Shown here in pieces: positions 1 through 64,000 of a stretch of DNA of 64,000 nucleotides (position 1 is its first letter; the number at the start of each line of letters is the position of its first letter). The notes under the pieces were generated by a model. That model was not told the DNA's origin. It did not search any database and saw only the letters and a list, made by a program, of their open reading frames with translations. This stretch comes from Neofamilia massiliensis (lineage in GTDB: Bacteria; Bacillota; Clostridia; Tissierellales; Peptoniphilaceae): NCBI RefSeq assembly GCF_001299475.1, contig NZ_CYUJ01000003.1, positions 562,409 to 626,408 of the forward strand. The letters run 5' to 3'. The translations under genes and the position numbers were made by a program.

Positions 1-836
1 ATAAAAACTGGAATGTTTTTTTCTAATGCCTTTTCAAAAATTGTATTTACACAAGTTTCTCTTTCATTAACATCTGTATTTAAGGTTCCTGAATGGTAGA
101 CTCCTAAAATTATTCCATCAATTTCATCTAGGCTAATTAGGTCATATCTAAGTCCAACATAGGGAATTAACATTAAAATGTTTTTCTTGGCCAAGGACAA
201 GTCGTCGTATAGAGGTTTTCTCTCATTTAATTCTTCAACTGGATGGGCCTGGTCTGAAAGGACAAATTTTCCATCTACAATTTGGCCAAACTCCCTGTTT
301 TTATATCTCTTATAGCCATCAAGAGATTGGTCCATTTGTTTTACTCTTGAGCCAAGATGAACTTGGATTTCTCCTCTTTCGTCCTTATAAACTACAAAGA
401 CTCCTTGAACATCACAGGTGTAAATAAAGTCAATTGCTGAAACAAAGTTTATTGTCCCATTTGAAATTTCCATATCAATTGGATGGTTAGCTGAAACTAA
501 AACTAAAGGCAAGCCCTTGGTTGCAAATAACATTGAAAGTACATTTGCTGAATAGGCCATGGTGTCTGTTCCGTGAGTTATTATTACTCCCTTGTAGCCG
601 TCAAGATTCATTGTCCTTATTGACTCTATTAAGACATTTAGTTTTTTTATAGTCATGTTCTCACTTAGGGTATAAATTGGTCTAATAATGTCAAAGTCAA
701 AGCCGTAGAGTTCTTTTTTCTCTAAGACTTCTTTTTTTCTATAAATATCTGCATCGCCAATTGAAAGGGACCTAATGCCATCTACACTTTTTGTTGCAAA
801 GGTTCCACCAGTTTCAATTACTAATATTTTGTCCAT
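1..836 (-). CDS. Type I/II L-asparaginase family protein (3' part cut by window edge)
   Basis: Hydrolyses asparagine to aspartate and ammonia if it is a true asparaginase. The reading frame starts at an ATG at 836 with AAGGAGG just upstream and stays open for about 278 codons to the window edge, so the C-terminal end is missing. The first active-site block ETGGTFAT (residues 8-15, nucleophile Thr12) and the second block HGTDTM (residues 88-93) are both present, which fixes the family. It lies 14 bp after the ApbE gene and is probably last or near last in the rnr-smpB-apbE transcript. No signal peptide is visible, which favours a cytoplasmic enzyme. Whether it prefers Asn, Gln or another amide cannot be read from the sequence. 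Confidence 0.88.
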   Translation of the reverse strand, partial: MDKILVIETGGTFATKSVDGIRSLSIGDADIYRKKEVLEKKELYGFDFDIIRPIYTLSENMTIKKLNVLIESIRTMNLDGYKGVIITHGTDTMAYSANVLSMLFATKGLPLVLVSANHPIDMEISNGTINFVSAIDFIYTCDVQGVFVVYKDERGEIQVHLGSRVKQMDQSLDGYKRYKNREFGQIVDGKFVLSDQAHPVEELNERKPLYDDLSLAKKNILMLIPYVGLRYDLISLDEIDGIILGVYHSGTLNTDVNERETCVNTIFEKALEKNIPVF

Positions 837-850
837 AAGGCCTCCTTAAA

Positions 851-2029
851 TTAATTAACTGGACTTGCGCCCATTGATTCCATATAAGCTTCCATGCCTG
901 GAGTGTGAACAGTTGTTCCGTCTTTTAAAATCCAAAAACCTTCTACTCCGTCTATTGAATTTATTAAATCAAAGCCGTCACTTACGTCCATACAAAATAC
1001 TGCTGTTGACAAAAAGTCTGCCAGGGCTGAACTATCTGTTACTATTGTTAAAGACCTAAAGTGGTCTGCTGGATAAAGAGTGTCTACATCTATTATATGG
1101 TGGTAGTTTCTTCCGTCAACTGTAAAATATCTTTCATAGTCTCCTGAGGTTACTACACTTTTTCCATTTACGTAGAGAATTTCTTTTATTGAATCAACTG
1201 AGTCATTTCCGTGAGCTTCTGGATTTTGAACGCCTACTGCCCAATTATCTCTTTTGCCATCTGATGGACCGCCTATGGCCCTAACATTTCCTCCTGCAGA
1301 AATTAATACAGACTTGGCCCCCATTTCTTCAAGTTCTTTCGCCACTAGTTCAACTGCATAGCCTTTAGCAACTGAGCCTAAATCTAGTTTTGTCTTTGGA
1401 TCAGAAATAAAAACTGTTTTGTTTTCCTTGTCTAAGACTATGCTGTCTATGTTTGTAAAGGAGTCAGCTGCCTTTAGTTCTTCAAGGCTTGGTAGGGCTT
1501 TGTTGTCACTGTGGTCGTGACCTTCTTCTCCATAAATATCCATGGCCCTTCTCCAAATTTCTGTAACTCTGCCAAAGGATATGTCGTTTTTGTGAGAATA
1601 GTTTTTATAGTCTGCTAAAGCTGATTCTATAAGGTCAAAAAGTTCATCTGAAACTTGAACTGGATTTTTTCCTGCTTGGTCGTTGATAGTATAAACATTG
1701 TTTACTCCTTCATAGGCATCGAAGGAAGAAAATTCCTTGTGGAGGTCAGCCATCCTATCTTTTATATAGTTGCTGTACTTGTAGCCTTCCTCATCACTTT
1801 CTGCAAAAACTGCAGTTTGGGTAACTGTATCAAAGCTATCAAAAAAATAATTGCTGTATTTATTTAGGCCATCAGTTGCTTCAACTTTAATTGTATCTTC
1901 TGATTCTACTTCTTGGCCTTCAACTTGTGTTTGACTTTCTTCTGTTTTTTCTCCAGAAGTTTTTTCCTGGCAGCCAGCTAGACTTAATAAGGCTAGGCCT
2001 AGGAGAAAAATTCTCTTAAATTTTTTCAT
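851..2029 (-). CDS. apbE: FAD:protein FMN transferase, ApbE family lipoprotein
   Basis: ApbE proteins attach FMN covalently to Thr/Ser of partner proteins (Rnf/Nqr subunits, extracellular flavoproteins) outside the membrane, using FAD. The 392-residue product has a lipoprotein signal with lipobox LAGC (Cys20), then an acidic Ser/Glu linker. The ApbE blocks follow: DLGSVAKGYA (216-225), SAGGN (244-248), SGDYERYF (295-302) and a HHIID block at 310-314. The last block reads HHIIDVDTLYPA instead of the usual HIIDPxTGxP, so the Pro and Thr-Gly next to the metal-binding Asp are altered. No Rnf or Nqr subunit lies in the window, so the flavinylated partner is unknown. Confidence 0.88.
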   Translation of the reverse strand: MKKFKRIFLLGLALLSLAGCQEKTSGEKTEESQTQVEGQEVESEDTIKVEATDGLNKYSNYFFDSFDTVTQTAVFAESDEEGYKYSNYIKDRMADLHKEFSSFDAYEGVNNVYTINDQAGKNPVQVSDELFDLIESALADYKNYSHKNDISFGRVTEIWRRAMDIYGEEGHDHSDNKALPSLEELKAADSFTNIDSIVLDKENKTVFISDPKTKLDLGSVAKGYAVELVAKELEEMGAKSVLISAGGNVRAIGGPSDGKRDNWAVGVQNPEAHGNDSVDSIKEILYVNGKSVVTSGDYERYFTVDGRNYHHIIDVDTLYPADHFRSLTIVTDSSALADFLSTAVFCMDVSDGFDLINSIDGVEGFWILKDGTTVHTPGMEAYMESMGASPVN

Positions 2030-2048
2030 CTACGTCTTTCCTCTTACT

Positions 2049-2525
2049 TTAATATTTTAAATTTTGTCTCATAGCCCTATCTATTGATCTTTTCGAATCT
2101 CTTTCGGCTATTGAATCTCTTTTGTCATAGAGTTTTTTACCCTTGGCCACGGCAATTTCAATTTTTACCCTGCCATTAACCAGGTAAAGTCTTAGGGGGA
2201 TTATAGTCATGCCTTGTTTTTGAACTTCTCCTTCAAGTTTTCTAATTTCCCTCTTGTGTAAAAGGAGCTTTCTCCTTCTCATTGGATCTTCATTAAAAAT
2301 ATTTCCCTGTTCATAGGGGCTAATGTGCATATTGTCAACAAAGGCCTCGCCGTTTTTAAAAGAAATATAGGCATCTTGAAGGTTGGCCGATCCCTTTCTT
2401 ATTGACTTTACTTCTGTCCCCTTTAAAACTAGACCAGCCTCAAAGGTATTTTCTATAAAATACTCATGTCTGGCCTTTCTATTTGTAACTAAATTATTGC
2501 CATCTAGTTTTTTCTTTTTTGCCAT
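2049..2525 (-). CDS. smpB: SsrA-binding protein SmpB
   Basis: Binds tmRNA and brings it to stalled ribosomes for trans-translation. The 158-residue length is standard. The N-terminal beta-barrel motif [13 protein letters not shown], the [13 protein letters not shown] segment, and the basic C-terminal tail with the [13 protein letters not shown] region all match SmpB. The gene follows rnr by 14 bp, the classic rnr-smpB pairing; RNase R also acts in trans-translation. The tmRNA gene often found downstream is not here: apbE follows instead. Confidence 0.96.
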
Positions 2526-2539
2526 CTTATCTTCCTCTT

Positions 2540-4657
2540 CTAATTTATTATAATAAAGTCTATGGCATATTTTTCCACATCTACATTATATACTTTTATC
2601 TTAACCTTGTCTCCAAGACTGTAGGTTTTTTGAGTTTTCTCGCCTACTGCTGTCATATTCTCTCTATTATAAACATAGTAGTCATCTTCAAGGCTGTTAT
2701 AAGACACTAGGCCTTCAACTGTGTTCTCTAATTCTACAAAAATTCCAAAGGAAGTTATGCCAGAAATTATTCCCTCATATTCACAACCAATATAGTCGAC
2801 CATATACTCGGCTTTTTTAATTTTTTCAACATCTCTTTCTGCTTCTTCTGCCAGCCTTTCCATTTTTGACGAATGACTAGCAACTTCAGGAAGGATTTCT
2901 TCATAGTGGTCTAGCCTTCTTGAATTTAGACGGCCATTTATGTTTTCTTTAATAATCCTGTGAATTTGTAAGTCTGGATACCTTCTTATTGGTGCAGTAA
3001 AGTGTGAGTAGTACTTTGATGACAGGCCAAAGTGAATGTCATTTTCTTCAGAGTACTTGGCCTTTTTTAAAGACCTTAGCATCATTCTAGAAACTAACAT
3101 TTCTTCTTTCTTTCCTTGGACTTCTTCTATAACAGCTTGAAGCTCTTTAGGGTGAATTTCGTTTTGCGAAGTTTTTACAGAATATCCTAGACCTCTAACA
3201 AAATTTAAAAAGGTCATAAGCTTTTCGTCATCAGGCTTTTCGTGGATCCTGTATAAAAATGGTATCTCCTGCCAAAAGTAATTTTCAGAAACAGTTTGGT
3301 TGCTAACTAGCATAAACTCTTCTATTAATCTATTGGCCACTCGCCTTTCTTCTTTAGAAATATCTAAAACTTTTCCTCTTTGGTCTAAGTCGATTTTAGT
3401 TTCAGCAAAGTTAAAGTCAATGGCTCCCTTGTCGTGGCGTCTCTTGTTTAAAATTTCCATCAGGTCTTTCATGTTTGTAAGAACCTGGCAAATTTCTGGA
3501 CCTAAAATGTCCTTAGAAGCTTTGTCGTCATCTTCTAAATAGTTTGATACATCAGTATAGGTAAGTCTAGCCTTGGACCTAATTAGTCCCTGGCAAATTT
3601 CTGAATTTACAACCTTGCCCCTTGGGTCAATTTCCATTAGGACGCTAAGAGTAAGCCTGTCCTCTCCTGGATTTAGAGAACAAATTCCATTTGACAACTC
3701 TTCAGGTAGCATTGGCACAACCCTATCTATTAAATAAACAGAGTTGCCTCTTTTTTTAGCTTCCTTGTCAAGGTCTGAGTATTCTCTTACATAGTGAGAA
3801 ACATCTGCAATGTGAACGCCTAGAAGAAAGTTGCCATTTTCTAATATTTCAAGGCCAACTGCGTCGTCAAGGTCTTTAGCATCTGCTCCGTCAATTGTAA
3901 AAATCAAATCATCTCTAAAGTCCTTGCGAATTTTTAAATCTTCGTCTTTAACACTTAAAGGCATGGCCTGAGCTTCGTCTAAAACACTTTGTGGAAATTC
4001 CATTCTTATGCCATGCTTGTAGGCTACAGAAAGAACATCTATGCCATCTTCGTCTGGAAAACCTAAAACTTCTACAACTTCTCCTTCAGGTTTTCTGTCG
4101 TCTTCTGGATACTTGGTTATTTTTACATAGACCTTTTGCCCATCTACTGCTCCCTTTAAGTCCTTGGCCCTTACAAAGATGTCGTAATTAATGGACTTGT
4201 TGTCTGGAATAATAAAGGCAAAGTCATCTTTTTTCTTTTTGGAAACTTTTCCCACTATGTTTTTTATATTTCTATTTATAATTTTTTTTACATAGCCTTC
4301 AGCTTTTTCTGAATCAGTGGCCTTAGTTTTTAAGACAACTAAAACTTCGTCCTTGTCCATGGCTGTGTTTAAATCATTTTTCGCCACAAAAATATCATCT
4401 CTGCCTTCAACTATGACAAAGGCAAAGCCTCTTTGGGCCATGTCAACTTGGCCAACAAAAATATTGTCTTGGTCTAAAAGCTTGTAGCGAGATTTTTTAT
4501 CCTTAACTAGGAGATTTTCTTTTTCCATTTGTTTCAAGGTCTTATAGACAAGTTTTGCTTCTTTCCCTCTTACTCCAATGATTTCAGCTAGATCTTCTTG
4601 GGTAAGAGGTCTCTTTGCTTCTTTAATTATTTCAAGTATGTTTTCTTTTAGTGCCAT
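2540..4657 (-). CDS. rnr: Ribonuclease R
   Basis: 3'-5' exoribonuclease that degrades structured RNA and defective mRNA. In the 705-residue protein the order is an N-terminal winged-helix domain (1-60), OB-fold cold-shock domains (about 65-230), the RNB catalytic domain with the metal-binding motif [12 protein letters not shown] (255-266), and a C-terminal S1 domain (about 620-705, [17 protein letters not shown]). The basic Lys-rich tail seen in gamma-proteobacterial RNase R is missing, as in many Firmicutes. It lies 12 bp after the toxin-like gene and 14 bp before smpB, so it may be co-transcribed with both. Confidence 0.95.
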
Positions 4658-4669
4658 AAGCCCTCCATT

Positions 4670-4960
4670 TTATTTTTCTAAATCTAAGGCCAGTCTTATA
4701 AAGTCTAGGTCCTTGTTAAAAATTCTATCGATATACAAATCGCCTGCTCCTATTCTTAAAAATATCAGATGGTCATTAATACTAGTATAATAATAAGTTA
4801 ATCCCTCATTTGAAATTGATTTTAATTCTTTTTTATCTATCCTGCCAATTCCTTCTACTAGGTCGCTAACAGAAACTATGGCGAGAACTGGATCTTTATT
4901 TATAAGGTCATTTTTTAAAGCGGCCAGGTCTTCTAAGGCCTTTAAAGAGTATTTAATCAT
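4670..4960 (-). CDS. RelE/ParE-like toxin of a type II toxin-antitoxin module
   Basis: A 96-residue protein with RelE/ParE-like layout: two N-terminal helices (IKYSLKALEDLAALKNDL), then a beta-rich half with TYYYTSINDHLIFLRI and LYIDRIFN, which resembles the core strands of RelE/YoeB-type folds. It starts one base after the stop of the antitoxin-like gene and is followed 12 bp later by rnr. RelE-type toxins cut mRNA at the ribosome and ParE types poison gyrase; the sequence does not settle which. The family call rests on size, fold pattern and position, so it is moderately secure. Confidence 0.62.
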   Translation of the reverse strand: MIKYSLKALEDLAALKNDLINKDPVLAIVSVSDLVEGIGRIDKKELKSISNEGLTYYYTSINDHLIFLRIGAGDLYIDRIFNKDLDFIRLALDLEK

Positions 4961-4961
4961 T

Positions 4962-5258
4962 TTAATAGAGTCCTAAAAACATTAGTACCTGATCTTGCTT
5001 TATTTCAGGGCCAGAAAAGGATTCTCTTCCTACTTTTAATTCTTTAAAGAGAAAGTCTCTGGCATTTTTTCCTATATTTGTATAATAATCCTTGGCCAAT
5101 TCATGGTTATAAGTTAGTCTTTCATCGCTTACAGATGAATATAAAAATAAATTTACTGCCTGGTCTAAATTTAAATTATTTTCTTTTAAAAGCGTCTCAA
5201 TTTCTCTAAGGATAGGTTCACTTAGTTCGAGGCTTACTTGTACTTTTTTCCCAAACAT
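4962..5258 (-). CDS. RelB/DinJ-like antitoxin
   Basis: A 98-residue protein whose N-terminus (KVQVSLELSEPILREIETLL, then NNLNLDQAVNLFLYSS) has the beta-strand plus two-helix layout of ribbon-helix-helix antitoxins of the RelB/DinJ type. The C-terminal half would wrap the toxin. It is the first gene of the transcript that goes on to the toxin-like gene, rnr and smpB. A GGAGG site sits 4-5 bases before the ATG. If real, it should repress its own promoter between 5259 and 5350; I see no convincing operator there. Confidence 0.6.
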   Translation of the reverse strand: MFGKKVQVSLELSEPILREIETLLKENNLNLDQAVNLFLYSSVSDERLTYNHELAKDYYTNIGKNARDFLFKELKVGRESFSGPEIKQDQVLMFLGLY

Positions 5259-5360
5259 AGGCCCTCCAATTTTTTCTATTTATTAATACCCAAAAGGCTA
5301 TCATCTATTAATTTTCGGATTTTTCCACCTATAAATATAACACAATTTTTCTCTCCATGC

Positions 5361-5390
5361 AAAAACCGAGGCCAGTCTTGACCTCGGTTT
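5361..5390 (-). terminator. Rho-independent terminator after the G5/3D protein
   Basis: A 9-bp perfect stem (AAACCGAGG at 5363-5371 with CCTCGGTTT at 5382-5390) with a 10-base loop, followed on the minus strand by a short T-run. It ends the minus-strand transcript just past the stop at 5395 and separates it from the toxin-antitoxin operon. Confidence 0.85.
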
Positions 5391-5394
5391 AATA

Positions 5395-6468
5395 CTATTC
5401 TAATACATATACTTTTACCATTCTTCTGCCAAATTGTTTTACAGTGTCTCTAGATTGGAAGAATAAGTCGATTTTATTTCCCTTTATAGCTCCACCTGTA
5501 TCTTCGGCACTTGCCATTCCATATGATGGCCATTCGTCCATAGACTCAATGTAAAGTGTTGATCCTAGTGGAATAACACTTTTGTCTACAGCTACAACGC
5601 CTGGTCTTAGGTTTGTTCCTATAGCTGTTACAGCACCCCAATGACCATTTGATTCAACTGATGCATCATAGGCTGTTGCATTCATGGTTAAAACCTTTAA
5701 GATTTTTCTACCATTGATGTAGCCAGATTTAATTTCTTCTGAGCTGGCTTTTGCGTTTGCAATTTTTTCTTTTACTACTTGTACTTCTTTTGTTCCTACT
5801 TCTAAAATTCTCTTTACAGGTTTGTTTACAACTTTTTCTTCTACTAAATGAGACTCAACTTCAACCCCATTCATAACAGTGATTCCAGTTGTAACAATTT
5901 TTGATCCGTCTTTTCCCTCTTGAATAATAAGAGCTTGGCCCTTATCAATTTCAGGATTTTCTCTTGTTTCTTCTTCAAATGGAATTGAAACAACTTCTGT
6001 AACAGTTTTTTCATAAACTCTGTTTACTATAATTAATGGATCCTTGTCTTCTGTAAATCTGATATTTTCAGTTGACTTTGGAATTGTATAGTCTTTTTCT
6101 TTTAACTCATAGCCATACTCTTTAAGTATTTCAGATACCTTTAAATTTCCTGTTTGAACTGTCTTTTCTTCTCCGTTGTCAAGAATGATGACATTTTTTG
6201 GAGACCTTACGGTAATTTCCATGCCATTTTTTATGGCTGTATCTACTTTGTGACTTAAGTATATATGATCAACTAATTCAATATTTCTTTCTGCTAATAA
6301 GTCTTTTACTGTATTTGAAGTAGTATTAATGACTGTGCTTTCTCCATTATAAACAAGGGTTACTTCGTTAGTTAACATAGTTGTAAAGCCCATGCCTATA
6401 AGTACAAAAGCGAGCAACATCAATATCAGACGGAACTTTCCTCTGAATTGATTTTTGTTCTGACTCAT
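5395..6468 (-). CDS. YabE-like cell-wall protein: DUF348, G5 and 3D domains
   Basis: Probable peptidoglycan-active protein of the Firmicutes Rpf/YabE/YocH group. The 357 residues have an N-terminal membrane anchor (about 13-31), two DUF348 ubiquitin-like repeats (about 35-150), a G5 domain that binds cell-wall sugars (about 150-230), and a C-terminal 3D (double-psi barrel) domain from about 265, with the blocks TAYDAS, IPLGSTLYIES and AEDTGGAIKGNKIDLFF carrying its conserved Asp residues. It is a single-gene unit with its own promoter and terminator. WalR-type direct repeats lie in its upstream region; WalR controls 3D-domain wall hydrolases in Bacillus. Confidence 0.9.
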   Translation of the reverse strand: MSQNKNQFRGKFRLILMLLAFVLIGMGFTTMLTNEVTLVYNGESTVINTTSNTVKDLLAERNIELVDHIYLSHKVDTAIKNGMEITVRSPKNVIILDNGEEKTVQTGNLKVSEILKEYGYELKEKDYTIPKSTENIRFTEDKDPLIIVNRVYEKTVTEVVSIPFEEETRENPEIDKGQALIIQEGKDGSKIVTTGITVMNGVEVESHLVEEKVVNKPVKRILEVGTKEVQVVKEKIANAKASSEEIKSGYINGRKILKVLTMNATAYDASVESNGHWGAVTAIGTNLRPGVVAVDKSVIPLGSTLYIESMDEWPSYGMASAEDTGGAIKGNKIDLFFQSRDTVKQFGRRMVKVYVLE

Positions 6469-6493
6469 AATTACCTCCTGTTAAAAACTGAAT

Positions 6494-6510
6494 TGTAACT
6501 TTTTTGTAAC
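6494..6510 (+). promoter_or_regulatory. WalR-type direct repeat TGTAAC-N5-TGTAAC
   Basis: Two identical hexamers (6494-6499 and 6505-6510) separated by five T residues match the WalR (YycF) consensus TGTWAH-N5-TGTWAH exactly. The site lies between the proposed -10 element and the start codon of the G5/3D gene and reads opposite to the gene. A downstream position usually means repression, but this assumes the promoter at 6528-6556 is the one used. Confidence 0.6.
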
Positions 6511-6527
6511 TTTTCAGCTCTATTGAG

Positions 6528-6556
6528 ATATTAATTTATTTGTATAATTTTGTCAA
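6528..6556 (-). promoter_or_regulatory. Sigma-A-like promoter for the G5/3D gene
   Basis: On the minus strand, TTGACA (6551-6556), a 17-base spacer, then TAATAT (6528-6533). The -35 is perfect and the -10 matches 4 of 6. The transcript would have a leader of about 50 bases with the AGGAGG site before the ATG at 6468. Confidence 0.6.
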
Positions 6557-6669
6557 CATTTTTAACCAGTTGCTGTAAGCCTTTGTATATCTAGCTTATA
6601 GGGTTTTTTCAAATATAAAGTCATTTTTTCAAGCCCTAGGATTCAGTATTTACAAGGCTTGTAAAAAGT

Positions 6670-6697
6670 ATTACAGAATTGTTACAAAAATATTACC
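6670..6697 (-). promoter_or_regulatory. Second WalR-like cluster: three hexamers with 5-base spacers
   Basis: On the minus strand the order is GGTAAT-N5-TGTAAC-N5-TGTAAT (6692-6697, 6681-6686, 6670-6675). Two of the three hexamers match TGTWAH fully, and the phasing is 11 bases throughout. It reads in the direction of the G5/3D gene and lies about 115-140 bases upstream of that gene's promoter. It is also about 150 bases upstream of the divergent CNNM gene promoter, so it could serve either. Confidence 0.55.
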
Positions 6698-6841
6698 TGA
6701 GTTTTTCATTTTTTTACTTCTAAGAGATAAATCTTTATAAGGCTGTTCATTACTAGCCTTTAGCCATTCAAATCTTTGACTTAATTTAAAATAAATTTTC
6801 TTAAGTTTTCATTAGGAAGTAGATATTTTTTTATTTCCTGT

Positions 6842-6849
6842 GGTATAAT
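6842..6849 (+). promoter_or_regulatory. Extended -10 promoter for the CNNM/CorC-like gene
   Basis: TGGTATAAT (TG motif plus perfect TATAAT at 6844-6849) lies 35 bases before the ATG at 6884. No good -35 hexamer is present at 17 bases, which is typical of extended -10 promoters. The rest of the 415-base divergent gap (6469-6883) holds the WalR-like repeats and the inverted repeat TTTACAA-GGC-TTGTAAA near 6649. Confidence 0.58.
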
Positions 6850-6883
6850 AAAGGAAATCTTAATTTTAAAGGAGTGTTGATTT

Positions 6884-8146
6884 ATGGGAATTGATCCACT
6901 GCCCCAGATAATAGTTGCCTTAGTAGCTCTATTTCTTAGTGGTTTTTTTACCCTTTTAAAGTATTCTTACCAGGACTTAAATAAATTTAAAATCCAAGAG
7001 TTTATGGAAGAAGACTTAATTACTAGTAAAAAAGAAGGCCAGCTTTTAATTCTTTTAGATAACTTATCAGACTTGCAAACTGCCTTTCTAATTTCAGATT
7101 ACTTTTCAAATGCCTTTGCTGCTGCAGCAATTGCATCTATTGGCTATTACTGCTACCAACTAACAGGACTTATTGTCGCTGTTATTGTAGCGTCTATTTT
7201 GATTCTAGTAATAGGAGAAAGTGCCCCCTACTATATATCTTGGGCCATGGGCAACAAGGTTTGTATAAAATTTGTAGGCTTTGCCCTTGCTTATACAAAA
7301 TTCTCCCGCCCAATTTGTTCTTTTGTCAGTGTATCTTCAAAGGCACTAGGCTCACTGTTTGGTCTAGAAAAAGACAGCAAGGAACCAAAAATAACTGAAG
7401 ACCAACTTTTCAATGCAATGAACCTATCAAAGGAACAAGGTCTCTTAGACGTTAACGAGTATGGCATTATAGAAAAAGTTTTTGATTTTTCCGATACTTA
7501 TGTAAAAGATGTTATGACGCCAAGAACAGATGTAGTTGCCATTGACATTGAAGACACTAGTATGGACGAGATTATTAAAACTTTTGTGGAAGAAGGATAT
7601 TCTAGAATTCCCTTCTATGAAAATGACATAGACAATGTCCTTGGAATCCTTCACGTTAAAGATCTACTTCCTATAATAAACGAAAAAGATATAGACATTA
7701 GAAAATATTTGAGAAAACCTATTTACTCTTTTGAATATCAAAAATCTTCCTATCTCTTTGCCCAAATGAGAAAAAATAATTCTACCATGGCCATAGTCTT
7801 AGATGAATACGGTGGAACTGATGGCATTGTAACTATGGAAGACTTAATAGAAGAAATTGTAGGAGAAATTGAAGACGAATATGACGATGACTCAATAGAT
7901 GAAGAAATTAGAGTCTTAAACAAAAACGCCTACCTTTTAGATGGAGCTTTAAGATTAGAAGACTTAAACGAAAGACTAAACTTGAGATTAGAATCAGATG
8001 AGGTAGATACAATAGCAGGATTTATTTTCGAAAAGTTCGATAGGATTCCTGAACAAGGAGAAGTATTAGAATATGAAAATCTTATTTTTACTATCTTAGA
8101 CTTAGACAAAAATAGAATTTCAAAAATTAAATTACAAGTAAAATAG
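6884..8146 (+). CDS. CNNM/CorC-type membrane protein with CBS pair (hemolysin C family)
   Basis: 420-residue integral membrane protein of the DUF21-CBS-CorC_HlyC family, implicated in Mg2+ (or Co2+) efflux or homeostasis. The N-terminal DUF21 part has membrane segments at about 8-25, 85-115 and 120-145. A Bateman CBS pair follows from about 205 to 325 with the family blocks [13 protein letters not shown] and [17 protein letters not shown]. The C-terminal CorC_HlyC domain covers about 345-420. The ribosome site AAAGGAG precedes the ATG. Monocistronic: it has its own promoter and is followed by two hairpin terminators. Confidence 0.9.
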
Positions 8147-8180
8147 CAAGCAGCCATCTGCTTGTTATTTTTTTTTATTT
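8147..8180 (+). terminator. Terminator directly after the CNNM gene
   Basis: A 7-bp stem CAAGCAG (8147-8153) / CTGCTTG (8158-8164) with tetraloop CCAT, followed by a long T-rich tail. It starts at the base after the stop codon. Confidence 0.8.
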
Positions 8181-8188
8181 TTCCAAAG

Positions 8189-8222
8189 AAAAAACTGGAA
8201 GCTTGACTCCCAGTTTTTTTCT
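8189..8222. terminator. Second hairpin, usable in both directions
   Basis: AAAACTGG (8191-8198) pairs with CCAGTTTT (8210-8217), flanked by A and T runs on both sides, so it can act as a terminator for either strand. Beyond it lies a gap without a gene to 8543. That gap holds the Fur-like site and promoter at 8263-8290 and a weak hairpin near 8333-8350. I found no clear promoter close to lemA. Confidence 0.7.
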
Positions 8223-8262
8223 TTTTCTAACAATTTTTAATAAGAGGTAAATAATAGTAAGT

Positions 8263-8290
8263 TTGATTGATAACTATTATCAACTATTAT
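8263..8290 (+). promoter_or_regulatory. Promoter overlapped by a Fur-box-like palindrome
   Basis: TTGATT (8263-8268), 16 bases, TATTAT (8285-8290) forms a plausible promoter. Between them lies the palindrome TGATAACTATTATCA (8268-8282), which matches the Bacillus 7-1-7 Fur box TGATAATNATTATCA at every position but one. Transcription would start near 8297 and run toward lemA, about 250 bases away, or give a short RNA. Confidence 0.5.
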
Positions 8291-8543
8291 TATAGCAGAG
8301 GTTTTTTTCTTTTCTTTAAAATTTTACAGGCCTTTTTTTAGGCTTTTACATATTTTATTTTTATTTTCTTGTCTAGCTAGTTTTTTAACTAATAAATTTT
8401 GTCTTGAACTTGTATTTTGGGGTATTAATTAAACATAAAGATTTAGTTTTTATAAGACAAGACTAAAATTAAAAACTTTTTTCTTTTTAAAAACAAAAGC
8501 TTGCTAATATATTTTTTAACTTACAAGCATAAAGGAGGATTTT

Positions 8544-9137
8544 ATGAAAAAAGGTGGAAGCAAATTTTTAATTATTTTAATTATTGTTGTAGTAATAGGA
8601 CTTGGGCTTTTTAATACCTACAACGGCCTAGTTGTAACAGAAGAAAAAGTCAACCAGTCCTACGCAGACTTACAAACAGCAGTACAAAGAAGGGCTGATC
8701 TTATTCCTAACTTAGTTAACACAGTTAAGGGCTATGCAACCCACGAAGAAGAAACACTTACAAAAATTACTGAAGCCAGGTCTAAGGTAACTAGTGCATC
8801 AAATCCTGAAGAACTTTCTAAGGCAAATGCAGAACTAACTAGGGCCCTAGGCGACATTAACGTAGTTGTAGAAGCCTATCCTGAATTAAAGGCCAATGAA
8901 AACTTTATTCAACTTCAAGACGAACTTGCTGGAACAGAAAATAGAATTGCTGTAGCTAGAAAAGACTACAACGGCGTAGTTAACACTTTTAATTCTCAAG
9001 TTAGAAGGTTCCCTACTTCTATTTTTGCAAAAATTTTAGGCTTCTCTCCTAAGGATTATTTTGAAGCTGATCCAGGTTCTGAAAAGGCACCTACAGTTGA
9101 CTTTGGTTATATCTTTGTAAAAAACTACCTAGGATAA
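8544..9137 (+). CDS. lemA: LemA family membrane protein
   Basis: 197-residue protein with an N-terminal membrane anchor (about 7-24) and the coiled, helical LemA domain. The conserved block AVQRRADLIPNLVNTVKGYA followed by THEEETL is unmistakable, as is the later VARKDYNGVVNTFNSQVRRFP region. The exact function is unknown; the family has an extracellular N-terminus and helical bundles. It is coupled 4 bases ahead of a TPM-domain gene, a very common pairing, so the two products probably form a membrane complex. The AAAGGAGG site is 5-6 bases before the ATG. Confidence 0.93.
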   Translation: MKKGGSKFLIILIIVVVIGLGLFNTYNGLVVTEEKVNQSYADLQTAVQRRADLIPNLVNTVKGYATHEEETLTKITEARSKVTSASNPEELSKANAELTRALGDINVVVEAYPELKANENFIQLQDELAGTENRIAVARKDYNGVVNTFNSQVRRFPTSIFAKILGFSPKDYFEADPGSEKAPTVDFGYIFVKNYLG

Positions 9138-9141
9138 GACC

Positions 9142-9981
9142 ATGAAGGATAGAACTTTTAAAAAGTTTATTCCTCTCTTCTTAATTCTAATATTTATTTT
9201 ATCTACCCTGCCAGACCTAGTCTTTGCCATAGACTTGCCTGACCCATCTAGAGAATTTTTCTACTACGATCAAATGGGAGTCTTAAAAGAAACTTCTAAA
9301 GAAGAAATAATGAAGACTAACATTGAGCTTCAAGGAAAGACCAAGGCCCAAGTAGTTTTAGCAACTATTAATGACCTAGAAGGCTATCCAGTTGAAGACT
9401 ACGCCTTGGAACTTTTTAGAAAATGGAAAATTGGAGATGGAGAATTAAATAATGGCGCCCTAATTCTTTTAGCCAAGGAACCAAGTACAGATAGGTATTC
9501 TATTTATATTACAACTGGTTACGGTCTAGAGGGAATATTAAATGATGGTAAGGTAGGTAGAATTATTGATGAGTATTTTTTGCCCCTAGTTGATAGAAAC
9601 GATTTAGGAACTTTTGATGAGGCTTTAATGGAAACTTTTAGAGCTGTAATATCTCAAGTTGCAATAGAATACGGAATAGAATTAGAGGGAAACTACCAAG
9701 ATTATATTAATACTTTAAATAATCAAAGTGATGGAATAGACCTTTTTACCATTTTAATATTGATCATACTAATTGCATTTTACCTAAACTTTTGGCGTGG
9801 ACCTAGAGGTCCTAGAGGCAGAAGAAGAAGGTATAGAGGAGGCTACTACGGAGGTTATAGTTCTCCAGGAAGCTTTGGCGGAGGATTTTCAGGTGGAGGT
9901 TCTTCATCTGGAGGCTTTGGCGGAGGATTTTCTGGCGGTGGCGGATCTTCAGGCGGCGGTGGAGCAGGTAGAAGTTTTTAA
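9142..9981 (+). CDS. TPM-domain membrane protein with Gly-rich tail (YgcG family)
   Basis: 279 residues: signal peptide to about residue 29 (cleavage after VFA), a TPM domain (about 35-170, with QGKTKAQVVLATINDLEGYP, DGELNNGALILL and ITTGYGLEG), a single membrane helix near 202-217, a basic RGPRGRRRRYRGG stretch, and a C-terminal tail made almost only of Gly and Ser (FSGGGSSSGGFGGGF type repeats). Related TPM proteins act in photosystem repair or as phosphatases; in bacteria paired with LemA the role is not settled. It lies four bases after lemA and is followed at once by a terminator. The repeat-rich 3' end makes false frames on both strands. Confidence 0.9.
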   Translation: MKDRTFKKFIPLFLILIFILSTLPDLVFAIDLPDPSREFFYYDQMGVLKETSKEEIMKTNIELQGKTKAQVVLATINDLEGYPVEDYALELFRKWKIGDGELNNGALILLAKEPSTDRYSIYITTGYGLEGILNDGKVGRIIDEYFLPLVDRNDLGTFDEALMETFRAVISQVAIEYGIELEGNYQDYINTLNNQSDGIDLFTILILIILIAFYLNFWRGPRGPRGRRRRYRGGYYGGYSSPGSFGGGFSGGGSSSGGFGGGFSGGGGSSGGGGAGRSF

Positions 9982-10009
9982 GATTGGATGATAAGTCCAA
10001 TCTTTTTTA
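9981..10009 (+). terminator. Terminator of the lemA operon
   Basis: 8-bp stem AGATTGGA (9981-9988) / TCCAATCT (9996-10003) with a 7-base loop and six T residues. The stem overlaps the last base of the TPM gene's stop codon. Confidence 0.87.
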
Positions 10010-10064
10010 TTTGCAAGTATTTTTTAGAGAAAACTTGTCTAGTAAAATTTTTCACAAATAATTA

Positions 10065-10093
10065 TTGATATTAATTATCACTTATATTATAAT
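10065..10093 (+). promoter_or_regulatory. Promoter of the AraC-type gene with a Fur-box-like site inside it
   Basis: TTGATA (10065-10070), 17 bases, TATAAT (10088-10093). The palindrome TGATATTAATTATCA (10066-10080) overlaps the -35 and spacer and matches the 7-1-7 Fur box at all but one defined position. Bound repressor would block the polymerase. The leader is very short, as the GGAGG site follows about 9 bases after the -10. Confidence 0.62.
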
Positions 10094-10109
10094 AGCCTTG
10101 GAGGAAAAA

Positions 10110-10736
10110 ATGATTACTATAATAGAAAGAAATTTTAATTTCTTGTTGCAAGCAATAGAAAATAAGGACCAAGACCACATACGAGAGATTTATAAGGCTC
10201 TAATAAAAAACAAAGACCGAGTCCAACAACTTACAATCATTTCTAGCTTAAATACAATGACTTACTTACACTATAAAAAAGCCTTTGGCTTAAATAAAAC
10301 TTGCATTGAAGGAGTTTATAGCAATAACCTAAAAAAAATCTCCCAAGGCTTTATTGACCCGCTGATTTTAGAAGACTACTACAACTGTATTAGGACAAAT
10401 ATCCCAATTGAAAATGAATACATAAACACTGCTTTAAATTATATAAGGGAAAATCTAGACCAGGATCTTTCCCTAGACCTAGTAGCAGGCAAAGTTCATT
10501 TAAATAAAAATTATTTTTAAAATTTGTTTAAAAAGACAACTGGGGCTTGTTTTTGTAAATATGTAAACTCACTGAGAATAGAAAAAGCCAAAGACCTTTT
10601 AGGCACAAGCTCCTATCCTCTTGACTACATAGCCCAAAAATGCGGCTATAAGTCTCAAAGTCATTTTTCAACTACATTTTTAACCTACCAAGGAACTAGT
10701 CCTGGAAATTTTAGAAAACAAGCTAGGTCAATATAA
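10110..10736 (+). pseudogene. AraC-family regulator interrupted by an in-frame TAA
   Basis: The frame from the ATG at 10110 (TTGGAGG just upstream) runs to a TAA at 10518-10520 and continues in the same frame to 10736. Joined, it gives a roughly 208-residue protein with a C-terminal AraC double helix-turn-helix. The stop falls inside the first helix-turn-helix, where the family reads NYFSxLFKKTTG: here NYF-stop-NLFKKTTG, so one base change TCA to TAA would explain it. The second half (LRIEKAKDLL, IAQKCGYKSQSHFSTTF, GTSPGNFRK) is intact. Either recent pseudogene, read-through, or sequencing error. AraC regulators under Fur control often activate siderophore uptake genes; none lies nearby. Confidence 0.85.
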
Positions 10737-10740
10737 AAAA

Positions 10741-10771
10741 GATGAGATCGTAAAAAATCTCATCTCTTTTT
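10741..10771. terminator. Terminator between the AraC remnant and grpB
   Basis: Perfect 8-bp stem GATGAGAT (10741-10748) / ATCTCATC (10757-10764), with a T-run to the right and an A-run to the left, so it can serve both convergent genes. Confidence 0.83.
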
Positions 10772-11315
10772 ATTTAAAATTTTCTTTTTCCATTTGGGTG
10801 TACTTGTTAATAAAATCAGACTTGCCTGCAATGTAGTCTTCCCTACTCTCAGGAAACTCTTCAGCTAATTTTTCCTTTAAAGACTCGTAGTTTTTTGCCA
10901 TTCTTGGACTTTTTCTAAGGGCATTGCGAAAATAAATTTCATCAACATCTCCTGTCCTTCTAAGGTGGATGTGGAATATTTGATCTTCTTCTCCATCTTC
11001 TCTGTAGCCTTTGTTTAGTGAAATTCTAGATTTTTCTGTCAGCATTTTCTTGTAGCCACTTTTTACTAGGAGAAAGGCTAAGAAGTTCATGTCTTCGTTT
11101 TCTGGAACTTCAACTAGTATATCGATTATGTCTCTAGCCTTTAAATTTGGCACAGCAGTTGAGCCAATGTGGTGGATCTTATAGGACCTGGCTTCGAAAA
11201 TATCTTTAAGATTGTCTCTTTCTTTTTCGTATAAATTTGGCCAGTTGGGGTTTGGGTTTTTTATTTCAATGGGATAAGTCTTCCAAAGTTCGTTAATTGT
11301 TAAATCTTCTGTCAT
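10770..11315 (-). CDS. GrpB family protein (nucleotidyltransferase fold)
   Basis: About 181 residues of the GrpB/UPF0157 family, which has a nucleotidyltransferase-like fold of unclear function and is often fused to or near CoaE or acetyltransferases. The diagnostic block IHHIGSTAVPNLKARDIIDI is present, followed by the HIHLRRTGDVDEIYFRNALR segment. I chose the ATG at 11315 because AGGAAGAG lies at the right distance. An upstream in-frame ATG at 11339 would add 8 residues but has only a weak site. It stands alone, convergent with the AraC remnant. Confidence 0.85.
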   Translation of the reverse strand: MTEDLTINELWKTYPIEIKNPNPNWPNLYEKERDNLKDIFEARSYKIHHIGSTAVPNLKARDIIDILVEVPENEDMNFLAFLLVKSGYKKMLTEKSRISLNKGYREDGEEDQIFHIHLRRTGDVDEIYFRNALRKSPRMAKNYESLKEKLAEEFPESREDYIAGKSDFINKYTQMEKENFK

Positions 11316-11489
11316 TTTATCTCTTCCTTTTATTATCATCTCTTTCTATTATAGTAAATATTTTTCTTTATTTAAAGTCTTTGAGCCAAGGCTTTAAGAA
11401 GATTTGTTGAAAGTTTTTTATTTTCTAGCAAATAAAAATTTTTAGTCTTATAATAAAAGAGTAGTACTTTATTTTATGAGGAGGTAAGT

Positions 11490-12401
11490 ATGTACGATTT
11501 AATTATTGTTGGCGGCGGACCTGGAGGAGTATCTACAGCAATTTATGCTCTTTCAAGAGGTCTCAAAACCCTATTAATAGAAAAAAATAAAATTGGTGGC
11601 ATGATTGGAAATATTTCTACAGTCACCCACTACACAGGACTCATAGCAAATGAAACTGGTAAATCCTTTGCCAAAAAAATGGCTGACCAAGTTTCTTCCT
11701 ATGGCCTAGAAGTTGTCTATGAAGAAGTTATTGGCACAGATTTAAAGAAGCCAGAAAAAATTGTAAGAACTAAAGACAAAACTTATAAGGCAAAGGCCAT
11801 TGTCCTTGCCAGCGGCACAAGTCCAAAGAAATTAGGCTTAACCAATGAAGAAAAATTTACAAAAAAAGGCCTTTATCAAAACGCCCAAAATGACCACGAC
11901 TATTACAAGGACAAGGTAGTAGTTGTAGTAGGAGGATCTGATGGAGCTTGTAAGGAGGCAATTTTTCTTTCTAAATTTACAAGAGAGGTCCACCTGATCC
12001 ACCATGGAGATTTTTTAGGCACAGTTAAGGAATTTAAAACTATAATCGAAGAAAGGGATAATATAATAGTCCACCTATCATCAGCTGTAAAGGCAGTAGA
12101 TGGAGATGACAAAGTCAATAAAGTAACTTTAACAAATTCTCAAAGTGGAAAAGACGAAGAGATTTCTGCAGATGAAATTGGAGTCTTTGTTCACATTGGA
12201 GCAAATCCAAATGTCTCTATAGCTGACCAAGTTGAAAAAGAAAATGGCTATTTTAAAACTGACGACTGGTGCAGGACAAATATTCCAGGAGTCTTTGCAG
12301 TAGGAGATGTTAGAAATACAAACGTCCGCCAAGTTTCTACAGCAGTTGCCGATGGAACTAGGGCTGCAATTAAAGCAACAGAATATATTAAATCTCTATA
12401 A
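11490..12401 (+). CDS. Thioredoxin-reductase-like FAD/NAD(P) oxidoreductase lacking the CxxC
   Basis: 303-residue flavoprotein with the FAD motif GGGPGGVSTAIYA (about 8-20), the NAD(P) motif VVVVGGSDGACKEA (about 146-159), and the C-terminal FAD-binding block GVFAVGDVRNT (about 265-275). It has the size and domain order of bacterial thioredoxin reductase, but the redox-active CxxC that normally precedes the NADPH motif (CATC type) is replaced by GLYQNAQNDHDYY. It cannot be a conventional thioredoxin reductase. A ferredoxin-NADP+ reductase-like or other electron-transfer role is likelier. GAGGAGG precedes the ATG; the gene is monocistronic with its own terminator. Confidence 0.87.
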   Translation: MYDLIIVGGGPGGVSTAIYALSRGLKTLLIEKNKIGGMIGNISTVTHYTGLIANETGKSFAKKMADQVSSYGLEVVYEEVIGTDLKKPEKIVRTKDKTYKAKAIVLASGTSPKKLGLTNEEKFTKKGLYQNAQNDHDYYKDKVVVVVGGSDGACKEAIFLSKFTREVHLIHHGDFLGTVKEFKTIIEERDNIIVHLSSAVKAVDGDDKVNKVTLTNSQSGKDEEISADEIGVFVHIGANPNVSIADQVEKENGYFKTDDWCRTNIPGVFAVGDVRNTNVRQVSTAVADGTRAAIKATEYIKSL

Positions 12402-12409
12402 AAAAATTA

Positions 12410-12443
12410 GGCTTTTAAGATTGTTCTTAAGAGCCTTTTTTTT
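12410..12443 (+). terminator. Terminator of the flavoprotein gene
   Basis: 11-bp stem with one or two G-T pairs: GGCTTTTAAGA (12410-12420) with TCTTAAGAGCC (12425-12435), loop of four, then eight T residues. It overlaps the 3' end of the convergent LuxR-type gene. Confidence 0.85.
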
Positions 12444-12987
12444 GATAAATTATTTTTTTGTTCTTGTAGGCCTCAATGGCCTCATAGCGATTTTTCACTT
12501 GCATAGACTTATAAATCCTAGACAAGTTATTTTTTATAGTCTTTTCACTTAGGTAAAGTTTCTTTCCTATTTCCTTGTTAGTAAGACCTTGGGCCAGTAA
12601 AAATAAAATCGACCTGTCCCTGTCTTCTAAAAGTAAAGTCTCTTCTTTTTTTTCTTCTATTATAAAAAGTCTTTTTAAATCTCTTATAGAAGATTCTGCT
12701 CCAAGAACATTTATAAAGTCTGGAGTTTTTCCTAAGTCTTTTTTTTCTAAATCAAAAGTAATTAAAATTAAAAGCTTGTCTATGGTCTTTAAGTTTCTAA
12801 TTTTATTTCTATAATCCACATAGTATTTATAGTCAAAAAGCAAAATATCTAAGTCTTCGTAGAGGACATAGTCCATATCATAGGAGCCTATTAATAAATG
12901 GCCACACTCTTCATCTACAAAACTTTGGCAGAGCCTGTAAATGGCCTGGCCCCTAAGTTGAGATGACGATACTACAGCATATTTCAT
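12427..12987 (-). CDS. LuxR-type response-regulator-like transcription factor
   Basis: 186 residues. The C-terminal 65 form a clear LuxR/NarL helix-turn-helix: DRDRSILFLLAQGLTNKEI then YLSEKTIKNNLSRIY. The N-terminal part looks like a short, degenerate receiver domain: one central strand, ILLFDYKYY, keeps an Asp, but the usual acidic pair and conserved Thr/Lys are not evident. It follows the LacI gene by three bases, so the two are co-transcribed. No histidine kinase is adjacent. It may act without phosphorylation. Confidence 0.82.
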   Translation of the reverse strand: MKYAVVSSSQLRGQAIYRLCQSFVDEECGHLLIGSYDMDYVLYEDLDILLFDYKYYVDYRNKIRNLKTIDKLLILITFDLEKKDLGKTPDFINVLGAESSIRDLKRLFIIEEKKEETLLLEDRDRSILFLLAQGLTNKEIGKKLYLSEKTIKNNLSRIYKSMQVKNRYEAIEAYKNKKIIYQKKGS

Positions 12988-12990
12988 GGT

Positions 12991-13998
12991 TTAAAGTTTT
13001 TTTACACTTTCCCTTTCTATTATTTGGTAAGGTAAAATCAATTTTTCCTTTGGCATTTTGCCTTCGCCTTTAATGGCCTTAATAATAGTTCTTACAGAAA
13101 CTGCACCATAGTCGTAAAGGGGTTCTTTTACTGTTGTAAGTTTTGGCCTGTAAAGGTCTGCCATGGTAATATCTCCCATACCTGTAACAGATACGTCTTC
13201 AGGAACTCTAATACCATTGTCTTTAAGCATATTAATAACCCTAATAGCTCCTTCGTCTGAGAAAACTGCAAGGGCAGTAGTTCCATTTTTTACAGTTTTT
13301 AAAATAGAATCTTTTGCGTCTAAAAATCCTTCTTCAGAGTCTTCGCTTACAGATAGAATTTCAGATTTAAGGCCTTTTTCTTTCATTGCTTCCATATAGC
13401 CCTTTTCTCTAAAACGTTCAACTGTTGCTTCTAGGTCTTTTTTATTGCCTAAATAAGATATCTTTTCATGGCCCATAGAAATAATATATTCTACTAAAGC
13501 TTTGGTAGATTCAGTGTTGTCTATAGTTGTTGTAGAAATTTCGTCATTTCTATAATACCTATTTAAGTAGGCAACTGGCACCTTTAGACTTTTTAGGTAT
13601 TGGATTCTTTCAGCGTTGTCAGATTCAGTTATTACAATTATTCCCTCAACTTGTTTTTGTAAAAATAATTTCATGTATTTGTTTTCTATTTCAGGATCGC
13701 CATAGGTTGAAGAAACTAAAATATCGTACTTGTACATCCTAGCAACTTCTTCTACTCCTCTTAAAACTTGAGACACAAAAGATAAGCCAAAGTCTTCAAC
13801 TATAACTCCAATAATATTTGACTTTCTAGTTACTAGACTTCTGGCTATTTCGTTTGGTTCATATTGTAATACTTCTATGGCATGAAGTACTCTTCTTCTG
13901 GCCTCTGGACTTACAGGTTTAGAGTCATTTACAACCCTAGAAACTGTAGAAATAGAAACATTGGCCATTTTTGCAACGTCTTTAATTGTTGCTGCCAT
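12991..13998 (-). CDS. LacI/CcpA-type transcriptional regulator
   Basis: 335 residues, standard LacI family length. The N-terminal helix-turn-helix TIKDVAKMANVSISTVSRV and hinge helix region EPNEIARSLVTRKSNIIGV are followed by a periplasmic-binding-protein-like effector domain ending near residue 335. It probably binds a sugar or phosphosugar, but no sugar genes adjoin it; its partner is the LuxR-type gene immediately downstream. Its promoter TTGACA-N17-CATAAT lies 55-85 bases upstream. The GGAGGTGG site is 5-6 bases before the ATG. A global CcpA-like role is possible, but the sequence does not decide. Confidence 0.9.
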   Translation of the reverse strand: MAATIKDVAKMANVSISTVSRVVNDSKPVSPEARRRVLHAIEVLQYEPNEIARSLVTRKSNIIGVIVEDFGLSFVSQVLRGVEEVARMYKYDILVSSTYGDPEIENKYMKLFLQKQVEGIIVITESDNAERIQYLKSLKVPVAYLNRYYRNDEISTTTIDNTESTKALVEYIISMGHEKISYLGNKKDLEATVERFREKGYMEAMKEKGLKSEILSVSEDSEEGFLDAKDSILKTVKNGTTALAVFSDEGAIRVINMLKDNGIRVPEDVSVTGMGDITMADLYRPKLTTVKEPLYDYGAVSVRTIIKAIKGEGKMPKEKLILPYQIIERESVKKL

Positions 13999-14053
13999 TT
14001 TACCACCTCCAAGTGATTTTTATTCGTTCTTGTGAATATGTTTTCCTATAATC

Positions 14054-14082
14054 ATTATGAATGAAGAAAATATCTTTGTCAA
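14054..14082 (-). promoter_or_regulatory. Sigma-A promoter of the LacI-LuxR operon
   Basis: On the minus strand TTGACA (14077-14082), 17 bases, CATAAT (14054-14059). The -35 is perfect and the -10 matches 5 of 6. The -10 sits in a short inverted repeat TCATT-ATG-AATGA that could be an operator, though it is too short to be sure. Confidence 0.7.
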
Positions 14083-14140
14083 TTAATAAATAGAAGTTTT
14101 TTTAATTTTTAGGAAAATTTTTCCCAAATTTTTTCAAAGA

Positions 14141-14172
14141 AAAAAGCCTAAGATTTTTATGATCTCAGGCTT
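14141..14172 (-). terminator. Terminator after the ABC-F gene
   Basis: 11-bp stem with one G-T pair (14144-14154 with 14162-14172, AAGCCTxAGAT type), followed on the minus strand by six T residues. Confidence 0.84.
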
Positions 14173-14180
14173 AAATGTAT

Positions 14181-15779
14181 TTACTTTTCTTCCTTGTAAT
14201 ACTTGTCAATATAATCTTCATAAGAAATTTCTTCGTCCCTATAAGTTCCGTCTTCAAATATTTCAATTATTCTGTTGGCAACTGTAAAGATAATTTGAGT
14301 GTCGTGGGAAGTAAATAAAATATTTCCCTTGTAGGCCTCCAGCCCCTTGTTGACAGCTTCAATTGATTCAAGGTCTAAGTGGTTAGTAAGTTGGTCGAAG
14401 ATTAAAAGGTTTGATGGCTCAACCATCATCTTTAAAAACATCATCCTAACTCTTTCTCCTCCAGAAAGAACACTTGCCTTTTTTAAAGCCTCATCTCCTG
14501 AAAAAAGCATCTTTCCAAGATAGCCTCTCATTTCAATTTCAGATTGCTCTTCTGAATACTGTCTCATCCAGTCAATTAAGTTTAGGTCAATGTCTTTAAA
14601 AAATTCGTTATTGTCCTTGGGAAAGTAGTCCTTGGTTATTGTTTGGCCAAATTTAAAGGACCCTTCATAGTCGTCTGTATTTCCATTTATAACTTCAAAA
14701 AACTTTGTTATAGCTAGGTCATTGCCTATAAAGGCGATTTTGTCATTTTTGTTTACTATAAAGGACATAGAGTCAATTAATTTTTTGTCGCCATCTTTTA
14801 GACTTAGGTTTTCTACAATTAAAATATCGTTACCTGGCTCTCTTGAAAGTGGAAAGCCGACGAAAGGATACCTTCTAGTTGATGGTTTAATGTCATCTAA
14901 GGTGATTTTTTCTAGAAGTTTTCTCCTTGATGTTGCCTGTCTGGCCTTGGACTTATTTGCTGAGAACCTGGCAATAAAGTCTTTAAGTTCCTTGGCCTTT
15001 TCTTCCTTTTTCTTGTTTTGTTCCTTGGCCATTTTTAAGGCGAGCTGAGATGACTCATACCAAAAATCGTAGTTGCCAACGAAGAGAGAAATTTTTCCAT
15101 AGTCTACGTCAACTGTCATTGTACAAACTTCATTTAAAAAGTACCTGTCATGAGATACAACTATTACAATGCCAGGAAAGTCCATTAAAAAATCTTGCAG
15201 CCAAAGGACTGCTTTAATATCTAATCCGTTAGTAGGCTCGTCTAAAAGTAAAATATCTGGACTGTCAAAAAGAGCTTGGGCAAGTAAAACTTTAATTTTG
15301 TCTGCCTCTTTTAAGTCTGCCATTAACATATAGTGTTTGGAAATATCAACGCCTAGGCCTTGTAAAAGTGTTGCCGCTTCTGCTTCAGCTTCATAGCCTC
15401 CCATTTCTGCAAAATCTGCCTCTAGTTGGGCTGCCTTCATGCCGTCTTCGTCTGAGAAATCTGCCTTCATATAGATGGCTTCCTTTTCCTTGCTAATGTC
15501 ATAAAGTTTTTTGTTGCCCATTATTACAACGTCTAAGACTACTTGGTTTTCAAAGGCATAGTGGTCTTGGTTTAATTTAGACATACGGGCATTTTTGTCC
15601 ATGGTTACTGATCCCTTGGTCGGTTCTTTTTCACCTGCAAGGATTTTTAAAAAAGTTGTCTTTCCTGCTCCATTGGCTCCTATAATTCCATAGCAGTTGC
15701 CTGGACTAAAAACTAAGTCTACATCTTCAAATAGTTTTTTGTCTGGAAAGATCATAGAAACATTGTTTACTTGTAACAT
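14181..15779 (-). CDS. ABC-F family ATPase with one degenerate nucleotide site
   Basis: 532 residues, two ABC domains joined by a helical linker, no membrane segments: an ABC-F protein of the YbiT/YkpA type, which binds ribosomes. Domain 1 has a normal Walker A (GANGAGKTT, about 34-42) and Walker B (LLLDEPTNGLD), but its signature reads LKEAD instead of LSGGQ. Domain 2 has a good LSGGE signature, but its Walker A reads GNDLAITKF without the GK[ST] and its Walker B reads FDQLTNHLD, with Gln for the catalytic Glu. In the folded protein all three lost motifs fall in the same ATP site, leaving one consensus site. It is a single-gene unit with its own terminator. Confidence 0.9.
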   Translation of the reverse strand: MLQVNNVSMIFPDKKLFEDVDLVFSPGNCYGIIGANGAGKTTFLKILAGEKEPTKGSVTMDKNARMSKLNQDHYAFENQVVLDVVIMGNKKLYDISKEKEAIYMKADFSDEDGMKAAQLEADFAEMGGYEAEAEAATLLQGLGVDISKHYMLMADLKEADKIKVLLAQALFDSPDILLLDEPTNGLDIKAVLWLQDFLMDFPGIVIVVSHDRYFLNEVCTMTVDVDYGKISLFVGNYDFWYESSQLALKMAKEQNKKKEEKAKELKDFIARFSANKSKARQATSRRKLLEKITLDDIKPSTRRYPFVGFPLSREPGNDILIVENLSLKDGDKKLIDSMSFIVNKNDKIAFIGNDLAITKFFEVINGNTDDYEGSFKFGQTITKDYFPKDNNEFFKDIDLNLIDWMRQYSEEQSEIEMRGYLGKMLFSGDEALKKASVLSGGERVRMMFLKMMVEPSNLLIFDQLTNHLDLESIEAVNKGLEAYKGNILFTSHDTQIIFTVANRIIEIFEDGTYRDEEISYEDYIDKYYKEEK

Positions 15780-15884
15780 TTATTCCTCCAAAATTATTAA
15801 AATCTCATTTTAACTTTTAACATTATATCAGATAATAATTAAAATAAGAAAGTTATTTAAAGATTTCTATTTTTAATGATTTTA

Positions 15885-15913
15885 TGGTCATCTTGTGAAA
15901 AAATGGGTATAAT
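15885..15913 (+). promoter_or_regulatory. Probable promoter of the 5'-nucleotidase gene
   Basis: TGGTCA (15885-15890), 17 bases, TATAAT (15908-15913). The -10 is perfect, the -35 matches 4 of 6. The start codon is at 15957, after TTTAGGAGG. Confidence 0.5.
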
Positions 15914-15956
15914 AATTTTATAAGTGTATAACATTTAAATATTTAGGAGGTTATTT

Positions 15957-18053
15957 ATGAAAAGAAATCGTATCTTAGGCCTTTTAATGGCCCTAGTCTT
16001 AGTTGTAGGTCTAGTCCTACCTGGTCAAAAAGTTTTTGCTGCTGACCAAAAAGTTATTACTATCCTACACACTAATGACGTTCATGGAAATGTCGTTGAA
16101 AACGAAAAAGATGGAAAACTTGGATATGCAAAATTAAAAACTTTTGCAGACTCTAAGGAAAACGCAATTTTAGTTGACGCAGGAGACGTTCTTCACGGAA
16201 CAACTTTTGCAACTATTTCAAAGGGCCAATCAATTGTTGACCTAATGAACTTAGTAGGTTACAAGGCTATGGCCCCTGGTAACCACGACTACAACTATGG
16301 ATCAGATAGACTAAAAGAACTAGCTACTAAGGCAGAATTCCCAATTTTATCAGCTAATGTTGTAGACAAAGACGGAAAACTTTTCCTAAAAGACAGAACA
16401 ATAATTGATGTTGACGGCGTAAAGGTTGGTATTTTTGGAATAACTACTCCAGAAACTAGAACTAAGTCTAATCCAAAAAACACTGAAGGCCTAGGCTTTA
16501 CAAACTACATTGAAGCAGCAAGAGTTCAAGTTGCTCAACTTAAAGAAGAAGGATCAGATGTAGTTGTTGCACTAGTTCACCTTGGCCTAGACCCAGCATC
16601 TAAAGAAAGATCTGACGTCCTAGCCAAAGAAGTTGCTGGCATCGACCTAATTATTGACGGCCACTCTCACACTGACTTAGCAAATGGTAAGCTAGAAAAT
16701 GGAGTATTAATTGCTCAAACTGGCGACCACACTAAAAATATTGGCGAAGTTACCCTAGTTGTTGAAGATGGAAAAGTTAGTGCAAAATCAGCAAAACTTC
16801 ATCCATATGAAGAACTAAAAGGTCTTGAAGCCAATAAAGAAATTTTAGGAAAAATCGAAGAAGTTGAAAAAGCTAACAAACCTTATTTAGACAGAGTTGT
16901 TGGCAAAACTGCAGTAGACTTAGACGGTCTTCGTGACCACGTAAGAACTGGCGAAACTAATTTAGGTAACCTAGTTACAGATGCAATGTTAAACCTAACT
17001 AAGGCAGATGTAGCCTTAACTAACGGCGGCGGCATTAGAGAATCTATTGCTAAAGGCGACGTTACAATGGGCCAAATTCTACAAACATTCCCATTTGCAA
17101 ATTATCCAGTTGTTATTGAAGTAACTGGTCAAACTATTAAAGACGCCTTAGAATATGGTGTAGATTCTGCACCAGAAGTTGTAGGAAAATTCCCACACAT
17201 TGCTGGCATGACCTTTAAATATGACCAAAATCAAAAACCAGGTTCAAGAGTTTTTGATGTAGTCGTTGGCAAAGAAGCCCTTGATTTAAATAAAACTTAC
17301 AAGCTTGTAACTAATGACTTTATGGCTGGTGGTGGAGACGGCTATGAAATGTTTAAGGGAACTAAGAAACTATCTGAATATCCACTACTTTCTGAAGTCC
17401 TAGCAGACTATATTGAAAAAGAAAAAGTTGTTGAACCTAAGGTTGAAGGCAGAGTTGTAGCTGCAGCTATGCCTAAGACAGAAGAACAAGTAGGCTTTAC
17501 TGATATTAAAGGCCACTGGGGAGAAGAATTTATAAACTCAGTTGTAGAAGATAAAATCTTTATGGGAACTTCAAAGACAACTTTTGAACCAAATGCAAAT
17601 ATTACTAGGGCTATGATTGTAACAACTCTTTATAGACTAGAAGGCATGCCAGAAGTTAAAAACCCAGCTGAATTTTCCGATGTTAAAACAAATATGTGGT
17701 ATTCAGACCCAATAGCTTGGGCAGCTGCAAATGACATTGTTAAAGGCTATGAAGATAAATCTTATAAGCCAGACCAAGAAGTAACAAGAGAAGAAATGGC
17801 TGCAATAATTTCTAGATATCTAGCCTACAAGGCTGTACCTGTAACATCAATGCTACCAGAAGCCTTTGCAGACCAAGACAAAATTGCAACTTGGGCATTA
17901 ACTGATGTACAAACAGTCCAACTTACAAAGATTATGTCTGGTAAACCAGGCAATCTATTTGACCCACAAGGCAAGGCAACAAGAGCAGAACTTGCAAAAG
18001 TTATGTACCAAATTAACCTATTAGTTAATGCTGAAGTAAAAAAAGCAGCTTAG
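15957..18053 (+). CDS. SLH-anchored 5'-nucleotidase/2',3'-cyclic phosphodiesterase
   Basis: 698-residue surface enzyme of the UshA/YfkN type. After a signal peptide (cleavage near VFA, residue 28) comes the metallophosphatase domain with TILHTNDVHGN, DAGDVLHG, PGNHDYNYG and DGHSHT metal-binding blocks (about 35-270). The 5'-nucleotidase C-terminal domain follows (about 310-480; TNLGNLVTDAML, TNGGGIRESI). Three SLH modules end the protein (about 511-690; FTDIKGHW, FSDVKTNMWY, and a diverged third), which hold it on secondary cell-wall polymer. It likely scavenges phosphate and nucleosides from extracellular nucleotides. Monocistronic, with promoter and terminator visible. Confidence 0.94.
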   Translation: MKRNRILGLLMALVLVVGLVLPGQKVFAADQKVITILHTNDVHGNVVENEKDGKLGYAKLKTFADSKENAILVDAGDVLHGTTFATISKGQSIVDLMNLVGYKAMAPGNHDYNYGSDRLKELATKAEFPILSANVVDKDGKLFLKDRTIIDVDGVKVGIFGITTPETRTKSNPKNTEGLGFTNYIEAARVQVAQLKEEGSDVVVALVHLGLDPASKERSDVLAKEVAGIDLIIDGHSHTDLANGKLENGVLIAQTGDHTKNIGEVTLVVEDGKVSAKSAKLHPYEELKGLEANKEILGKIEEVEKANKPYLDRVVGKTAVDLDGLRDHVRTGETNLGNLVTDAMLNLTKADVALTNGGGIRESIAKGDVTMGQILQTFPFANYPVVIEVTGQTIKDALEYGVDSAPEVVGKFPHIAGMTFKYDQNQKPGSRVFDVVVGKEALDLNKTYKLVTNDFMAGGGDGYEMFKGTKKLSEYPLLSEVLADYIEKEKVVEPKVEGRVVAAAMPKTEEQVGFTDIKGHWGEEFINSVVEDKIFMGTSKTTFEPNANITRAMIVTTLYRLEGMPEVKNPAEFSDVKTNMWYSDPIAWAAANDIVKGYEDKSYKPDQEVTREEMAAIISRYLAYKAVPVTSMLPEAFADQDKIATWALTDVQTVQLTKIMSGKPGNLFDPQGKATRAELAKVMYQINLLVNAEVKKAA

Positions 18054-18065
18054 ATAAAAAAATAA

Positions 18066-18097
18066 AGAGTCAAGATTTGATCTTGGCTCTTTTTTTG
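18066..18097. terminator. Terminator between the 5'-nucleotidase and gtrA-like genes
   Basis: 11-bp stem with one G-T pair (18066-18076 / 18080-18090) with loop TTG and a seven-T tail. An A-rich left flank lets it also serve the convergent minus-strand operon. Confidence 0.86.
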
Positions 18098-18166
18098 TGA
18101 AAATCTTTATTTTAATTAAGAAGATAATTCTATTTTTGAAGCTAGATTTTTCCTCTACTAGCTTTC

Positions 18167-18577
18167 TTATACCTTGTATAATTTTTTTCTTAAGAAAAAG
18201 GTTATAAAGAAAGTTCCAACCATAGACAAGGCTTTAGCAAGTAAAAAACTAATATTCTTAGAATAAAGTGTCAATAGGAAGGTATATGAATAGTGAATTA
18301 TTATATCTGCTAATATTAAACCTATGGCAAAAGTTATTCCATGTATTAAAAGTTTTTCCTTTGAATGTTTGACTCCAAAGGCATATTTAATAGTAAGTAT
18401 ATATTGTAAAATACTTCCAGTTATTACGCCAACAGTATTGGCTAGCCATATTTCCATAGATAGATTTAGAAGTATTTTTACAATAATTATATCTACAAGA
18501 CTTATAAATACAGTTATAAGACCGTAGTTAATTAATTGTCTGTGCTTGTTAACAAGTTCCTTAATTGTTGCTATCAT
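18167..18577 (-). CDS. GtrA-like membrane protein (PF04138 type)
   Basis: 136 residues with four predicted membrane helices and the GtrA family opening (INYGLITVFISLVDIIIV) and LANTVGVITG blocks. GtrA proteins are thought to flip polyprenyl-phosphate-linked sugars across the membrane. The gene overlaps the end of the large membrane glycosyltransferase by 17 bases, so the two are translationally coupled. It is the last gene of a three-gene cassette that resembles phage-type Gtr modification systems: sugar-lipid synthase, membrane transferase, flippase. Confidence 0.85.
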   Translation of the reverse strand: MIATIKELVNKHRQLINYGLITVFISLVDIIIVKILLNLSMEIWLANTVGVITGSILQYILTIKYAFGVKHSKEKLLIHGITFAIGLILADIIIHYSYTFLLTLYSKNISFLLAKALSMVGTFFITFFLRKKLYKV

Positions 18578-20036
18578 AAATTATCATCTCATCATCTTCA
18601 AAAATAATTTTAAAAGTATCCATGCCATTAATAACAGTTGAATATTTTTCAAAATTGTCCATACTCTTAAATAGTAAAAATTCTTTAATTCCATCGTCAA
18701 GCCAGTATTCTATTTCTTCCCTAGGCTCTTTTTGAACATAATCATAGACGCCAACATCTAGTCTGGCCCCATAGCGGTCAAGTTCATTAATATACATTGG
18801 ATAAATAGTATTTAAAGCTATAGGTCTGCCATTTGAATTTTCTCTAATTTTTTCTATAACCCTATTAGTTTCTTCATTTAAGGTTAACTTTTGATAGCTT
18901 ACCCTTCTCACCATAAAAAATAAGGAGACAAGTAATAAGCTTATGAAAAATATTTTTTGTCTTTTGTCATAAATAAAATCTAAAATAAAGCTTCCAGTCA
19001 AGGCAACAATAGGAGTATAAAATACATAATAGTAGTTGAATTTTATTATTCCGCATATAATCATAACTTCTAAGGACATAAAAACTATCCAAGGAAGGAT
19101 AAGCTTTTTTCCTGAGCTGAATTTATTAATCTTAATTAGTGAAAGACAAAATATAGTGAAAATTGGAAGTGTAAAATAGTTCCTAAAAATTTCTAGATGA
19201 AATTTTATCGTTTCTTTTGAAAATATATTTAAAATCTCTTTTGAAAATATGTGTTTGCTGGCAATGTCACTAACAAAACCGTGGTTGGCAAATTTTTGCA
19301 TGTAGAGCATATATATAATAGTTGGCAACAAGGCTATTATTCCATACAAGTAAAAATCTATTTTTTTAAAGGTCTTTAGGCCATATTTTTTTAAATACAA
19401 GTAAATAACAACTAGGCCAAAAAACATTACAGGAATTTTTTCTATTATAGCCAGAGACAAAAATACAGCTGATAAATAAGAATCTAATCTCTTATCAAAT
19501 TTGTACCACTTGTAAATAAAGTAAACTCCTCCTAGATAAAAAAACATAATTAAGGCTTCTGGCATAATTGCCCTTGAAAGCATAATATTTAAAGGCATAA
19601 TTAAATATAGGAGAAGGCAAATAACTGATGAGCTTTGGTCTACAAATAACCTTGCTAGTAGGTACAAAAATACAGCTGACATTAAAAAGAAAAATAAGGA
19701 GACTGACCTTAAGGCTAGCAACAAGTTTATATCAAATAAATTTTTTAAAAAAACTCCCATCATAGGCAATAATTCTAACTCAAGTTGAATTATATGAGGA
19801 CCGATGCCGTCATAATAAAATTCTGGTCTTAGAAGATCTATTCCCTTGACATCATAAATTTTGGCTACAGAATAAGTATCTGATTGCCTCCAAGATTCAT
19901 ATTTTTCAATTGCTGAGTTTCCTAGGGTTGGTTTTATTAAAAAAGTAAAAAATACGAGAATAAAAGCTATTAGCAGGAAATAAATTATTTTATTTTTATC
20001 TAATTTTAAGTTTTTAATTTCCATTCTATTTACCAA
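18561..20036 (-). CDS. Multi-pass membrane glycosyltransferase (GT39/ArnT-like, GT-C fold)
   Basis: 491 residues with about ten to eleven membrane helices and a loop after helix 1 reading YESWRQSDTYSVAKIYDVKG, in the position where GT-C transferases carry their acidic catalytic residue (Asp of the RQSDTY block). A soluble C-terminal segment from about 395 ends the protein. Probably transfers a sugar from a polyprenyl-phosphate donor to a surface glycan. It overlaps the upstream GT2 gene by 11 bases and the downstream gtrA by 17. Donor and acceptor are not predictable from sequence. Confidence 0.75.
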   Translation of the reverse strand: MVNRMEIKNLKLDKNKIIYFLLIAFILVFFTFLIKPTLGNSAIEKYESWRQSDTYSVAKIYDVKGIDLLRPEFYYDGIGPHIIQLELELLPMMGVFLKNLFDINLLLALRSVSLFFFLMSAVFLYLLARLFVDQSSSVICLLLYLIMPLNIMLSRAIMPEALIMFFYLGGVYFIYKWYKFDKRLDSYLSAVFLSLAIIEKIPVMFFGLVVIYLYLKKYGLKTFKKIDFYLYGIIALLPTIIYMLYMQKFANHGFVSDIASKHIFSKEILNIFSKETIKFHLEIFRNYFTLPIFTIFCLSLIKINKFSSGKKLILPWIVFMSLEVMIICGIIKFNYYYVFYTPIVALTGSFILDFIYDKRQKIFFISLLLVSLFFMVRRVSYQKLTLNEETNRVIEKIRENSNGRPIALNTIYPMYINELDRYGARLDVGVYDYVQKEPREEIEYWLDDGIKEFLLFKSMDNFEKYSTVINGMDTFKIIFEDDEMIIYDSNN

Positions 20037-20817
20037 GCCTTAATTTTATAGCAGAGACAATACTGTCCTTGCTAGTTTTTCCGACATTCATTTTACTTTC
20101 CCCTTCTTTGTTGTCATATTTTAAAACAAAGGGAACTTCAGCTATTTTTGCTCCACTTTTATATAATTTATAAAGTAGCTCCATCATACAGGCAAATGAA
20201 GTATTTTGGACTAAATTTTCCTTATACTTATTTTTTCCTTCTTCTAAAATTTCATAAGTATAAATTCTGTAGCCGCAAGTATAATCTCTTACGCCCTTAA
20301 TTCCTAAGACTAAGGAATAATAAATTCTAGCGCCAATACTCATCATTTCTCTAAACTTACTTAGGCCATGAATTTCAGATCCCTTTCTATATCTTGAAGC
20401 AATAACTATATCATAGGAGTAAGCTAGCTTATCAATCATTGATAGGCTAAATATAGGCAAGTGGGTATAGTCTCCATCCATTACTGCCAATAAGTCTCCT
20501 CTTTGGCAGTTAGCTAAAAATGTATTTATTATTGAGTTAAGGCCTCCACCTAAATTTTTATTTTCCTTATGGTAAATTGGTTTTATATTTGAATACTTGT
20601 TGGCATAGGCTTCTAAAATATCCTTAGTCTTGTCTGAACTTTTATCGTCAACAGGCCTTAAAACTAATTCATAACCTCTTTGTAATAAGTCGTCAGCTAA
20701 ATCTAACCAAGAATCTAAAAGTTTTCCGATATTTTTTTCTTCGTTATAACATGGGAGTCCAACAAAGATTTTTTTATTGGCCATTAATTTTTCTTCATTA
20801 TTAACTACTTCAACCAT
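20026..20817 (-). CDS. GT2 glycosyltransferase, dolichyl/polyprenyl-phosphate sugar synthase type
   Basis: 263 residues, DPM1/GtrB-like GT2 domain: VGLPCYNEEKNIGKLL start, DDKSSDKT, then the metal-binding VMDGDYTH block. Unlike classical GtrB it has no C-terminal membrane helices, so it would act as a peripheral protein loading a sugar onto polyprenyl phosphate. I keep the ATG at 20817 since GAGGAGGG lies 8 bases upstream; an internal ATG at 20784 has no comparable site. First gene of the Gtr-like operon. Confidence 0.82.
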   Translation of the reverse strand: MVEVVNNEEKLMANKKIFVGLPCYNEEKNIGKLLDSWLDLADDLLQRGYELVLRPVDDKSSDKTKDILEAYANKYSNIKPIYHKENKNLGGGLNSIINTFLANCQRGDLLAVMDGDYTHLPIFSLSMIDKLAYSYDIVIASRYRKGSEIHGLSKFREMMSIGARIYYSLVLGIKGVRDYTCGYRIYTYEILEEGKNKYKENLVQNTSFACMMELLYKLYKSGAKIAEVPFVLKYDNKEGESKMNVGKTSKDSIVSAIKLRLGK

Positions 20818-20923
20818 ACTTGCCCTCCTCTTCGTTTTTATTATAACATAATTTATTTTTAATATCTTTGTTGCTATAGGCTGTAAAAAATCAATTTATA
20901 TAATTTCACTTCTCTATTAATAA

Positions 20924-21487
20924 TTAAAAGACAAATGACAAGGCAATTCCTAAGACTGCCCCCAGGACAATTAGCTTAGTTAGGTTTATTCTCTTGTGGT
21001 AGAAGTAGAGACCTATAAAAAATGTAATTAGGGGCACATAGTTTATGGTAAAAGATTCTGGACTTAGGTCGTTTGTAAAAATCGCCTCTTGAATTAAATC
21101 TAGGGCTGCAATTGCTATTAGGCCAACAACTGTAGGTCTCAAGGTCTTTAGCATCTTATCTAAAAAATCTAGCTTTTTATTTCTAGCAAAGAGAAAATAT
21201 CCTAAAATTGACATTAGTATAAAAGATGGAGTAACTACTCCAAGAGTTGCTGCAATAGAACCTGGAAGTCCTGCTATTTTTGTTCCAACAAAGGTCGCCG
21301 AATTAATGGCTATTGGTCCAGGAGTCATATTAGAAATGGTAATTACATCTGTCATTTCTGCCATGGTAATCCAGCCCTTGCCTTCAACTATATATGAATT
21401 AATAAGTGGCAAAACTGCATAGCCGCCACCAAAGGCCGTCGCTCCTATAATTAAAAATTGCAAATAAAGTTCAAGAAGAGTTGTCAT
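20924..21487 (-). CDS. CHR family transporter half (chromate transporter domain), second of pair
   Basis: 187-residue single-domain CHR protein with about five or six helices. The family N-terminal motif FGGGYAVLPLI and the block TPGPIAINSATFVGTKIAGLPG are both clear. Short CHR proteins work as heterodimeric pairs and export chromate or move related oxyanions. Its start overlaps the end of the first half by four bases (ATGA type). In anaerobes away from chromate the natural substrate may be another oxyanion. Confidence 0.88.
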   Translation of the reverse strand: MTTLLELYLQFLIIGATAFGGGYAVLPLINSYIVEGKGWITMAEMTDVITISNMTPGPIAINSATFVGTKIAGLPGSIAATLGVVTPSFILMSILGYFLFARNKKLDFLDKMLKTLRPTVVGLIAIAALDLIQEAIFTNDLSPESFTINYVPLITFFIGLYFYHKRINLTKLIVLGAVLGIALSFVF

Positions 21488-22056
21488 TTTATTTGGTCCT
21501 CCTTAACTATTGAAAATAAAATTAGGCCAAAAATAGCTGAAATTAAAATTATTAGGCCAGTGTTTATACTAAAGATATAGGAAGCTATAAAGGCTAGGAC
21601 CATTAGCGTAAAAGAAAAGGCTTTTCTCTCCTTGCTGGCATTTTTTGCCATTCTGATTGTAGTTATAACTAAGACTCCAGAAATTATTCCTGCCATGCCC
21701 TTTAAGGCGGCGTTGATATAATAATTTTCTTTAAACTCCCTATAAAAATAAGAAATTATTGTAATTATAATAATACAAGGAAGAACTGAAGCCAGGAGAC
21801 AAATTATGGCTCCTGCTGGTCCCCTTAGCCTAAAACCAGTTAAAATTGATGTATTAATTGCCATGGCGCCAGGTCCTGATTGGGCAATAGCCTGAAGATC
21901 TAACATTTCTTCTTCTGTAATTATTTTTTTATTGTTGGCTAGCTCGTCTATGAGAACTGGCACAATTGTATATCCGCCTCCAAAGGTAATTGAGTTTATC
22001 TTAAAAAATGTGATAAATAAATTCAACAAGGAAATTGGATACTTGTCTTCTTTCAA
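21484..22056 (-). CDS. CHR family transporter half (chromate transporter domain), first of pair
   Basis: 190 residues, homologous to the next gene: FGGGYTIVPVLIDEL near the N-terminus and SGPGAMAINTSILTGFRLRGPAG in the middle. The pair equals one full ChrA split into two polypeptides. It begins nine bases after murJ, so murJ and both halves form one transcript, an unusual pairing whose meaning is not evident. Confidence 0.88.
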   Translation of the reverse strand: MKEDKYPISLLNLFITFFKINSITFGGGYTIVPVLIDELANNKKIITEEEMLDLQAIAQSGPGAMAINTSILTGFRLRGPAGAIICLLASVLPCIIIITIISYFYREFKENYYINAALKGMAGIISGVLVITTIRMAKNASKERKAFSFTLMVLAFIASYIFSINTGLIILISAIFGLILFSIVKEDQIK

Positions 22057-22065
22057 AACTTCCCC

Positions 22066-23637
22066 CTATTCTACTTTCTTCTGTCTCTTGCTTTTAAATA
22101 ATTCTATGGCCATTTTCACTTCGCCAACTCCTAATAAATAGGACAGGAATCCATAAGTTATTATGGCTAAAACCAAGGCAAATAAGAAACAAAGCAATTT
22201 ATAAATAACTCTAGTTTCTAAAATAGCAAAGGTATTCATTGGTCCATAGTAAGAAAAGTATACAACTACTCCCATAATAATTGCCGCTATAGAATTTTTT
22301 ATTATAGCCCTTAAAAATGACCAACCAAAAATGTGGCCAAGTTTTTTTCTAAGTCCAATAAATGAAATAAAAACCGCAATATTTGTTCCAAGGGTCAAAG
22401 CAAGTGCAAGGCCTCTGTGACCTAAAACTTTTACAAAGACAAAGTTTAAAAGCACATTTAAGGTCACTGAAATTGCAGAAATTAAAAGTGGCGTTGTAGT
22501 ATCTTGGAGAGAATAATAAACTCTGTTTAACAAGGTATTTAGTGATAAGGCTGTTAAAGCTGGCGCATAAAAAATTAGGGCCAAAGCAGTCATTTCAGTA
22601 TCATAACTTGTAAACTTCCCTCTTTGGAAGGCAATTTCTACTATGGGTCTGGCTAGGACAATTAGGCCAATAGTTGCTGGTATAGTTATTAAAAATATGA
22701 GTCTAGTTGCTAGGGCCATTGACTTTCTACCGCCATCAATGTCTCCTTCTGAAAAGGCCTTAGACATAATAGGAAAGACTATAGAAGTAATTGCTGCAAT
22801 AAAAATTCCTAAAATTAAGACATTTAACTTGTTGGCATAATGTAGCCAAGATACAGTTCCTTCTCCAAGTCCTGAAGCAAAGGCTGTGTTTATTGCAATA
22901 TTGACGTCATTTATTGCTACAGAAAGTAAAACTGGAATAGAAAGTTCAAGGGCGTGAATAACATACTTGTCCTTAATATTAAAGGCCCAAAAATATTTGT
23001 GGCCAGCCTTTACAGTTTCTGGTAGTAAAAATATAACTTGGGCAGCTATGGCCAAAACGCTGGAAATAGTTAGGCCAAATACACCAAACTTACCTGATAG
23101 CACAATAAGATAAAAAATATAGACAATGTTTAGGGGAATTGGAATAGCTCCAGTTGCTGCAAATTTTCCTTGGGATTGCAAATAACCTGTCATAACTCCT
23201 ACGATGGCAGAAAAAATCATAACTGGCATGCCAATTTTTGTAAGTTGTAAGGTTAAGTTAAAAGTTTGCTCTTCAAAGCCTCGACCAACAAAACCTACAA
23301 TTAATGGAGCTGCTAAAATTCCTAAAACAGTTAGGATAATAGATGCAAAAATAGACATAAAGAGCATGTTGTTTGTGTGGTAGGCCACTCTTTCTTCTCC
23401 TTCGTCTGCCCTTACCTTTGATAGCATTGGGATAAAGGTATTGGCTATGGCATTTGAAACTATAGCTGTTATTAAGTTTGTAGACTTTAAGGCTGCATTA
23501 AAAGCATCTGTTTCAACTCCTGCTCCAAAGTAATTTGCTATTAGGGTCTCTCTAACAAAACCCATAGTTTTTCCTATTAAGGCAAAGACAACTAAGGCAG
23601 TTGCCGACCTTGTAATTTTATCAACTTTATTCGTCAT
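22066..23637 (-). CDS. murJ: Lipid II flippase MurJ (MviN family)
   Basis: 523 residues with about 14 membrane helices of the MOP superfamily. Diagnostic features are KTMGFVRETLIANYFGAG at residues 24-41, which carries the conserved Arg of helix 1, and the later LLNRVYYSLQDTTTPL block. MurJ moves lipid II to the outer face of the membrane for peptidoglycan synthesis. First gene of an operon with the CHR pair. No murein genes adjoin it here. Confidence 0.92.
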   Translation of the reverse strand: MTNKVDKITRSATALVVFALIGKTMGFVRETLIANYFGAGVETDAFNAALKSTNLITAIVSNAIANTFIPMLSKVRADEGEERVAYHTNNMLFMSIFASIILTVLGILAAPLIVGFVGRGFEEQTFNLTLQLTKIGMPVMIFSAIVGVMTGYLQSQGKFAATGAIPIPLNIVYIFYLIVLSGKFGVFGLTISSVLAIAAQVIFLLPETVKAGHKYFWAFNIKDKYVIHALELSIPVLLSVAINDVNIAINTAFASGLGEGTVSWLHYANKLNVLILGIFIAAITSIVFPIMSKAFSEGDIDGGRKSMALATRLIFLITIPATIGLIVLARPIVEIAFQRGKFTSYDTEMTALALIFYAPALTALSLNTLLNRVYYSLQDTTTPLLISAISVTLNVLLNFVFVKVLGHRGLALALTLGTNIAVFISFIGLRKKLGHIFGWSFLRAIIKNSIAAIIMGVVVYFSYYGPMNTFAILETRVIYKLLCFLFALVLAIITYGFLSYLLGVGEVKMAIELFKSKRQKKVE

Positions 23638-23801
23638 AGTATCTCCTATCTTCTCTAGTTTTATATAATACTTTAAATAAATAATTTATTCAACATAGGT
23701 CTTTTTTAATTTTAAAGTCATTTATTGATAAACGATAAATCAATATTTATTTTATCTCATATGGCCAGATTATTAAAGCTAACTTAAGTGAAATTAAAAA
23801 G

Positions 23802-23826
23802 AAAAAATGGAGCCTGTAAACTCCAT
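23802..23826 (-). terminator. Terminator of the small membrane protein gene
   Basis: 6-bp stem ATGGAG (23807-23812) / CTCCAT (23821-23826), loop of 8, followed on the minus strand by a T-run. Confidence 0.72.
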
Positions 23827-23833
23827 TAAGTCC

Positions 23834-24334
23834 TTAAAATAATTTCTTTTCTGGTGCAGCTTGACCCAGGGGGTAAAAATCAACTTTGGCATTTTTACAA
23901 AGTCTTTCTATATTAGTTCCATAGCGAAACTCATAGTAGGAAGATTTTTTAAATAGATTGCCTCTAAGGTGAACTACAATTAAATTATTTTTAAATCTAG
24001 ACCTAATATCTACAAACCAAAGGTCCTCTAATTTTTTCTTAGACAAAAAAATATTATAACCTGAAAAATAAATATATTCATCCTTGGTAAAACCTGTTCC
24101 TGCATTAAGAGAATAAAATAAAAATTCTAATGCGACAGTAAAGGCTAGGCCATAAAGGCTAAGATCTAAGGCATAGCTAATATATAATAAAACTATGGGA
24201 AGTAAAACTAGGCCAACTTTCATCTTGTTATCAAAAGATGAAGGCACTAGCAGGTCTTTTTTTATTTGTGAATTTTTATAGGCAGCAAGGGAAAAAATTA
24301 TTGCCCCTACAAGTAAAAGTATTTTTCCTATCAT
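23834..24334 (-). CDS. Small membrane protein of unknown function
   Basis: 166 residues. I do not recognise the family. There is one helix at residues 3-18 and a hydrophobic hairpin around 42-80, then a charged, beta-rich cytoplasmic part (YIYFSGYNIFLSKKKLEDLW) of the kind seen in PH-like membrane proteins. It stands between murJ and the two-component system, with its own terminator, so it is probably expressed alone. Confidence 0.7.
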   Translation of the reverse strand: MIGKILLLVGAIIFSLAAYKNSQIKKDLLVPSSFDNKMKVGLVLLPIVLLYISYALDLSLYGLAFTVALEFLFYSLNAGTGFTKDEYIYFSGYNIFLSKKKLEDLWFVDIRSRFKNNLIVVHLRGNLFKKSSYYEFRYGTNIERLCKNAKVDFYPLGQAAPEKKLF

Positions 24335-24390
24335 AAGTCCACCCTTTCAATACTTCTATTATATGCAGACTTTCGAAAAAAGTAAACAAT

Positions 24391-24419
24391 ATAAAAAAGC
24401 CAAACTAAAAGTCTGGCTT
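24391..24419 (-). terminator. Terminator of the two-component operon
   Basis: 9-bp stem with one G-T pair (24397-24405 with 24411-24419), five-base loop, then six T residues on the minus strand. Confidence 0.82.
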
Positions 24420-24423
24420 AAAA

Positions 24424-26622
24424 TTAAAATACTAGGCTGGTTTTAAATAAGTCTCCGTCAATTTCTATGTGGAAGGTCCCTCCTTGAAGTTCAGTTAAAG
24501 ATGAGGCAATTGAAAGTCCAAGACCTGATCCTTCTGTATTTCTAGATGCATCTCCCCTAGTAAATCTTTCTAGCAGTTCTTCTGCAGAAATATTAAGTGG
24601 ATACTTGGAAATATTTTTTAAAGTCAAAGTCGTCTTGTCGCCTCTTTTTAAATCTACATAAAGTCTAGTTCCCTCTAGGCTGTACTTGTAAATATTTGAA
24701 AGGAGATTTTCTAAAATCCTATAAGTTTGGTTGCCGTCTAATTTTAAAATTAGGGGACCTGGGTCAGATGTAAAGTTTACAGAAATATTTTTTTCTTCTA
24801 ACTTGTCTTCCCATTCTCCTAAGACCTGGTCGACTAGTTGGGCAAAGTCTAAGTCTTCTAAGTGAAGGTCAATAGCCTTGGCAGTTGCCTTAGAAAGATC
24901 AAAGAGATTTTCTATTAAAATCTTTAACTTGTGGGCCTTGTCATTTATTACTTGGGCATATTGGACTTTTGCTTCCATGTCTTGGTCCTCGTCTATTAAA
25001 AGTTCTGAATAGTTAATTATAGATGTTAGCGGAGTCTTCAGGTCGTGAGAGACGTTGGTAATTAATTCTGTCTTCATTCTCTCAGACTTTAAGGCATCTT
25101 CTATGGCCAAGTCCATATTTTGGCTGACTGTGTTTAAATTGTGGGCCAGGGTTTTAAACCTGGTCTTGTCTTCGTCTACCTGGCTGGTAAAGTCGCCGTC
25201 TTTGATTTTTGAAGACAAGTCTTCTAAGGCTAAGATGCTATCGTAGTAGCCCTTTAAAAAATAACTTATTCCAAAAACTAAAATGCACCAAAGGAAAAAT
25301 ACAAAGCCTGGATGGCGGGTAAAAGCGTTAGCGCCAATAAAACCTATTAAAAGCATTAAGCCTAAGGCCAAAAGAACATTTGATTTTTTTGTTCCTTCAA
25401 AGTTTCCAGTAGCCTTTCTTAAGAAAGTTAGAATTTGTCTTTTGAAAAAGCCAACAAATCTTAGGATTAGAGAATTTTTTACAAGATAACTCTTTCCCTT
25501 ATTTGCAAATAAGTCTTTAAATAAAAATACTAGATAGTAAAGACATAGACCAATTAAAAAGGTCATGGCAGTTAGCATTAAAAATCCAAGAATGTATTCA
25601 GCCCTTAAAGATAAGATCCCGGTCCTTAAAAATTCAGTAGACAAGTAAAAGGCTCCATAGGTAAAAATTAAGGATCCAAAAATTATTGCCAGCTCTATAG
25701 GAAATTTTCCTAGAACTTGATAAAATCTGCTGGCCCTTGCCTTGTCATAGGCTGTTAGTAGACTTAGAATTAAGAAAATTCCTGTAGCTGCAGTTAAAAA
25801 TATGGCTAACTTTGGGAAAAATCCATCTTGAAAGCTTGTCTTAGATAAAAATTCAGCGTAGGCTGGACTGGAAACATCTAGGGCATAGGCAAAGTTTAAG
25901 TCTTTAATTTTATTTGTAGAACTAATACTTTTATAAATTTCATCAACAGCATCTTCTAAATAAGATAAGGCCCTTGTAGCTTTGCCTTCCACACCAGCAT
26001 TGGTCTTTAAAATTTTTGCTGTCTTGCCGTCATAAGTTCCCACTACATAGACGTAAGTTTCATCAAAGTCCATATTAAGCGGATCAAATTTAAAGTCGCT
26101 GCCATAGGTCCTTAAAAATATATTGTCGTTAGTTAAATACCTAAGCTTGTAGGCTTCTTGGTCCTTATAAAGAGGATTGTAGTAATAAAACTCTTCAGCT
26201 GAAACTTCTTTGGTATTAATATTGCCTTCATCATAGGTCGTTTCTTTTAAGAAAATATCTTTATCAGCTGAAGCCTTATAAAATTTTGCTATAAATCCTT
26301 CAAAGGTTCTAATAGTAACTTGGTCTTCGTCAAAGCTTATAAGAGAATAGTCTTCGTAGTAGTCTTCTCCATAATCATCAAAACTTGGACTGTCTTTTTT
26401 TTCTGACCTTAAATAATAGCTAAAGATTCCATCTAAATCGGGATTAGTGTCATCATAAAGGGAGCTAGAAACTCCATTCATTATTGACCAGTAGGCTGCC
26501 GACTTATCGCCTGTAAGATTTAAAGGAAGAAAAAAACTAAGTGAGCTACAAACTAAGGTAATGATTAAAAGGCCTAGTAAAATATATTTTCCTTCATACA
26601 AAAATTTATTTCCATCTTTCAT
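24424..26622 (-). CDS. Sensor histidine kinase with large extracellular domain
   Basis: 732 residues. A first helix (about 13-32) is followed by an extracellular domain of roughly 230 residues rich in Asp, Tyr and Ser. Several more membrane helices (about 268-460) follow, then a HAMP-like segment, and the HisKA box NVSHDLKTPLTSIINYSELL with the phospho-accepting His. The ATP-binding domain has the N box NLLSNIYKYS, a G1 box RNTEGSGLGLSIA, and ends at residue 732. It pairs with the response regulator five bases upstream. The signal sensed is unknown. Confidence 0.9.
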   Translation of the reverse strand: MKDGNKFLYEGKYILLGLLIITLVCSSLSFFLPLNLTGDKSAAYWSIMNGVSSSLYDDTNPDLDGIFSYYLRSEKKDSPSFDDYGEDYYEDYSLISFDEDQVTIRTFEGFIAKFYKASADKDIFLKETTYDEGNINTKEVSAEEFYYYNPLYKDQEAYKLRYLTNDNIFLRTYGSDFKFDPLNMDFDETYVYVVGTYDGKTAKILKTNAGVEGKATRALSYLEDAVDEIYKSISSTNKIKDLNFAYALDVSSPAYAEFLSKTSFQDGFFPKLAIFLTAATGIFLILSLLTAYDKARASRFYQVLGKFPIELAIIFGSLIFTYGAFYLSTEFLRTGILSLRAEYILGFLMLTAMTFLIGLCLYYLVFLFKDLFANKGKSYLVKNSLILRFVGFFKRQILTFLRKATGNFEGTKKSNVLLALGLMLLIGFIGANAFTRHPGFVFFLWCILVFGISYFLKGYYDSILALEDLSSKIKDGDFTSQVDEDKTRFKTLAHNLNTVSQNMDLAIEDALKSERMKTELITNVSHDLKTPLTSIINYSELLIDEDQDMEAKVQYAQVINDKAHKLKILIENLFDLSKATAKAIDLHLEDLDFAQLVDQVLGEWEDKLEEKNISVNFTSDPGPLILKLDGNQTYRILENLLSNIYKYSLEGTRLYVDLKRGDKTTLTLKNISKYPLNISAEELLERFTRGDASRNTEGSGLGLSIASSLTELQGGTFHIEIDGDLFKTSLVF

Positions 26623-26627
26623 TTGTC

Positions 26628-27326
26628 CTATCTCCTTTTAGGGCTAACAAATTTATAGCCCAATCCCCAGGCCACTTGGAGGTAAATTGGCTTGTTGGGA
26701 TTTATTTCAATTTTTTCTCTTATTCGTCTAATGTGGACAGTTACAGTTTTAGTTTCGATAGCAGGCTCATTCCAAACTCTTTCATAAATTTCGTCTACAG
26801 AAAAGACCCTGTTTGGATTTGACATGAGAAGCTCTAAAATCTTGTATTCAATTGAAGTTAAAAAGATTTTTTCATCTTCAACTGAAACAGACTTGTCCAA
26901 GGTATTTAATTTAACTGTGCCAATTTCTATAATATTGTCGTCCTTGGATTCCTTGTACTTGTAAAACCTTCTAATATTAGAATTTACTCTGGCTATTAGT
27001 TCAAGGGGATTAAAGGGCTTGGTTATATAGTCGTCTGCTCCAATGTCTAGGCCCATAACCTTGTCATAGTCTTCGCTTTTTGCAGATAAAATTATTATAG
27101 GAACATAAGAATCTTTTCGAAGCTCCATTATTGCCTCTTCGCCTGTTAAATTTGGCATCATTAAGTCCATTATTACTAAGTCGATTTTTTCTCTATTAAA
27201 TATTTCCAGGCACTCTTTGCCATCTGCTGCAAAGACTAGGTCATAGCCTGCATTTTTTAAATATATGCCAATTGATTCTCTAATGGCCTTGTCATCTTCA
27301 GCAACTAAAATTTTAAATTTGTCCAT
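26628..27326 (-). CDS. OmpR/PhoB-family response regulator
   Basis: 232 residues. Receiver domain with acidic pair EDD at the start, phospho-acceptor Asp in LVIMDLMMPN, the conserved SAKSED (Thr/Ser) and ITKPFNP (Lys) positions. A winged-helix DNA-binding domain follows, with ALIETKTVTVHIRRIREKIE-type recognition region and the terminal VAWGLGYKF. I chose the ATG at 27326 because TTGGAGG is just upstream; an earlier in-frame start at 27365 would add 13 residues that do not belong to the domain. First gene of the two-component operon. Confidence 0.93.
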   Translation of the reverse strand: MDKFKILVAEDDKAIRESIGIYLKNAGYDLVFAADGKECLEIFNREKIDLVIMDLMMPNLTGEEAIMELRKDSYVPIIILSAKSEDYDKVMGLDIGADDYITKPFNPLELIARVNSNIRRFYKYKESKDDNIIEIGTVKLNTLDKSVSVEDEKIFLTSIEYKILELLMSNPNRVFSVDEIYERVWNEPAIETKTVTVHIRRIREKIEINPNKPIYLQVAWGLGYKFVSPKRR

Positions 27327-27463
27327 AATTTTTTCCTCCAAATTTATACTAACAAAAAACTTCAACTTATTTTTTGCATAATTCTTACAAAATTATTAAG
27401 AAATTTACTCTTGGTTCTATTATAGAAGATATTTTAAAATTTTTCTTCACAAAAAAACCTAGC

Positions 27464-30436
27464 TTATTTTACTAGGTCTCTTTCGTATATATCTCTATAA
27501 GGGTCTAAGTTTTCTAAGGCCAAGTCCTTGTAGGTTTTTGCGTCTTCTTTAAAAAGCTCTTTAAAATATTTTTCTCCTTGGTCTTTCTCAATATTTTTTG
27601 AAGTTGTATACATGACAAAGTTTAAAATTCCCAAAGCCCTTGGGTCTTTTATTTGCTGGTCTGCTTCCAGCCCTAAGTCTAAATATTTTTTTGCATTTTC
27701 TAAATCCTTTTCTTCAAAGGCTATTAGACTCATATAGGAATATAAAACTGACCTCTTCCAATAAAAGTCATAGGCTTCAAAAATTTCCTGAGCCTTGGAA
27801 AAATATAATTTGCTCTCTTCTAGATTTTTTTCATAGTAAAGAGTCTTACCAATATTTATATAAAAAACTGCCAGTGACGACTGAACCTTTTTTTCTGAGC
27901 CTAGGTCTATGGCTTTTAAAAATTCTTTTTTGGCCCTAGAATAATCTTTTCTCGCCAAATATATTTCTCCTATATAAGAATAGGCAGCGGCAATGTTAGT
28001 TGCATATTGGTTGGCGATTTCTTCTATAACAGAGAGGGTGTTAATTGAATCCCTTAAAAGTTTTTCTGCTTGGTCATAGGTCCCCTTCATTAAATAGTAA
28101 AGACCTTTAAATCTTAAAAACATAGAAATTTCCTTGTGGTAGTTGGCCTGGGCTGATAACTTTAAGCCTTCTTCAATATAGGCTCCCATGTCAGCACTTT
28201 CATTAACTTGGATTTTATAATAAATTAGCTGCTTGTAGGCCTTTAGCATATATGAAAGATCGTCAGAAAATTTGGCCTTAGTTAGAACATAGTTAATGTC
28301 TTTAAGGCCTAGTTCATAGGATCCTGTTCTTATTAAATACCTGCCTCTTATATAAAAATATTTTTTCTTCAAGTCTTCCAGGTCTGCACAGCCAGTTTTT
28401 TCTAGCTGGTCTAATTTTTCTTTTAAGCTAAAAAGTCTCTCATCTATAAGCTCACTTTCAATATAAATTTTTCTATTTTCGTTAAAGTCTATATCTTCTA
28501 AAACTGGATAGAGTTCGTGGCTGTAAGTTAGATAGTAGTCGAGGATTTCAATTTCGTAGAAGACTTCCTTGGCCTGGTCTTCTCCTTGGTAGAAGTGATA
28601 GGAAAGTTCTTCTAAATATTTTAGTTTATTTTTATATATTTTCGGATTTTTTTCTAAAAGGTCGCCAATTTTTTTGTGGTAGAGCCTTCTTCTAGCCTTG
28701 TTTGAGTCTAAGTAGACAAAGTCCTTGATTTTTTTGTAGACAAAGTCATAGTAAAGGGTGCCGTCTTTTTCTATTTCGTAGAGGATATTTCTCTTTGCTA
28801 ACTTGTCCAAAAGGTTGACAGTTACTTCTCTGTCCAAGTCTGTTAACTTAAAAATTATTTCTAGAGGAAAGGGTTCTTTAAAAAAAGACAAGAGATTTAA
28901 AAGGCTTTTCTCTCCTTGTTTAAAGGAAGTAAAACGAGACCTTATGTCCCTAACTAGCCTTTCATTAAGCTGGCCAATTTCTTTACCTTCAATGGCCTGG
29001 CTGGTAAAGACTTCCATAAAGAGAGGATTGCCTTGGGCCTGGTCATAAATTTTTTTAAAAGAATCTTTTTTAAAGTCAGGTCCCATAACCTTTCTTACAT
29101 ATTTTTCTCCTTCTTCATAGGTAAGCGGCCTTAGGAAAATTTTTTCTAAAATTCTATACTTGTCTAAACTGGCAACCATATCATCAACGTAATCATTAGA
29201 CTTAGATCTTGCTGAGAAAAAGTACATGGTCTTAGACGAATCCTTTAAAATTAATTTAGTCAAAATTTTTGCAGAAGGCTCGTCTATCCAGTGGACATCT
29301 TCAAAATTAAAAATCCTATAGATTCCATCGTCTAAAATTTTTATTTGCTCAAGTAATTTTTCTTCTAAGTCCCCTAGGTAAAAATCAAGAGCCTCTCCTC
29401 TGCTACTTGCTTCTTGAATTTTTCTAATGGTTTTTAAAAGCCTGTCAACTCTTGCTCCTTTAATTTTCTCTAAGTTTTCTAAAAAAAATTTTATGACATT
29501 TAAGACCCTGCCTTCTTCAAATTCATAGCAAGGTATATTATAAATTTCAATCTCTCTTGAAAAATCTTCATAGGCCCTAGTTAACAAGGCAGATTTTCCA
29601 ATTCCAGCCTCACCTTCAAGATAAAGAGCTTTAACTTTCCCGGCATTTTTAAAGTTTGAAATAATCTGGTGGATTTGGGCCAGTTCCTTTTCTCTGGCTA
29701 GATAAAAATAAGAATCCTTAGTAGATTTTCTTAAATCTGAATTTATTTTTTCAATGGCTTCTTCGTAAAGATTTTTAATTTCTTGGCCAGGCTTAACGCC
29801 TAATTCTCTTTTTAATAAAACGTCTAAATCAGAATAAAGTTCTATGGTTTTTTTGTAGCGCTTGTTTAGGAGATAATAGGTCATTAAAAGCCTATAATTT
29901 TCTTCGTCTAAGTTGTCAAGGTCAATAAGTTTTTGTAGGTCTCCTTCTACACTTAAGAAATTTCTTTTGTCAATGTCTTCTCTGGCTTTTTCTTGGAGAT
30001 TTCTGTAATATTTTTCAAAATACTGGCCCCTTTTATTGTGAACCCAACGTTCGTATCCTTCAGAATCTCTAAGATTAAAGCCTTGGAGGAAGTCGCCTTG
30101 GTAAAGATAGGATTTGCCCTTGGGATCTTTTAAGAAGTCTTCTAAATCTGTCTCTATATCTATATCTTCATTAAGTTGGAGAATGGTGTTGTTAGGAGTT
30201 AGAATAAAGTCCTTATCTATAGTTTTTCTAGTGTGGTAAAGGACATTTCTCAAATTTTTCTTGGCTGTCTTTTCACTATCTTCTGGCCAAAGGAGTCCTG
30301 CCATTTCCGATCTGGAAACTGTTTTTTGAATTATCATATAGTAAATAAAGCCTTCGATTTTTGAATAGGAAAACTTTACTTTTTTTCCGTCTACATATAT
30401 TTCCCCTAGGCCAAATAATTTCGCCTCAATCTTCAA
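27464..30436 (-). CDS. SARP/BTAD-AAA-TPR transcriptional regulator (TTG start)
   Basis: About 990 residues. The N-terminus has an OmpR-type winged helix and BTAD domain (about 1-235: GEIYVDGKKV, LRNVLYHTRKTID, LDEENYRLLMTYYL). An STAND/AAA ATPase follows with Walker A GEAGIGKS (275-282) and Walker B-like IFNFEDVHWIDEPS. The C-terminal half is made of TPR-like helical repeats. Such regulators sense a ligand through the TPR half. I start it at TTG 30436 (AGAGGTG upstream): a TTGACG-N17-TATAAT promoter sits at 30486-30514, so the longer frame would begin before the transcript. Divergent from the permease-hutH operon, which it may control. Confidence 0.85.
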   Translation of the reverse strand: MKIEAKLFGLGEIYVDGKKVKFSYSKIEGFIYYMIIQKTVSRSEMAGLLWPEDSEKTAKKNLRNVLYHTRKTIDKDFILTPNNTILQLNEDIDIETDLEDFLKDPKGKSYLYQGDFLQGFNLRDSEGYERWVHNKRGQYFEKYYRNLQEKAREDIDKRNFLSVEGDLQKLIDLDNLDEENYRLLMTYYLLNKRYKKTIELYSDLDVLLKRELGVKPGQEIKNLYEEAIEKINSDLRKSTKDSYFYLAREKELAQIHQIISNFKNAGKVKALYLEGEAGIGKSALLTRAYEDFSREIEIYNIPCYEFEEGRVLNVIKFFLENLEKIKGARVDRLLKTIRKIQEASSRGEALDFYLGDLEEKLLEQIKILDDGIYRIFNFEDVHWIDEPSAKILTKLILKDSSKTMYFFSARSKSNDYVDDMVASLDKYRILEKIFLRPLTYEEGEKYVRKVMGPDFKKDSFKKIYDQAQGNPLFMEVFTSQAIEGKEIGQLNERLVRDIRSRFTSFKQGEKSLLNLLSFFKEPFPLEIIFKLTDLDREVTVNLLDKLAKRNILYEIEKDGTLYYDFVYKKIKDFVYLDSNKARRRLYHKKIGDLLEKNPKIYKNKLKYLEELSYHFYQGEDQAKEVFYEIEILDYYLTYSHELYPVLEDIDFNENRKIYIESELIDERLFSLKEKLDQLEKTGCADLEDLKKKYFYIRGRYLIRTGSYELGLKDINYVLTKAKFSDDLSYMLKAYKQLIYYKIQVNESADMGAYIEEGLKLSAQANYHKEISMFLRFKGLYYLMKGTYDQAEKLLRDSINTLSVIEEIANQYATNIAAAYSYIGEIYLARKDYSRAKKEFLKAIDLGSEKKVQSSLAVFYINIGKTLYYEKNLEESKLYFSKAQEIFEAYDFYWKRSVLYSYMSLIAFEEKDLENAKKYLDLGLEADQQIKDPRALGILNFVMYTTSKNIEKDQGEKYFKELFKEDAKTYKDLALENLDPYRDIYERDLVK

Positions 30437-30485
30437 AAATTTGACACCTCTTTCCTGTGAATAATTTTCTGATATTATTGACTTT

Positions 30486-30514
30486 ATTATAGTAGAATAT
30501 AAAATTTTCGTCAA
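30486..30514 (-). promoter_or_regulatory. Promoter of the BTAD regulator
   Basis: On the minus strand TTGACG (30509-30514), 17 bases, TATAAT (30486-30491). Its position rules out translation from upstream frames and supports the TTG start at 30436. Confidence 0.75.
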
Positions 30515-30720
30515 ATTTATAAGGATGAAGAAAAAATTTTTCAAGGACTTTACCTAGATTTTTTCGACTTTATTTTAAAGGTTTTATTTTTTATTAAACG
30601 TTTTTTTGACATTAATTTTGCTGATTTACTAGTTTTATAGGTTTTTAGTCTAGAATTTTTTTTGAGGAAAATCTTTTCCTAAAAGGTCTTTGGATTTATA
30701 TATGTTTTTTTCTAAACTAT

Positions 30721-30741
30721 TAAACATTCTTTTGATGTTTA
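30721..30741 (+). promoter_or_regulatory. Inverted repeat, possible operator of the permease-hutH operon
   Basis: TAAACAT (30721-30727) and ATGTTTA (30735-30741) form a perfect 7-bp inverted repeat with a 7-base centre, about 60 bases before the permease ribosome site. I could not fix the operon's own promoter: TTGATG (30732) with TAGAAT (30758) would need a 20-base spacer. Confidence 0.35.
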
Positions 30742-30801
30742 AGTGGTATATTTACTTTAGAATAGTTGTTATTAAGTTTTAATATTATTAGGAGGACAAT
30801 T

Positions 30802-32178
30802 ATGTCAATTATTACTAACCCTGTAGTAGTATCGGTAATAGTTTTATCGGCACTATGCTTATTAAAATTTAATATTCTTTTAGCCTTGATAGTAGCAGCT
30901 ATTGTTGGGGGCCTTCTTGGTGGAATGCCTTTAGCAGCAGTAAAAGATAGCTTTACTTGGCTTCCAGGAACAGTTGCTCAATCTGAAGAGATTCCTGGAG
31001 TTGTTGACGTTCTTATTGATGGTATGGGTGGAAACTCTGCTACAGCCTTAGCTTATATCCTACTTGGTGTTTTCGCTGTAGGTTTAGCTAGATCTGGTCT
31101 TGGAACTATTCTTTCCAGAAAGCTATCAGGAACCCTAGGTAAGAGCAAGGCTGCTATGGTATTTACAATTGCAGCAGTTGGATGTTTATCTCAAAACTTA
31201 ATTCCAATTCACATTGCTTATATGCCTATTTTAATTCCACCACTACTAGGCCTAATGAACCAAATGAAGTTAGACAGAAGAGCTATGGCTATAGCACTTA
31301 CCTTCTCAGTTAAGGCACCTTATATTGTAATTCCAGCAGGATTCGGACTTATTTTCCAAGGTATAATCAGAGACCAAGTGAATGCAAATGGCCTTAATGT
31401 TACAATAGGTGATGTAACTTCTGTTAACTGGATTGGCGGTCTATCAATGCTTATAGGTCTAATTATTATGGCTACTTACTTTATGAGCAAGCCAAGAGAA
31501 TATGAAGACCTACCAATTATTGGTCAAGAAGAAGGAGCAGATGAAAAAGAAGTAACTATGAACAAGCAAGCTTGGGCAGCCTTAATTGGCGCCATCGTTA
31601 CTGCCTTTACTTCTATTGCTACTGAATCACTTCCACTTTCTGCCTTATTTGGTGTATTAACTATGTTAATCCTAGGCGGAATTAAATTCTCAGAACTTGA
31701 TGACGTAGTAAATGGCGGTATTGGCATGATGGGCTTTATAGCCTTTGTAATGCTAGTTGCAGCAGGATACGGTGCAGTTTTATCTGCTACTGGAGCTGTT
31801 GAAAGCCTTGTTAAAGCATCAGCAGCAGCTATGCACGGTAACAAAGCAGTTGCAGCCTTTGTAATGCTTCTAATTGGACTTTTAATTACAATGGGAATCG
31901 GATCTTCCTTCTCAACAATTCCAATTATTGCTACTATCTTCGTTCCACTAGGACTTGAATTAGGATTCTCACCAAAATCTATAATCCTATTAGTAGCTTT
32001 AGCAGGAGCTTTAGGAGATGCAGGTTCACCAGCATCTGACTCAACTCTTGGACCAACATCAGCTCTTAATGCTGACGGTCAACACGACCATATTTGGGAC
32101 TCTTGTGTTCCATCATTTATAGCATTCAATATCCCACTAATTATTGGTGGCGTTATTGGCACTATGATTTTAGGATAA
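30802..32178 (+). CDS. YuiF-like Na+/H+ antiporter-family permease, probable histidine transporter
   Basis: 458 residues, about 11-12 membrane helices. The profile and blocks such as NSATALAYILLGVFAVGLAR, and the C-terminal GALGDAGSPASDSTLGPTSA, fit the YuiF branch of the Na_H_antiporter superfamily, several members of which sit beside hutH and carry amino acids. The ATG at 30802 has GGAGG six bases upstream; an upstream TTG at 30766 has no site and precedes it without reason. hutH follows after 62 bases without a terminator, so histidine uptake is the natural inference. Confidence 0.82.
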   Translation: MSIITNPVVVSVIVLSALCLLKFNILLALIVAAIVGGLLGGMPLAAVKDSFTWLPGTVAQSEEIPGVVDVLIDGMGGNSATALAYILLGVFAVGLARSGLGTILSRKLSGTLGKSKAAMVFTIAAVGCLSQNLIPIHIAYMPILIPPLLGLMNQMKLDRRAMAIALTFSVKAPYIVIPAGFGLIFQGIIRDQVNANGLNVTIGDVTSVNWIGGLSMLIGLIIMATYFMSKPREYEDLPIIGQEEGADEKEVTMNKQAWAALIGAIVTAFTSIATESLPLSALFGVLTMLILGGIKFSELDDVVNGGIGMMGFIAFVMLVAAGYGAVLSATGAVESLVKASAAAMHGNKAVAAFVMLLIGLLITMGIGSSFSTIPIIATIFVPLGLELGFSPKSIILLVALAGALGDAGSPASDSTLGPTSALNADGQHDHIWDSCVPSFIAFNIPLIIGGVIGTMILG

Positions 32179-32240
32179 TAAAGTCATTGTAAGAAGAAAA
32201 AACTTAATAACACTATTAAAAATCGGGAGGTAAATTAATA

Positions 32241-33782
32241 ATGGAAAAAGTAATTTTAACTGGCGACAGCCTTACTTTAGACCAAGTAATTGCTGTTGCT
32301 AGAGACTATGCACAAGTAGAAATCGACGAAAAAACTATGGAACAAGTAGTTGCTTCAAGAAAAGTTGTTGAAGACATTGTTGAATCTGAAAGAGTAGTAT
32401 ACGGTGTTAACACAGGATTTGGTTCTCTAGCTAGAGTATCAATTTCAAAAGAAGACACAGCCCAACTACAAGAAAACCTAATTAGGTCTCACGCTGTTGG
32501 TTACGGCGCTCCACTTGCTGACGATGAAGTAAGAGCAATTATTTTAATTAGAGTTAACTCTTTAATTAAAGGTGTATCTGCTATTAGAAGAGAAACAATT
32601 GAAACTCTACTTGCAATGTTAAACAAGGGTGTTGTTCCTTATATTCCAGAAAAAGGATCAATTGGTGCATCTGGTGACCTTTGTCCACTAAGCCATATGG
32701 TTCTTCCAATGTTAGGTCTTGGCTATGCTTTCTACGAAGATGAACTTCTAGATGGTAAAGACGCTATGGAAAAAGCTGGTATTCCAATAATTAAACTTGG
32801 AGCAAAAGAAGGACTAGCACTAAACAACGGTACAACTGTAATGACAGCTATCGGTGCCCTAGCAACTTATGACGCCCTAGAACTTGCAAAAGTTGCAGAT
32901 ATTACTGGAGCTTTATCACTAGAAGCCCACAGAGGAATTATCGACGCCTTCTATGATAAACTTCACGACATTAGACCTCACCAAGGTAACCTAACAACTG
33001 CTGAAAATATTAGAAACCTAACAGAAGGTTCTACTTTAACAACTCACACAGCAGAAATTAGAGTTCAAGACGCTTATACTCTAAGATGTATGCCACAAGT
33101 TCATGGTGCTTCTAAAGACACTATTAACTATGTAAGATCTAAGGTAGACATTGAACTTAACGCAGCAACTGACAACCCAATTGTATTCTCAGATGGCCAA
33201 GTTATTTCAGGTGGTAACTTCCACGGTGAACCAATGGCTCAACCATTTGACTTCTTATGTATTGGTGCAGCAGAATTAGCAAACATTTCAGAAAGAAGAA
33301 TCGAAAGATTAGTTAACGCAACTCTATCTGAATTCCCATCTTTCTTAGTTAAAAAACCAGGTCTAAACTCTGGCTTTATGATTACTCAATATTCTGCAGC
33401 AGCTTTAGTATCTGAAAACAAAGTACTAGCACATCCTGCTTCTGTAGACTCAATAACATCTTGTGAAAACCAAGAAGACTTTGTATCTATGGGAACAATT
33501 GCATCTAGGAACGCTAGAGACATTGTTGAAAACCTAAAGAGAGTTGTAGCAACTGAACTAATGGCAGCTTGCCAAGCTATAGACTTTAGAAAAGATTTAA
33601 ATCCAGATCTAAAACTAGGTAAGGGAACTCAAGCAGCCTATGACCTTGTTAGAGAAAACATTCCATTTATCGATGACGACAAGAACTTCGAATTATTCGA
33701 CGAACTTGAAATAGCAACTGCTATAATCGAAGATGGTAGCTTACTAGAAGCTGTAGAAGCTGTAGTAAAATTAAATAACTAA
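32241..33782 (+). CDS. hutH: Histidine ammonia-lyase
   Basis: Removes ammonia from L-histidine to give urocanate. The 513-residue length is standard. The MIO prosthetic group forms from the ASG tripeptide in KGSIGASGDLCPLSHM (about residues 137-152). Other family blocks are YGVNTGFGSLA and NPIVFSDGQVISGGNFHGEP. It lies behind the permease as a two-gene operon, then a strong terminator. None of the later pathway genes (hutU, hutI, ftcD, hutG) is in the window. Codon use is biased to a few codons, as in highly expressed genes. Confidence 0.96.
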   Translation: MEKVILTGDSLTLDQVIAVARDYAQVEIDEKTMEQVVASRKVVEDIVESERVVYGVNTGFGSLARVSISKEDTAQLQENLIRSHAVGYGAPLADDEVRAIILIRVNSLIKGVSAIRRETIETLLAMLNKGVVPYIPEKGSIGASGDLCPLSHMVLPMLGLGYAFYEDELLDGKDAMEKAGIPIIKLGAKEGLALNNGTTVMTAIGALATYDALELAKVADITGALSLEAHRGIIDAFYDKLHDIRPHQGNLTTAENIRNLTEGSTLTTHTAEIRVQDAYTLRCMPQVHGASKDTINYVRSKVDIELNAATDNPIVFSDGQVISGGNFHGEPMAQPFDFLCIGAAELANISERRIERLVNATLSEFPSFLVKKPGLNSGFMITQYSAAALVSENKVLAHPASVDSITSCENQEDFVSMGTIASRNARDIVENLKRVVATELMAACQAIDFRKDLNPDLKLGKGTQAAYDLVRENIPFIDDDKNFELFDELEIATAIIEDGSLLEAVEAVVKLNN

Positions 33783-33798
33783 TAAGTTATAATACAAA

Positions 33799-33830
33799 AC
33801 CCTCAAGTACAAAACTTGAGGGTCTTTTCT
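33799..33830 (+). terminator. Terminator of hutH
   Basis: Perfect 10-bp stem ACCCTCAAGT (33799-33808) / ACTTGAGGGT (33814-33823), five-base loop, then a T-rich tail. Confidence 0.9.
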
Positions 33831-33849
33831 TTGGAAAATTTTTTAATAT

Positions 33850-34542
33850 TTAATTTTCTTGATTAGCTAAATATATTAAAGAAAGATATGTTATCTTACA
33901 AAGTTCTGCCCTTCTAAAAGGTCTATCTCCTTCAAAGTAGCCTTCAGATCCTTTAGAATCAAAAATTCCTAGTTTAACAAGGCCTGATAAATAGTCTGCT
34001 ATATCTAAGTCGTTGCCAAGGGCTCTGCCAATTTGGTCTAAGTCCTTGTAGAGAAGGTTGCTGTGGTCATAAGAAGGTGGAACTTCTAAGGCTCTGGCAA
34101 AATAAACTGCCAAATCTTCTCTTTTTGGATAGGCATCATTTAAGCTTGGGTCATCAACTAAATAACCTTTTTTCAAAGCATCTTCTACCTCTGACTGATA
34201 AATAATATTTTTATATAGGCAGTAAGTAAAGGCCTCCTTGGCCCAAGGAGAAATTTTATATTTGTCTGCTAAAGATCCATAGGACTTTAAGGCATTTTCT
34301 ATTTCTGCTTGGTCAGGCTGTTTTATTTTTTGTATCATAGTTAGACTTTCTAAAAATGACACATATCTTTCTGGCCTAAAAGTCCCATCTGGATAGCCAC
34401 TAATAACACCTTCATTAGTTAAATTATCAATATAACTTTTAGCCCAGTGGTCACTAGCCAGGTCAGAAAATTCTACTGCCTGAGCTTTAATTGGCAGAAG
34501 CAAAATTGTTAGAATCAACATTAGACTTATAAACTTTTTCAT
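33850..34542 (-). CDS. Small SLH-domain surface protein
   Basis: About 230 residues: signal peptide (KKFISLMLILTILLLP, cleavage near AQA), then three SLH modules and almost nothing else. The first is classical (FSDLASDHWAKSYI, then ISGYPDGTFRPER). The second and third are more diverged (SPWAKEAFTYCL; FEGDRPFRRAEL). SLH trios bind pyruvylated secondary wall polymer. With no extra domain it may be a filler or an adaptor. I start at ATG 34542, after AGGGAGGG; the 34563 start has no site. It follows the large surface protein gene by about 30 bases, so the two may be co-expressed. Confidence 0.85.
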   Translation of the reverse strand: MKKFISLMLILTILLLPIKAQAVEFSDLASDHWAKSYIDNLTNEGVISGYPDGTFRPERYVSFLESLTMIQKIKQPDQAEIENALKSYGSLADKYKISPWAKEAFTYCLYKNIIYQSEVEDALKKGYLVDDPSLNDAYPKREDLAVYFARALEVPPSYDHSNLLYKDLDQIGRALGNDLDIADYLSGLVKLGIFDSKGSEGYFEGDRPFRRAELCKITYLSLIYLANQEN

Positions 34543-34569
34543 AGGTCCCTCCCTTTTAAACAAGCAGTT

Positions 34570-37500
34570 TTATTTTCCCAAAAGAATTATTGGTCCTTGG
34601 TCTTCTTTAAAGAGGCCTAGGTCCTTAACTTCTTCTAGGCTTAGGTAACTATTGCCATCTTCATCTTCTATTAGATCTTTTAGGTCAAAAGATTTATCTG
34701 CAATTTTTAAAACAAAACTTCCAGAATCGTTTTTAAGGTCAACTTGTGGAATAGCTTTAAGAACTCTTAGATCTACATAGCCTTTTGATTCAGGGCTTAT
34801 TTTCAAAGTCCCTTGAGGATAAATTATATCATCTACCTTAAACCTTCTAATTATAGCTGGGTAAAAGTCTAAGTTTTCTGGAATTAACAAATACTTAAAA
34901 AGACTTTCAAAATCTAGCCTATAAAAGTCTGGATACTTAGAAAATAATACGTTCTTCGCCTGACCATCTGAATAGAAATAAATTTCGCTGGTTCCAAAAA
35001 GTTCTTCTCTTAAATCCTTAAAGATCTTTTCTGCATCCCTGTCATTGTCTTCATCCTTTTTAGAAAAAGTATAGATAGGATCTTCCTTAGAATCTGCTTT
35101 TAATGTCTTATAAACTTCACAATCTAAAGAAAGTTCTCCATCTTCAAACTTATAAGTCTTTAGGCTAGTCCTACTTAGGTCGTCTTTGTAGTCTTCTAGA
35201 ATAAAGAAAGTCTTCTCCTGTCCTCCAACTCCATATTCAAGCTTTTGGTTTAGTCTTCTATTTATAGATTCAGAAAATATTTGAACTAAGCTTTCGTCAT
35301 CTGGGTCATAAGTGTAGGCTAAAATTATTAGCTCATCATCTAAGCTAAGTTTTAGAATAAACTCTTCTACTCCGTCGCCGTCTAAGTCATAAAAAATTCC
35401 TGAGTCAATACTAAAGGCAGTTTCTTTATCACCCTTACTGGCTTTGGCTTTTTCATAAAGGTCTAAAAGTTTATTTAAATAAGCCTTGTTTGCTTCTATT
35501 AAATTTGTATTATCGTCTAAGTCTTCTACAAATTCATCTAACTTGTCTTGATCAGATAAAATTTCTAGGTCTTTGGTATCTAGAGCCTTTATAGCTAAAG
35601 AGTTTCCTTCTTCTCCATAATAGTACCTGCCATAGTAGTAGGCCTTGTCTGGATTTTCTCCATAGTAGTACTTAATTCTCTCTGCCTTATAAGAAAAGTC
35701 ATCTTCAAGGGCAGAAATAAGCTCTAAGTCTCTAATAGATTTTACTCCCCCTCTTGAAAGCTCTTGGTCAACTCTATCCTTAATGGCCTCGTAGGTTTCT
35801 CCTTGGATTTGTTCACTTAAAGATCCGTCAAAGGATAAGTCAACTATATAGTCTTGGTCCTTGGCGATTATTCCCATTTCCTTAAAAGTAGCAAATGGAA
35901 CATAATAATTTCCCTCTTCGTCCATCATAGGATTTTCAACTGTATAAGTCTTATTGTCTTTTTCAATTACTAAGTTGTCTCCATCTTTTCTTAAAGCTAC
36001 TTGGTCTTGGTCTTTAAAAATAGAGGCATTAATGTGGCCAGTTGAGTCTGCTCTAATTTTTAAAATTTCAGCTGGGAAGATTTGGTCTCCAATTCTAAAT
36101 CTTCTTATAATTGGAAAATCTACTGGCTGTTCAACAGGAATTAGCAAAAGAGAAAGTAATTGGTCTTCTGTAAGGAAGTTATCATAAGCTTCATAAATCA
36201 GGTTTCCTCTCTTGTCTCTAGCTGGATATTCAAAGCCCTCTACTCCAGTTTCACCTTCGGCTAAGGTCTTAGGGTCTACTTTGGCCTTGGCATCTGTAAT
36301 AAAGAAATTAGAATCTGGTCCAAAAAGTTTGTCCCTTAGTTTGTAGTAGCCTTCCTCAGGTGACTCATTGGTATTTGGTTTTATAAAGGTTGAGTTTTCT
36401 ACAAAAGAACTTTCTTCATATTGATTGCTAGTTCCATCAGCTGATAGATAAGTCATATAGCCAACATTTGAATAACCTTCTTCTTGGTAGATCTTATTTT
36501 CTCCCTTGGCCTTTGATAAAAGTCCTAAGTTTGTAGTTACAAAATATCCTGAGTCTGCTGTGTGAGCAAGGAAGACAAAGGTCTTTCCATCTTCTTCATA
36601 AAGACCAGCATCTAGATGAAAATTATAAGTTGAATTTTCTGTTATAGTATCTTCGTATTGGTAAATTTTTATGGCCTGGTTGTTGGCATAGGTGTAAATA
36701 TAAAGGCCTTGAGTTTTTTTCGTATCTGAAAAATTGCTAGTAAGTAAAACTAGGTCTAAGACCCCATCTTGGTCCAAGTCAACTAAAAAACCTTTCTTCA
36801 AAAGACTTTGGCTTTTTCCATCGCCATTTGAATTTTTGGCATTTAGATTTTTGATTTTGAAAACTTCTTCCATGTAGGCCTTGGCAAAAGGTGCCAGATT
36901 TTCATAGCCTGTCCAGTCTATATTTAATGAATTGTGTTCTAAGTTATTTAAAATTTCTTGGTTGGCCTTAGAAATTTCTTCTGTTGAGCTGGCAAAAAAT
37001 GCAATTTCAGATTGGAGATTTATTATAGAACTAGCTTGGAAAAATTCTATGTTAGGTCCGACCTTTCTAAAAATTATTTCCCTATAAGCACTTTCGTCAT
37101 TGACAATTTTTTTAACTAGGTCAACTTGGCCATCTTTGCTAATTTTATAAATTTCAGCTTCATTAGCTGGGATTTTTTTTCCTTTAGAAATTGTCTCTTG
37201 GAAGGGAGTAGCACCATAGACTAAGATATAGAGATTGCCATCTGACCCATCCATTAACTCAACTTGGTTGGTATTTTTCAAATAATAAGGGGCGTCTGCA
37301 TTATAGTAGGGACTTAAAAATACGTCCTTCCAGCTTCCAAACATTCTACTGGCAGTTTCCTCTGCCAATTCTTTTATAACTTCAAACCTAGAGTCTTGAG
37401 AGTATTTAAAGGTCTTTGAAGTCTTGTCTGCTAAAAGTTTTAAAAGTTCCCTATCTCCAGTTTCCATAAAGACCTTGCCAGCATATTGTAAGCCCTTGTT

Positions 37501-37779
37501 AGGGTCTTGGTCGTAATAAGTATTAAAGATGGCCTTCTTGTAGGCCTTGTTGTCTGGATAAAGTTTTTCCATTAGCTCAAGATCTGGAAGATCAGTAATT
37601 AATCCCCTGTCAACTTCTCTATCAACTTTATTCTTTAGATCTTCTTCACTTGCTGAACTAAGTCGGTGCAAGGTAATTTCTGAATCTACTGGTGTGCTTT
37701 CGTTTTCTTTTTTATATAAATAAATAATTCCCACTATGGCCACAATAAAGGCCAAGGCTATGGCAATTTTTTTCTTCAT
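34570..37779 (-). CDS. Large membrane-anchored surface protein built from two homologous halves
   Basis: 1069 residues after an N-terminal anchor helix (KKIAIALAFIVAIVGIIYLY). I do not recognise a named family. The protein is an internal duplication: residues about 44-650 and 663-1069 share the same order of parts. Each opens with a helical segment (KVDREVDRGL.. / RVDQELSRGG..). A calcium-loop-like Asp motif follows (DLDQDGVLDL near 335; DLDGDGVEEF near 798), then a beta-rich stretch. Each ends with IRRFRIGDQIFP / IRRFKVDDIIYP and a Cu-amine-oxidase-N-like closing domain. ATG 37779 is preceded by TTGGAGG. It may bind Ca2+ outside the cell. Confidence 0.75.
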   Translation of the reverse strand: MKKKIAIALAFIVAIVGIIYLYKKENESTPVDSEITLHRLSSASEEDLKNKVDREVDRGLITDLPDLELMEKLYPDNKAYKKAIFNTYYDQDPNKGLQYAGKVFMETGDRELLKLLADKTSKTFKYSQDSRFEVIKELAEETASRMFGSWKDVFLSPYYNADAPYYLKNTNQVELMDGSDGNLYILVYGATPFQETISKGKKIPANEAEIYKISKDGQVDLVKKIVNDESAYREIIFRKVGPNIEFFQASSIINLQSEIAFFASSTEEISKANQEILNNLEHNSLNIDWTGYENLAPFAKAYMEEVFKIKNLNAKNSNGDGKSQSLLKKGFLVDLDQDGVLDLVLLTSNFSDTKKTQGLYIYTYANNQAIKIYQYEDTITENSTYNFHLDAGLYEEDGKTFVFLAHTADSGYFVTTNLGLLSKAKGENKIYQEEGYSNVGYMTYLSADGTSNQYEESSFVENSTFIKPNTNESPEEGYYKLRDKLFGPDSNFFITDAKAKVDPKTLAEGETGVEGFEYPARDKRGNLIYEAYDNFLTEDQLLSLLLIPVEQPVDFPIIRRFRIGDQIFPAEILKIRADSTGHINASIFKDQDQVALRKDGDNLVIEKDNKTYTVENPMMDEEGNYYVPFATFKEMGIIAKDQDYIVDLSFDGSLSEQIQGETYEAIKDRVDQELSRGGVKSIRDLELISALEDDFSYKAERIKYYYGENPDKAYYYGRYYYGEEGNSLAIKALDTKDLEILSDQDKLDEFVEDLDDNTNLIEANKAYLNKLLDLYEKAKASKGDKETAFSIDSGIFYDLDGDGVEEFILKLSLDDELIILAYTYDPDDESLVQIFSESINRRLNQKLEYGVGGQEKTFFILEDYKDDLSRTSLKTYKFEDGELSLDCEVYKTLKADSKEDPIYTFSKKDEDNDRDAEKIFKDLREELFGTSEIYFYSDGQAKNVLFSKYPDFYRLDFESLFKYLLIPENLDFYPAIIRRFKVDDIIYPQGTLKISPESKGYVDLRVLKAIPQVDLKNDSGSFVLKIADKSFDLKDLIEDEDGNSYLSLEEVKDLGLFKEDQGPIILLGK

Positions 37780-37858
37780 TAAATCCTCCAAATGCATACT
37801 TCCAAGGTATTTAGGAAGCATTTGTATTTCTAAAAAAAGTTTTTACTATATCTAGTAT

Positions 37859-37867
37859 ATTATACCA
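37859..37867 (-). promoter_or_regulatory. Extended -10 promoter of the duplicated surface protein gene
   Basis: On the minus strand TGGTATAAT, a perfect TATAAT with TG motif, about 80 bases before the ATG at 37779. A TTGACG lies only 9 bases upstream, too close to be its -35. Confidence 0.5.
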
Positions 37868-37963
37868 ATAAAACGTCAATTTGTTTAGGGCAAATAGAAA
37901 TTTTATTAGCCTTAAGAAAAGTTTTATCCTTGTTTATAAGCTTTTTATCAAAAAATTTCCAAG

Positions 37964-38008
37964 AAAAAACCAGGAGGTCTAAATTTTTCTTTTAGCTTCC
38001 TGGTTTTT
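37964..38008 (-). terminator. Terminator of the dpaL operon
   Basis: ACCAGGA (37969-37975) pairs with TCCTGGT (37998-38004), with a second inner pairing CTAAA/TTTAG, and T-runs on the minus strand. It separates the dpaL operon from the surface protein genes. Confidence 0.8.
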
Positions 38009-38111
38009 TTGTTTAAAGAATCTTTTTTAGTTTTCTAAATTTACTTTTTATCTTTGAGATAGGTCTTTAATTGTATCTAAAAGTAGCGCCATCGTATGGT
38101 TTCTTTGTCCA

Positions 38112-39344
38112 TTAATATTTGCTGGTATAAATATAGCTTCCTTCGTTTTTATAAAGGCCGTCCCAAACTATTTTTCTGTAATGTTCAAAATCTGTATCTC
38201 CTTCAGTTGAGAATAAAAGAATTACAGAATTTTCATCAAGGCCTAGTTTTTCTTTCCATTCTACTAGGTCCTTTCTTTGGCAAAGGTCAGCTAAAACTCC
38301 AAGACTTACTGCTCCTGACTCTCCAGAAATTACTCTCTTGTCATTTCCTAGGGGATTTCCTAAAATTCTCATTCCCCTAGCAGCTGCAGAATCTGGAGCT
38401 GAAATAAAACCTTGAACAAAAGAATCTAAAACTGGCCAGCCAATTGTTACTGGTTCGCCACAAGCAAGGCCTGCCATTATTGTTTCTAACTTTCCTGTAA
38501 CCTTGTGGATTTTTCCATCCTCGGCTTTTGCTGTTTTGTAAAGGCAGTTAACTCTTAATGGTTCAACGACGTTAATCATTGGTTGGTCGTCCTTGTAGGC
38601 TGAAGCATAGTAACCTGTAATTGCTGTTGCAAATGAACCTACTCCAGCTTGAACAAAGATATGACTTGGTCTTTGACCTGCAGCTTCAATTTGGTCCTTG
38701 GCTTCTTTTGCAAGGGTTGCATAGCCTTGGATGATCCAAGTAGGAATTTTTTCATAACCTTCCCAAGATGTATCTTGAACCAGGATCCAACCTTTTTCTT
38801 CTGCGTTTTTGTTGGCTAGTCTTACACAGTCATCGTAGTTAAGACCTTCCATAATTTCACATTCTGCTCCGTGAGACCTTATTGCGTCTCTTCTTTGAAT
38901 TGAAGATCCATCAGGCATAAAGATGGTACATTTCTGGCCAAGTTGTTGGGCTGCCCAAGCAACTCCGCGACCGTGGTTGCCATCTGTTGCAGAAACAAAA
39001 GTTACATCTCCAAGTTTGTCTTTAACTTCTTTTGAAAGCATTTTTTCTTGAGTTAATTCTGCTAGGTCAATGTCAAGTAGGTCTGCTATATATCTTCCAA
39101 TGGCAAAGGATCCGCCTAAAACCTTAAAGGCGTTTAAGCCAAACCTATAGGACTCGTCTTTTATAAAAATATTTTTTAGGCCTAAAAGTTTTGCTAGATT
39201 TTTAAGTTCTAATAATGGTGTCTCTTGGTACTCGTCAAATGATTGGTGGAACTTTTGTACCTGGTTTACAAGATCTTCGTTAATGAATGCTAACTTACTT
39301 TGGTCCTTGTCAATGTCTCTAAGAAAAATTTTATAGTCTTGCAA
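38112..39344 (-). CDS. dpaL: Diaminopropionate ammonia-lyase
   Basis: PLP enzyme of the YgeX/DpaL family that breaks D- and L-2,3-diaminopropionate to pyruvate and two ammonia. The 410 residues show the PLP Lys in the block RFGLNAFKVLGG (about 66-77), SATDGNHGRGVAWAA for phosphate and substrate binding, and GVGSFATAITGYY. Full length. It is the last gene of the five-gene operon starting with the DapF-like racemase, 43 bases after the aldolase. Its presence beside an amino acid racemase suggests that a D- or L-amino acid is made and then broken down. Confidence 0.92.
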   Translation of the reverse strand: MQDYKIFLRDIDKDQSKLAFINEDLVNQVQKFHQSFDEYQETPLLELKNLAKLLGLKNIFIKDESYRFGLNAFKVLGGSFAIGRYIADLLDIDLAELTQEKMLSKEVKDKLGDVTFVSATDGNHGRGVAWAAQQLGQKCTIFMPDGSSIQRRDAIRSHGAECEIMEGLNYDDCVRLANKNAEEKGWILVQDTSWEGYEKIPTWIIQGYATLAKEAKDQIEAAGQRPSHIFVQAGVGSFATAITGYYASAYKDDQPMINVVEPLRVNCLYKTAKAEDGKIHKVTGKLETIMAGLACGEPVTIGWPVLDSFVQGFISAPDSAAARGMRILGNPLGNDKRVISGESGAVSLGVLADLCQRKDLVEWKEKLGLDENSVILLFSTEGDTDFEHYRKIVWDGLYKNEGSYIYTSKY

Positions 39345-39387
39345 GTTCTCATCTCCTTTGTCTTTGCTTTTTTATTTTAACTGGTTT

Positions 39388-40032
39388 TTATTTTTGCCCA
39401 TAGCCTTTAAAGGCATCGATTACTTGGTCCATTTCTTTTTTATTTAAAACGAAAGGTCTGCCAATGGCCATGGTTCTAACTTGGATTTCTGCTACATATT
39501 CTAAGGTCTTTGCTAGGTTAAAGGCAGACTTTAAGTCCTCGCCTAAGGTTACTAGTCCGTGGTTTGCTAGTAAAACTCCCTTGCTCTCTCCACAAGTTTC
39601 AACTGCTTTTTTCGCTAGGCTCTTGCTGCCATATCTTTCGTAAGGAGCGCAAGGAACCCTGTTGGTATTTGCATCTGCCAGAACATAGTGTACAGCTAAA
39701 ATTGGCATGCGCATTGCTGCCAGGCAGGCACAATACATTGAATGAGTGTGGACTATGGCAAAAATGTCGTCGCGATTTTTGTAAAAACTTGTATGCAAAA
39801 ACCATTCACTTGATGGCTTCTTGTCTCCTTCAATAACATTTCCATCTAAATCTATAAGAACCAAGTCTTCTTCTCTTAGGTCAAAGTAGTCAATACCAGA
39901 TGGACTTATTAAAACAAGATTTTCCTCTTTTAAAAATACAGACAAGTTGCCTGAAGTACCTGGAGCAAGTCCCTCTTCTTTCATTTTCTTTCCGTATGAA
40001 ATTAGTTCTTGTCTTTCTTCTAAATATTTCAT
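39388..40032 (-). CDS. Class II aldolase (FucA/Ald2 type), zinc-dependent
   Basis: 214 residues of the class II aldolase/adducin family. Visible are the phosphate-binding TSGNLSV block, the catalytic Glu in SSEWFLHTSFY, the zinc ligands in VHTHSMYCA and the third His in LLANHGLVT. Downstream of mtnK and mtnA homologues it would cut 5-methylthioribulose-1-phosphate or 5-deoxyribulose-1-phosphate to DHAP and an aldehyde, as in the DHAP shunt of E. coli and Rhodospirillum and the drd pathway of Bacillus. Sequence alone would also allow fuculose-phosphate aldolase; the operon argues against that. Confidence 0.85.
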   Translation of the reverse strand: MKYLEERQELISYGKKMKEEGLAPGTSGNLSVFLKEENLVLISPSGIDYFDLREEDLVLIDLDGNVIEGDKKPSSEWFLHTSFYKNRDDIFAIVHTHSMYCACLAAMRMPILAVHYVLADANTNRVPCAPYERYGSKSLAKKAVETCGESKGVLLANHGLVTLGEDLKSAFNLAKTLEYVAEIQVRTMAIGRPFVLNKKEMDQVIDAFKGYGQK

Positions 40033-40040
40033 AATAACTC

Positions 40041-41093
40041 CTAATAAAATTCTTCTTGGTCCACGGAAAAGTATTCTTCTAGGTCTTCTGGTTTGTAAAT
40101 TCCCTTGTCAGTTACTACTGCCTTAATTAAGTTACTTGGAGTTTTATCAAAGGATGGATAGTAGCCCTTGACTCCAAGTTGACATTGTTTAACTCCATTA
40201 AAGGAAAGAACTTCTTCTGGGTCTCTCATTTCAACCTTAACTGCATCTAGGTTTTTCTTGCCTTGGTCTGGAATTCCTGTCACATAATAGGGGATGGAAA
40301 AGTAATCGGCAAGCAAGGCGATTTGATAGGTGCCAACCTTGTTAACAACAGATCCATCTTCTGTAATTGTATCTGCTGCAGAGGTGAAAAGGTCTACCAT
40401 GCCCTTAGACATAATATCCGCAACCATATTGTCAGTTACAACAGTTGTATCAAAGCCCTCTTCTGCAAAACAAGAAGCAGTTAACCTGGCTCCTTGTAAA
40501 AACGGCCTAGTTTCTGCACAGATCACTTTGAATTTTTTATTGGTCTTTTTTGCACCAGCAATAAGTGCGCCAATTATAGTTTCGCCAAAGCACTGGGTTA
40601 AAATTGTCCCCTTGTCTGGAATGACTTTTAATAAGTTGTCGCCAACTTTTTGCATGGTCTTATACCTGCGATTTAAAGATGCAACTGTGTCTTCAAAAAT
40701 TAAAGGCACTGGATCAAGGTCATTTTTTATTGCGTCTTTGGCAATTTTTAGAGCTCTTGAAGTTATTTTTCCATAGCGAAAGGCAGTAGTCGGTCTAGAA
40801 TTTCTAAGAGCTTTTTCTGCTTCTTCTAAAAACCTAATGCGCTTTTCATTTGCAAGATCTCTAGATTCATAAGCAGCAAGGGCCATGGCCATGCCTACTG
40901 CAGTATAAGGTCCAGCTGATTGGGTCACCATATTTCTAATGGCGTCTACAACTTCTCTATAGGACTTACAAATTACAAACTTTACCTCTCTAGGATAAAG
41001 TCGCCTGTCTAAAATTGTAACCTTGCCATTTTCATACCAGGCAACATTTTCGTATTTTAATAAGAAGGGCATATTTTGGTCGTATCTAATCAT
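40041..41093 (-). CDS. mtnA: Methylthioribose-1-phosphate isomerase (eIF2B-alpha-like)
   Basis: 350 residues, usual MtnA length. Blocks: TQSAGPYTAVGMAMALAAYE, GTILTQCFGETI with the catalytic Cys, ETRPFLQGARLTA, DNMVADIMSKG, and an SAADTITEDGSVVNKVGTY segment carrying the catalytic Asp (GADRI in standard MtnA, here AADTI). It converts aldose-1-phosphate to ketose-1-phosphate. The HCN/NTG around the Cys in typical MtnA is QCFGET here, so substrate preference may have moved, perhaps to 5-deoxyribose-1-phosphate. It overlaps the kinase by 8 bases and precedes the aldolase by 8. Confidence 0.87.
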   Translation of the reverse strand: MIRYDQNMPFLLKYENVAWYENGKVTILDRRLYPREVKFVICKSYREVVDAIRNMVTQSAGPYTAVGMAMALAAYESRDLANEKRIRFLEEAEKALRNSRPTTAFRYGKITSRALKIAKDAIKNDLDPVPLIFEDTVASLNRRYKTMQKVGDNLLKVIPDKGTILTQCFGETIIGALIAGAKKTNKKFKVICAETRPFLQGARLTASCFAEEGFDTTVVTDNMVADIMSKGMVDLFTSAADTITEDGSVVNKVGTYQIALLADYFSIPYYVTGIPDQGKKNLDAVKVEMRDPEEVLSFNGVKQCQLGVKGYYPSFDKTPSNLIKAVVTDKGIYKPEDLEEYFSVDQEEFY

Positions 41094-42294
41094 ATTTTTT
41101 TATTTCCTCATTTATAAAATTAACAACTTGGCTTCCTGCTTCCAAGTCAGACCTATTTTCAATTAAATAAATTCCCGTTTCAACTAAAAGCCTGTCTAGG
41201 ATCTGTCTGACTTTTGGATCCTTAACTTCTGTTAGTTCTCTAACCTTTGAGTCTCCAACTGTCCTTCTAATAATTTCAAGACCTGCGTAGGCAAAGGAGT
41301 CGGAGATAATATCTTTAAGATAGGCCTCTTTAAAGTTTTCGTTTTTAAAGTAGGGAAAGGTCACAAGGATGTCATAGGCTGAAAAGAGTTTTTCCATGGT
41401 CTTATCCACAGTTTCTACAAAAAGTTTTTCTAAATTTAAAATCATTTCTCGATCAGACCCTGTAACAAGATGGTTGGCAAGGGGAAAAATTAAATTTCCC
41501 CAAAGGTTGCCAATGTCGTAGCCAAAGGGCCCATAAAAGGCAAACTCTGGATCAATTACCTTGATGCCGTCTTCCTTTACAAAAACCGATCCTGTATGAA
41601 GATCGCCGTGAAGGAGACCTTGGGAATAAGTTTGAAAGCGGTCTTTTAGTTTTAAAACTTGACCTTGGAGACTTAAGTTTTTATAAAGTCTCTCTTCTAC
41701 AAAGTCCTCTGTCCCTGGACTTAAAATATTTCTATTTTTATAGTCGTAGTAGGGCTCGGTAAAGACTAGGTCTTCAGAAATATCGCAAAGGTCTGGGTTT
41801 ATAAAAAATCCCATGGCCTCTTTCTTCTCTTTCCTGTCTGCAACTAAGTCTGAGGTCGGAAAAAGTGATTTTACTAAAAATTCTGCCAGGTCTTCGCTTA
41901 AATCTTTATAAGTTTTTCCATTTAAAAGTTCATATCTTAAATTTTTGTAGGCAGAAATATCCTCCATAATAATTATAGAATTTTCTTCGTCATAATAATA
42001 AACTTCTGGGACCATCCCTGGACAAAGGTCTCCTTTTATTTCTAAGGCTTTCGCTTCGATTTTAGATCTTTTTAAGTCTAGGGGCCTTTGAGATGACCTT
42101 AGGAGTACATCAGAATATTTTACAACTAAAGACTTTCCTCTTTCTTCCTCAACTAGTCTGTAAACATAATTAATATTTCCATCGCCTATTTCTTCAATGG
42201 AAATCTGGTCCTTGGCTGCAAAAAATTTCGTCCTTGCAAGGACCAAGTCTATAATCTTATTTTCTCTTTTTTCTCTAGCAAAATTTTTGGTCAT
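41086..42294 (-). CDS. mtnK: 5-methylthioribose kinase-like protein
   Basis: 402 residues, MtnK-type aminoglycoside-phosphotransferase fold. The motifs IGDGNINYVYRLV (nucleotide loop), HGDLHTGSVF (catalytic loop) and IDPEFAFYGPFGYDIGN (metal site) are those of MtnK rather than of homoserine or choline kinases. It phosphorylates methylthioribose (or 5-deoxyribose) at C1, the first step before MtnA. The nucleosidase that releases methylthioribose from MTA is not in the window. Overlaps mtnA by 8 bases; 30 bases after the racemase gene. Confidence 0.88.
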   Translation of the reverse strand: MTKNFAREKRENKIIDLVLARTKFFAAKDQISIEEIGDGNINYVYRLVEEERGKSLVVKYSDVLLRSSQRPLDLKRSKIEAKALEIKGDLCPGMVPEVYYYDEENSIIIMEDISAYKNLRYELLNGKTYKDLSEDLAEFLVKSLFPTSDLVADRKEKKEAMGFFINPDLCDISEDLVFTEPYYDYKNRNILSPGTEDFVEERLYKNLSLQGQVLKLKDRFQTYSQGLLHGDLHTGSVFVKEDGIKVIDPEFAFYGPFGYDIGNLWGNLIFPLANHLVTGSDREMILNLEKLFVETVDKTMEKLFSAYDILVTFPYFKNENFKEAYLKDIISDSFAYAGLEIIRRTVGDSKVRELTEVKDPKVRQILDRLLVETGIYLIENRSDLEAGSQVVNFINEEIKKYD

Positions 42295-42324
42295 TGGGAC
42301 CTACTTTCTATCTTTTTCTAAAAA

Positions 42325-43116
42325 CTATAAATCAAATTCTACTTTTTCTATGGTGCCAAAGGAAACTGGCCCACCAATAGAATAAGTTAAGGAGTCATTA
42401 ACTTGTTGGGCCTTGACTTCTAGGCTGCCTCTTGGTTGTTTTAAGGTCGCCTTAAAGCCTGGATTTTTGTCTTTATTTAAATAATATCCTGCTGAAAAAG
42501 TTCCTGACCCACAAGATCCTTCTCTGATTAGGGTTTTTGTCTCTTCTACATAGACGTAGGGAACCAAGGTCAGATTTTTTTCATCTAAAAACATAAGGCC
42601 ATAGGCGTCATCTGTATAGAAATTTTTTAGCTCATTAATAATTTCTTCAGCAAGATCCCTATCTTCTTCTCTGTCGTTTACTATGACGTGGATAATTCCA
42701 TCTAGGAAAACTGTGGTGTAAGTGCCTCCAGCAAGGCTTAAATTTTTTACTTCCCTAGCTGGACTTAAAATTATTTCAGCTGTCATCCGATCCTTGTCGA
42801 CTTTTACTTGAACCTTGTCTTTGGATCCAGAAACTTCTGCTTCTATTAAGTCTTCGTCAAAAAGGTCTAGGGTCTTTGCTAAATACAGGCCAAAGGACCT
42901 TGAGGCATTGGCACAAAATTCTCCGCCCATCATGTCCATACGATAAGTGCCGTCAGCTTTTTTAGAAATAAAGCCAACTTGTTCAACGCTTGGATCATAA
43001 TCATCTATAATAATATTTGCAATTTTCGCCCTATGGGATGGATCAACATCTCCAATAATAAAAGCTGTTATATTGCCTGCAGGATCCACTTTTAAATAGT
43101 CTAACTTGTATTTCAT
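42325..43116 (-). CDS. DapF-like PLP-independent amino acid racemase/epimerase
   Basis: 263 residues of the diaminopimelate epimerase superfamily. Both catalytic Cys positions are kept: the first in GGEFCANASRSFG (about 66-78; DapF has CGNGxR) and the second in REGSCGSGTFSAG (about 209-221). The protein is similar in size to DapF, but the motif changes suggest that it is not the lysine-pathway enzyme. The superfamily also has racemases acting on histidine (staphylopine pathway CntK) and proline. It opens the mtnK-mtnA-aldolase-dpaL operon. Natural substrate unknown. The AAGGAGG ribosome site precedes the ATG. Confidence 0.8.
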   Translation of the reverse strand: MKYKLDYLKVDPAGNITAFIIGDVDPSHRAKIANIIIDDYDPSVEQVGFISKKADGTYRMDMMGGEFCANASRSFGLYLAKTLDLFDEDLIEAEVSGSKDKVQVKVDKDRMTAEIILSPAREVKNLSLAGGTYTTVFLDGIIHVIVNDREEDRDLAEEIINELKNFYTDDAYGLMFLDEKNLTLVPYVYVEETKTLIREGSCGSGTFSAGYYLNKDKNPGFKATLKQPRGSLEVKAQQVNDSLTYSIGGPVSFGTIEKVEFDL

Positions 43117-43149
43117 AAGTCTGCCTCCTTGGTCTGATATTTTAATTAG

Positions 43150-43158
43150 ATTGTACCA
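43150..43158 (-). promoter_or_regulatory. Extended -10 promoter of the racemase-mtnKA-aldolase-dpaL operon
   Basis: On the minus strand TGGTACAAT (TG plus TACAAT at 43150-43155), 34 bases before the ATG at 43116. The -35 is poor. Confidence 0.45.
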
Positions 43159-43188
43159 TATAATCTTAAAATTTACTTTACTTACTAG

Positions 43189-43217
43189 TCTACAAAAAAG
43201 CTTTTTTGTGCTAAAAT
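43189..43217 (+). promoter_or_regulatory. Promoter of the SGNH hydrolase gene
   Basis: TCTACA (43189-43194), 17 bases, TAAAAT (43212-43217), with a TG at 43209-43210. It is back to back with the minus-strand operon promoter. Confidence 0.45.
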
Positions 43218-43234
43218 TTTCTTGGTGATTAAAA

Positions 43235-43777
43235 ATGGATTTTGAAATTTATGGTGATTCAATAAGGGCAGGCTATGGCCTTGAGTATTTAGTTTATTGT
43301 GCTGAAGTCCCAGGCTTTGAAGTGAAAAATTTTGCCTACAACGGCGCCACTGTCTTTGACCTAGTAGAAGATGTCTACACAAAAGTTTCAAGAAAAAAAG
43401 CCCTGGCCCTAGTTGGCATTGGAGTCAATGACCTAATTTATGGCAGGGACCCTGACAGGGTTTTCGAAAGACTGGTCCAAGTTGTTTTAAGATTACAAGA
43501 CCTAGATAGAAAGGTTATTGTGGAAGCTCTTCTTCCTGTTAAGAAAAAATATTTTCTCTCTCTTTACAATTTTTCAGAAGCTGAAATTAATGAAAAGATT
43601 AAAAGGCTCAACGACCTAATAGAAAAAGGCGCCACATCCTATGCTTATTATTATCTTCCCTACGATTTTTCCAAGGAAGACCTTTCAACAAAAGATGGCC
43701 TCCACCCAGACGAAAGTGGCAATGACCAATTAAAAATTCAATTTAAAAATTTTATCAAGGACATAAAAATAAGCTAG
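43235..43777 (+). CDS. SGNH/GDSL hydrolase
   Basis: 180 residues, cytoplasmic, SGNH fold. Block I is YGDSIRAGYG with the nucleophile Ser9, block III is GIGVNDLIYG with the Asn, and block V is DGLHPDESG with the catalytic Asp and His. The oxyanion Gly of block II is in NFAYNGATV. These enzymes hydrolyse esters such as acetyl groups on sugars or lysophospholipids. The ribosome site (GGTGAT) is weak. Divergent from the racemase operon. No particular substrate is indicated by its neighbours. Confidence 0.85.
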   Translation: MDFEIYGDSIRAGYGLEYLVYCAEVPGFEVKNFAYNGATVFDLVEDVYTKVSRKKALALVGIGVNDLIYGRDPDRVFERLVQVVLRLQDLDRKVIVEALLPVKKKYFLSLYNFSEAEINEKIKRLNDLIEKGATSYAYYYLPYDFSKEDLSTKDGLHPDESGNDQLKIQFKNFIKDIKIS

Positions 43778-43800
43778 GATTTTTCTGCCTAGCTTTTTTA
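43769..43800. terminator. Terminator between the SGNH gene and pstB
   Basis: Perfect 8-bp stem AAGCTAGG (43771-43778) / CCTAGCTT (43788-43795) that overlaps the end of the hydrolase gene, with T tract to the right and A tract to the left: usable from both sides. Confidence 0.84.
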
Positions 43801-43832
43801 ATTCTAAATTTTTTTCTAATTCTAAATTTTTT

Positions 43833-44564
43833 CTATCCAAATAAACCACTTACATAGGCCTGGGTCTTTGGGTCCTTGGGCCTAGAAAATATTTCCTTAC
43901 TATCTCCATATTCAACTAACTTGCCATTGAGCATAAAGGCAGTTTTATCTGAAATCCTCTTGGCCTGTTGGAGATTGTGGGTGACAATTATTATCGCCAT
44001 TTCTTCTTTTAATTTTTCTAAAAGATCTTCTATTTTTTCTGTATTCATTACATCTAAACTAGAACAAGGCTCATCTAAGAGAAGGACTCTAGGATTTATT
44101 GCAATCGACCTAGCTATTGATAGTCTTTGTTGTTGACCTCCAGATAGGGCTGAAGCTTTTTTATTTAAGTCATCTTTCACTTCATCATAAAGGCCAACTT
44201 TTTTTATGGCTTCTATGGCCTTTTTTTTGTATTCTAAACCGTGGTACTTTAAAGCAATTTCTACATTTTCTCTTATAGATAGGGGAAAGGGAGTTGGCTC
44301 TTGGAAGACCATGCCAATTTGGGTTCTTAGTTGGTTGATGTCATAGGTCTCAATGTCTTTGCCTAAGTATAAAATTTCGCCATCATAGGACCCCTTTCTA
44401 TTTTGTAAAATTTTATTGAGGCTGACTAAGAGAGTAGTCTTCCCACAACCTGATGGCCCAATTAGGGCAGTTATTTTCATATCTTCAAAATCTATTGAAA
44501 AGTCATCTATTATTTTTTTCTTGCCATAATAAATATTTAAGTTTTTGCAACTAATAATAGTCAT
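43833..44564 (-). CDS. pstB: Phosphate ABC transporter ATP-binding protein
   Basis: 243 residues: Walker A GPSGCGKTT, Q-loop VFQEPTPFP typical of PstB, signature LSGGQQQRLSIARS, Walker B LLLDEPCSSLD, then H-loop THN. It powers the PstSCAB phosphate importer. I chose ATG 44564 since TTGGAGG is at the right distance; the longer 44576 start is that same TTG inside the ribosome site. Overlaps the pstA end by 14 bases. phoU does not follow; the convergent SGNH gene does. Confidence 0.94.
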   Translation of the reverse strand: MTIISCKNLNIYYGKKKIIDDFSIDFEDMKITALIGPSGCGKTTLLVSLNKILQNRKGSYDGEILYLGKDIETYDINQLRTQIGMVFQEPTPFPLSIRENVEIALKYHGLEYKKKAIEAIKKVGLYDEVKDDLNKKASALSGGQQQRLSIARSIAINPRVLLLDEPCSSLDVMNTEKIEDLLEKLKEEMAIIIVTHNLQQAKRISDKTAFMLNGKLVEYGDSKEIFSRPKDPKTQAYVSGLFG

Positions 44565-45381
44565 CTTTGCCTCCAATAATTAAGGATGTTGTGTTTACAA
44601 GTAATAAAACCAGCATTAGAACTAGGCCAGTTTTGTAGCCTTGGCTAGTTGATATGCCTTCGTTTATTAAAATATATAAATGATAAGGCAGAGCCATAAA
44701 AGGTTTTAGTAGGCCCTTGGGAAGTCCTGTGTGAATAACTGCTCCAGTAAGCATAATTGGCGCCGTTGCTCCCAAGGCCAAAGACCCTGCCAAACTTGCT
44801 GTTTGAATTATTTTATTTAAAAGACTTTTTAAAACTATATGCCTGATTATATACCCCTTGTCAATACCTAAGGCCAAGGCTGTTTGGATCTTGTCCTGGC
44901 TAAAGTTTATAAATAATTTTTCTAGTCTAATTTCTATAAAGGGGAAAATCATTATAGCCAGGGTTATAGATGCAGACAAGACAGACCTGCCTAGGCCTAA
45001 CTTATAAACTAAAAGAGTGTAGCCAAAAAGTCCTAGGACTATTGATGGAATTCCTGAAATACATTGGATTATTAGTCTCATTGTTGCCTTTAGTCTAGGC
45101 CTTTGAGAATAAAAAACTATATAGATACTAGTCATTAAAGCCAGAATTGTTGAAATAAAAGTAGCTATGAAAAATACTAAGAGAGATCCAACAAGGGCAG
45201 GAAAAACTCCTCCCTCCTTGCCTGGTGGCAGGCCTGAAGGAGATGAAAAAATAAAATCTGGACTTAGGCCTTGGTAGCCATTTATTACAAGTTTAGAGAA
45301 GAATATAAATAAAACTCCTAGAAACAAGGCCAAATTTAAAAATAATAAAAATTTAAAAAGCAGGTCCTTAAAATTTTTCAT
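44551..45381 (-). CDS. pstA: Phosphate ABC transporter permease PstA
   Basis: 276 residues, six helices, with the inner membrane EAA-type loop (LALGIDKGYIIRHIVLK) and the block ISGIPSIVLGLFGYTLLV conserved in PstA. Its start overlaps the pstC stop by one base. Together with PstC it forms the channel. Confidence 0.92.
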   Translation of the reverse strand: MKNFKDLLFKFLLFLNLALFLGVLFIFFSKLVINGYQGLSPDFIFSSPSGLPPGKEGGVFPALVGSLLVFFIATFISTILALMTSIYIVFYSQRPRLKATMRLIIQCISGIPSIVLGLFGYTLLVYKLGLGRSVLSASITLAIMIFPFIEIRLEKLFINFSQDKIQTALALGIDKGYIIRHIVLKSLLNKIIQTASLAGSLALGATAPIMLTGAVIHTGLPKGLLKPFMALPYHLYILINEGISTSQGYKTGLVLMLVLLLVNTTSLIIGGKDDYY

Positions 45382-46238
45382 CAGTTTTTGTCCCCTCCTA
45401 TTATAAATGAAAATAGAATATTGCTAACAATTGTTATAAGCATTAAAACTAAACCAGCAGCGTAAAGACTGTGGTAGTGGAGAGAATTTATTTCCACCAT
45501 GCCCATTTCAAGAGCAATTAGTGATGGAATTGTTTGGCCCTTGGTTAAAAGTCCTGGCATTATTGGAGCATTGCCTATGACCATCATAACTGCCATAGTT
45601 TCTCCAAAGGCCCTGCCAAGGCCTAAAATTAAACCTGCAAAAATATTTTTTAGAGAATCTCTTAAAACAAGGGTCTTTAAAAAGTATTCCTTTGAAAGGC
45701 CTAGGGACCTAAAGGACTCATAGTATTTCTTATAAGAGCCTTCCATTTTGTCAAAGGCAACTGAAGTTATATAGGGAATAATCATTAGACCTAGAAGAAT
45801 TCCTCCAGCTAAAACTGACTCGCCTGTTGGAAAATTAAACTTTTCTTCAAAAAATTTCACTAAGACAGTTAGGCCTAAAAATCCATAAACTACAGATGGA
45901 ATTCCTGCTAGAATGTTTAAAAGGTTATTTATGTATTTTTTCTTTTTTCTTGGGACATAGCCAACTATTAAAAGGCTAAGTAAAATTGAAACTGGTCCTG
46001 CTATGGCAACTGCTAAAAATGAAGTATAGACACTGGCTAAAATTATTCCTAAAAGCCCATATTTTAATTCTACTCCCACCCTCCAAATCTTGCCGCTAAT
46101 AAATTTAAAAATTCCTTGGTCCTTAAAAAAAGGCAGACTTTCTAAAATAATAAAAGCCAAGACTAAAAATAAAAGTGACAAAGAAAAAAAGGTAAAGATA
46201 GAGAGAACTGACTTAAAAATCTTATCATTTCTTCTCAT
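45381..46238 (-). CDS. pstC: Phosphate ABC transporter permease PstC
   Basis: 285 residues, six helices. ILAGIPSVVYGFLGLTVLV and the EAA loop SLGLSKEYFLKTLVLRDSLK with LGLGRAFGETMAVMMVIG are diagnostic of PstC. Second gene of the pst operon, 25 bases after pstS. Confidence 0.92.
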   Translation of the reverse strand: MRRNDKIFKSVLSIFTFFSLSLLFLVLAFIILESLPFFKDQGIFKFISGKIWRVGVELKYGLLGIILASVYTSFLAVAIAGPVSILLSLLIVGYVPRKKKKYINNLLNILAGIPSVVYGFLGLTVLVKFFEEKFNFPTGESVLAGGILLGLMIIPYITSVAFDKMEGSYKKYYESFRSLGLSKEYFLKTLVLRDSLKNIFAGLILGLGRAFGETMAVMMVIGNAPIMPGLLTKGQTIPSLIALEMGMVEINSLHYHSLYAAGLVLMLITIVSNILFSFIIGGDKN

Positions 46239-46263
46239 ATCCTTACCTCCTTCTAATAATATT

Positions 46264-47187
46264 TTATTTTACTGGAACAAATCCTAGGTCGTGTAAAATT
46301 GTTTCGCCCTTGTCTGATTTTACATAGTCCATAAAGCTTTGAGCTTCTGGAGAAAGTTCTCCTGTGTGAACAATTATTAATGGTCTTGAAATTATATAAG
46401 AACCATCAAGGATTGTTTCTTCAGTTGCTGGAACACCATTTACCTTAATAGGGAAAAGTTGGCCTTCATTTTGTTTTGAAACTCCATAAGAAGCATAGCC
46501 AATGGCGTTTTTGTTTTCAATAACCTTTTGAACTAAGGCTCCCATTGAAGGTGCTTGGATAACATCTTCTTTTACAGGAGTTTCTCCCATTATTGCCTTT
46601 TGGAAAACTTCATGGGCTCCACCGCCTAAGTCTCTAACAACTACAACTATTTCTTCTGCTGGAAGACTTGGGTCAAAGTCTGACCAAAGTTTGTATTCGC
46701 CAGAGAAAATCTTTTTGATTTCTTCACTTGATAGGTCATCAATCATGTCACAAATTGGGTTTTCTGGATTTACAGAAATTGTCAAAGCGTCAATACCAAT
46801 TTTATCAACTACTAGGTCTTGGATTTCTTTTTCGCTGTCCTTTAATTCACGAGCTAGCATACCAAAGTCTGCAGTTTTTTCTTGGATGGCCTTTATTCCT
46901 GCTCCAGAACCACCTGTTGCTACGTTAACTACAACTTCTTTGTCAGCAAAGGCAGGGTCAAGGTCGCTCCATTTTGGATAAGCTGCTTTAAAATCTTCTG
47001 TTACTGCTGAAACTACAGGTCCTAAAGTTGAAGAGCCTGCAAAAGATAATTCACCATTAAAGTCTGATGAACTTGTGCTTTCTGCTGCTGGTGTTTGGTT
47101 ATCAGCTGGTGCTTGATTGTCTGCTGGCTTATTACAACCAACTAGAACTAAAGACACAAGCAACAAAGTTAAAATAAATCTTTTCAT
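46264..47187 (-). CDS. pstS: Phosphate-binding lipoprotein PstS
   Basis: 307 residues. Lipobox LVGC (Cys18), a Gln/Pro/Asn-rich linker, then the periplasmic-binding fold with the phosphate loop SFAGSSTLGPVV near residue 50 and ATGGSGAGIKAI. It captures phosphate at the outer face for PstCAB. First gene of pstSCAB. An extended -10 promoter lies about 35 bases upstream; a PhoB/PhoP box is not clear to me. Confidence 0.93.
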   Translation of the reverse strand: MKRFILTLLLVSLVLVGCNKPADNQAPADNQTPAAESTSSSDFNGELSFAGSSTLGPVVSAVTEDFKAAYPKWSDLDPAFADKEVVVNVATGGSGAGIKAIQEKTADFGMLARELKDSEKEIQDLVVDKIGIDALTISVNPENPICDMIDDLSSEEIKKIFSGEYKLWSDFDPSLPAEEIVVVVRDLGGGAHEVFQKAIMGETPVKEDVIQAPSMGALVQKVIENKNAIGYASYGVSKQNEGQLFPIKVNGVPATEETILDGSYIISRPLIIVHTGELSPEAQSFMDYVKSDKGETILHDLGFVPVK

Positions 47188-47222
47188 AGTATCTTCCTTT
47201 CTAAATATACTTTATTCTTGCA

Positions 47223-47231
47223 ATTATACCA
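47223..47231 (-). promoter_or_regulatory. Extended -10 promoter of the pst operon
   Basis: On the minus strand TGGTATAAT (TATAAT at 47223-47228 with TG motif), 36 bases before the pstS ATG. The -35 region is weak, as expected if an activator such as PhoP/PhoB is needed. Confidence 0.5.
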
Positions 47232-47296
47232 CATATATTTTTAAATCAAAGATATCTATAGATTAATTAAATACAAGTCCATCATTTATAGATTTT

Positions 47297-48316
47297 CTAT
47301 TCTTCAAAGCCATTTGGATTGTTTTTTTGCCATCTCCATGAGTCCTCACACATATCGTCTATGCCAAGCTTAGCTTCCCAGCCTAAAACTTCTTTGGCCT
47401 TATCTGCCTTAGCGTAAGTTGTAGCTATGTCACCTGGCCTTCTTTCTACAATCTTGTATGGAATCTCTTTGCCAACTGCTTTTTCAAAGGCCCTTAATAC
47501 TTCTAAAACTGAATATCCCCTGCCTGTTCCTAAATTAATTATATCTAGGCCTGGATTTTTTTCTAAATATTCAACAGCCTTGACATGACCTTGGGCTAAA
47601 TCTACAACGTGAATGTAGTCTCTAACTCCTGTACCATCAACTGTGTCGTAGTCATCGCCATAGATACTTAAATATTCTAACTTGCCAACTGCGACTTGGG
47701 TTATATATGGCACTAGGTTGTTTGGAATGCCCTTAGGATCTTCGCCAATTTTTCCTGACTTGTGGGCGCCAATTGGATTAAAGTATCTTAGTAAAATTAT
47801 ATTCCACTTTGGATCGGCCTTGTAAAGGTCAACCATAATTTGTTCCATCATTGACTTAGACCAGCCGTAGGGATTTGTACACTCGCCTTTTGGAAAGTCT
47901 TCTGATATTGGCATGTGGTCTGGGCTGCCATAAACTGTAGCTGATGATGAGAAGATTATATTTTTTACATCTTCTGCTGCCATGGCCTCTAATAAACTTA
48001 AAGTTCCTGTTAGGTTGTTTGAATAGTATTCAAGAGGTTTTCTAACAGATTCGCCTACTGCCTTTAAGGCTGCACAGTGAATAACTGAGTCGATTTTTTC
48101 TTCTCTTAAAATCTTTTTCATTAGGTTGGTGTCGAGAATGTCGCCATCATAAAATTTTACTTTCTTGCCAGTAATTTCTTCAACTCTGTCTAAGGCAATT
48201 TTTGATGAGTTGTAAAGGTTGTCAACTACAACAACTTCATAGCCTGCTTCTAAAAGTTCTACTGCTATGTGGCTGCCTATATAGCCAGCTCCTCCTGTAA
48301 TTAGTACATTTGTCAT
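47297..48316 (-). CDS. galE: UDP-glucose 4-epimerase (possibly UDP-HexNAc 4-epimerase)
   Basis: 339 residues. NAD-binding GGAGYIGSHIAVELL at the N-terminus, Ser-Tyr-Lys catalytic set with SSSATVYGSP and YGWSK, and the family end GWEAKLGIDDMCED. GalE interconverts UDP-Glc/UDP-Gal and often UDP-GlcNAc/UDP-GalNAc. It is last in an operon after a nucleotidyltransferase and a NahK-type kinase, spaced by 4 bases, which points to N-acetylhexosamine salvage. Confidence 0.93.
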   Translation of the reverse strand: MTNVLITGGAGYIGSHIAVELLEAGYEVVVVDNLYNSSKIALDRVEEITGKKVKFYDGDILDTNLMKKILREEKIDSVIHCAALKAVGESVRKPLEYYSNNLTGTLSLLEAMAAEDVKNIIFSSSATVYGSPDHMPISEDFPKGECTNPYGWSKSMMEQIMVDLYKADPKWNIILLRYFNPIGAHKSGKIGEDPKGIPNNLVPYITQVAVGKLEYLSIYGDDYDTVDGTGVRDYIHVVDLAQGHVKAVEYLEKNPGLDIINLGTGRGYSVLEVLRAFEKAVGKEIPYKIVERRPGDIATTYAKADKAKEVLGWEAKLGIDDMCEDSWRWQKNNPNGFEE

Positions 48317-48320
48317 TGTC

Positions 48321-49433
48321 TTACTCCTTGTATTTGTTAACTATATCTAAAAGGACCTCCCAGTTTTTTTCCATGTCAGCAACTAATTTAAATTGGTTTC
48401 TGGCCCTGACTAAGTTGTGGTCAGGATAGGAAATTTTAAAATACTGGTCTCCTTGTAAATAGTCTGTTAAAAATCTTATTCCACATTCTAGGGTCATCAT
48501 CTTGGCCCCAGTTCTCAAATGATAAACTTCTAGATCTTCTAAACACGGTCCAGCTCCTTGTAAAAACCCCTTGCTAAAGGCTTCAAAGTATTCAAGATTT
48601 ACAAAAACCTTTTCTAAGTCAGCTTCATCTTCTAAGGCGTTAGAGGCTCCTGACCTAATTCCATCGCCAAAGTCATTCATACTTAGGCCTGGCATAATTG
48701 TGTCTAGGTCAATTACACATAAGGCCTTGTGACTTTGATCATCTAAGAGAATGTTGTTAAGTTTTGTGTCGTTGTGGGTTACCCTAAGAGGCACTAGTTT
48801 TTTTCTCTCTAGGTCCATAAAGGTCTTACAAAAGTCAGCTCTTGATAAAATAAAATCTGCCTCTTTTAAAACATTATCTCTTCTCTTGGCTGGATTTTCT
48901 TCCAGAGCTTTAATAAAGTTTTCCAGTCTCACTTCAGTGTTGTGAAAGTCTTTTATTGATTGGTGTAAACTTTCAGCTGGATAGTCAGATAGAAGCCTTT
49001 GAAAGTTTCCAAAGGCCAGGCCTGTTTGGTAGAGATCTTTGGCTCCACTTGCTTTTTCTAGGGCCAAAGAGTTTTCTATAAACTTATAGGCCCGCCAAAA
49101 GTCTCCTTTAGCATCTATATAAAAGGGTTTTTGGTCCTTGGTTAATAAAACCTGGAGCACTTCTCGATCAAGGTCTCCCTTGGCCTCTTGAACTTTTTTT
49201 CTAAGATGCTTAGTAACTCCAATAATATTTTCCATTAGCTCCTCAGGCCTTTTAAAAACTCCCTGGTTGACCCTTTGAAAAATATATTTTTGAATCTTTT
49301 CTTCATTTAAAAAACTTAGGACATAGGTGTCATTAATGTGACCTTGCTTGTTTATTTTTATATCAATAAGAGACCCAGGAAAATTGAAAACTCCAATGGT
49401 CTCTTGAAGGTCATCTATCTTACTTGTTTCCAT
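48321..49433 (-). CDS. nahK: NahK-type N-acetylhexosamine 1-kinase
   Basis: 370 residues, aminoglycoside phosphotransferase fold. The catalytic loop reads RVTHNDTKLNNILLDD and the metal site VIDLDTIMPGLSMNDFGD, both of which match NahK/LnpB-type kinases. The opening GHINDTYVLSF is the ATP loop. It makes GlcNAc/GalNAc-1-phosphate. It follows the nucleotidyltransferase by 1 base and precedes galE by 4. The galacto-N-biose phosphorylase found beside it in bifidobacteria is not in the window, so free GlcNAc/GalNAc is the likely substrate. Confidence 0.85.
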   Translation of the reverse strand: METSKIDDLQETIGVFNFPGSLIDIKINKQGHINDTYVLSFLNEEKIQKYIFQRVNQGVFKRPEELMENIIGVTKHLRKKVQEAKGDLDREVLQVLLTKDQKPFYIDAKGDFWRAYKFIENSLALEKASGAKDLYQTGLAFGNFQRLLSDYPAESLHQSIKDFHNTEVRLENFIKALEENPAKRRDNVLKEADFILSRADFCKTFMDLERKKLVPLRVTHNDTKLNNILLDDQSHKALCVIDLDTIMPGLSMNDFGDGIRSGASNALEDEADLEKVFVNLEYFEAFSKGFLQGAGPCLEDLEVYHLRTGAKMMTLECGIRFLTDYLQGDQYFKISYPDHNLVRARNQFKLVADMEKNWEVLLDIVNKYKE

Positions 49434-49434
49434 T

Positions 49435-50358
49435 TCATTTATCCCAAAGTTTTTCAGGATAAATTCCTCTTTCTTTTAGATTTTTTATTGCCTCAACTAC
49501 TAGGGGCTTGTCTTCCTTGTAGGTTACTCCATACCACTTTGATGGTGTCCTTAGAACCTTAACCCTTGCCCTTCCTTCTTTAATCATCCTGGCTAAAACC
49601 ATAGTTGGATAGTACTCCCACTTTAATGGATTTTCTTTAAGACCTTTTTCTAAAAATTCTGGAAATTCTTTATCCAGTTGGTCCATAAAAGTCTTTCGAA
49701 AGCCCCAAAGATTCATAGAAACAACTGTATCTTCTGGAAGCTCTTCCCAAGTTTCCCCTGAGTCTTCTGTAAATAAAATTTTGCCATCTTTTTTTATAAT
49801 TTCTTTTCTTTCAACAATATCCACAAGCTCTAACTTTGAATCTAGACTACAAACTCCCCTGGATACATCGCCGTTATCAGAAACAGTTTTTGCTAGCTCA
49901 TAGCCTACCATGGCATAGTCGTAGGAATCTTCTTTAGAATTTTCCATTAAATAGTCGTAGATTTTTATAAAAGACTCTTGGCCATAAAAGTCGTCTGCAT
50001 TTATTACAACAAAGGGCCCATCAACTAGGTCCTTGGCAGATAAAATTGCGTGGGCTGTGCCCCAAGGTTTTACCCTTCCCTCTGGAACTTCAAATCCTAA
50101 AGGCAGGTTATTTATATCTTGGAAGACATAGTGAACGTCAATGTGGTCTTTAATTTTATCGCCAACATTTTTTTCAAAGCTGTCTTTCATTTCTTCTTTT
50201 ATTACAAAGATAACTTTTTCAAAGCCTGCTTGTTTGGCATCATAAATTGAAAAGTCCATAATTATCTGACCTTGGTCGTCTATTGGTTCAATTTGTTTTA
50301 GGCCTCCAAAACGGGACCCCATGCCAGCTGCCATAACAATTAAAACTGGTTTTTTCAT
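49435..50358 (-). CDS. Sugar-1-phosphate nucleotidyltransferase
   Basis: 307 residues with the nucleotidyltransferase opening LIVMAAGMGSRFGGLKQ, then VVINADDFYG for metal and nucleotide binding. It would charge a hexosamine-1-phosphate with UTP, giving UDP-HexNAc for GalE. I start at ATG 50358; a GTG six bases earlier (50364) is also possible, since the AGAGAG site could serve either. First gene of the nucleotidyltransferase-nahK-galE operon. The exact sugar is inferred from the kinase. Confidence 0.84.
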   Translation of the reverse strand: MKKPVLIVMAAGMGSRFGGLKQIEPIDDQGQIIMDFSIYDAKQAGFEKVIFVIKEEMKDSFEKNVGDKIKDHIDVHYVFQDINNLPLGFEVPEGRVKPWGTAHAILSAKDLVDGPFVVINADDFYGQESFIKIYDYLMENSKEDSYDYAMVGYELAKTVSDNGDVSRGVCSLDSKLELVDIVERKEIIKKDGKILFTEDSGETWEELPEDTVVSMNLWGFRKTFMDQLDKEFPEFLEKGLKENPLKWEYYPTMVLARMIKEGRARVKVLRTPSKWYGVTYKEDKPLVVEAIKNLKERGIYPEKLWDK

Positions 50359-50523
50359 TTTCACTCTCTTTCTTATTTGTCTAAAACTCTTGTCTTTTAC
50401 TTCTTACTCTTGACCTAATTATAACACATGCCTAGCAGATGATAAATAACTTTGACCTAGGCTGAATTTCTTTGAAGGATATTTTGTTTCTTAATACGAT
50501 CAAAGATTTTTTAAAAATTTTTC

Positions 50524-50552
50524 TTGCAATTAAAAGTCCTTTGACTTATAAT
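50524..50552 (+). promoter_or_regulatory. Promoter of the amino-acid ABC transporter operon
   Basis: TTGCAA (50524-50529), 17 bases, TATAAT (50547-50552), giving a leader of about 80 bases before the start codon at 50637. Confidence 0.6.
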
Positions 50553-50636
50553 TGATTTTAAAAATATTTATTATAATCCTATTTTAGTTGAAATTTAAAG
50601 AATTTTGTCTTTTATAGGGTGATGGAGGTAAAGAAA

Positions 50637-51458
50637 ATGAAAAAAACTGTAAGTATTTTACTGGTCCTCGTCTTAGCCCTTGGCCTAGGTGGCTGTTCTA
50701 ACGGTAGCAGTCAAACAAGTGAAGGCGCAGGCCCAAAGACAATTGAAAGAATAAAGGAAAATGGAAAGATAGTTTTAGGCACATCTGCTGACTACCCACC
50801 CTTTGAATGGATCTCCCACGAAAATGGAGAAGAGTATGTTGGCGTTGATATTGAAATCGCAAAAAAAATTGCAGAAGACCTGGGAGTTGACTTAGAAATT
50901 AAAAACATGGCCTATGAAGGCCTAATTGCTTCACTGGCAGTTGGCGATGTTGATATAGTTATTGCAGGTATGGCAGCAACAGATGAAAAGAAAGAACAAG
51001 TTGATTTTTCCGATTCCTACTTCCAAGGAGGTCAAGTTCTTTTAGTCCTAGAAGAAAACAAGGACAAGTACACTTCCTTTGCTGACTTAGAAGGAGCAAA
51101 AATTGGAACTCAATTAGGGTCAACCCAACAAGACCTGGCTCAAGAAAAATTTGGAGACAGTGTCTTTGGCTACGACCTAAACAATGTGCTTATTGAACAG
51201 CTAAAAAACAAATCTATAGACGCAGCCTTTTTATCAGAAGTACCTGCCAAGGAGTTTGCAAAAATTACTCCAGGCCTAGCCATAGTTGATCTTGCAGATG
51301 TTGAAGACGAACCTGGCTTTGCAGTTGCCTTAAATAAAAACCAAGAGGACTTAAGAGATAAAATTTCTCAAAGTCTAGCTGACTTAAAAGATTCTGGCCA
51401 AATAGAAAAATGGCTAGATGAGTATATAGAACTTTCAAGCACCACTGCTGGAAATTAA
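50637..51458 (+). CDS. Amino-acid ABC transporter substrate-binding lipoprotein
   Basis: 273 residues. Lipoprotein signal with LGGC lipobox near residue 21, then the SBP_bac_3 fold: GKIVLGTSADYPPFEW, VGVDIEIAKKIAEDLG and the hinge block GAKIGTQLGSTQQDLA. Family members bind polar or basic amino acids, or cystine. I chose ATG 50637 with GGAGG upstream; the 50619 start has no site. A terminator-like hairpin separates it from the permease, which would give more binding protein than channel. Confidence 0.9.
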   Translation: MKKTVSILLVLVLALGLGGCSNGSSQTSEGAGPKTIERIKENGKIVLGTSADYPPFEWISHENGEEYVGVDIEIAKKIAEDLGVDLEIKNMAYEGLIASLAVGDVDIVIAGMAATDEKKEQVDFSDSYFQGGQVLLVLEENKDKYTSFADLEGAKIGTQLGSTQQDLAQEKFGDSVFGYDLNNVLIEQLKNKSIDAAFLSEVPAKEFAKITPGLAIVDLADVEDEPGFAVALNKNQEDLRDKISQSLADLKDSGQIEKWLDEYIELSSTTAGN

Positions 51459-51468
51459 AATTTCATAG

Positions 51469-51496
51469 TCCCTAGTTAAAGCTAGGGATTTTTTTT
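51469..51496 (+). terminator. Intra-operon hairpin between binding protein and permease genes
   Basis: Perfect 7-bp stem TCCCTAG (51469-51475) / CTAGGGA (51482-51488), six-base loop, then eight T residues, 10 bases after the stop. Probably a leaky terminator that lowers transporter expression relative to the binding protein. Confidence 0.8.
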
Positions 51497-51508
51497 AAAG
51501 GAGATCTT

Positions 51509-52186
51509 ATGAATTTTATAGAAAAACAAATGGCTTTCTTATCTAAATACGGCCCAGCTTATTTAAAAGGCGCCCTTACTACCTTAGAACTTTCCTTAGT
51601 TGGAGTTGTTCTTGGACTTAGCCTGGGCATAGTCCTAGCCCTAATGAAAATTTCAAAGAAGAAGGTCTTAAATTTTATTTCCTCTGCCTATATAGAAATA
51701 GTTAGGGGAACGCCAATGCTTGTACAAATTATGATTGTCTACTTTGGCCTCAAACAAATTATTCCAGACTCTCTAGGATTTTTAAAGGCGCCAATGTTTC
51801 TCTGCTCCCTTTCAATATCCCTAAATTCTGCAGCCTATGTAGCAGAAATTATTAGGTCGGGAATTAATTCTGTTGACAAGGGCCAAATGGAAGCAGCTAG
51901 GTCCTTGGGCCTAAGTCACAAGCTGGCTATGAAGAAGATAATTCTTCCCCAGGCTATAAAAAATATTTTGCCATCCTTAGTCAACGAGTTTATAACCCTA
52001 ATAAAAGAATCTTCTATTACCTATACAGTAGGTGTGGCAGAGCTAATGTATGTAGGAAAAAATATTTCCACATCCACTTTTGAATTTACTAAACCCTTTG
52101 TCTATGCAGCCTTAATTTATTTTATAATGACCTTTTCCCTATCAAAGGCAATGGGTCTTTTAGAAAGGAGACTGGCCAATGATTAA
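51509..52186 (+). CDS. Amino-acid ABC transporter permease (HisM/GlnP type)
   Basis: 225 residues, about five helices, with the opening [20 protein letters not shown] and EAA loop [20 protein letters not shown]. It forms the channel, likely as a homodimer, with the ATPase gene overlapping by 8 bases. The ribosome site AAAGGAGA is right after the hairpin. Confidence 0.91.
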
Positions 52187-52901
52187 AATTGAAAATTTAA
52201 AAAAATCCTTTGGAGCAAATGAAGTTTTAAAGGGAATAAATGAAGAAGTTACAAAAGGCGAAGTCCTAGTAATAATTGGCCCATCAGGTTCAGGCAAGTC
52301 TACGTTTTTAAGGTGCCTAAATCTATTAGAAGAGCCTAGCTCTGGAAAAATAATTTTTGACGGCCAAGACATTACAGAAAAATCTATAAATATAGATAAG
52401 GTTAGAGAAAAAATGGGCATGGTCTTCCAGTCCTTTAATCTCTTTAACAACTTAAATGTTATGGACAATATTACCCTGGCCCTAAGAGAAGTTAAAAAGA
52501 TGCCTAAATACCAAGCAGAAGAAAAAGCTATGAAGCTTTTAGAAAAAGTTGGCCTGGCAGATAAAAAATACGCCTTTCCTTCTTCACTTTCAGGTGGACA
52601 AAAACAGAGAATAGCCATAGCCAGGGCCTTAGCCATGGAACCTGAAGTAATGCTTTTTGATGAGCCTACATCTGCCCTTGACCCAGAAATGGTTGGAGAA
52701 GTTCTCGACCTTATGAAAGACCTAGCCAAGGAAGGCATGACCATGGTTATAGTCACCCACGAAATGGCCTTTGCTAGAGAAGTTGGATCTAGACTTTTAT
52801 TTATGGACTCAGGTAGGGTTTTAGAAGCTGGTAGCCCAGAAGAAGTTTTTTCAAATCCAAAATGTGCCAGGACCAAGGATTTTTTATCTAAGGTCTTGTA
52901 G
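52179..52901 (+). CDS. Amino-acid ABC transporter ATP-binding protein (GlnQ type)
   Basis: 240 residues: Walker [11 protein letters not shown]-loop [12 protein letters not shown], signature [15 protein letters not shown], Walker [18 protein letters not shown] and switch His in VTHEM. Full length. Last gene of the operon; no terminator hairpin is obvious after it. Confidence 0.94.
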
Positions 52902-52934
52902 GCCTAGAGTTTTTAAAGATTTTTTTCAAATTTA

Positions 52935-52943
52935 TGCTATAAT
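52935..52943 (+). promoter_or_regulatory. Extended -10 promoter of the DUF1622 gene
   Basis: TGCTATAAT (TATAAT at 52938-52943 with TG motif), 28 bases before the ATG. No clear -35. Confidence 0.5.
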
Positions 52944-52970
52944 TTAACTATAAAAAGACGAGGTGAATTT

Positions 52971-53309
52971 ATGAGCGATTTTATTAGAAGTTTTCAAATT
53001 TATTTTTCTGACTTTGTTCACTTTTTTGCCCTTTTAGTTGAGTTAGTTGGGGTTTTAGTAATAATAGTATCTGTACTTAGAGCAGTAAAAAATTTATTTG
53101 CCCAAAAATTTGATTTTGAACAAGCAAAAAGTGATCCTAACCTAAATGCAGGCTTGACCAAGGCCTTGGAAATATTTTTAGCTGGGGAAATTTTAATGAC
53201 CCTGGTGGCTGAAGACTTAAAAATGCTAGCCCATGTTGGAGCCTTAGTTGTTATCCGTGTAGCCATAGCCATGGTTATCCACTGGGAGTCTAAACAAGAA
53301 GAAAAATAA
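52971..53309 (+). CDS. DUF1622 family membrane protein
   Basis: 112 residues with helices at about 15-40, 65-82 and 85-105. The block ALEIFLAGEILMTLVAEDLK followed by a VVIRVAIAMVIHWE end fits DUF1622, a family of small integral membrane proteins without known function. The ribosome site GAGGTG precedes the ATG. It is a single gene, convergent with the ABC-2 permease operon. Confidence 0.85.
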   Translation: MSDFIRSFQIYFSDFVHFFALLVELVGVLVIIVSVLRAVKNLFAQKFDFEQAKSDPNLNAGLTKALEIFLAGEILMTLVAEDLKMLAHVGALVVIRVAIAMVIHWESKQEEK

Positions 53310-53336
53310 AAACTTTTTATTTGCAAAGACAAAAAT

Positions 53337-53372
53337 AGGAGCCGAGAAAATTTATTCCCGCCTCCTGTTTTT
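53337..53372. terminator. Imperfect hairpin between the DUF1622 gene and the permease operon
   Basis: AGGAG (53337-53341) pairs with CTCCT (53362-53366) and an inner CCGAGAA/TTCCCG arm has one mismatch, followed by six T residues to the right. A terminator for the plus-strand gene; weaker for the other side. Confidence 0.55.
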
Positions 53373-54625
53373 TATACGCCAATTTTTATATTAAACAAAA
53401 TCTTGTAAAGCTTGTAGAAGATAAAACCAATAACTGCATATATTGGAAGAATAATTAATCCCCTAGTATTTATAAAGGTATTAAAAATCTGTCCAAAGAA
53501 AGCGACACTGGTTATCACTGCCATAAAAAAGGCAAAGTGTGATACAGATTTTTTTAAGATTAACATGCCAGACCTTTCAGCCCTTGCAGTCTTGGTCCAG
53601 TAAAGGCCAAGGGCAAATATTATTAGGCTGAAAATGGCAAAGCCTATAAGCATTTGGTCCTTACCATAAGAAAGTCCTTCTATCGGGGCATAAAGTGGAT
53701 AGTAAAACTTGTTTTCTATTAAGTCTTCAAACTTAAAAATAGCATCCATCTTGTCTAGGCCAAGACCAAGCATATCTTTTAAAATCTTATAGTCAAGTGT
53801 TAAAAGCATTGGTCCACCTAGGCCGATTATCATCATTCCCAAATGGCCAAAAATATTTCCAGAAGCTGTTCCAAGGCCAACAACTACTACAAAGAATAAA
53901 ATATTCTTTCCTAGGCCTAGAGCCAAAGTCTTTAATAGACCTCCTGTGTACAATAAATTTGAAACATAAGATGTCTTCCAAAGAAGGACAGAAAATCCAA
54001 CTAAAACTACATAGGCCAAAGTCACTAAAAGTGCTCCTAGGCCAAGCTTTGAAAAATAAGTTTTTGTCTTTGACCAAGGAAGCATCCTAGTAAATTCATA
54101 GTAGGGAGTAAAATGCTCCATAGAAGTAAATAAAAATCCTAGAATTAGGCCAAAGAATAAAACTAAATTTATAACTGCATATTCTTGCTCAGCTAAAACC
54201 ACATGGCCATCTTTAAATTGAGATGTCCTATAAGAATTTTCATTCAAATTAAACCTAAGAGTGTCATAGTCGTTTAGGGCATATTTTATTTCTCGATACT
54301 CGTCTGATTCAATATTGTCATTATAAATTTCCCATGCCTGGTTATAAAGGTCATCATAGTCTTTAAAGATTTCAGCAGGAAGTTTTTTTGGATACTTGGC
54401 CTTAAGCTTTTCTACAAAGTCGGCCTTAATATAATAAGAACCATCAAATTCGCCTTGGGCTGCTTGCTCTATTCCATTTAAGGTGTTTGCATACCAGTGG
54501 ATTTTACCTTCTATAGAACCATTGGTCGCGAAAAAAGTAAAAATCAAAACAACCAATAGGCTTAAAAGAAGCCAAAAACCATTTCTCTTTAAAAGTAAGA
54601 TAGAGGCTTTCTTAAAATCTTTCAT
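53372..54625 (-). CDS. ABC-2 type exporter permease, second copy
   Basis: About 417 residues with seven or more helices and a long extracellular loop after helix 1. It is a paralogue of the next gene: both carry KDFKKA..LLLKRNGFWL at the start, FTSMEHFTPxYEFTRMLPW in the middle, and end LYKILFNIKIGV. I chose ATG 54625, six bases after GGGAGGATG; the ATG two codons earlier sits on top of the ribosome site. Probably forms the heterodimeric channel with the neighbour. Substrate unknown. Confidence 0.8.
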   Translation of the reverse strand: MKDFKKASILLLKRNGFWLLLSLLVVLIFTFFATNGSIEGKIHWYANTLNGIEQAAQGEFDGSYYIKADFVEKLKAKYPKKLPAEIFKDYDDLYNQAWEIYNDNIESDEYREIKYALNDYDTLRFNLNENSYRTSQFKDGHVVLAEQEYAVINLVLFFGLILGFLFTSMEHFTPYYEFTRMLPWSKTKTYFSKLGLGALLVTLAYVVLVGFSVLLWKTSYVSNLLYTGGLLKTLALGLGKNILFFVVVVGLGTASGNIFGHLGMMIIGLGGPMLLTLDYKILKDMLGLGLDKMDAIFKFEDLIENKFYYPLYAPIEGLSYGKDQMLIGFAIFSLIIFALGLYWTKTARAERSGMLILKKSVSHFAFFMAVITSVAFFGQIFNTFINTRGLIILPIYAVIGFIFYKLYKILFNIKIGV

Positions 54626-54670
54626 AAACATCCTCCCTTTCTCTTTCGTTTTTCATCTTAGTCCTCCTAT

Positions 54671-55939
54671 TTATACGCCAATTTTTATATTAAAGAGGAT
54701 CTTGTAAAGCCTGTAAAAGATAAAGCCCATTACTGCGCAAATTGGAATATTTATAAAATTTGGAATGTCGTAGAAGTTATCAATAATTTGTCCAAAGACA
54801 CTTAGGGTTGTCACTACTGCCATAAAAAAGGCAAAGTTAGATACTGATTTTTTCAAAATCAACATGCCAGATCTTTCAGCCTTACTAGTATTGGCCCAAA
54901 AAAGTCCTAGGACAAAGATAATTATTGTAAAAAATAAAAATCCTGCCATCATTAAAGGTTTACTATAATCTAAACCTTCAGCTGGCAAATATAAAGGATA
55001 GAAAACTGTGTCTCTAACCTTATCGTCTAAGATAAAAACAAAATCTCTATTTGTAACATCAAGGCCTACAATACTTCTTAGCATTACATAATTTTCTACA
55101 AGAAGTTTTGGTCCGCCTAGGCCAATAATCATCATACCCAAATGGCCAAAAATATTTCCAGCAACTGTTCCCAATCCTATAACAACTATATAGAACATGG
55201 CATTTCTTCCTAGGCCTAAAAGTATATCTGACCAAAAACCGTTAGTTGTTAACAAGTTAGACAAATATGAAGTCTTCCACATTAAAATCCCAAAGCCCAT
55301 ATTAATTACATATGCCAGACTTGTTAAAAGCAAACCTAGGCCGATTTTAAATAAATAGTTCTGAGTCTTTGACCAAGGAAGCATTCTAGTAAATTCATAA
55401 AATGGAGTAAAGTGTTCCATAGAAGTAAATAAAAATCCTAAGACCAAAGAAAAAATCAGCGGTGTAAAAAATGATGCTGCTAGCTGCTTGCCTAAAATGA
55501 TTTTGCCTTGTTCAATGCCACCATAGCTAGACATATAATTATAAATATCAACTTTTTCATCAGTATATCTAATATCCTTATAATCATTTAAATAATAATA
55601 GGCCTGGTCCTTTAAATCCATATCAGCTGTGTTGGCATAAACTTTCATTGCCTTCTTATAGTAGTTGTCATACTCGGCAAATAAATCTTTTGGAAGCTTG
55701 TCAGGATATTTTTCCTTAATTAACTTCAGAGATTTTTCAAAATTATAATCATTGGAAAAACTTTCTTCTTTTGCAGTTTTTTCTAGGCCAACTAAGGCAT
55801 AGGCATAATTATTTGTGTAATTTTCAATTCTAGAATTTGCAGTAAAAAAGCTAACAATGATAACAAAGACCAAGGTTAAAGTTAACCAAAAACCATTTCT
55901 CTTTAAAAGTAATTTTGCGGCCTTTTTAAAGTCTTTCAT
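54671..55939 (-). CDS. ABC-2 type exporter permease, first copy
   Basis: About 422 residues, with the same layout as the following paralogue. Helix 1 at about 16-36, an extracellular domain of about 110 residues, then the helix bundle with YEFTRMLPWSKTQNYLFKIG. ATG 55939 has AGAAGGAC upstream and overlaps the end of the ATPase gene by 14 bases. Third gene of the GntR-ATPase-permease-permease operon, as in YtrA-type systems that export peptides, antibiotics or envelope-stress compounds. Confidence 0.8.
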   Translation of the reverse strand: MKDFKKAAKLLLKRNGFWLTLTLVFVIIVSFFTANSRIENYTNNYAYALVGLEKTAKEESFSNDYNFEKSLKLIKEKYPDKLPKDLFAEYDNYYKKAMKVYANTADMDLKDQAYYYLNDYKDIRYTDEKVDIYNYMSSYGGIEQGKIILGKQLAASFFTPLIFSLVLGFLFTSMEHFTPFYEFTRMLPWSKTQNYLFKIGLGLLLTSLAYVINMGFGILMWKTSYLSNLLTTNGFWSDILLGLGRNAMFYIVVIGLGTVAGNIFGHLGMMIIGLGGPKLLVENYVMLRSIVGLDVTNRDFVFILDDKVRDTVFYPLYLPAEGLDYSKPLMMAGFLFFTIIIFVLGLFWANTSKAERSGMLILKKSVSNFAFFMAVVTTLSVFGQIIDNFYDIPNFINIPICAVMGFIFYRLYKILFNIKIGV

Positions 55940-56807
55940 TGTCCTTCTCCCTTCCTCTTTCAAAATAAAATCTATCTTCTATTTGTAGGGGCAAAATATC
56001 AAATTGAACAATTTCTTCCCTGGCTAGTTCTCTAACAACTTCCTCTTCCTTGCCTGGAAGTAAAATTGTATAGACCCTGCCTAGGTGGTTTTTCAAAATC
56101 GCCTGGTCTAAGATGTCCTTAGGAAGTTTTTCTTTAACAACAACTTGAACCTTTTGGAAACTTGCATCCTTAGACTTATCAACTCCTTGGATCTTTCCGT
56201 CAAGACCAAGATAGAAAACTTCGTCAGCAATTCCTTGCAGCTCTTGGAGTTGGTGGGTTGAAATTAAAACGCACCTGCCATCTTGGCTGGCATCAAGTAG
56301 GTATTTAATAATTGCCTCCTTGTTTAAAACGTCAAGGCCATCTAAAGTTTCATCTACAAGGAGAAAGTCTGCCTTGGTTGCTAAAACCATTAAGAGGCCA
56401 ATTAGGGTTTTGTTGCCCTTTGATTGGGCCTTAATATTTTTCTTTAAATCTAATTTTAATTTTTCCGCCTCGTGTAAGACATAAGCCCTGTCAAAGTTTG
56501 GATAAATTGTCTCATAATATTCCATGGCCTTTAAGGCAGAAACATAAGAAAAAAAATCAAACCTGTCTGGCAGATAGGCAATGCTCTTAGCAAGGCTTGG
56601 TTCTGCAACATAGTCTCTCATATCAATAGTAGTTTCTCCCTTGTCAGAATCTAGGACTCTGGCTAATATTTTTAAAAGGGTAGTCTTTCCTGCCCCGTTT
56701 CTTCCAACAAGACCATAGATCTTCCCAGTGTTTAAAGTAAAAGATATATCATCTAGAACAATTTTTCCGTCAAAGGACTTAGAAATATTTTTTCCTTCAA
56801 GTATCAT
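55926..56807 (-). CDS. ABC transporter ATP-binding protein (YtrB/BcrA type)
   Basis: 293 residues. Walker A GRNGAGKTT, a signature changed to AQSKGNKTLIGLLMVLA (LSGGQ replaced by QSKGN), Walker B FLLVDETLDGLD, and a H-loop STHQLQEL. The changed signature is common in the YtrB/EcsA-like group. It partners the two permeases. Its start overlaps the GntR gene stop by 4 bases (ATGA). Confidence 0.88.
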   Translation of the reverse strand: MILEGKNISKSFDGKIVLDDISFTLNTGKIYGLVGRNGAGKTTLLKILARVLDSDKGETTIDMRDYVAEPSLAKSIAYLPDRFDFFSYVSALKAMEYYETIYPNFDRAYVLHEAEKLKLDLKKNIKAQSKGNKTLIGLLMVLATKADFLLVDETLDGLDVLNKEAIIKYLLDASQDGRCVLISTHQLQELQGIADEVFYLGLDGKIQGVDKSKDASFQKVQVVVKEKLPKDILDQAILKNHLGRVYTILLPGKEEEVVRELAREEIVQFDILPLQIEDRFYFERGREKDNERL

Positions 56808-57172
56808 TTTTGGTCCTCCTTAATTTTTTTATAAAGTTCATTAATTTCATCTAGAGAAATATTGAAAAATTCACATTGGAGAAAAAGTTCACTGAGTTTT
56901 TCAATAAGTTTTTCTCTTTCCCATTCCATCTTTTTGTCGTCGAGACTAATAAAAGTTCCCTTGCCGACAACAGTTTGTATTAGGCCCAAACTTTCCATTT
57001 CCTTGTAAGCCCTAGTTATAGTAGAAGTATTTACTAAAAGGTCCTTGGCCATATCTCTAACAGATGGCAGTTGGTCGCCGTCTTGGAGATAACCCTTGGC
57101 AATAGATAATTTAGTTTGGTCAACAATTTGCTGATAGATGGGATCCTTACTTGCATAATCTAATTTATACAC
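56804..57172 (-). CDS. GntR-family regulator, YtrA type (GTG start)
   Basis: 122 residues: N-terminal winged helix (PIYQQIVDQTKLSIAKGYLQ, QLPSVRDMAKDLLVNTSTI, TRAYKEMESLGLIQTVVGKG) and a short C-terminal dimer helix pair, the YtrA subfamily size. The start is GTG, with AAGGAGG upstream. It is first in the operon it most likely represses; a near-perfect inverted repeat at 57187-57211 is the candidate operator. Confidence 0.9.
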   Translation of the reverse strand: MYKLDYASKDPIYQQIVDQTKLSIAKGYLQDGDQLPSVRDMAKDLLVNTSTITRAYKEMESLGLIQTVVGKGTFISLDDKKMEWEREKLIEKLSELFLQCEFFNISLDEINELYKKIKEDQK

Positions 57173-57186
57173 TTGTATCCCTCCTT

Positions 57187-57211
57187 AGTGTGTGGGTTCA
57201 CTACATACACT
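57187..57211 (-). promoter_or_regulatory. Candidate YtrA/GntR operator and promoter region of the exporter operon
   Basis: AGTGTGTG (57187-57194) and CATACACT (57204-57211) are inverted repeats with one mismatch. Just upstream on the minus strand is TTGTTT-N17-TATTTT with a TG before the -10 (57224-57229). The operator would cover the first 30 transcribed bases, fit for repression by the gene product at 57172. Confidence 0.6.
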
Positions 57212-57441
57212 CTTGTTATAAATAAAATACCACCATCTAAATAAAAAAACAAGTTACAATAAAGTAACAATTAAATTTTTCTTTTGATGCAAGAGACTTA
57301 AAGCAAACGTAAACACATTTTTCCCTGAAATCAAATTTGAATTTTAGAATTTTTGAAAAATAATAAAAACTTTTTCCAAATTTCTTCTAAAACTTAGTAA
57401 ATAAGAACCTTGTATCCAATAAATCTTTTTTATAAAAAACC

Positions 57442-57470
57442 TTGACAAGAGATAAGAATTTTTGTATTAT
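57442..57470 (+). promoter_or_regulatory. Strong promoter of the structured RNA candidate
   Basis: TTGACA (57442-57447), 17 bases, TATTAT (57465-57470). Perfect -35 and 5 of 6 in the -10. Transcription would begin near 57477, inside an intergenic stretch with no reading frame. Confidence 0.75.
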
Positions 57471-57476
57471 ATAGAA

Positions 57477-57596
57477 GAACGATATAGGAAATCGTTAACT
57501 AACTGTAAGCGATTTCATTTAGTCTGTACACAGACAACAATTAATTTTCTCCCTAAAAATTAACGACAAAGAAGGAGCCTGAAGGCTTCTTTTTTG
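57477..57596 (+). ncRNA. Candidate structured RNA (small RNA or riboswitch leader)
   Basis: About 120 bases between a strong promoter and a terminator. Pairings in order: AACGAT (57478-57483) with ATCGTT (57491-57496); or, instead, GAAATCG (57488-57494) with CGATTTC (57510-57516). These two share bases and cannot form together. Next come GTCTG (57522-57526) / CAGAC (57531-57535) with loop TACA, TTAATTTT (57541-57548) / AAAATTAA (57556-57563) with loop CTCCCTA, and a terminator at 57568-57595. I recognise no riboswitch class. No open frame or ribosome site lies inside. The next gene, DUF1177, begins 190 bases later. Confidence 0.5.
57568..57595 (+). terminator. Terminator at the end of the RNA candidate
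   Basis: AGAAG (57570-57574) / CTTCT (57586-57590), with an inner CC/GG pair closing a TGAA tetraloop and a three-base bulge, followed by T6. The downstream AGGGAG (57603-57608) could pair with CTCCCT (57549-57554) as an alternative. Confidence 0.65.
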
Positions 57597-57679
57597 ATGG
57601 CAGGGAGTTTTTTTATTTTTAAATTTGTTTTATTTTATTTTATGATAAGTCATAATTCTTATATTGTAATTCTATGATT

Positions 57680-57707
57680 AGACCTATATAAATATAGGTC
57701 TTTTCTT
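57680..57707 (+). terminator. Hairpin terminator or attenuator before the DUF1177 operon
   Basis: Perfect 9-bp stem AGACCTATA (57680-57688) / TATAGGTCT (57693-57701), tetraloop TAAA, then a T-rich tail. It lies 83 bases before the DUF1177 start. The bases 57597-57679 and 57708-57789 hold no gene. A weak promoter (TTGATA 57717-57722, TGCAAT 57741-57746) may restart transcription. Confidence 0.72.
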
Positions 57708-57789
57708 TATATCATATTGATACAAAGTCTTTTATGTTATTGCAATAGCTAAATACACTATCTATATTTATTTTTTATTAGGAGGAGAA

Positions 57790-58734
57790 ATGTTATTAAA
57801 AGAAATCGTTGAAATTTATAATTTACTTGATAGTTCCGAAGTAACTGGGTATGACATCAAATCATATTTAAGTAATATTAGTAATAAAAACGTTGATATC
57901 AACGTTCATACATTAAAGGTAGAAAAAGGAAGTACCGATTTTGTTAGAATTACAATTCCAGGTACGAACGGAAAGATCAATGGCGGAAACGCTCCTACTC
58001 TTGGAGTATTAGGAAGACTTGGAGGAATTGGTGCTAGACCGGAAGTTACTGGATTTGTTTCAGATGGCGATGGAGCCTTGGCAGTATTAGCAGTTGCTGC
58101 AAAAATACTAAACATGAATAGCAAGGGCGACTTATTAAAAGGAGATGTTGTTATTTCAACCCACATATGTCCAGATGCTCCTACTATTCCTCATAATCCA
58201 GTTCCTTTTATGGATTCCCCTGTAGACATGGCAACTATGAATTCAGAAGAAGTTAAAGGAAATCTTGATGCTATTATTTCAGTTGATACAACAAAAGGTA
58301 ATAGAATTATAAATCATAATGGGTTCGCCATATCTCCTACGGTAAAAGATGGTTTTATATTAAAAGTTTCAGAGGATTTATTAGATATCATGGAAAGAAC
58401 AACAGGAAAGTTACCTAAAGTCCTTCCTATTACAAACCAAGATATTACCCCTTATGGAAATAATATTCACCATATTAACAGCATTATGCAACCATCCACT
58501 GCTACTAGTTCACCTGTAGTTGGTGTAGCAATAACTACTGAATCCATTGTAGCAGGGTGTGCAACTGGTGCTACCAACCCCTATGATGTGGAGCAAGCAG
58601 CTAGATATGTTTTAGAAGTTTGTAAAGATTTTGGAGAAGGTAAAGTATCTTTTTATGATGAAACTGAATGGGACATTATAAAAAAACGATACGGAGATTT
58701 AAAAATATTGCAAACTCTTGGAAATAACATTTAA
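57790..58734 (+). CDS. DUF1177 family protein
   Basis: 314 residues. The sequence matches DUF1177: VRITIPGTNGKINGG, LGRLGGIGARPEVTGFVSDG, ISTHICPDAPTIPHNPVPFM and FAISPTVKDGF. The family is uncharacterised; genes for it tend to lie with transporters and with hydantoin/Asp-Glu racemase or AroM-like proteins, as here. The His/Asp/Cys-rich HICPDAP block suggests a metal or active site. First gene of a three-gene operon with the NCS1 permease and amidohydrolase. GGAGGAG precedes the ATG. Codon use is more A/T-rich than in genes left of 57 kb. Confidence 0.85.
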   Translation: MLLKEIVEIYNLLDSSEVTGYDIKSYLSNISNKNVDINVHTLKVEKGSTDFVRITIPGTNGKINGGNAPTLGVLGRLGGIGARPEVTGFVSDGDGALAVLAVAAKILNMNSKGDLLKGDVVISTHICPDAPTIPHNPVPFMDSPVDMATMNSEEVKGNLDAIISVDTTKGNRIINHNGFAISPTVKDGFILKVSEDLLDIMERTTGKLPKVLPITNQDITPYGNNIHHINSIMQPSTATSSPVVGVAITTESIVAGCATGATNPYDVEQAARYVLEVCKDFGEGKVSFYDETEWDIIKKRYGDLKILQTLGNNI

Positions 58735-58761
58735 AAATAAATATTTAAAGGAGGTAAGATT

Positions 58762-60000
58762 GTGAAAGAAAATAATATTGGATACTCCATAAAGAGAGTT
58801 GAAGATCATGAAAGAGTAGGTTGGAAGGCACCATTGTTTAATATATTGGGTAGCAATGTAGCAATCTCTGAATTGATGGTTGGAGGAGCCCTTGTTGCTG
58901 GGATGACTTTTAAACAATTGATAGCGACTTCGATAATAGGAAACTTAATGCTAGTGTTCATTCTAATATTACAAGGTAATATAGGAATGAGAGAAGGCTT
59001 AGATACCTACTCCCTTGCAGAAAGTACTTTTGGATTGAAAGGCGGTAAGTGGATCATATCATTAATATTGGCAGTTACTAGTTTTGGATGGTTTGGGGTG
59101 CAAGCTGGTGTAGCAGGGTTATCTCTACTTAGGATTTTCCCAAATTTAAATTTGACTATTTCTGTAATAGTATTAGGTCTACTAATGATGTGTTTTGCAG
59201 TCTTAGGTTTTAGTGCAATGGCAAAATTCAATTATCTAGCAGTTCCTCCACTAATTATTATGATGATATGGGGAATGTTTAAGGCATTAAGTGCTAATGG
59301 ATTTGAATCTATTTTATCGTATACACCAGCATCTCAAATGACAATTGTTGAGGGACTTAATATAGTAATTGGTGTTGTAATTGTTGGAACAATTATCTCA
59401 CCTGACCAACTTAGATATACAAGAAGCTTAAATGACATAGTAATTATATCTGTAATAGGATTTGCTTTGATATCTCTTTTTCAGCAAGTATCTGCAGGTG
59501 TCTTGGCAATGGATTCACCGTCTTGGGATATAACTGAGGTTTTAGAAAATCTTGGATTTAATTGGGTTGCTTTTCTTATATTATTATTAGCAGCCTGGTC
59601 AACTAATGTATCTAATGCATACTCAGGTGGACTTGCATTAAATACAGTTTTTCCTAACATGAAAAGAGAAACTCTTACAATAATTGCAGGTTTAATTGGA
59701 ACAGCTATTGCTGCAAGTGGAATAATATTTAAATTTCAAGAATTTCTTGGTTTGCTTAGCATGACAATATCTGGAATAGCAGGAGTAATGTGGGTAGACT
59801 ATTATATATTAAATAAAAAATCATTGAACTTTAAAGAAGGAACTAACGTTGTTGCTGTATTAAGCTGGATAGCAGCATTTGTTGTTTCATTTTTAACTGA
59901 TAGATATGGTATTTTCATACCACCTATAAACGCAATAATTGTGGGAGGACTGTTATATTATTTATTAATGTCAATTAAAGAAAGGATAAAAAATGACTAG
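58762..60000 (+). CDS. NCS1-family permease (cytosine/purine/hydantoin type, CodB-like; GTG start)
   Basis: 412 residues, twelve helices. NILGSNVAISELMVGGALVA at the start, TSFGWFGVQAGVAG in helix 3 and the YSGGLALNTVFP block fit the NCS1 (NSS-fold) nucleobase-cation symporters, whose members import cytosine, allantoin or hydantoins. The start is GTG after GGAGG. Eight-base overlap with the amidohydrolase gene makes them a translationally linked pair, so the permease likely brings in the substrate of the hydrolase. Confidence 0.88.
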   Translation: MKENNIGYSIKRVEDHERVGWKAPLFNILGSNVAISELMVGGALVAGMTFKQLIATSIIGNLMLVFILILQGNIGMREGLDTYSLAESTFGLKGGKWIISLILAVTSFGWFGVQAGVAGLSLLRIFPNLNLTISVIVLGLLMMCFAVLGFSAMAKFNYLAVPPLIIMMIWGMFKALSANGFESILSYTPASQMTIVEGLNIVIGVVIVGTIISPDQLRYTRSLNDIVIISVIGFALISLFQQVSAGVLAMDSPSWDITEVLENLGFNWVAFLILLLAAWSTNVSNAYSGGLALNTVFPNMKRETLTIIAGLIGTAIAASGIIFKFQEFLGLLSMTISGIAGVMWVDYYILNKKSLNFKEGTNVVAVLSWIAAFVVSFLTDRYGIFIPPINAIIVGGLLYYLLMSIKERIKND

Positions 60001-60814
60001 AGAAGTAAATATTGGAATTATTCAATTTGAATCAGTATTAGGAGATGTTGAGGCTAATGTCTCTAAAGCAGTTCAATTAATAGAAGAAGCAGCAAAAAAA
60101 GGGGCAAATATAGTTGTTTTACCTGAACTATTTGCAACAGGATACAATTTAGAAATTTTACAAGAAAGAATAGCTGAGTTGAGTATTGAGTATTTTAACT
60201 ATACCTATGATTCTATGGCAGCTGCTGCTAAAGAAAATAACGTATATTTAATCGCCTCTTTTGGTGAAGTTAGAGAAGTTCCTGGAATAGTATATAATTC
60301 TGCCATCGTTTTTGATGATGAAGGGGAAAAAATGGGCAGTTTCGCAAAAAGTCATCTTTGGTTTAGAGATAGACTCTATTTTAAAGAAGGAAATGACTAT
60401 CCTGTATTTGAAACAAAATATGGAAAATTTGGAATTGCAATATGTTATGATATGGGATTTCCTGAAACATTTAGATCTTTAATGTTACAAGGGGCAGAAA
60501 TGATATTTGTACCTGCCGCTTGGAGAATAGAAGACGAAGATATGTGGAATATGAATATTCCACAAAGATCTCTTGAGAATATTTTATTTACTATAGGTGT
60601 AAATAGATATGGTATTGAAGATAATCTTCATATGTTTGGCAGATCTATGGTGGCTAATCCAAGAGGAAAGATTATCCATGAATTACCTAAAGATAAAGAG
60701 GCTGTTGAGGTGGTAAAAATTGACTTGGATGAGGTAGACAAGTATAGAACTCAAATATCTTATTTAAGAGATAGAAAACCACACATATATGGGAAATTGA
60801 CTGAAATTAAATAA
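59993..60814 (+). CDS. Nitrilase-superfamily carbon-nitrogen hydrolase
   Basis: 273 residues. The catalytic triad is visible: Glu in VLPELFATGYN (about 43), Lys in AKSHLWFRD (about 120), Cys in AICYDMGFPETFR (about 154). The family includes omega-amidases, N-carbamoyl amino acid hydrolases and beta-ureidopropionase. With the NCS1 permease and a hydantoin-type racemase nearby, an N-carbamoyl or amide substrate is likely. The pocket residues do not settle which. Confidence 0.88.
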   Translation: MTREVNIGIIQFESVLGDVEANVSKAVQLIEEAAKKGANIVVLPELFATGYNLEILQERIAELSIEYFNYTYDSMAAAAKENNVYLIASFGEVREVPGIVYNSAIVFDDEGEKMGSFAKSHLWFRDRLYFKEGNDYPVFETKYGKFGIAICYDMGFPETFRSLMLQGAEMIFVPAAWRIEDEDMWNMNIPQRSLENILFTIGVNRYGIEDNLHMFGRSMVANPRGKIIHELPKDKEAVEVVKIDLDEVDKYRTQISYLRDRKPHIYGKLTEIK

Positions 60815-60827
60815 AAGCATTTTGATT

Positions 60828-60868
60828 AAAGCTTAGCTTTTTTAATTCTTATTAGAAAGCTAAGCTTT
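60828..60868. terminator. Long inverted repeat between amidohydrolase and pucR
   Basis: Perfect 13-bp stem AAAGCTTAGCTTT (60828-60840) / AAAGCTAAGCTTT (60856-60868), 15-base loop. It stands between two convergent genes and, despite lacking long outer T-runs, probably ends both. Confidence 0.7.
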
Positions 60869-60893
60869 AATAGTATCATTTTATAAATAATCT

Positions 60894-62321
60894 TTATAGG
60901 ATATCTGAAATTTCTTTTGATAAAATTAAAAGCATAAGATCTTTGCTATTTTCAAAACAATAGCCTGTTAATTCTTCTATTTTATTTAATCTATATCTTA
61001 ATGTTTCAACATGTACATGAAGTTCTTTTGCCGTATCTTTTCTAATCATATTATTTGATATAAATGAACAAAAAGTAAGATATAGCTCAGTGTTGTGTTC
61101 ATGATCGTACACTTTAATCTTGTCAACTATATCATTAACAACTTCCTTCCCATTCATAGTATCTGCTAAATCAAATATTATCTTTTCCTTAGGGAAATCT
61201 TCAATAAAGTATATTGTCCTTTTGTCCGTTTTTGAAATTTTTTCAGCCTCATCTAACGATAAATTAATTTCTTTCAAATCTTTTTTTAGATATGATACTC
61301 CAATTTGTAGATACTTATTTTCTGGATCTAATTTTTTTATTAGATTAAAAAGAATATTTTGTAACTTATTTCTTTCAATATGGCAAAATATTGCCATCCC
61401 ATCATTATAAGTATTAAATAAAAAATAGCTATTCAATTTAAACTCTAAAAATTTTCTTATGTCTGAATTAGCTACTATTTTTTCATCTTGCCTAAAATAA
61501 ACACAATAAAATTCTGAACTTTTCCAATTTAAATTAAAAATTACACTATCTAGAAAACTTTGACTATGATTTTGATTTTGAAGTAAAATGTTTGTAATTA
61601 TCCTATGATTCTGACTGATATTATAAAGAAATGTTTGTTCCAAATACAATTTGTTTTTAATTAATGAGATAGCATAAGTTATACAATTATTTTGAAAGTC
61701 ATTAAGTTGAACTTCTTTTTCTAGATAAATATATCCCAAATTCTCAGTTGTATTAATTGGCAAATAAAGAAAGTTACTTTGTTCATTGTCCAAAAATCTC
61801 GTATACCTAACTTCCTCACCTATCAAATTAGTTACTTCTTCCAAAATTTTTTCTAGTCTTATGTTTTTAGAGTTTAAGTTTAACAATTTATTATATGCCA
61901 AGTTTTGCTCTATGAGGTTATTTGTCTTTATATTAAAAAGAAACTCATAGAAGTTTCCAACAATTTTAGAATAAGTTGTCTCTTTTCTCAATATAATTAA
62001 AGGAATACCATATTTATCAGCATCGTTTAATAAATTATTATCTATTTCTCCAAAATATCTACCTATTTTTATACATATTGCAGCTACTTTGTGTTCGTAT
62101 GCACTCTTAATAAATTCAGACTTATACTTTTTCTCATTGATGAATGCATATCCTGCTGTTAAAACTATCTCATTTCCCTGAAACCAGCTTACTCCATCTG
62201 GTGTTTCTAAGACTACAACATCTTTCGCTTTGTTTTTCAAGCCGTTCATACCCGCTACTAAATTGCAATCCCCAAAGCACTCATTTTCTAATAAATCCTT
62301 TATTGTAATGTAATCTCTCAT
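60894..62321 (-). CDS. PucR-family transcriptional regulator
   Basis: 475 residues. The N-terminal PucR domain (about 8-125; YITIKDLLENECFGDCNLVAG) is followed by a GGDEF-like/CdaR-type middle region and the C-terminal HTH_30 helix-turn-helix (LHVHVETLRYRLNKIEELTG). PucR-type proteins activate purine, allantoin or related nitrogen-compound use. It is convergent with the permease-hydrolase operon and so is its probable regulator. Low-GC codon use (AAT, ATA, TTA) matches the island. Confidence 0.88.
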   Translation of the reverse strand: MRDYITIKDLLENECFGDCNLVAGMNGLKNKAKDVVVLETPDGVSWFQGNEIVLTAGYAFINEKKYKSEFIKSAYEHKVAAICIKIGRYFGEIDNNLLNDADKYGIPLIILRKETTYSKIVGNFYEFLFNIKTNNLIEQNLAYNKLLNLNSKNIRLEKILEEVTNLIGEEVRYTRFLDNEQSNFLYLPINTTENLGYIYLEKEVQLNDFQNNCITYAISLIKNKLYLEQTFLYNISQNHRIITNILLQNQNHSQSFLDSVIFNLNWKSSEFYCVYFRQDEKIVANSDIRKFLEFKLNSYFLFNTYNDGMAIFCHIERNKLQNILFNLIKKLDPENKYLQIGVSYLKKDLKEINLSLDEAEKISKTDKRTIYFIEDFPKEKIIFDLADTMNGKEVVNDIVDKIKVYDHEHNTELYLTFCSFISNNMIRKDTAKELHVHVETLRYRLNKIEELTGYCFENSKDLMLLILSKEISDIL

Positions 62322-62573
62322 TTTTCCCTTTCTTATTTTATAAAAATTGTAGTAGTTTTATTAATATACTAAACAGTTATCTTGCTTTAAGTTTTAAGCC
62401 TTTAAAGCTTGTTATTTTAAACTTCTAAGTTTAAATAGTAAATAAATTTTTAGAATGTTAAATTTTGTTTCTTTTTAAATACTTCTTTCCTATTTATTTC
62501 TCTTGTCTTCTCTTATAATTAAAAAACTTCACCTAGTCTTATATTTTTACAATTTTTCTGCCTAAACTTTATA

Positions 62574-62960
62574 AGGTTTATGTGCTGGTATCTCTAACAA
62601 AATATGGCTGTGGTCTATAAATAATTCTGCTTATGTTATTTTTGTCCCTTTATAGTCAGCAAGTCTCGTAAGATTTTTCCTATATCTGTTTTTTTCTTCC
62701 ATAAATAATTTACCATCTATATTTTGGTGCAAATACTATATGATATTTTCAATTCCATTTTTTATGTGATAAACTATTATTATCCACGTGGATAACCCCT
62801 CTCATTTAATTAGATCGATAGATAAATCTATTTTAACATGATTGAAGTTTTTTTGCTTAAATCTAAAGTAATCATTCACCAACATAGGTTGGTAAACCCA
62901 CAATGAAAATTACCCAGACATTGCCGTCTGAGCCACTTATTAGTCCTTGTTTTTCTTAAT
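62574..62960 (-). mobile_element. Decayed IS200/IS605-type element with transposase remnant
   Basis: On the minus strand from 62777 down, one frame reads SLSHKKWN-stop-KYHIVFAPKYRW-stop, which is the start of a TnpA Y1 transposase with two stops. After a frameshift the next frame gives ADYKGTKIT-stop-AELFIDHSHILLEI, including the HUH-like HSH that carries the metal site. The match ends near 62574, so the rest of TnpA is lost. Upstream hairpins ACCAAC/GTTGGT (62878-62893) and CAGAC/GTCTG (62915-62930), and the palindrome TTATCCACGTGGATAA (62780-62795), look like the left end. 62322-62573 holds nothing I recognise. Confidence 0.75.
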
Positions 62961-63034
62961 CAACACTATTTATTAAATAGACTAATTTAATATCATGTTC
63001 TATAGTCCAATTAAAGCTTTCCCTACTAAAATAA

Positions 63035-63697
63035 TTACTTTATATTATAGAATGAATTTCTTAGGCATACTGCATTTGCAAATACAGCCTCAGCATATAC
63101 ACAATCTACTACTGGAAGCCCAATCTCTTTTTCAATAATTGGAGCAAATCTCGTTGTAGACAAACCAGTACATGCGAAAACTAAAACTTCAGCACCTTTG
63201 TTTTTTAAATTTTCACAATGAGCTAGAACTTTATCTAGTCCATAGCTTTTCATAAGATCGGTAGTATTATTTATATTAGGTATAAAAGGTTCACCAATAA
63301 CATCTTTTCCTATATACTTTACATATGATTTTGGTAGGTTTCTTGTTATACCAACTATGCCTACTTTATTACCATAAATTTTACTAAGTAAAGCCGCACT
63401 TTCTCCTGCACCTATTATTGGTATACTCATTACATTTCTAAGTTCTTCTAAAGCTGGATCTCCTGCACAAGAAACTATTATTACATCTTTATTTGAAAAT
63501 TTGTTTTTAGCAAGATCAATAATTTTTGCTTTCGCTATTTCTTCTGTGTTATCATCATAAATTCCTTTTGGCTGGTCCTTAATCGCTAAAGATTCTACTT
63601 CCATGTTAGAAAAATTTTGTTCGATAATTCTACCATGAGAGTTAAGAATTTCATTATCTTCAGTTGACAATACTCTAATTAAACCAACTTCAAACAT
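63035..63697 (-). CDS. Hydantoin/Asp-Glu racemase-like protein
   Basis: About 220 residues, Asp/Glu/hydantoin racemase fold. The two active-site Cys lie in IIVSCAGDPAL (about 76-86) and LVFACTGLSTTRFAP (about 172-186), as expected for PLP-independent racemases. The distribution of motifs is closest to hydantoin racemase or the AroM-like group. I chose ATG 63697 with TAGGAGGTG upstream; GTG 63706 overlaps that site. It fits the neighbouring permease and amidohydrolase as a third step on a chiral cyclic substrate. Confidence 0.82.
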   Translation of the reverse strand: MFEVGLIRVLSTEDNEILNSHGRIIEQNFSNMEVESLAIKDQPKGIYDDNTEEIAKAKIIDLAKNKFSNKDVIIVSCAGDPALEELRNVMSIPIIGAGESAALLSKIYGNKVGIVGITRNLPKSYVKYIGKDVIGEPFIPNINNTTDLMKSYGLDKVLAHCENLKNKGAEVLVFACTGLSTTRFAPIIEKEIGLPVVDCVYAEAVFANAVCLRNSFYNIK

Positions 63698-63709
63698 TAT
63701 GAACACCTC

Positions 63710-63994
63710 CTATTTTTCCTTTATAATCTCATCTACCTCTACTAACAAATCTTTATCGAACATCGTAGATGCTAATTTTAAATTTTCTTTAGTTACCCCA
63801 ATTACTATTACTTCCATATCTTCTTTAATTATGTAACTTAATATAGGTTCAAATGTATACTTAAAATCAATTTTATAGTAATATATATCAGAATTAAATG
63901 AATCTAAAAAAATTACTACAGTTATACCTAAAACAAAAGAAAAGATTAAAATGCAGAAATTCTCTTTCTTTTTTCTCTTTACTCTTCTTATATT
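63710..63994 (-). pseudogene. Open frame with membrane helix but no start codon (gene fragment?)
   Basis: The frame ending at TAG 63710-63712 is open back to two TAA codons at 63995-64000, giving 94 residues: a basic start (RRVKRKKKENF), a strong membrane helix (CILIFSFVLGITVVIFL), then a polar tail with YITK-like mixed residues. It contains no ATG, GTG or TTG before Met codon 63815-63817, which would leave only 35 residues. It may be the end of a frameshifted gene running in from the right, or a degraded one. Function unknown. It sits just before the racemase gene. Confidence 0.35.
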
Positions 63995-64000
63995 TTATTA

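What the first reader, a model, noticed from the sequence alone, without database searches (positions are those of the whole stretch)
38112..43116. MTR/5-deoxyribose disposal genes in one operon with a DapF-like racemase and diaminopropionate ammonia-lyase
mtnK, mtnA and a class II aldolase form a known route (DHAP shunt/drd pathway) for the sugar left from MTA or 5'-deoxyadenosine. Here they are bracketed in the same transcript by a racemase with both DapF-type Cys and by DpaL. I know of no described link between these. One explanation is a SAM-consuming route that makes an unusual diamino acid and releases MTA, with this operon clearing both. Another is simple metabolic convenience. The MtnA residues near the catalytic Cys also differ from the standard HCNxG.
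Basis: partly seen in the sequence, partly recalled or inferred. Interest (0 to 1): 0.72.

Follow-up and report, generated by a model that had tools for sequence, protein, structure and literature searches.

The report
Histidine racemase beside deoxyribose-salvage genes
The five genes are real, but the 'DapF-like' enzyme is a histidine racemase whose real partner across Clostridia is histidine ammonia-lyase (also in this window), which suggests the bacteria eat D-histidine; its place beside sugar-salvage genes looks like a genus-specific accident of gene loss.

Summary
The five-gene set (hisR-mtnK-mtnA-ald-dpaL) is real and tightly spaced. The racemase is not DapF: it matches F. nucleatum HisR and S. 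aureus CntK histidine racemases in sequence, fold and active site, and no DapF was found in this genome. Its partner is histidine ammonia-lyase (HutH), at 32241-33782 with an NhaC-type transporter. All 37 racemase-bearing genomes of the family (9 genera) carry HutH. So do 6 of 9 outside the family, against 30 of 365 racemase-less ones. In at least nine loci hutH sits directly upstream of the racemase. The genome carries the histidine-to-glutamate-to-methylaspartate route. mtnK-mtnA-ald is a stripped-down DHAP shunt with a DrdA-type aldolase. The racemase adjoins it only in this genus (3/3 genomes), and racemase and MtnK do not co-occur in the family (4/37, p=0.43). DpaL joins only in this species; in a sister it belongs to the reductive uric-acid cluster. 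So this is convenience, not one pathway. The by-product matters more: HisR, whose role was published as unclear, looks like the D-histidine entry step of anaerobic histidine fermentation. No biochemistry was done.

The parts
42325..43116 (-). hisR: cofactor-independent histidine racemase (HisR/CntK family), first gene of the operon
   Evidence: NF052224 HisR 154 bits, NF033599 CntK 120 bits; PDB 9cr6 4e-30; AlphaFold model pLDDT 93, best Foldseek hits HisR 2e-25 TM 0.81, then CntK, then DapF about 1e-14; C68, C202, N15, E45, E66, N70, E199, S204 kept
41086..42294 (-). mtnK/drdK: methylthioribose / 5-deoxyribose kinase
   Evidence: TIGR01767 355 bits, cut-off 275; PDB 2olc 4e-73
40041..41093 (-). 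mtnA/drdI: (methylthio/deoxy)ribose-1-phosphate isomerase of the QC[FY]GET clade
   Evidence: PRK05720 321 bits, cut-off 271; C168 and D241 kept, motif shared by other family members; the only IF-2B family member in the genome
39388..40032 (-). ald2/drdA: class II aldolase, DHAP-forming
   Evidence: best PDB match 6btd = DrdA of B. thuringiensis, 1.4e-61 (PDB code confirmed in PMC6079011)
38112..39344 (-). dpaL/ygeX: 2,3-diaminopropionate ammonia-lyase, recent or relocated addition
   Evidence: TIGR03528 604 bits, cut-off 532; PDB 5ygr 1e-124; long branch 0.53 vs median 0.1
37950..38010 (-). terminator-like hairpin with U tract after dpaL
   Evidence: fold -18.3 kcal/mol, z -2.4
43117..43234 (.). 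118-bp divergent promoter region between hisR and a GDSL-hydrolase gene; TGGTACAAT-type extended -10 also seen in the sister genome
   Evidence: sequence and alignment of two genomes; no transcript data
32241..33782 (+). hutH: histidine ammonia-lyase, the predicted metabolic partner of hisR
   Evidence: TIGR01225 651 bits, cut-off 539; Pfam PF00221 3e-195
30766..32178 (+). NhaC-type transporter (PF03553), predicted histidine carrier
   Evidence: Pfam 9e-57; homologues (46-57% identity) beside hutH and/or hisR in several other lineages
27464..30544 (-). BTAD/AAA/TPR regulator divergent from NhaC-hutH, candidate regulator
   Evidence: Pfam; same arrangement, by gene size and position, in G097 and G098

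Best explanation
This is a catabolic operon made of three functionally separate pieces. (1) hisR encodes a two-cysteine histidine racemase that interconverts D- and L-histidine, so that D-histidine can enter the histidine fermentation route (HutH, HutU, HutI, FtcD, then glutamate, methylaspartate, pyruvate and acetate); hutH and a likely histidine carrier lie 8.5 kb away. (2) mtnK-mtnA-ald is a minimal DHAP shunt: 5-deoxyribose (or methylthioribose) left by the MTA/5'-deoxyadenosine nucleosidase is phosphorylated, isomerised and cleaved to DHAP plus an aldehyde. (3) dpaL turns free 2,3-diaminopropionate (possibly D-serine) into pyruvate and ammonia. They share a transcript because a larger DHAP-shunt cluster next to hisR lost its regulator, transporter and accessory genes in this lineage, and dpaL then moved in, probably from a uric-acid degradation cluster. 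Shown: gene identities, spacing, residues, co-occurrence, presence of the histidine route and the nucleosidase. Inferred: D-histidine as the physiological substrate, single transcript, direction of gene loss, origin of dpaL.
For: Racemase identity: family models, PDB search and fold all rank histidine racemases first; the residues proposed to bind histidine in HisR (Asn18, Glu65, Glu206, plus both Cys; PMC11602996) are conserved, including the Glu that is Ala/Leu in DapF/HypE; no PF01678 DapF in the genome although the control rang in 9 genomes. Link to histidine catabolism: HutH in 37/37 racemase genomes of the family vs 16/93 without (p 4e-20; by genus 9/9 vs 7/30, p 5e-5); outside the family 6/9 vs 30/365 (p 4e-5); HutH inside 13 of 80 racemase loci vs about 0.5 expected, in at least nine directly upstream on the same strand (L092, L107, L109, L117, L121, L124, L127, L128, L131), in others with the NhaC-type carrier (L090, L104, L110, L300, L302, L303); racemase beside FtcD-Fhs-FchA-GlmL in Peptoniphilus/Anaerosphaera and FtcD-FchA-Fhs in C. 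aminophilum. Own genome: HutU, HutI, FtcD, GlmS/L/E and methylaspartate ammonia-lyase over curated cut-offs; Fhs by BLAST homology (64%), FchA-like only weakly. DHAP shunt: DrdA-type aldolase, MTA/SAH nucleosidase present, fuller clusters in relatives. DpaL: heads dpaL-ygeW-ygeY-arcC-ygfK-ssnA in sister G097, ygeW absent here.
Against: Racemase scores lie well below the strict HisR/CntK cut-offs (154/400, 120/300), so substrate is inferred. Many racemases (Blautia, Treponema, some Oscillospiraceae) lie in loci with no HutH within 9 kb, and 3 of 9 racemase genomes outside the family had no HutH, so hut coupling is not universal. In F. nucleatum added D-histidine did not rescue the hisR mutant (PMC11602996). 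In the window hisR and hutH are on opposite strands 8.5 kb apart.
Confidence: 0.72

Rival explanations
1. One reading: the racemase makes a D-amino acid for a SAM-dependent aminobutyryl transfer (staphylopine/nicotianamine-like) that releases MTA, and mtnK-mtnA-ald plus dpaL clear the by-products.
For: The racemase is indeed of the CntK/HisR family and CntK works in exactly such a SAM-consuming, MTA-releasing route; an MTA nucleosidase is present.
Against: No PF10100 opine dehydrogenase in the genome (control silent); racemase and MtnK do not co-occur in the family (4/37, p 0.43; by genus 2/9, p 1.0); no aminobutyryl-transferase among the neighbours examined; DpaL adjacency is not conserved in the genus.
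Confidence: 0.04
2. hisR works in the opposite direction: it makes D-histidine from L-histidine for a cell-wall, signalling or regulatory use, and co-occurs with hut genes only because these organisms take up much histidine.
For: HisR's role in F. nucleatum is unsettled and D-histidine did not restore growth of the mutant; many racemases sit away from hut genes.
Against: Tight same-strand hutH-hisR pairs, sometimes with one transporter, in several lineages and co-location with FtcD/Fhs/FchA/GlmL point to catabolism; F. nucleatum depletes D- as well as L-histidine (PMC11602996).
Confidence: 0.18
3. The five genes form one regulated scavenging regulon for nucleic-acid and amino-acid debris (deoxyribose from nucleosides, diaminopropionate from purines, D-histidine), kept together by selection for joint expression.
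For: Tight spacing and one terminator-like hairpin; racemase-shunt proximity conserved in three congeners; all pieces end in central carbon metabolism.
Against: Order and content differ in each of the three species; DpaL in one only; no regulator of the shunt remains next to it in the window. Without expression data selection cannot be told from chance.
Confidence: 0.2

Closest known systems
HisR histidine racemase of Fusobacterium nucleatum (PDB 9CR1/9CR6; PMC11602996)
   Same: Fold (TM 0.81), about 32% identity, both catalytic Cys, proposed histidine-binding Asn and Glu residues.
   Different: Genome context: F. nucleatum hisR is an orphan gene, in other fusobacteria near folate-biosynthesis genes, with unclear role; here and across Clostridia the family pairs with hutH and folate-dependent histidine catabolism. 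Below NCBI's equivalog cut-off.
CntK histidine racemase of the staphylopine system (PDB 6JIS)
   Same: Same superfamily branch and residues.
   Different: 26% identity; no cntL/cntM context.
DHAP shunt / drdKIA 5-deoxyribose salvage (B. thuringiensis PMC6079011; E. coli PMC10986504)
   Same: Kinase, isomerase and DrdA-type aldolase adjacent in one set; nucleosidase elsewhere in genome.
   Different: Isomerase of the QC[FY]GET type; the regulator, transporter and accessory dehydrogenases present in relatives are gone; headed by hisR.
Reductive uric-acid degradation cluster (ygeX-ygeW-ygeY-ygfK-ssnA; PMC12507026)
   Same: dpaL is the ygeX of this cluster in the sister species.
   Different: ygeW is absent from this genome and ygfK/ssnA were not found in the 84% examined.

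Membership tests
Histidine racemase (HisR/CntK) | Two catalytic cysteines at the equivalent positions | tested here: met
   C68 and C202; invariant in 15 homologues
Histidine racemase (HisR/CntK) | Glu at the HisR Glu65 position (Ala/Leu in DapF/HypE) and Glu206, Asn18 | tested here: met
   E66, E199, N15 (residues from PMC11602996)
Histidine racemase (HisR/CntK) | Score over the NCBIfam equivalog cut-off | tested here: not met
   154 of 400 and 120 of 300 bits; filed as homologue of the kind, not as the same equivalog
Histidine racemase (HisR/CntK) | Racemisation of histidine in vitro | not testable with these tools
   needs purified enzyme
DapF diaminopimelate epimerase | Match to Pfam PF01678 / TIGR00652 | tested here: not met
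   No Pfam family for the protein; no TIGR00652 hit to it; no PF01678 in the genome
DHAP shunt / drdKIA | MtnK-type kinase, MtnA-type isomerase and class II aldolase clustered | tested here: met
DHAP shunt / drdKIA | Aldolase closer to DrdA than to fuculose-phosphate aldolase | tested here: met
   PDB 6btd (DrdA) 1.4e-61 ranks above all FucA entries, by a small margin over 4c24
DHAP shunt / drdKIA | Activity on 5-deoxyribose or methylthioribose | not testable with these tools
   needs assay
Staphylopine-type zincophore cluster | CntM opine dehydrogenase (PF10100) | tested here: inconclusive
   none found, but the control search was silent too
Staphylopine-type zincophore cluster | CntL nicotianamine-synthase-like transferase | not tested
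Reductive uric-acid cluster | ygeW, ygfK, ssnA beside dpaL | tested here: not met
   ygeW absent from genome; others not in the 84% examined

The most novel reading that the evidence does not exclude
A widespread, undescribed D-histidine utilisation module in anaerobic Firmicutes: a DapF-fold histidine racemase, an NhaC-type carrier and HutH feed D-histidine into histidine fermentation. This would give the physiological role that was reported as unknown for HisR.
Probability: 0.55. Interest if true: 0.65.

Novelty: new variant of a known kind. Interest (0 to 1): 0.5.

Why it matters
Cofactor-independent histidine racemases were known from two characterised enzymes, and the role of the non-staphylopine one was left open. 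A consistent pairing with histidine ammonia-lyase turns that into a directly testable statement: anaerobes of host-associated flora use D-histidine. Gut histidine breakdown also competes with production of imidazole propionate, a disease-linked metabolite (PMC13320830), so an entry step for D-histidine would be relevant there. For the finding as given, the message is that adjacency in one operon did not reflect one pathway.

Tried and rejected
SAM/diamino-acid pathway: rejected for lack of co-occurrence and conservation. Ordinary DapF: rejected. MtnA as inactive or new enzyme because of its odd motif: rejected, the motif is clade-typical and Cys/Asp are kept. DpaL broken or losing its active site: not supported, only 3 of 122 otherwise invariant positions changed, none at the KV site around residue 74. 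RNA elements in the window: none in Rfam at gathering thresholds. Distant DNA search of E. coli genomes with mtnA, to see the E. coli motif: no match.

Full report
What is there. The five ORFs lie on the minus strand at 43116-38112 with 30-, -8-, 8- and 43-bp spacings and a terminator-like hairpin behind dpaL, so one transcript is plausible. Library searches confirm a methylthioribose-kinase family member, an MtnA-type isomerase, a class II aldolase and a diaminopropionate ammonia-lyase. The kinase, isomerase and aldolase match solved MtnK (2olc), MtnA (1t9k) and DrdA (6btd) (6BTD is DrdA according to PMC6079011).

The racemase. It has no Pfam DapF match. NCBIfam gives histidine racemase HisR (154 bits) and CntK (120 bits), both below their strict cut-offs; PDB sequence search gives HisR at 4e-30 and CntK at 4e-25; all 15 aligned relatives match both models. 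A confident model (pLDDT 93) matches HisR best (2e-25, TM 0.81), then CntK, and DapF only at about 1e-14. The residues proposed for histidine binding are kept, including the Glu that replaces a hydrophobic residue of DapF. No DapF was found in the genome while the control rang.

Its partner. HutH lies in the same window (32241-33782) behind an NhaC-type transporter; the same block, HutH to racemase about 9 kb, is conserved in the sister genome G097. Over 130 genomes of the family the racemase occurs in 37, and every one has HutH, against 16 of 93 without the racemase; counted by genus 9/9 against 7/30. In an even draw of 393 genomes of the class, outside the family, 6 of 9 against 30 of 365. 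Among 80 named racemase loci, 13 hold HutH where about 0.5 is expected; in nine, hutH is directly upstream of the racemase on the same strand, and in others the homologue of the window's transporter lies between or beside them. In Peptoniphilus and Anaerosphaera the racemase follows ftcD-fhs-fchA-glmL, and in C. aminophilum it is near ftcD-fchA-fhs. On the family tree the HutH-linked racemases fall in several places around the window's clade. Related genomes are not independent samples, so the p-values are indications; the recurrence in separate lineages carries more weight.

Pathway completeness. The genome encodes HutU, HutI, FtcD, methylaspartate mutase S/L/E and methylaspartate ammonia-lyase over curated cut-offs, plus a 64%-identical Fhs and weaker FchA homologues, and an MTA/SAH nucleosidase. 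So both the histidine fermentation route and the supply of 5-deoxyribose/methylthioribose are present.

Why the genes are together. In relatives the shunt comes as transporter-mtnK-mtnA-2-hydroxyacid dehydrogenase-FGGY kinase-ald-Fe-ADH, and in congener G098 this cluster, with a SorC/DeoR regulator, sits directly downstream of the racemase gene. In the window and G097 those extra genes are missing, so the racemase now abuts mtnK; in G097 mtnK and mtnA are even fused. The simplest reading is loss of accessory genes. DpaL adjoins only in the window's species; in G097 it heads a dpaL-ygeW-ygeY-arcC-ygfK-ssnA cluster, the known reductive uric-acid pathway (PMC12507026), of which ygeW is absent here. 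The window's DpaL sits on the longest branch of 32 but keeps nearly all invariant positions.

Conclusion. The racemase-MTA link fails the co-occurrence test, and the racemase-histidine-ammonia-lyase link passes it. The literature held here describes the role of HisR as unclear (PMC11602996), and searches found no paper linking it with HutH; subscription papers were not searchable. D-histidine catabolism is an inference from genome context and needs the assays listed.

Noticed in passing
window 27464-30544: A 1026-aa BTAD/AAA/TPR regulator is divergent from the NhaC-hutH pair; a similar-sized gene sits in the same place in both congeners (L188, L189), making it a candidate regulator of histidine catabolism.
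   Followed up: partly
L032:6634-8895 (-): In the sister genome G097 MtnK and MtnA form one 753-aa ORF, a natural kinase-isomerase fusion; in the window the two genes overlap by 8 bp.
   Followed up: partly
window 38112-39344: This DpaL has by far the longest branch among 32 family members and does not group firmly with its congeners, fitting relocation and altered constraint after loss of the uric-acid pathway.
   Followed up: partly
window 40041-41093: A clade of DHAP-shunt MtnA proteins carries QC[FY]GET (or QCFAGT) at the catalytic Cys and a TQSxGPYTA stretch near the N-terminus instead of the canonical HCNAG form; whether it marks substrate preference is unknown.
   Followed up: partly
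window 34570-37821: 1083-aa protein without any Pfam match, conserved next to an SLH-domain protein in the sister genome (62% identity).
   Followed up: no
L078-L101 (Blautia), L097-L115 (Treponema): Racemases of the same family in Blautia and Treponema have no hut gene nearby; their role may differ.
   Followed up: no

Follow-up and report, generated by a model that had tools for sequence, protein, structure and literature searches.

The stretch of DNA analysed, hereafter the window, comprises 64,000 nucleotides of the genome of Neofamilia massiliensis (family Peptoniphilaceae; contig NZ_CYUJ01000003.1, positions 562,409 to 626,408). Towards its end, a sigma-70 type promoter opens onto a short region that is closed by an intrinsic terminator, with a divergently oriented GntR/ABC operon on one side and a series of genes headed by DUF1177 on the other (Table 1). 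No start codon was found within positions 57470-57593, for which reason a protein-coding reading was rejected, and a search around the promoter returned no operator-like inverted repeat close to it.

Table 1. Features of the small RNA gene and its surroundings (positions are those of the window)
Feature	Position	Strand	Remarks
ABC permease gene of the GntR/ABC operon	54671..55963	-	RBS stands fourth in the two-species ranking against the RNA loop; may be an additional target
Divergent gntR regulator gene, first of the GntR/ABC operon	56804..57172	-	Pfam GntR; synteny, adjoins the RNA in G097 too
Sigma-70 type promoter, TTGACA-17-TATTAT	57442..57470	+	Agrees with the consensus at 11 of 12 positions; G097 has TTGACA-17-TATCAT in the corresponding place
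Small RNA, about 120 nt	57477..57598	+	5' end placed from the promoter, 3' end from the terminator; fold z -5.2; homologues in G097 and G098
Helix A (AACGAU/AUCGUU), transient 5' hairpin	57478..57496 (57478-57483 with 57491-57496)	+	Excludes helix B
Helix B (GAAAUCG/CGAUUUC), stable 5' hairpin	57488..57516 (57488-57494 with 57510-57516)	+	In MFE and centroid folds
Hairpin 2 (GUCUG-UACA-CAGAC)	57522..57535	+	In MFE fold; shared by the three species, with loops of differing length
Hairpin 3	57541..57563	+	Proposed anti-Shine-Dalgarno seed CUCCCU (57549-57554) in the loop
Intrinsic terminator of the small RNA	57567..57596	+	13-bp stem, then U-run; in MFE fold
Cassette, best read as inserted, not part of the RNA: DUF1177, NCS1 permease, CN hydrolase, PucR, Asp/Glu racemase and genes beyond the window	57600..64000		Pfam
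Hairpin of 9 perfectly paired bp and T-run, upstream of DUF1177 and outside the RNA	57680-57707

The MFE fold of positions 57475-57600 reached -35.2 kcal/mol against -18.6 in shuffled sequences (z = -5.2, none of 200 shuffles being as good), and the homologous RNA of G097, which together with G098 makes up the two other genomes of the genus, gave a z of -4.7. The elements that the original prediction had described at this place were recovered: the strong promoter, whose TTGACA/TATCAT counterpart in G097 keeps the 17-nt spacing; the roughly 120 bases without a reading frame; the two mutually exclusive helices, both of which exist and exclude each other; and two further hairpins and a terminator, all present in the MFE fold. 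Helices A and B are both possible in the window's genome (G000) and in G097, where helix A has 7 bp and an A-U pair changed to G-U, while helix B is invariant between the two. Helix B is favoured over helix A by 6.9 kcal/mol in G000 and by only 1 kcal/mol in G097. Folding of successive prefixes gives helix A first (30 nt) and helix B later (40 nt). This fits a folding intermediate in which A would form and then be replaced by B, and the alternative helices are best read in this way and not as a ligand switch.

The most conserved piece of the RNA is the 21-nt block CAATTAATTTTCTCCCTAAAA, which forms hairpin 3 and is identical in the three species. The CUCCCU of its loop is complementary to Shine-Dalgarno-type (SD) sequence, that is, it constitutes an anti-SD motif, and it was unpaired with a p of 0.98-1.0 in the computed folds of both full-length species. 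With regard to covariation, which had been put forward as a sign of a genuine structure, the expectation was borne out for the terminator, the only covarying stem, kept through three two-sided changes across the three species. Helix B, hairpin 2 and hairpin 3 are invariant among the two full and one truncated homologues, so that covariation speaks neither for nor against them. Just behind the terminator, at 57597-57612, G000 carries AGGGAG and seven T, a sequence that G097 and G098 lack; pairing of this AGGGAG with the CUCCCU loop could form a second, back-up terminator.

The surroundings of the RNA in G097 are informative as to its relationship with the DUF1177 genes. There, the divergent gntR/ABC genes are followed by the RNA with its promoter and terminator, and then by tRNA-Cys, a HAD phosphatase and an ECF-type membrane protein. 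In G000 the tRNA-Cys/HAD/ECF order resumes 9.4 kb further on, after the DUF1177 cassette, with tRNA-Cys at L035:14450. Homology to G097 ends at L035:5008, at the RNA terminator, and restarts at 14423, the 9.4-kb cassette thus sitting precisely between the sRNA terminator and tRNA-Cys, extending to L035:14422 and being absent at that site in G097. Identity between G000 and G097 is 78-88% per 40 columns over most of the RNA and 20-55% downstream, the DNA directly behind the terminator being unrelated in the two genomes. The cassette, which also carries an acetamidase-like gene and a further permease gene, is 75-78% identical to one found in G122, a genome of another genus, and the likeness extends to the DNA immediately preceding DUF1177. 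This likeness and the absence of the cassette from the site in G097 suggest horizontal transfer next to a tRNA gene, and the simplest reading of the sequence comparison is that the cassette is best regarded as an insertion behind the RNA. Its loss in G097 is formally possible, which, if it happened, would mean that the RNA is still conserved without DUF1177.

According to the first choice of the original prediction, the region would serve the DUF1177 operon as a ligand switch or an antitermination leader. Control of the DUF1177/NCS1 genes in cis, by a riboswitch or an antiterminator, would agree with the position of the RNA upstream and on the same strand, with its alternative helices, and with the second hairpin and T-run that precede the gene. 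However, we consider such a role very improbable. The RNA is present in G097 without DUF1177, which was detected neither there nor in G098 (genomes 73% and 64% complete, respectively), and the cassette, best read as an insertion, brings its own upstream region, common to G122. Furthermore, an inspection of the seven other DUF1177 loci of the family, where a search for covarying helices had been proposed, found the RNA at none of them, and therefore no conserved position upstream of DUF1177. Helices A and B both end before the C-rich hairpin and the terminator begin, meaning that they provide neither a terminator/antiterminator switch nor an attenuator, and no alternative helix competing with the terminator or with an RBS was found (A/B at 57478-57516, terminator at 57567-57596). 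The second perfect hairpin with a T-run does exist as first described, yet it falls outside the RNA, has no counterpart in G097 and is not kept in front of the homologous G122 DUF1177 gene; it may represent either a terminator or an operator palindrome. Since the same promoter, RNA and terminator lead directly to tRNA-Cys in G097, the cassette intervening only in G000, the feature is, on comparative grounds, an independent sRNA gene conserved within the genus and not a DUF1177 leader. This corresponds to the second reading of the original prediction, which gains support from the retention of RNA, promoter and terminator in a sister species where DUF1177 does not come next. A real sRNA gene had been mis-assigned owing to its proximity to an inserted operon.

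The search for homologous intergenic sequences, conducted in 130 genomes of the family, identified the counterparts in G097 (80% identity over 135 nt, E 3e-25) and in G098 (E 2e-9, cut off by a contig end), and none in the 127 other genomes. A covariance model scored 140, 137 and 75 bits in the three species and nothing above 38 bits elsewhere in the 130 genomes. Matches below 40 bits were rejected as homologues, as those inspected corresponded to generic terminators, often on both strands, lacking the C-rich loop block. The loop motif with 2 mismatches was likewise set aside as proof of homology, being too common in these AT-rich genomes. When the exact 19-nt block was searched in GTDB contigs, the only Firmicutes records matched were those of G097 and G098; the other matches (Pedobacter and scattered unrelated taxa) were taken as chance, and none was found in viral contigs. 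Judged from these comparisons and at this search sensitivity, the RNA is restricted to its genus. The earlier failure to match it to a known class was confirmed with the Rfam covariance models, as no family matched anywhere in the window. Scores in the RNA region were at noise level, the best being a sub-threshold 18.9 bits against a cut-off of 65, and no Rfam family (catalogued sRNAs, 6S, T-box, riboswitches) reached its gathering cut-off.

These features bear also on whether the molecule could have a housekeeping or protein-binding function, 6S-like or as a sponge for an RNA-binding protein, with the C-rich loop as a structural element. A strong conserved promoter, a compact stable fold and the GGA that helix A carries in its loop would all fit such a function, but the stable helix B sequesters this GGA, the fold lacks a long 6S-like rod, no Rfam model matches, and full invariance across the three species is confined to the C-rich loop block, so that we hold this explanation to be improbable. 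The traits that were found are instead those of C-rich-loop anti-SD sRNAs: an own promoter and intrinsic terminator without coding sequence, conserved in G097; a conserved single-stranded C-rich motif (CUCCCU, identical in the three species); and, as a prediction, trans targets with conserved RBS complementarity (sufC, sufD and sufU). From its sequence, the RNA is accordingly classed as a putative new family of that type.

A genome-wide pattern search with the complement of CUCCCU returned few sites at gene starts, and the only gene common to two species was sufC. The subsequent target comparison covered 746 genes in about 860 kb of G000 (about 45% of the genome) and 387 genes in 400 kb of G097, with gene starts called by a simple script. 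Of the RBSs of the 746 G000 genes confronted with the 14-nt loop seed, that of sufC ranked first and those of sufD and sufU held ranks 4-5; as the suf locus was placed in the sample deliberately after sufC had emerged from the motif search, only the sufD and sufU ranks are unselected. Summed over the two species, the same genes took the top three places among 185 reciprocal-best ortholog pairs (sufC -31.6, sufD -29.1 and sufU -28.9, for a mean of -15.3 and sd of 4.8), and the chance of sufD and sufU occupying the next two places, calculated by hand, is about 4 × 3/(184 × 183) = 4e-4. Against the 16S anti-SD, the three pairs were ordinary (ranks 53, 81 and 107 for sufC, sufD and sufU, respectively). 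In controls with the statistic maximised over 279 gene runs, the observed value was reached by none of 600 permuted seeds, by none of 400 seeds with another anti-SD-like core and shuffled flanks, and by 2 of 200 seeds with CUCCC in place and shuffled flanks.

The suf open reading frames were identified with Pfam as SufB/SufD core proteins, a class-V aminotransferase (SufS), a NifU-like scaffold (SufU) and an ABC ATPase (SufC). Seed energies at the sufC, sufD and sufU RBSs lie between -14.0 and -17.1 kcal/mol in both species that carry the RNA, and between -3.6 and -10.1 kcal/mol in six relatives without it, where the start of one sufD gene could not be located. For the sufC leader of G097, pairing is predicted over an unbroken run of 13-14 bases of hairpin 3 (-18.3 kcal/mol). 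The remaining genes of the operon, sufB and sufS, have ordinary SD sequences without a loop match; predicted folds of the mRNA engage part of the sufC SD in pairing, and no suf operon was detected in the approximately 64% complete genome of G098.

The same ranking offers a different possibility, namely that the RNA does act in trans through its C-rich loop but that the suf matches are coincidental, the real targets being others, for example the ABC permease, murE or molybdenum-cofactor genes, or many G-rich RBSs through a broad action. Among the 185 ortholog pairs, the ABC permease of the adjacent operon ranks 4, murE 5, and MoaB-like and MOSC-like genes 6 and 7, and a loop match of 7 nt or longer is present in 54 of 380 sampled genes. 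On the other hand, permuted seeds never placed the three best two-species matches in one operon, and relatives without the RNA lack such suf sites, which makes this possibility rather unlikely, although clearly less remote than the leader or protein-binding roles discussed above.

We think it probable, with suf as the preferred assignment, that the locus is a free-standing, genus-inherited gene of about 120 nt for a trans-acting sRNA whose loop would block SD sequences, with the sufCBDSU operon as best-supported target and reduced Fe-S biogenesis as the outcome. In the proposed mechanism, the single-stranded CUCCCU loop would pair with G-rich SD sequences and prevent ribosome loading, the operon being bound at three separate RBSs (sufC, sufD and sufU) and Fe-S cluster biogenesis being lowered without Hfq. 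The direction of the effect, repression, is one that we infer from this mechanism. Among the genomes sampled, Hfq was undetected in all 13 of the family but present in 7 of 8 from other families of the order, pointing to an apparent family-wide loss and implying, if the RNA works in trans, an Hfq-independent action. A broader proposition, which we advance tentatively and with slightly more doubt than belief, is that one lineage of anaerobic Firmicutes, apparently devoid of Hfq, may have evolved its own sRNA repressing the whole Fe-S operon, with one loop acting at 3 of 5 RBSs and with sites that co-evolved in the carriers of the RNA.

Several sRNAs of other Firmicutes are comparable. IsrR, RoxS and FsrA are described as pairing with SD sequences via single-stranded C-rich motifs, and IsrR acts without Hfq (PMC9410917, PMC10433868). 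The present RNA would resemble IsrR, the iron-sparing sRNA of Staphylococcus (PMC9410917), in single-stranded C-rich SD pairing, in Hfq-independence and in iron-sulfur-related targets (all predicted here). However, IsrR has three C-rich regions and Fur control, whereas one conserved C-rich loop is found here, and SufCDSUB is apparently not part of the IsrR regulon (PMC13343841), while suf is the top predicted target in this case. With FsrA and RoxS/RsaE of Bacillus and Staphylococcus (PMC10433868, PMC9410917), the RNA would share the use of C-rich single-stranded motifs for G-rich SDs, the binding being predicted here; FsrA is described there as requiring Fbp chaperones. Unlike these sRNAs and IsrR, the present RNA matches no Rfam model. 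RyhB acting on iscS in Escherichia coli offers (PMC6956336) the parallel of an sRNA at an SD inside a polycistronic Fe-S assembly operon (predicted here), but it belongs to a Gram-negative organism, depends on Hfq and concerns isc instead of suf, and no sequence relation between it and the present RNA was found.

If the proposed role is true, an sRNA would directly control Fe-S cluster assembly itself, and not iron-using enzymes alone, in an apparently Hfq-less family of Firmicutes, with one loop governing several cistrons of a single operon. It would also mean that an unannotated sRNA family outside Rfam comes with a concrete and testable set of targets.

Other sites related to the loop were observed in the same genomes. 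The downstream DUF1177 operon was rejected as a favoured trans target because the match of the DUF1177 SD to the loop comes only 33rd of 380; that of gntR comes 108th. The RBS of the ABC permease gene, GAAGGGAG, is complementary to the sRNA loop in both species (the G097 gene lies at L033:2031-3386). The murE-like, MoaB-like and MOSC-like gene starts, named from sequence resemblance and located at L226:3124-4654 and L235:17897-19826, are possible targets. Finally, TTTTAGGGAG, a 10-nt perfect complement of the sRNA loop, occurs at L035:14220-14260 (minus strand) in the leader of the cassette's last permease gene, where it precedes a three-codon open reading frame (MFL).
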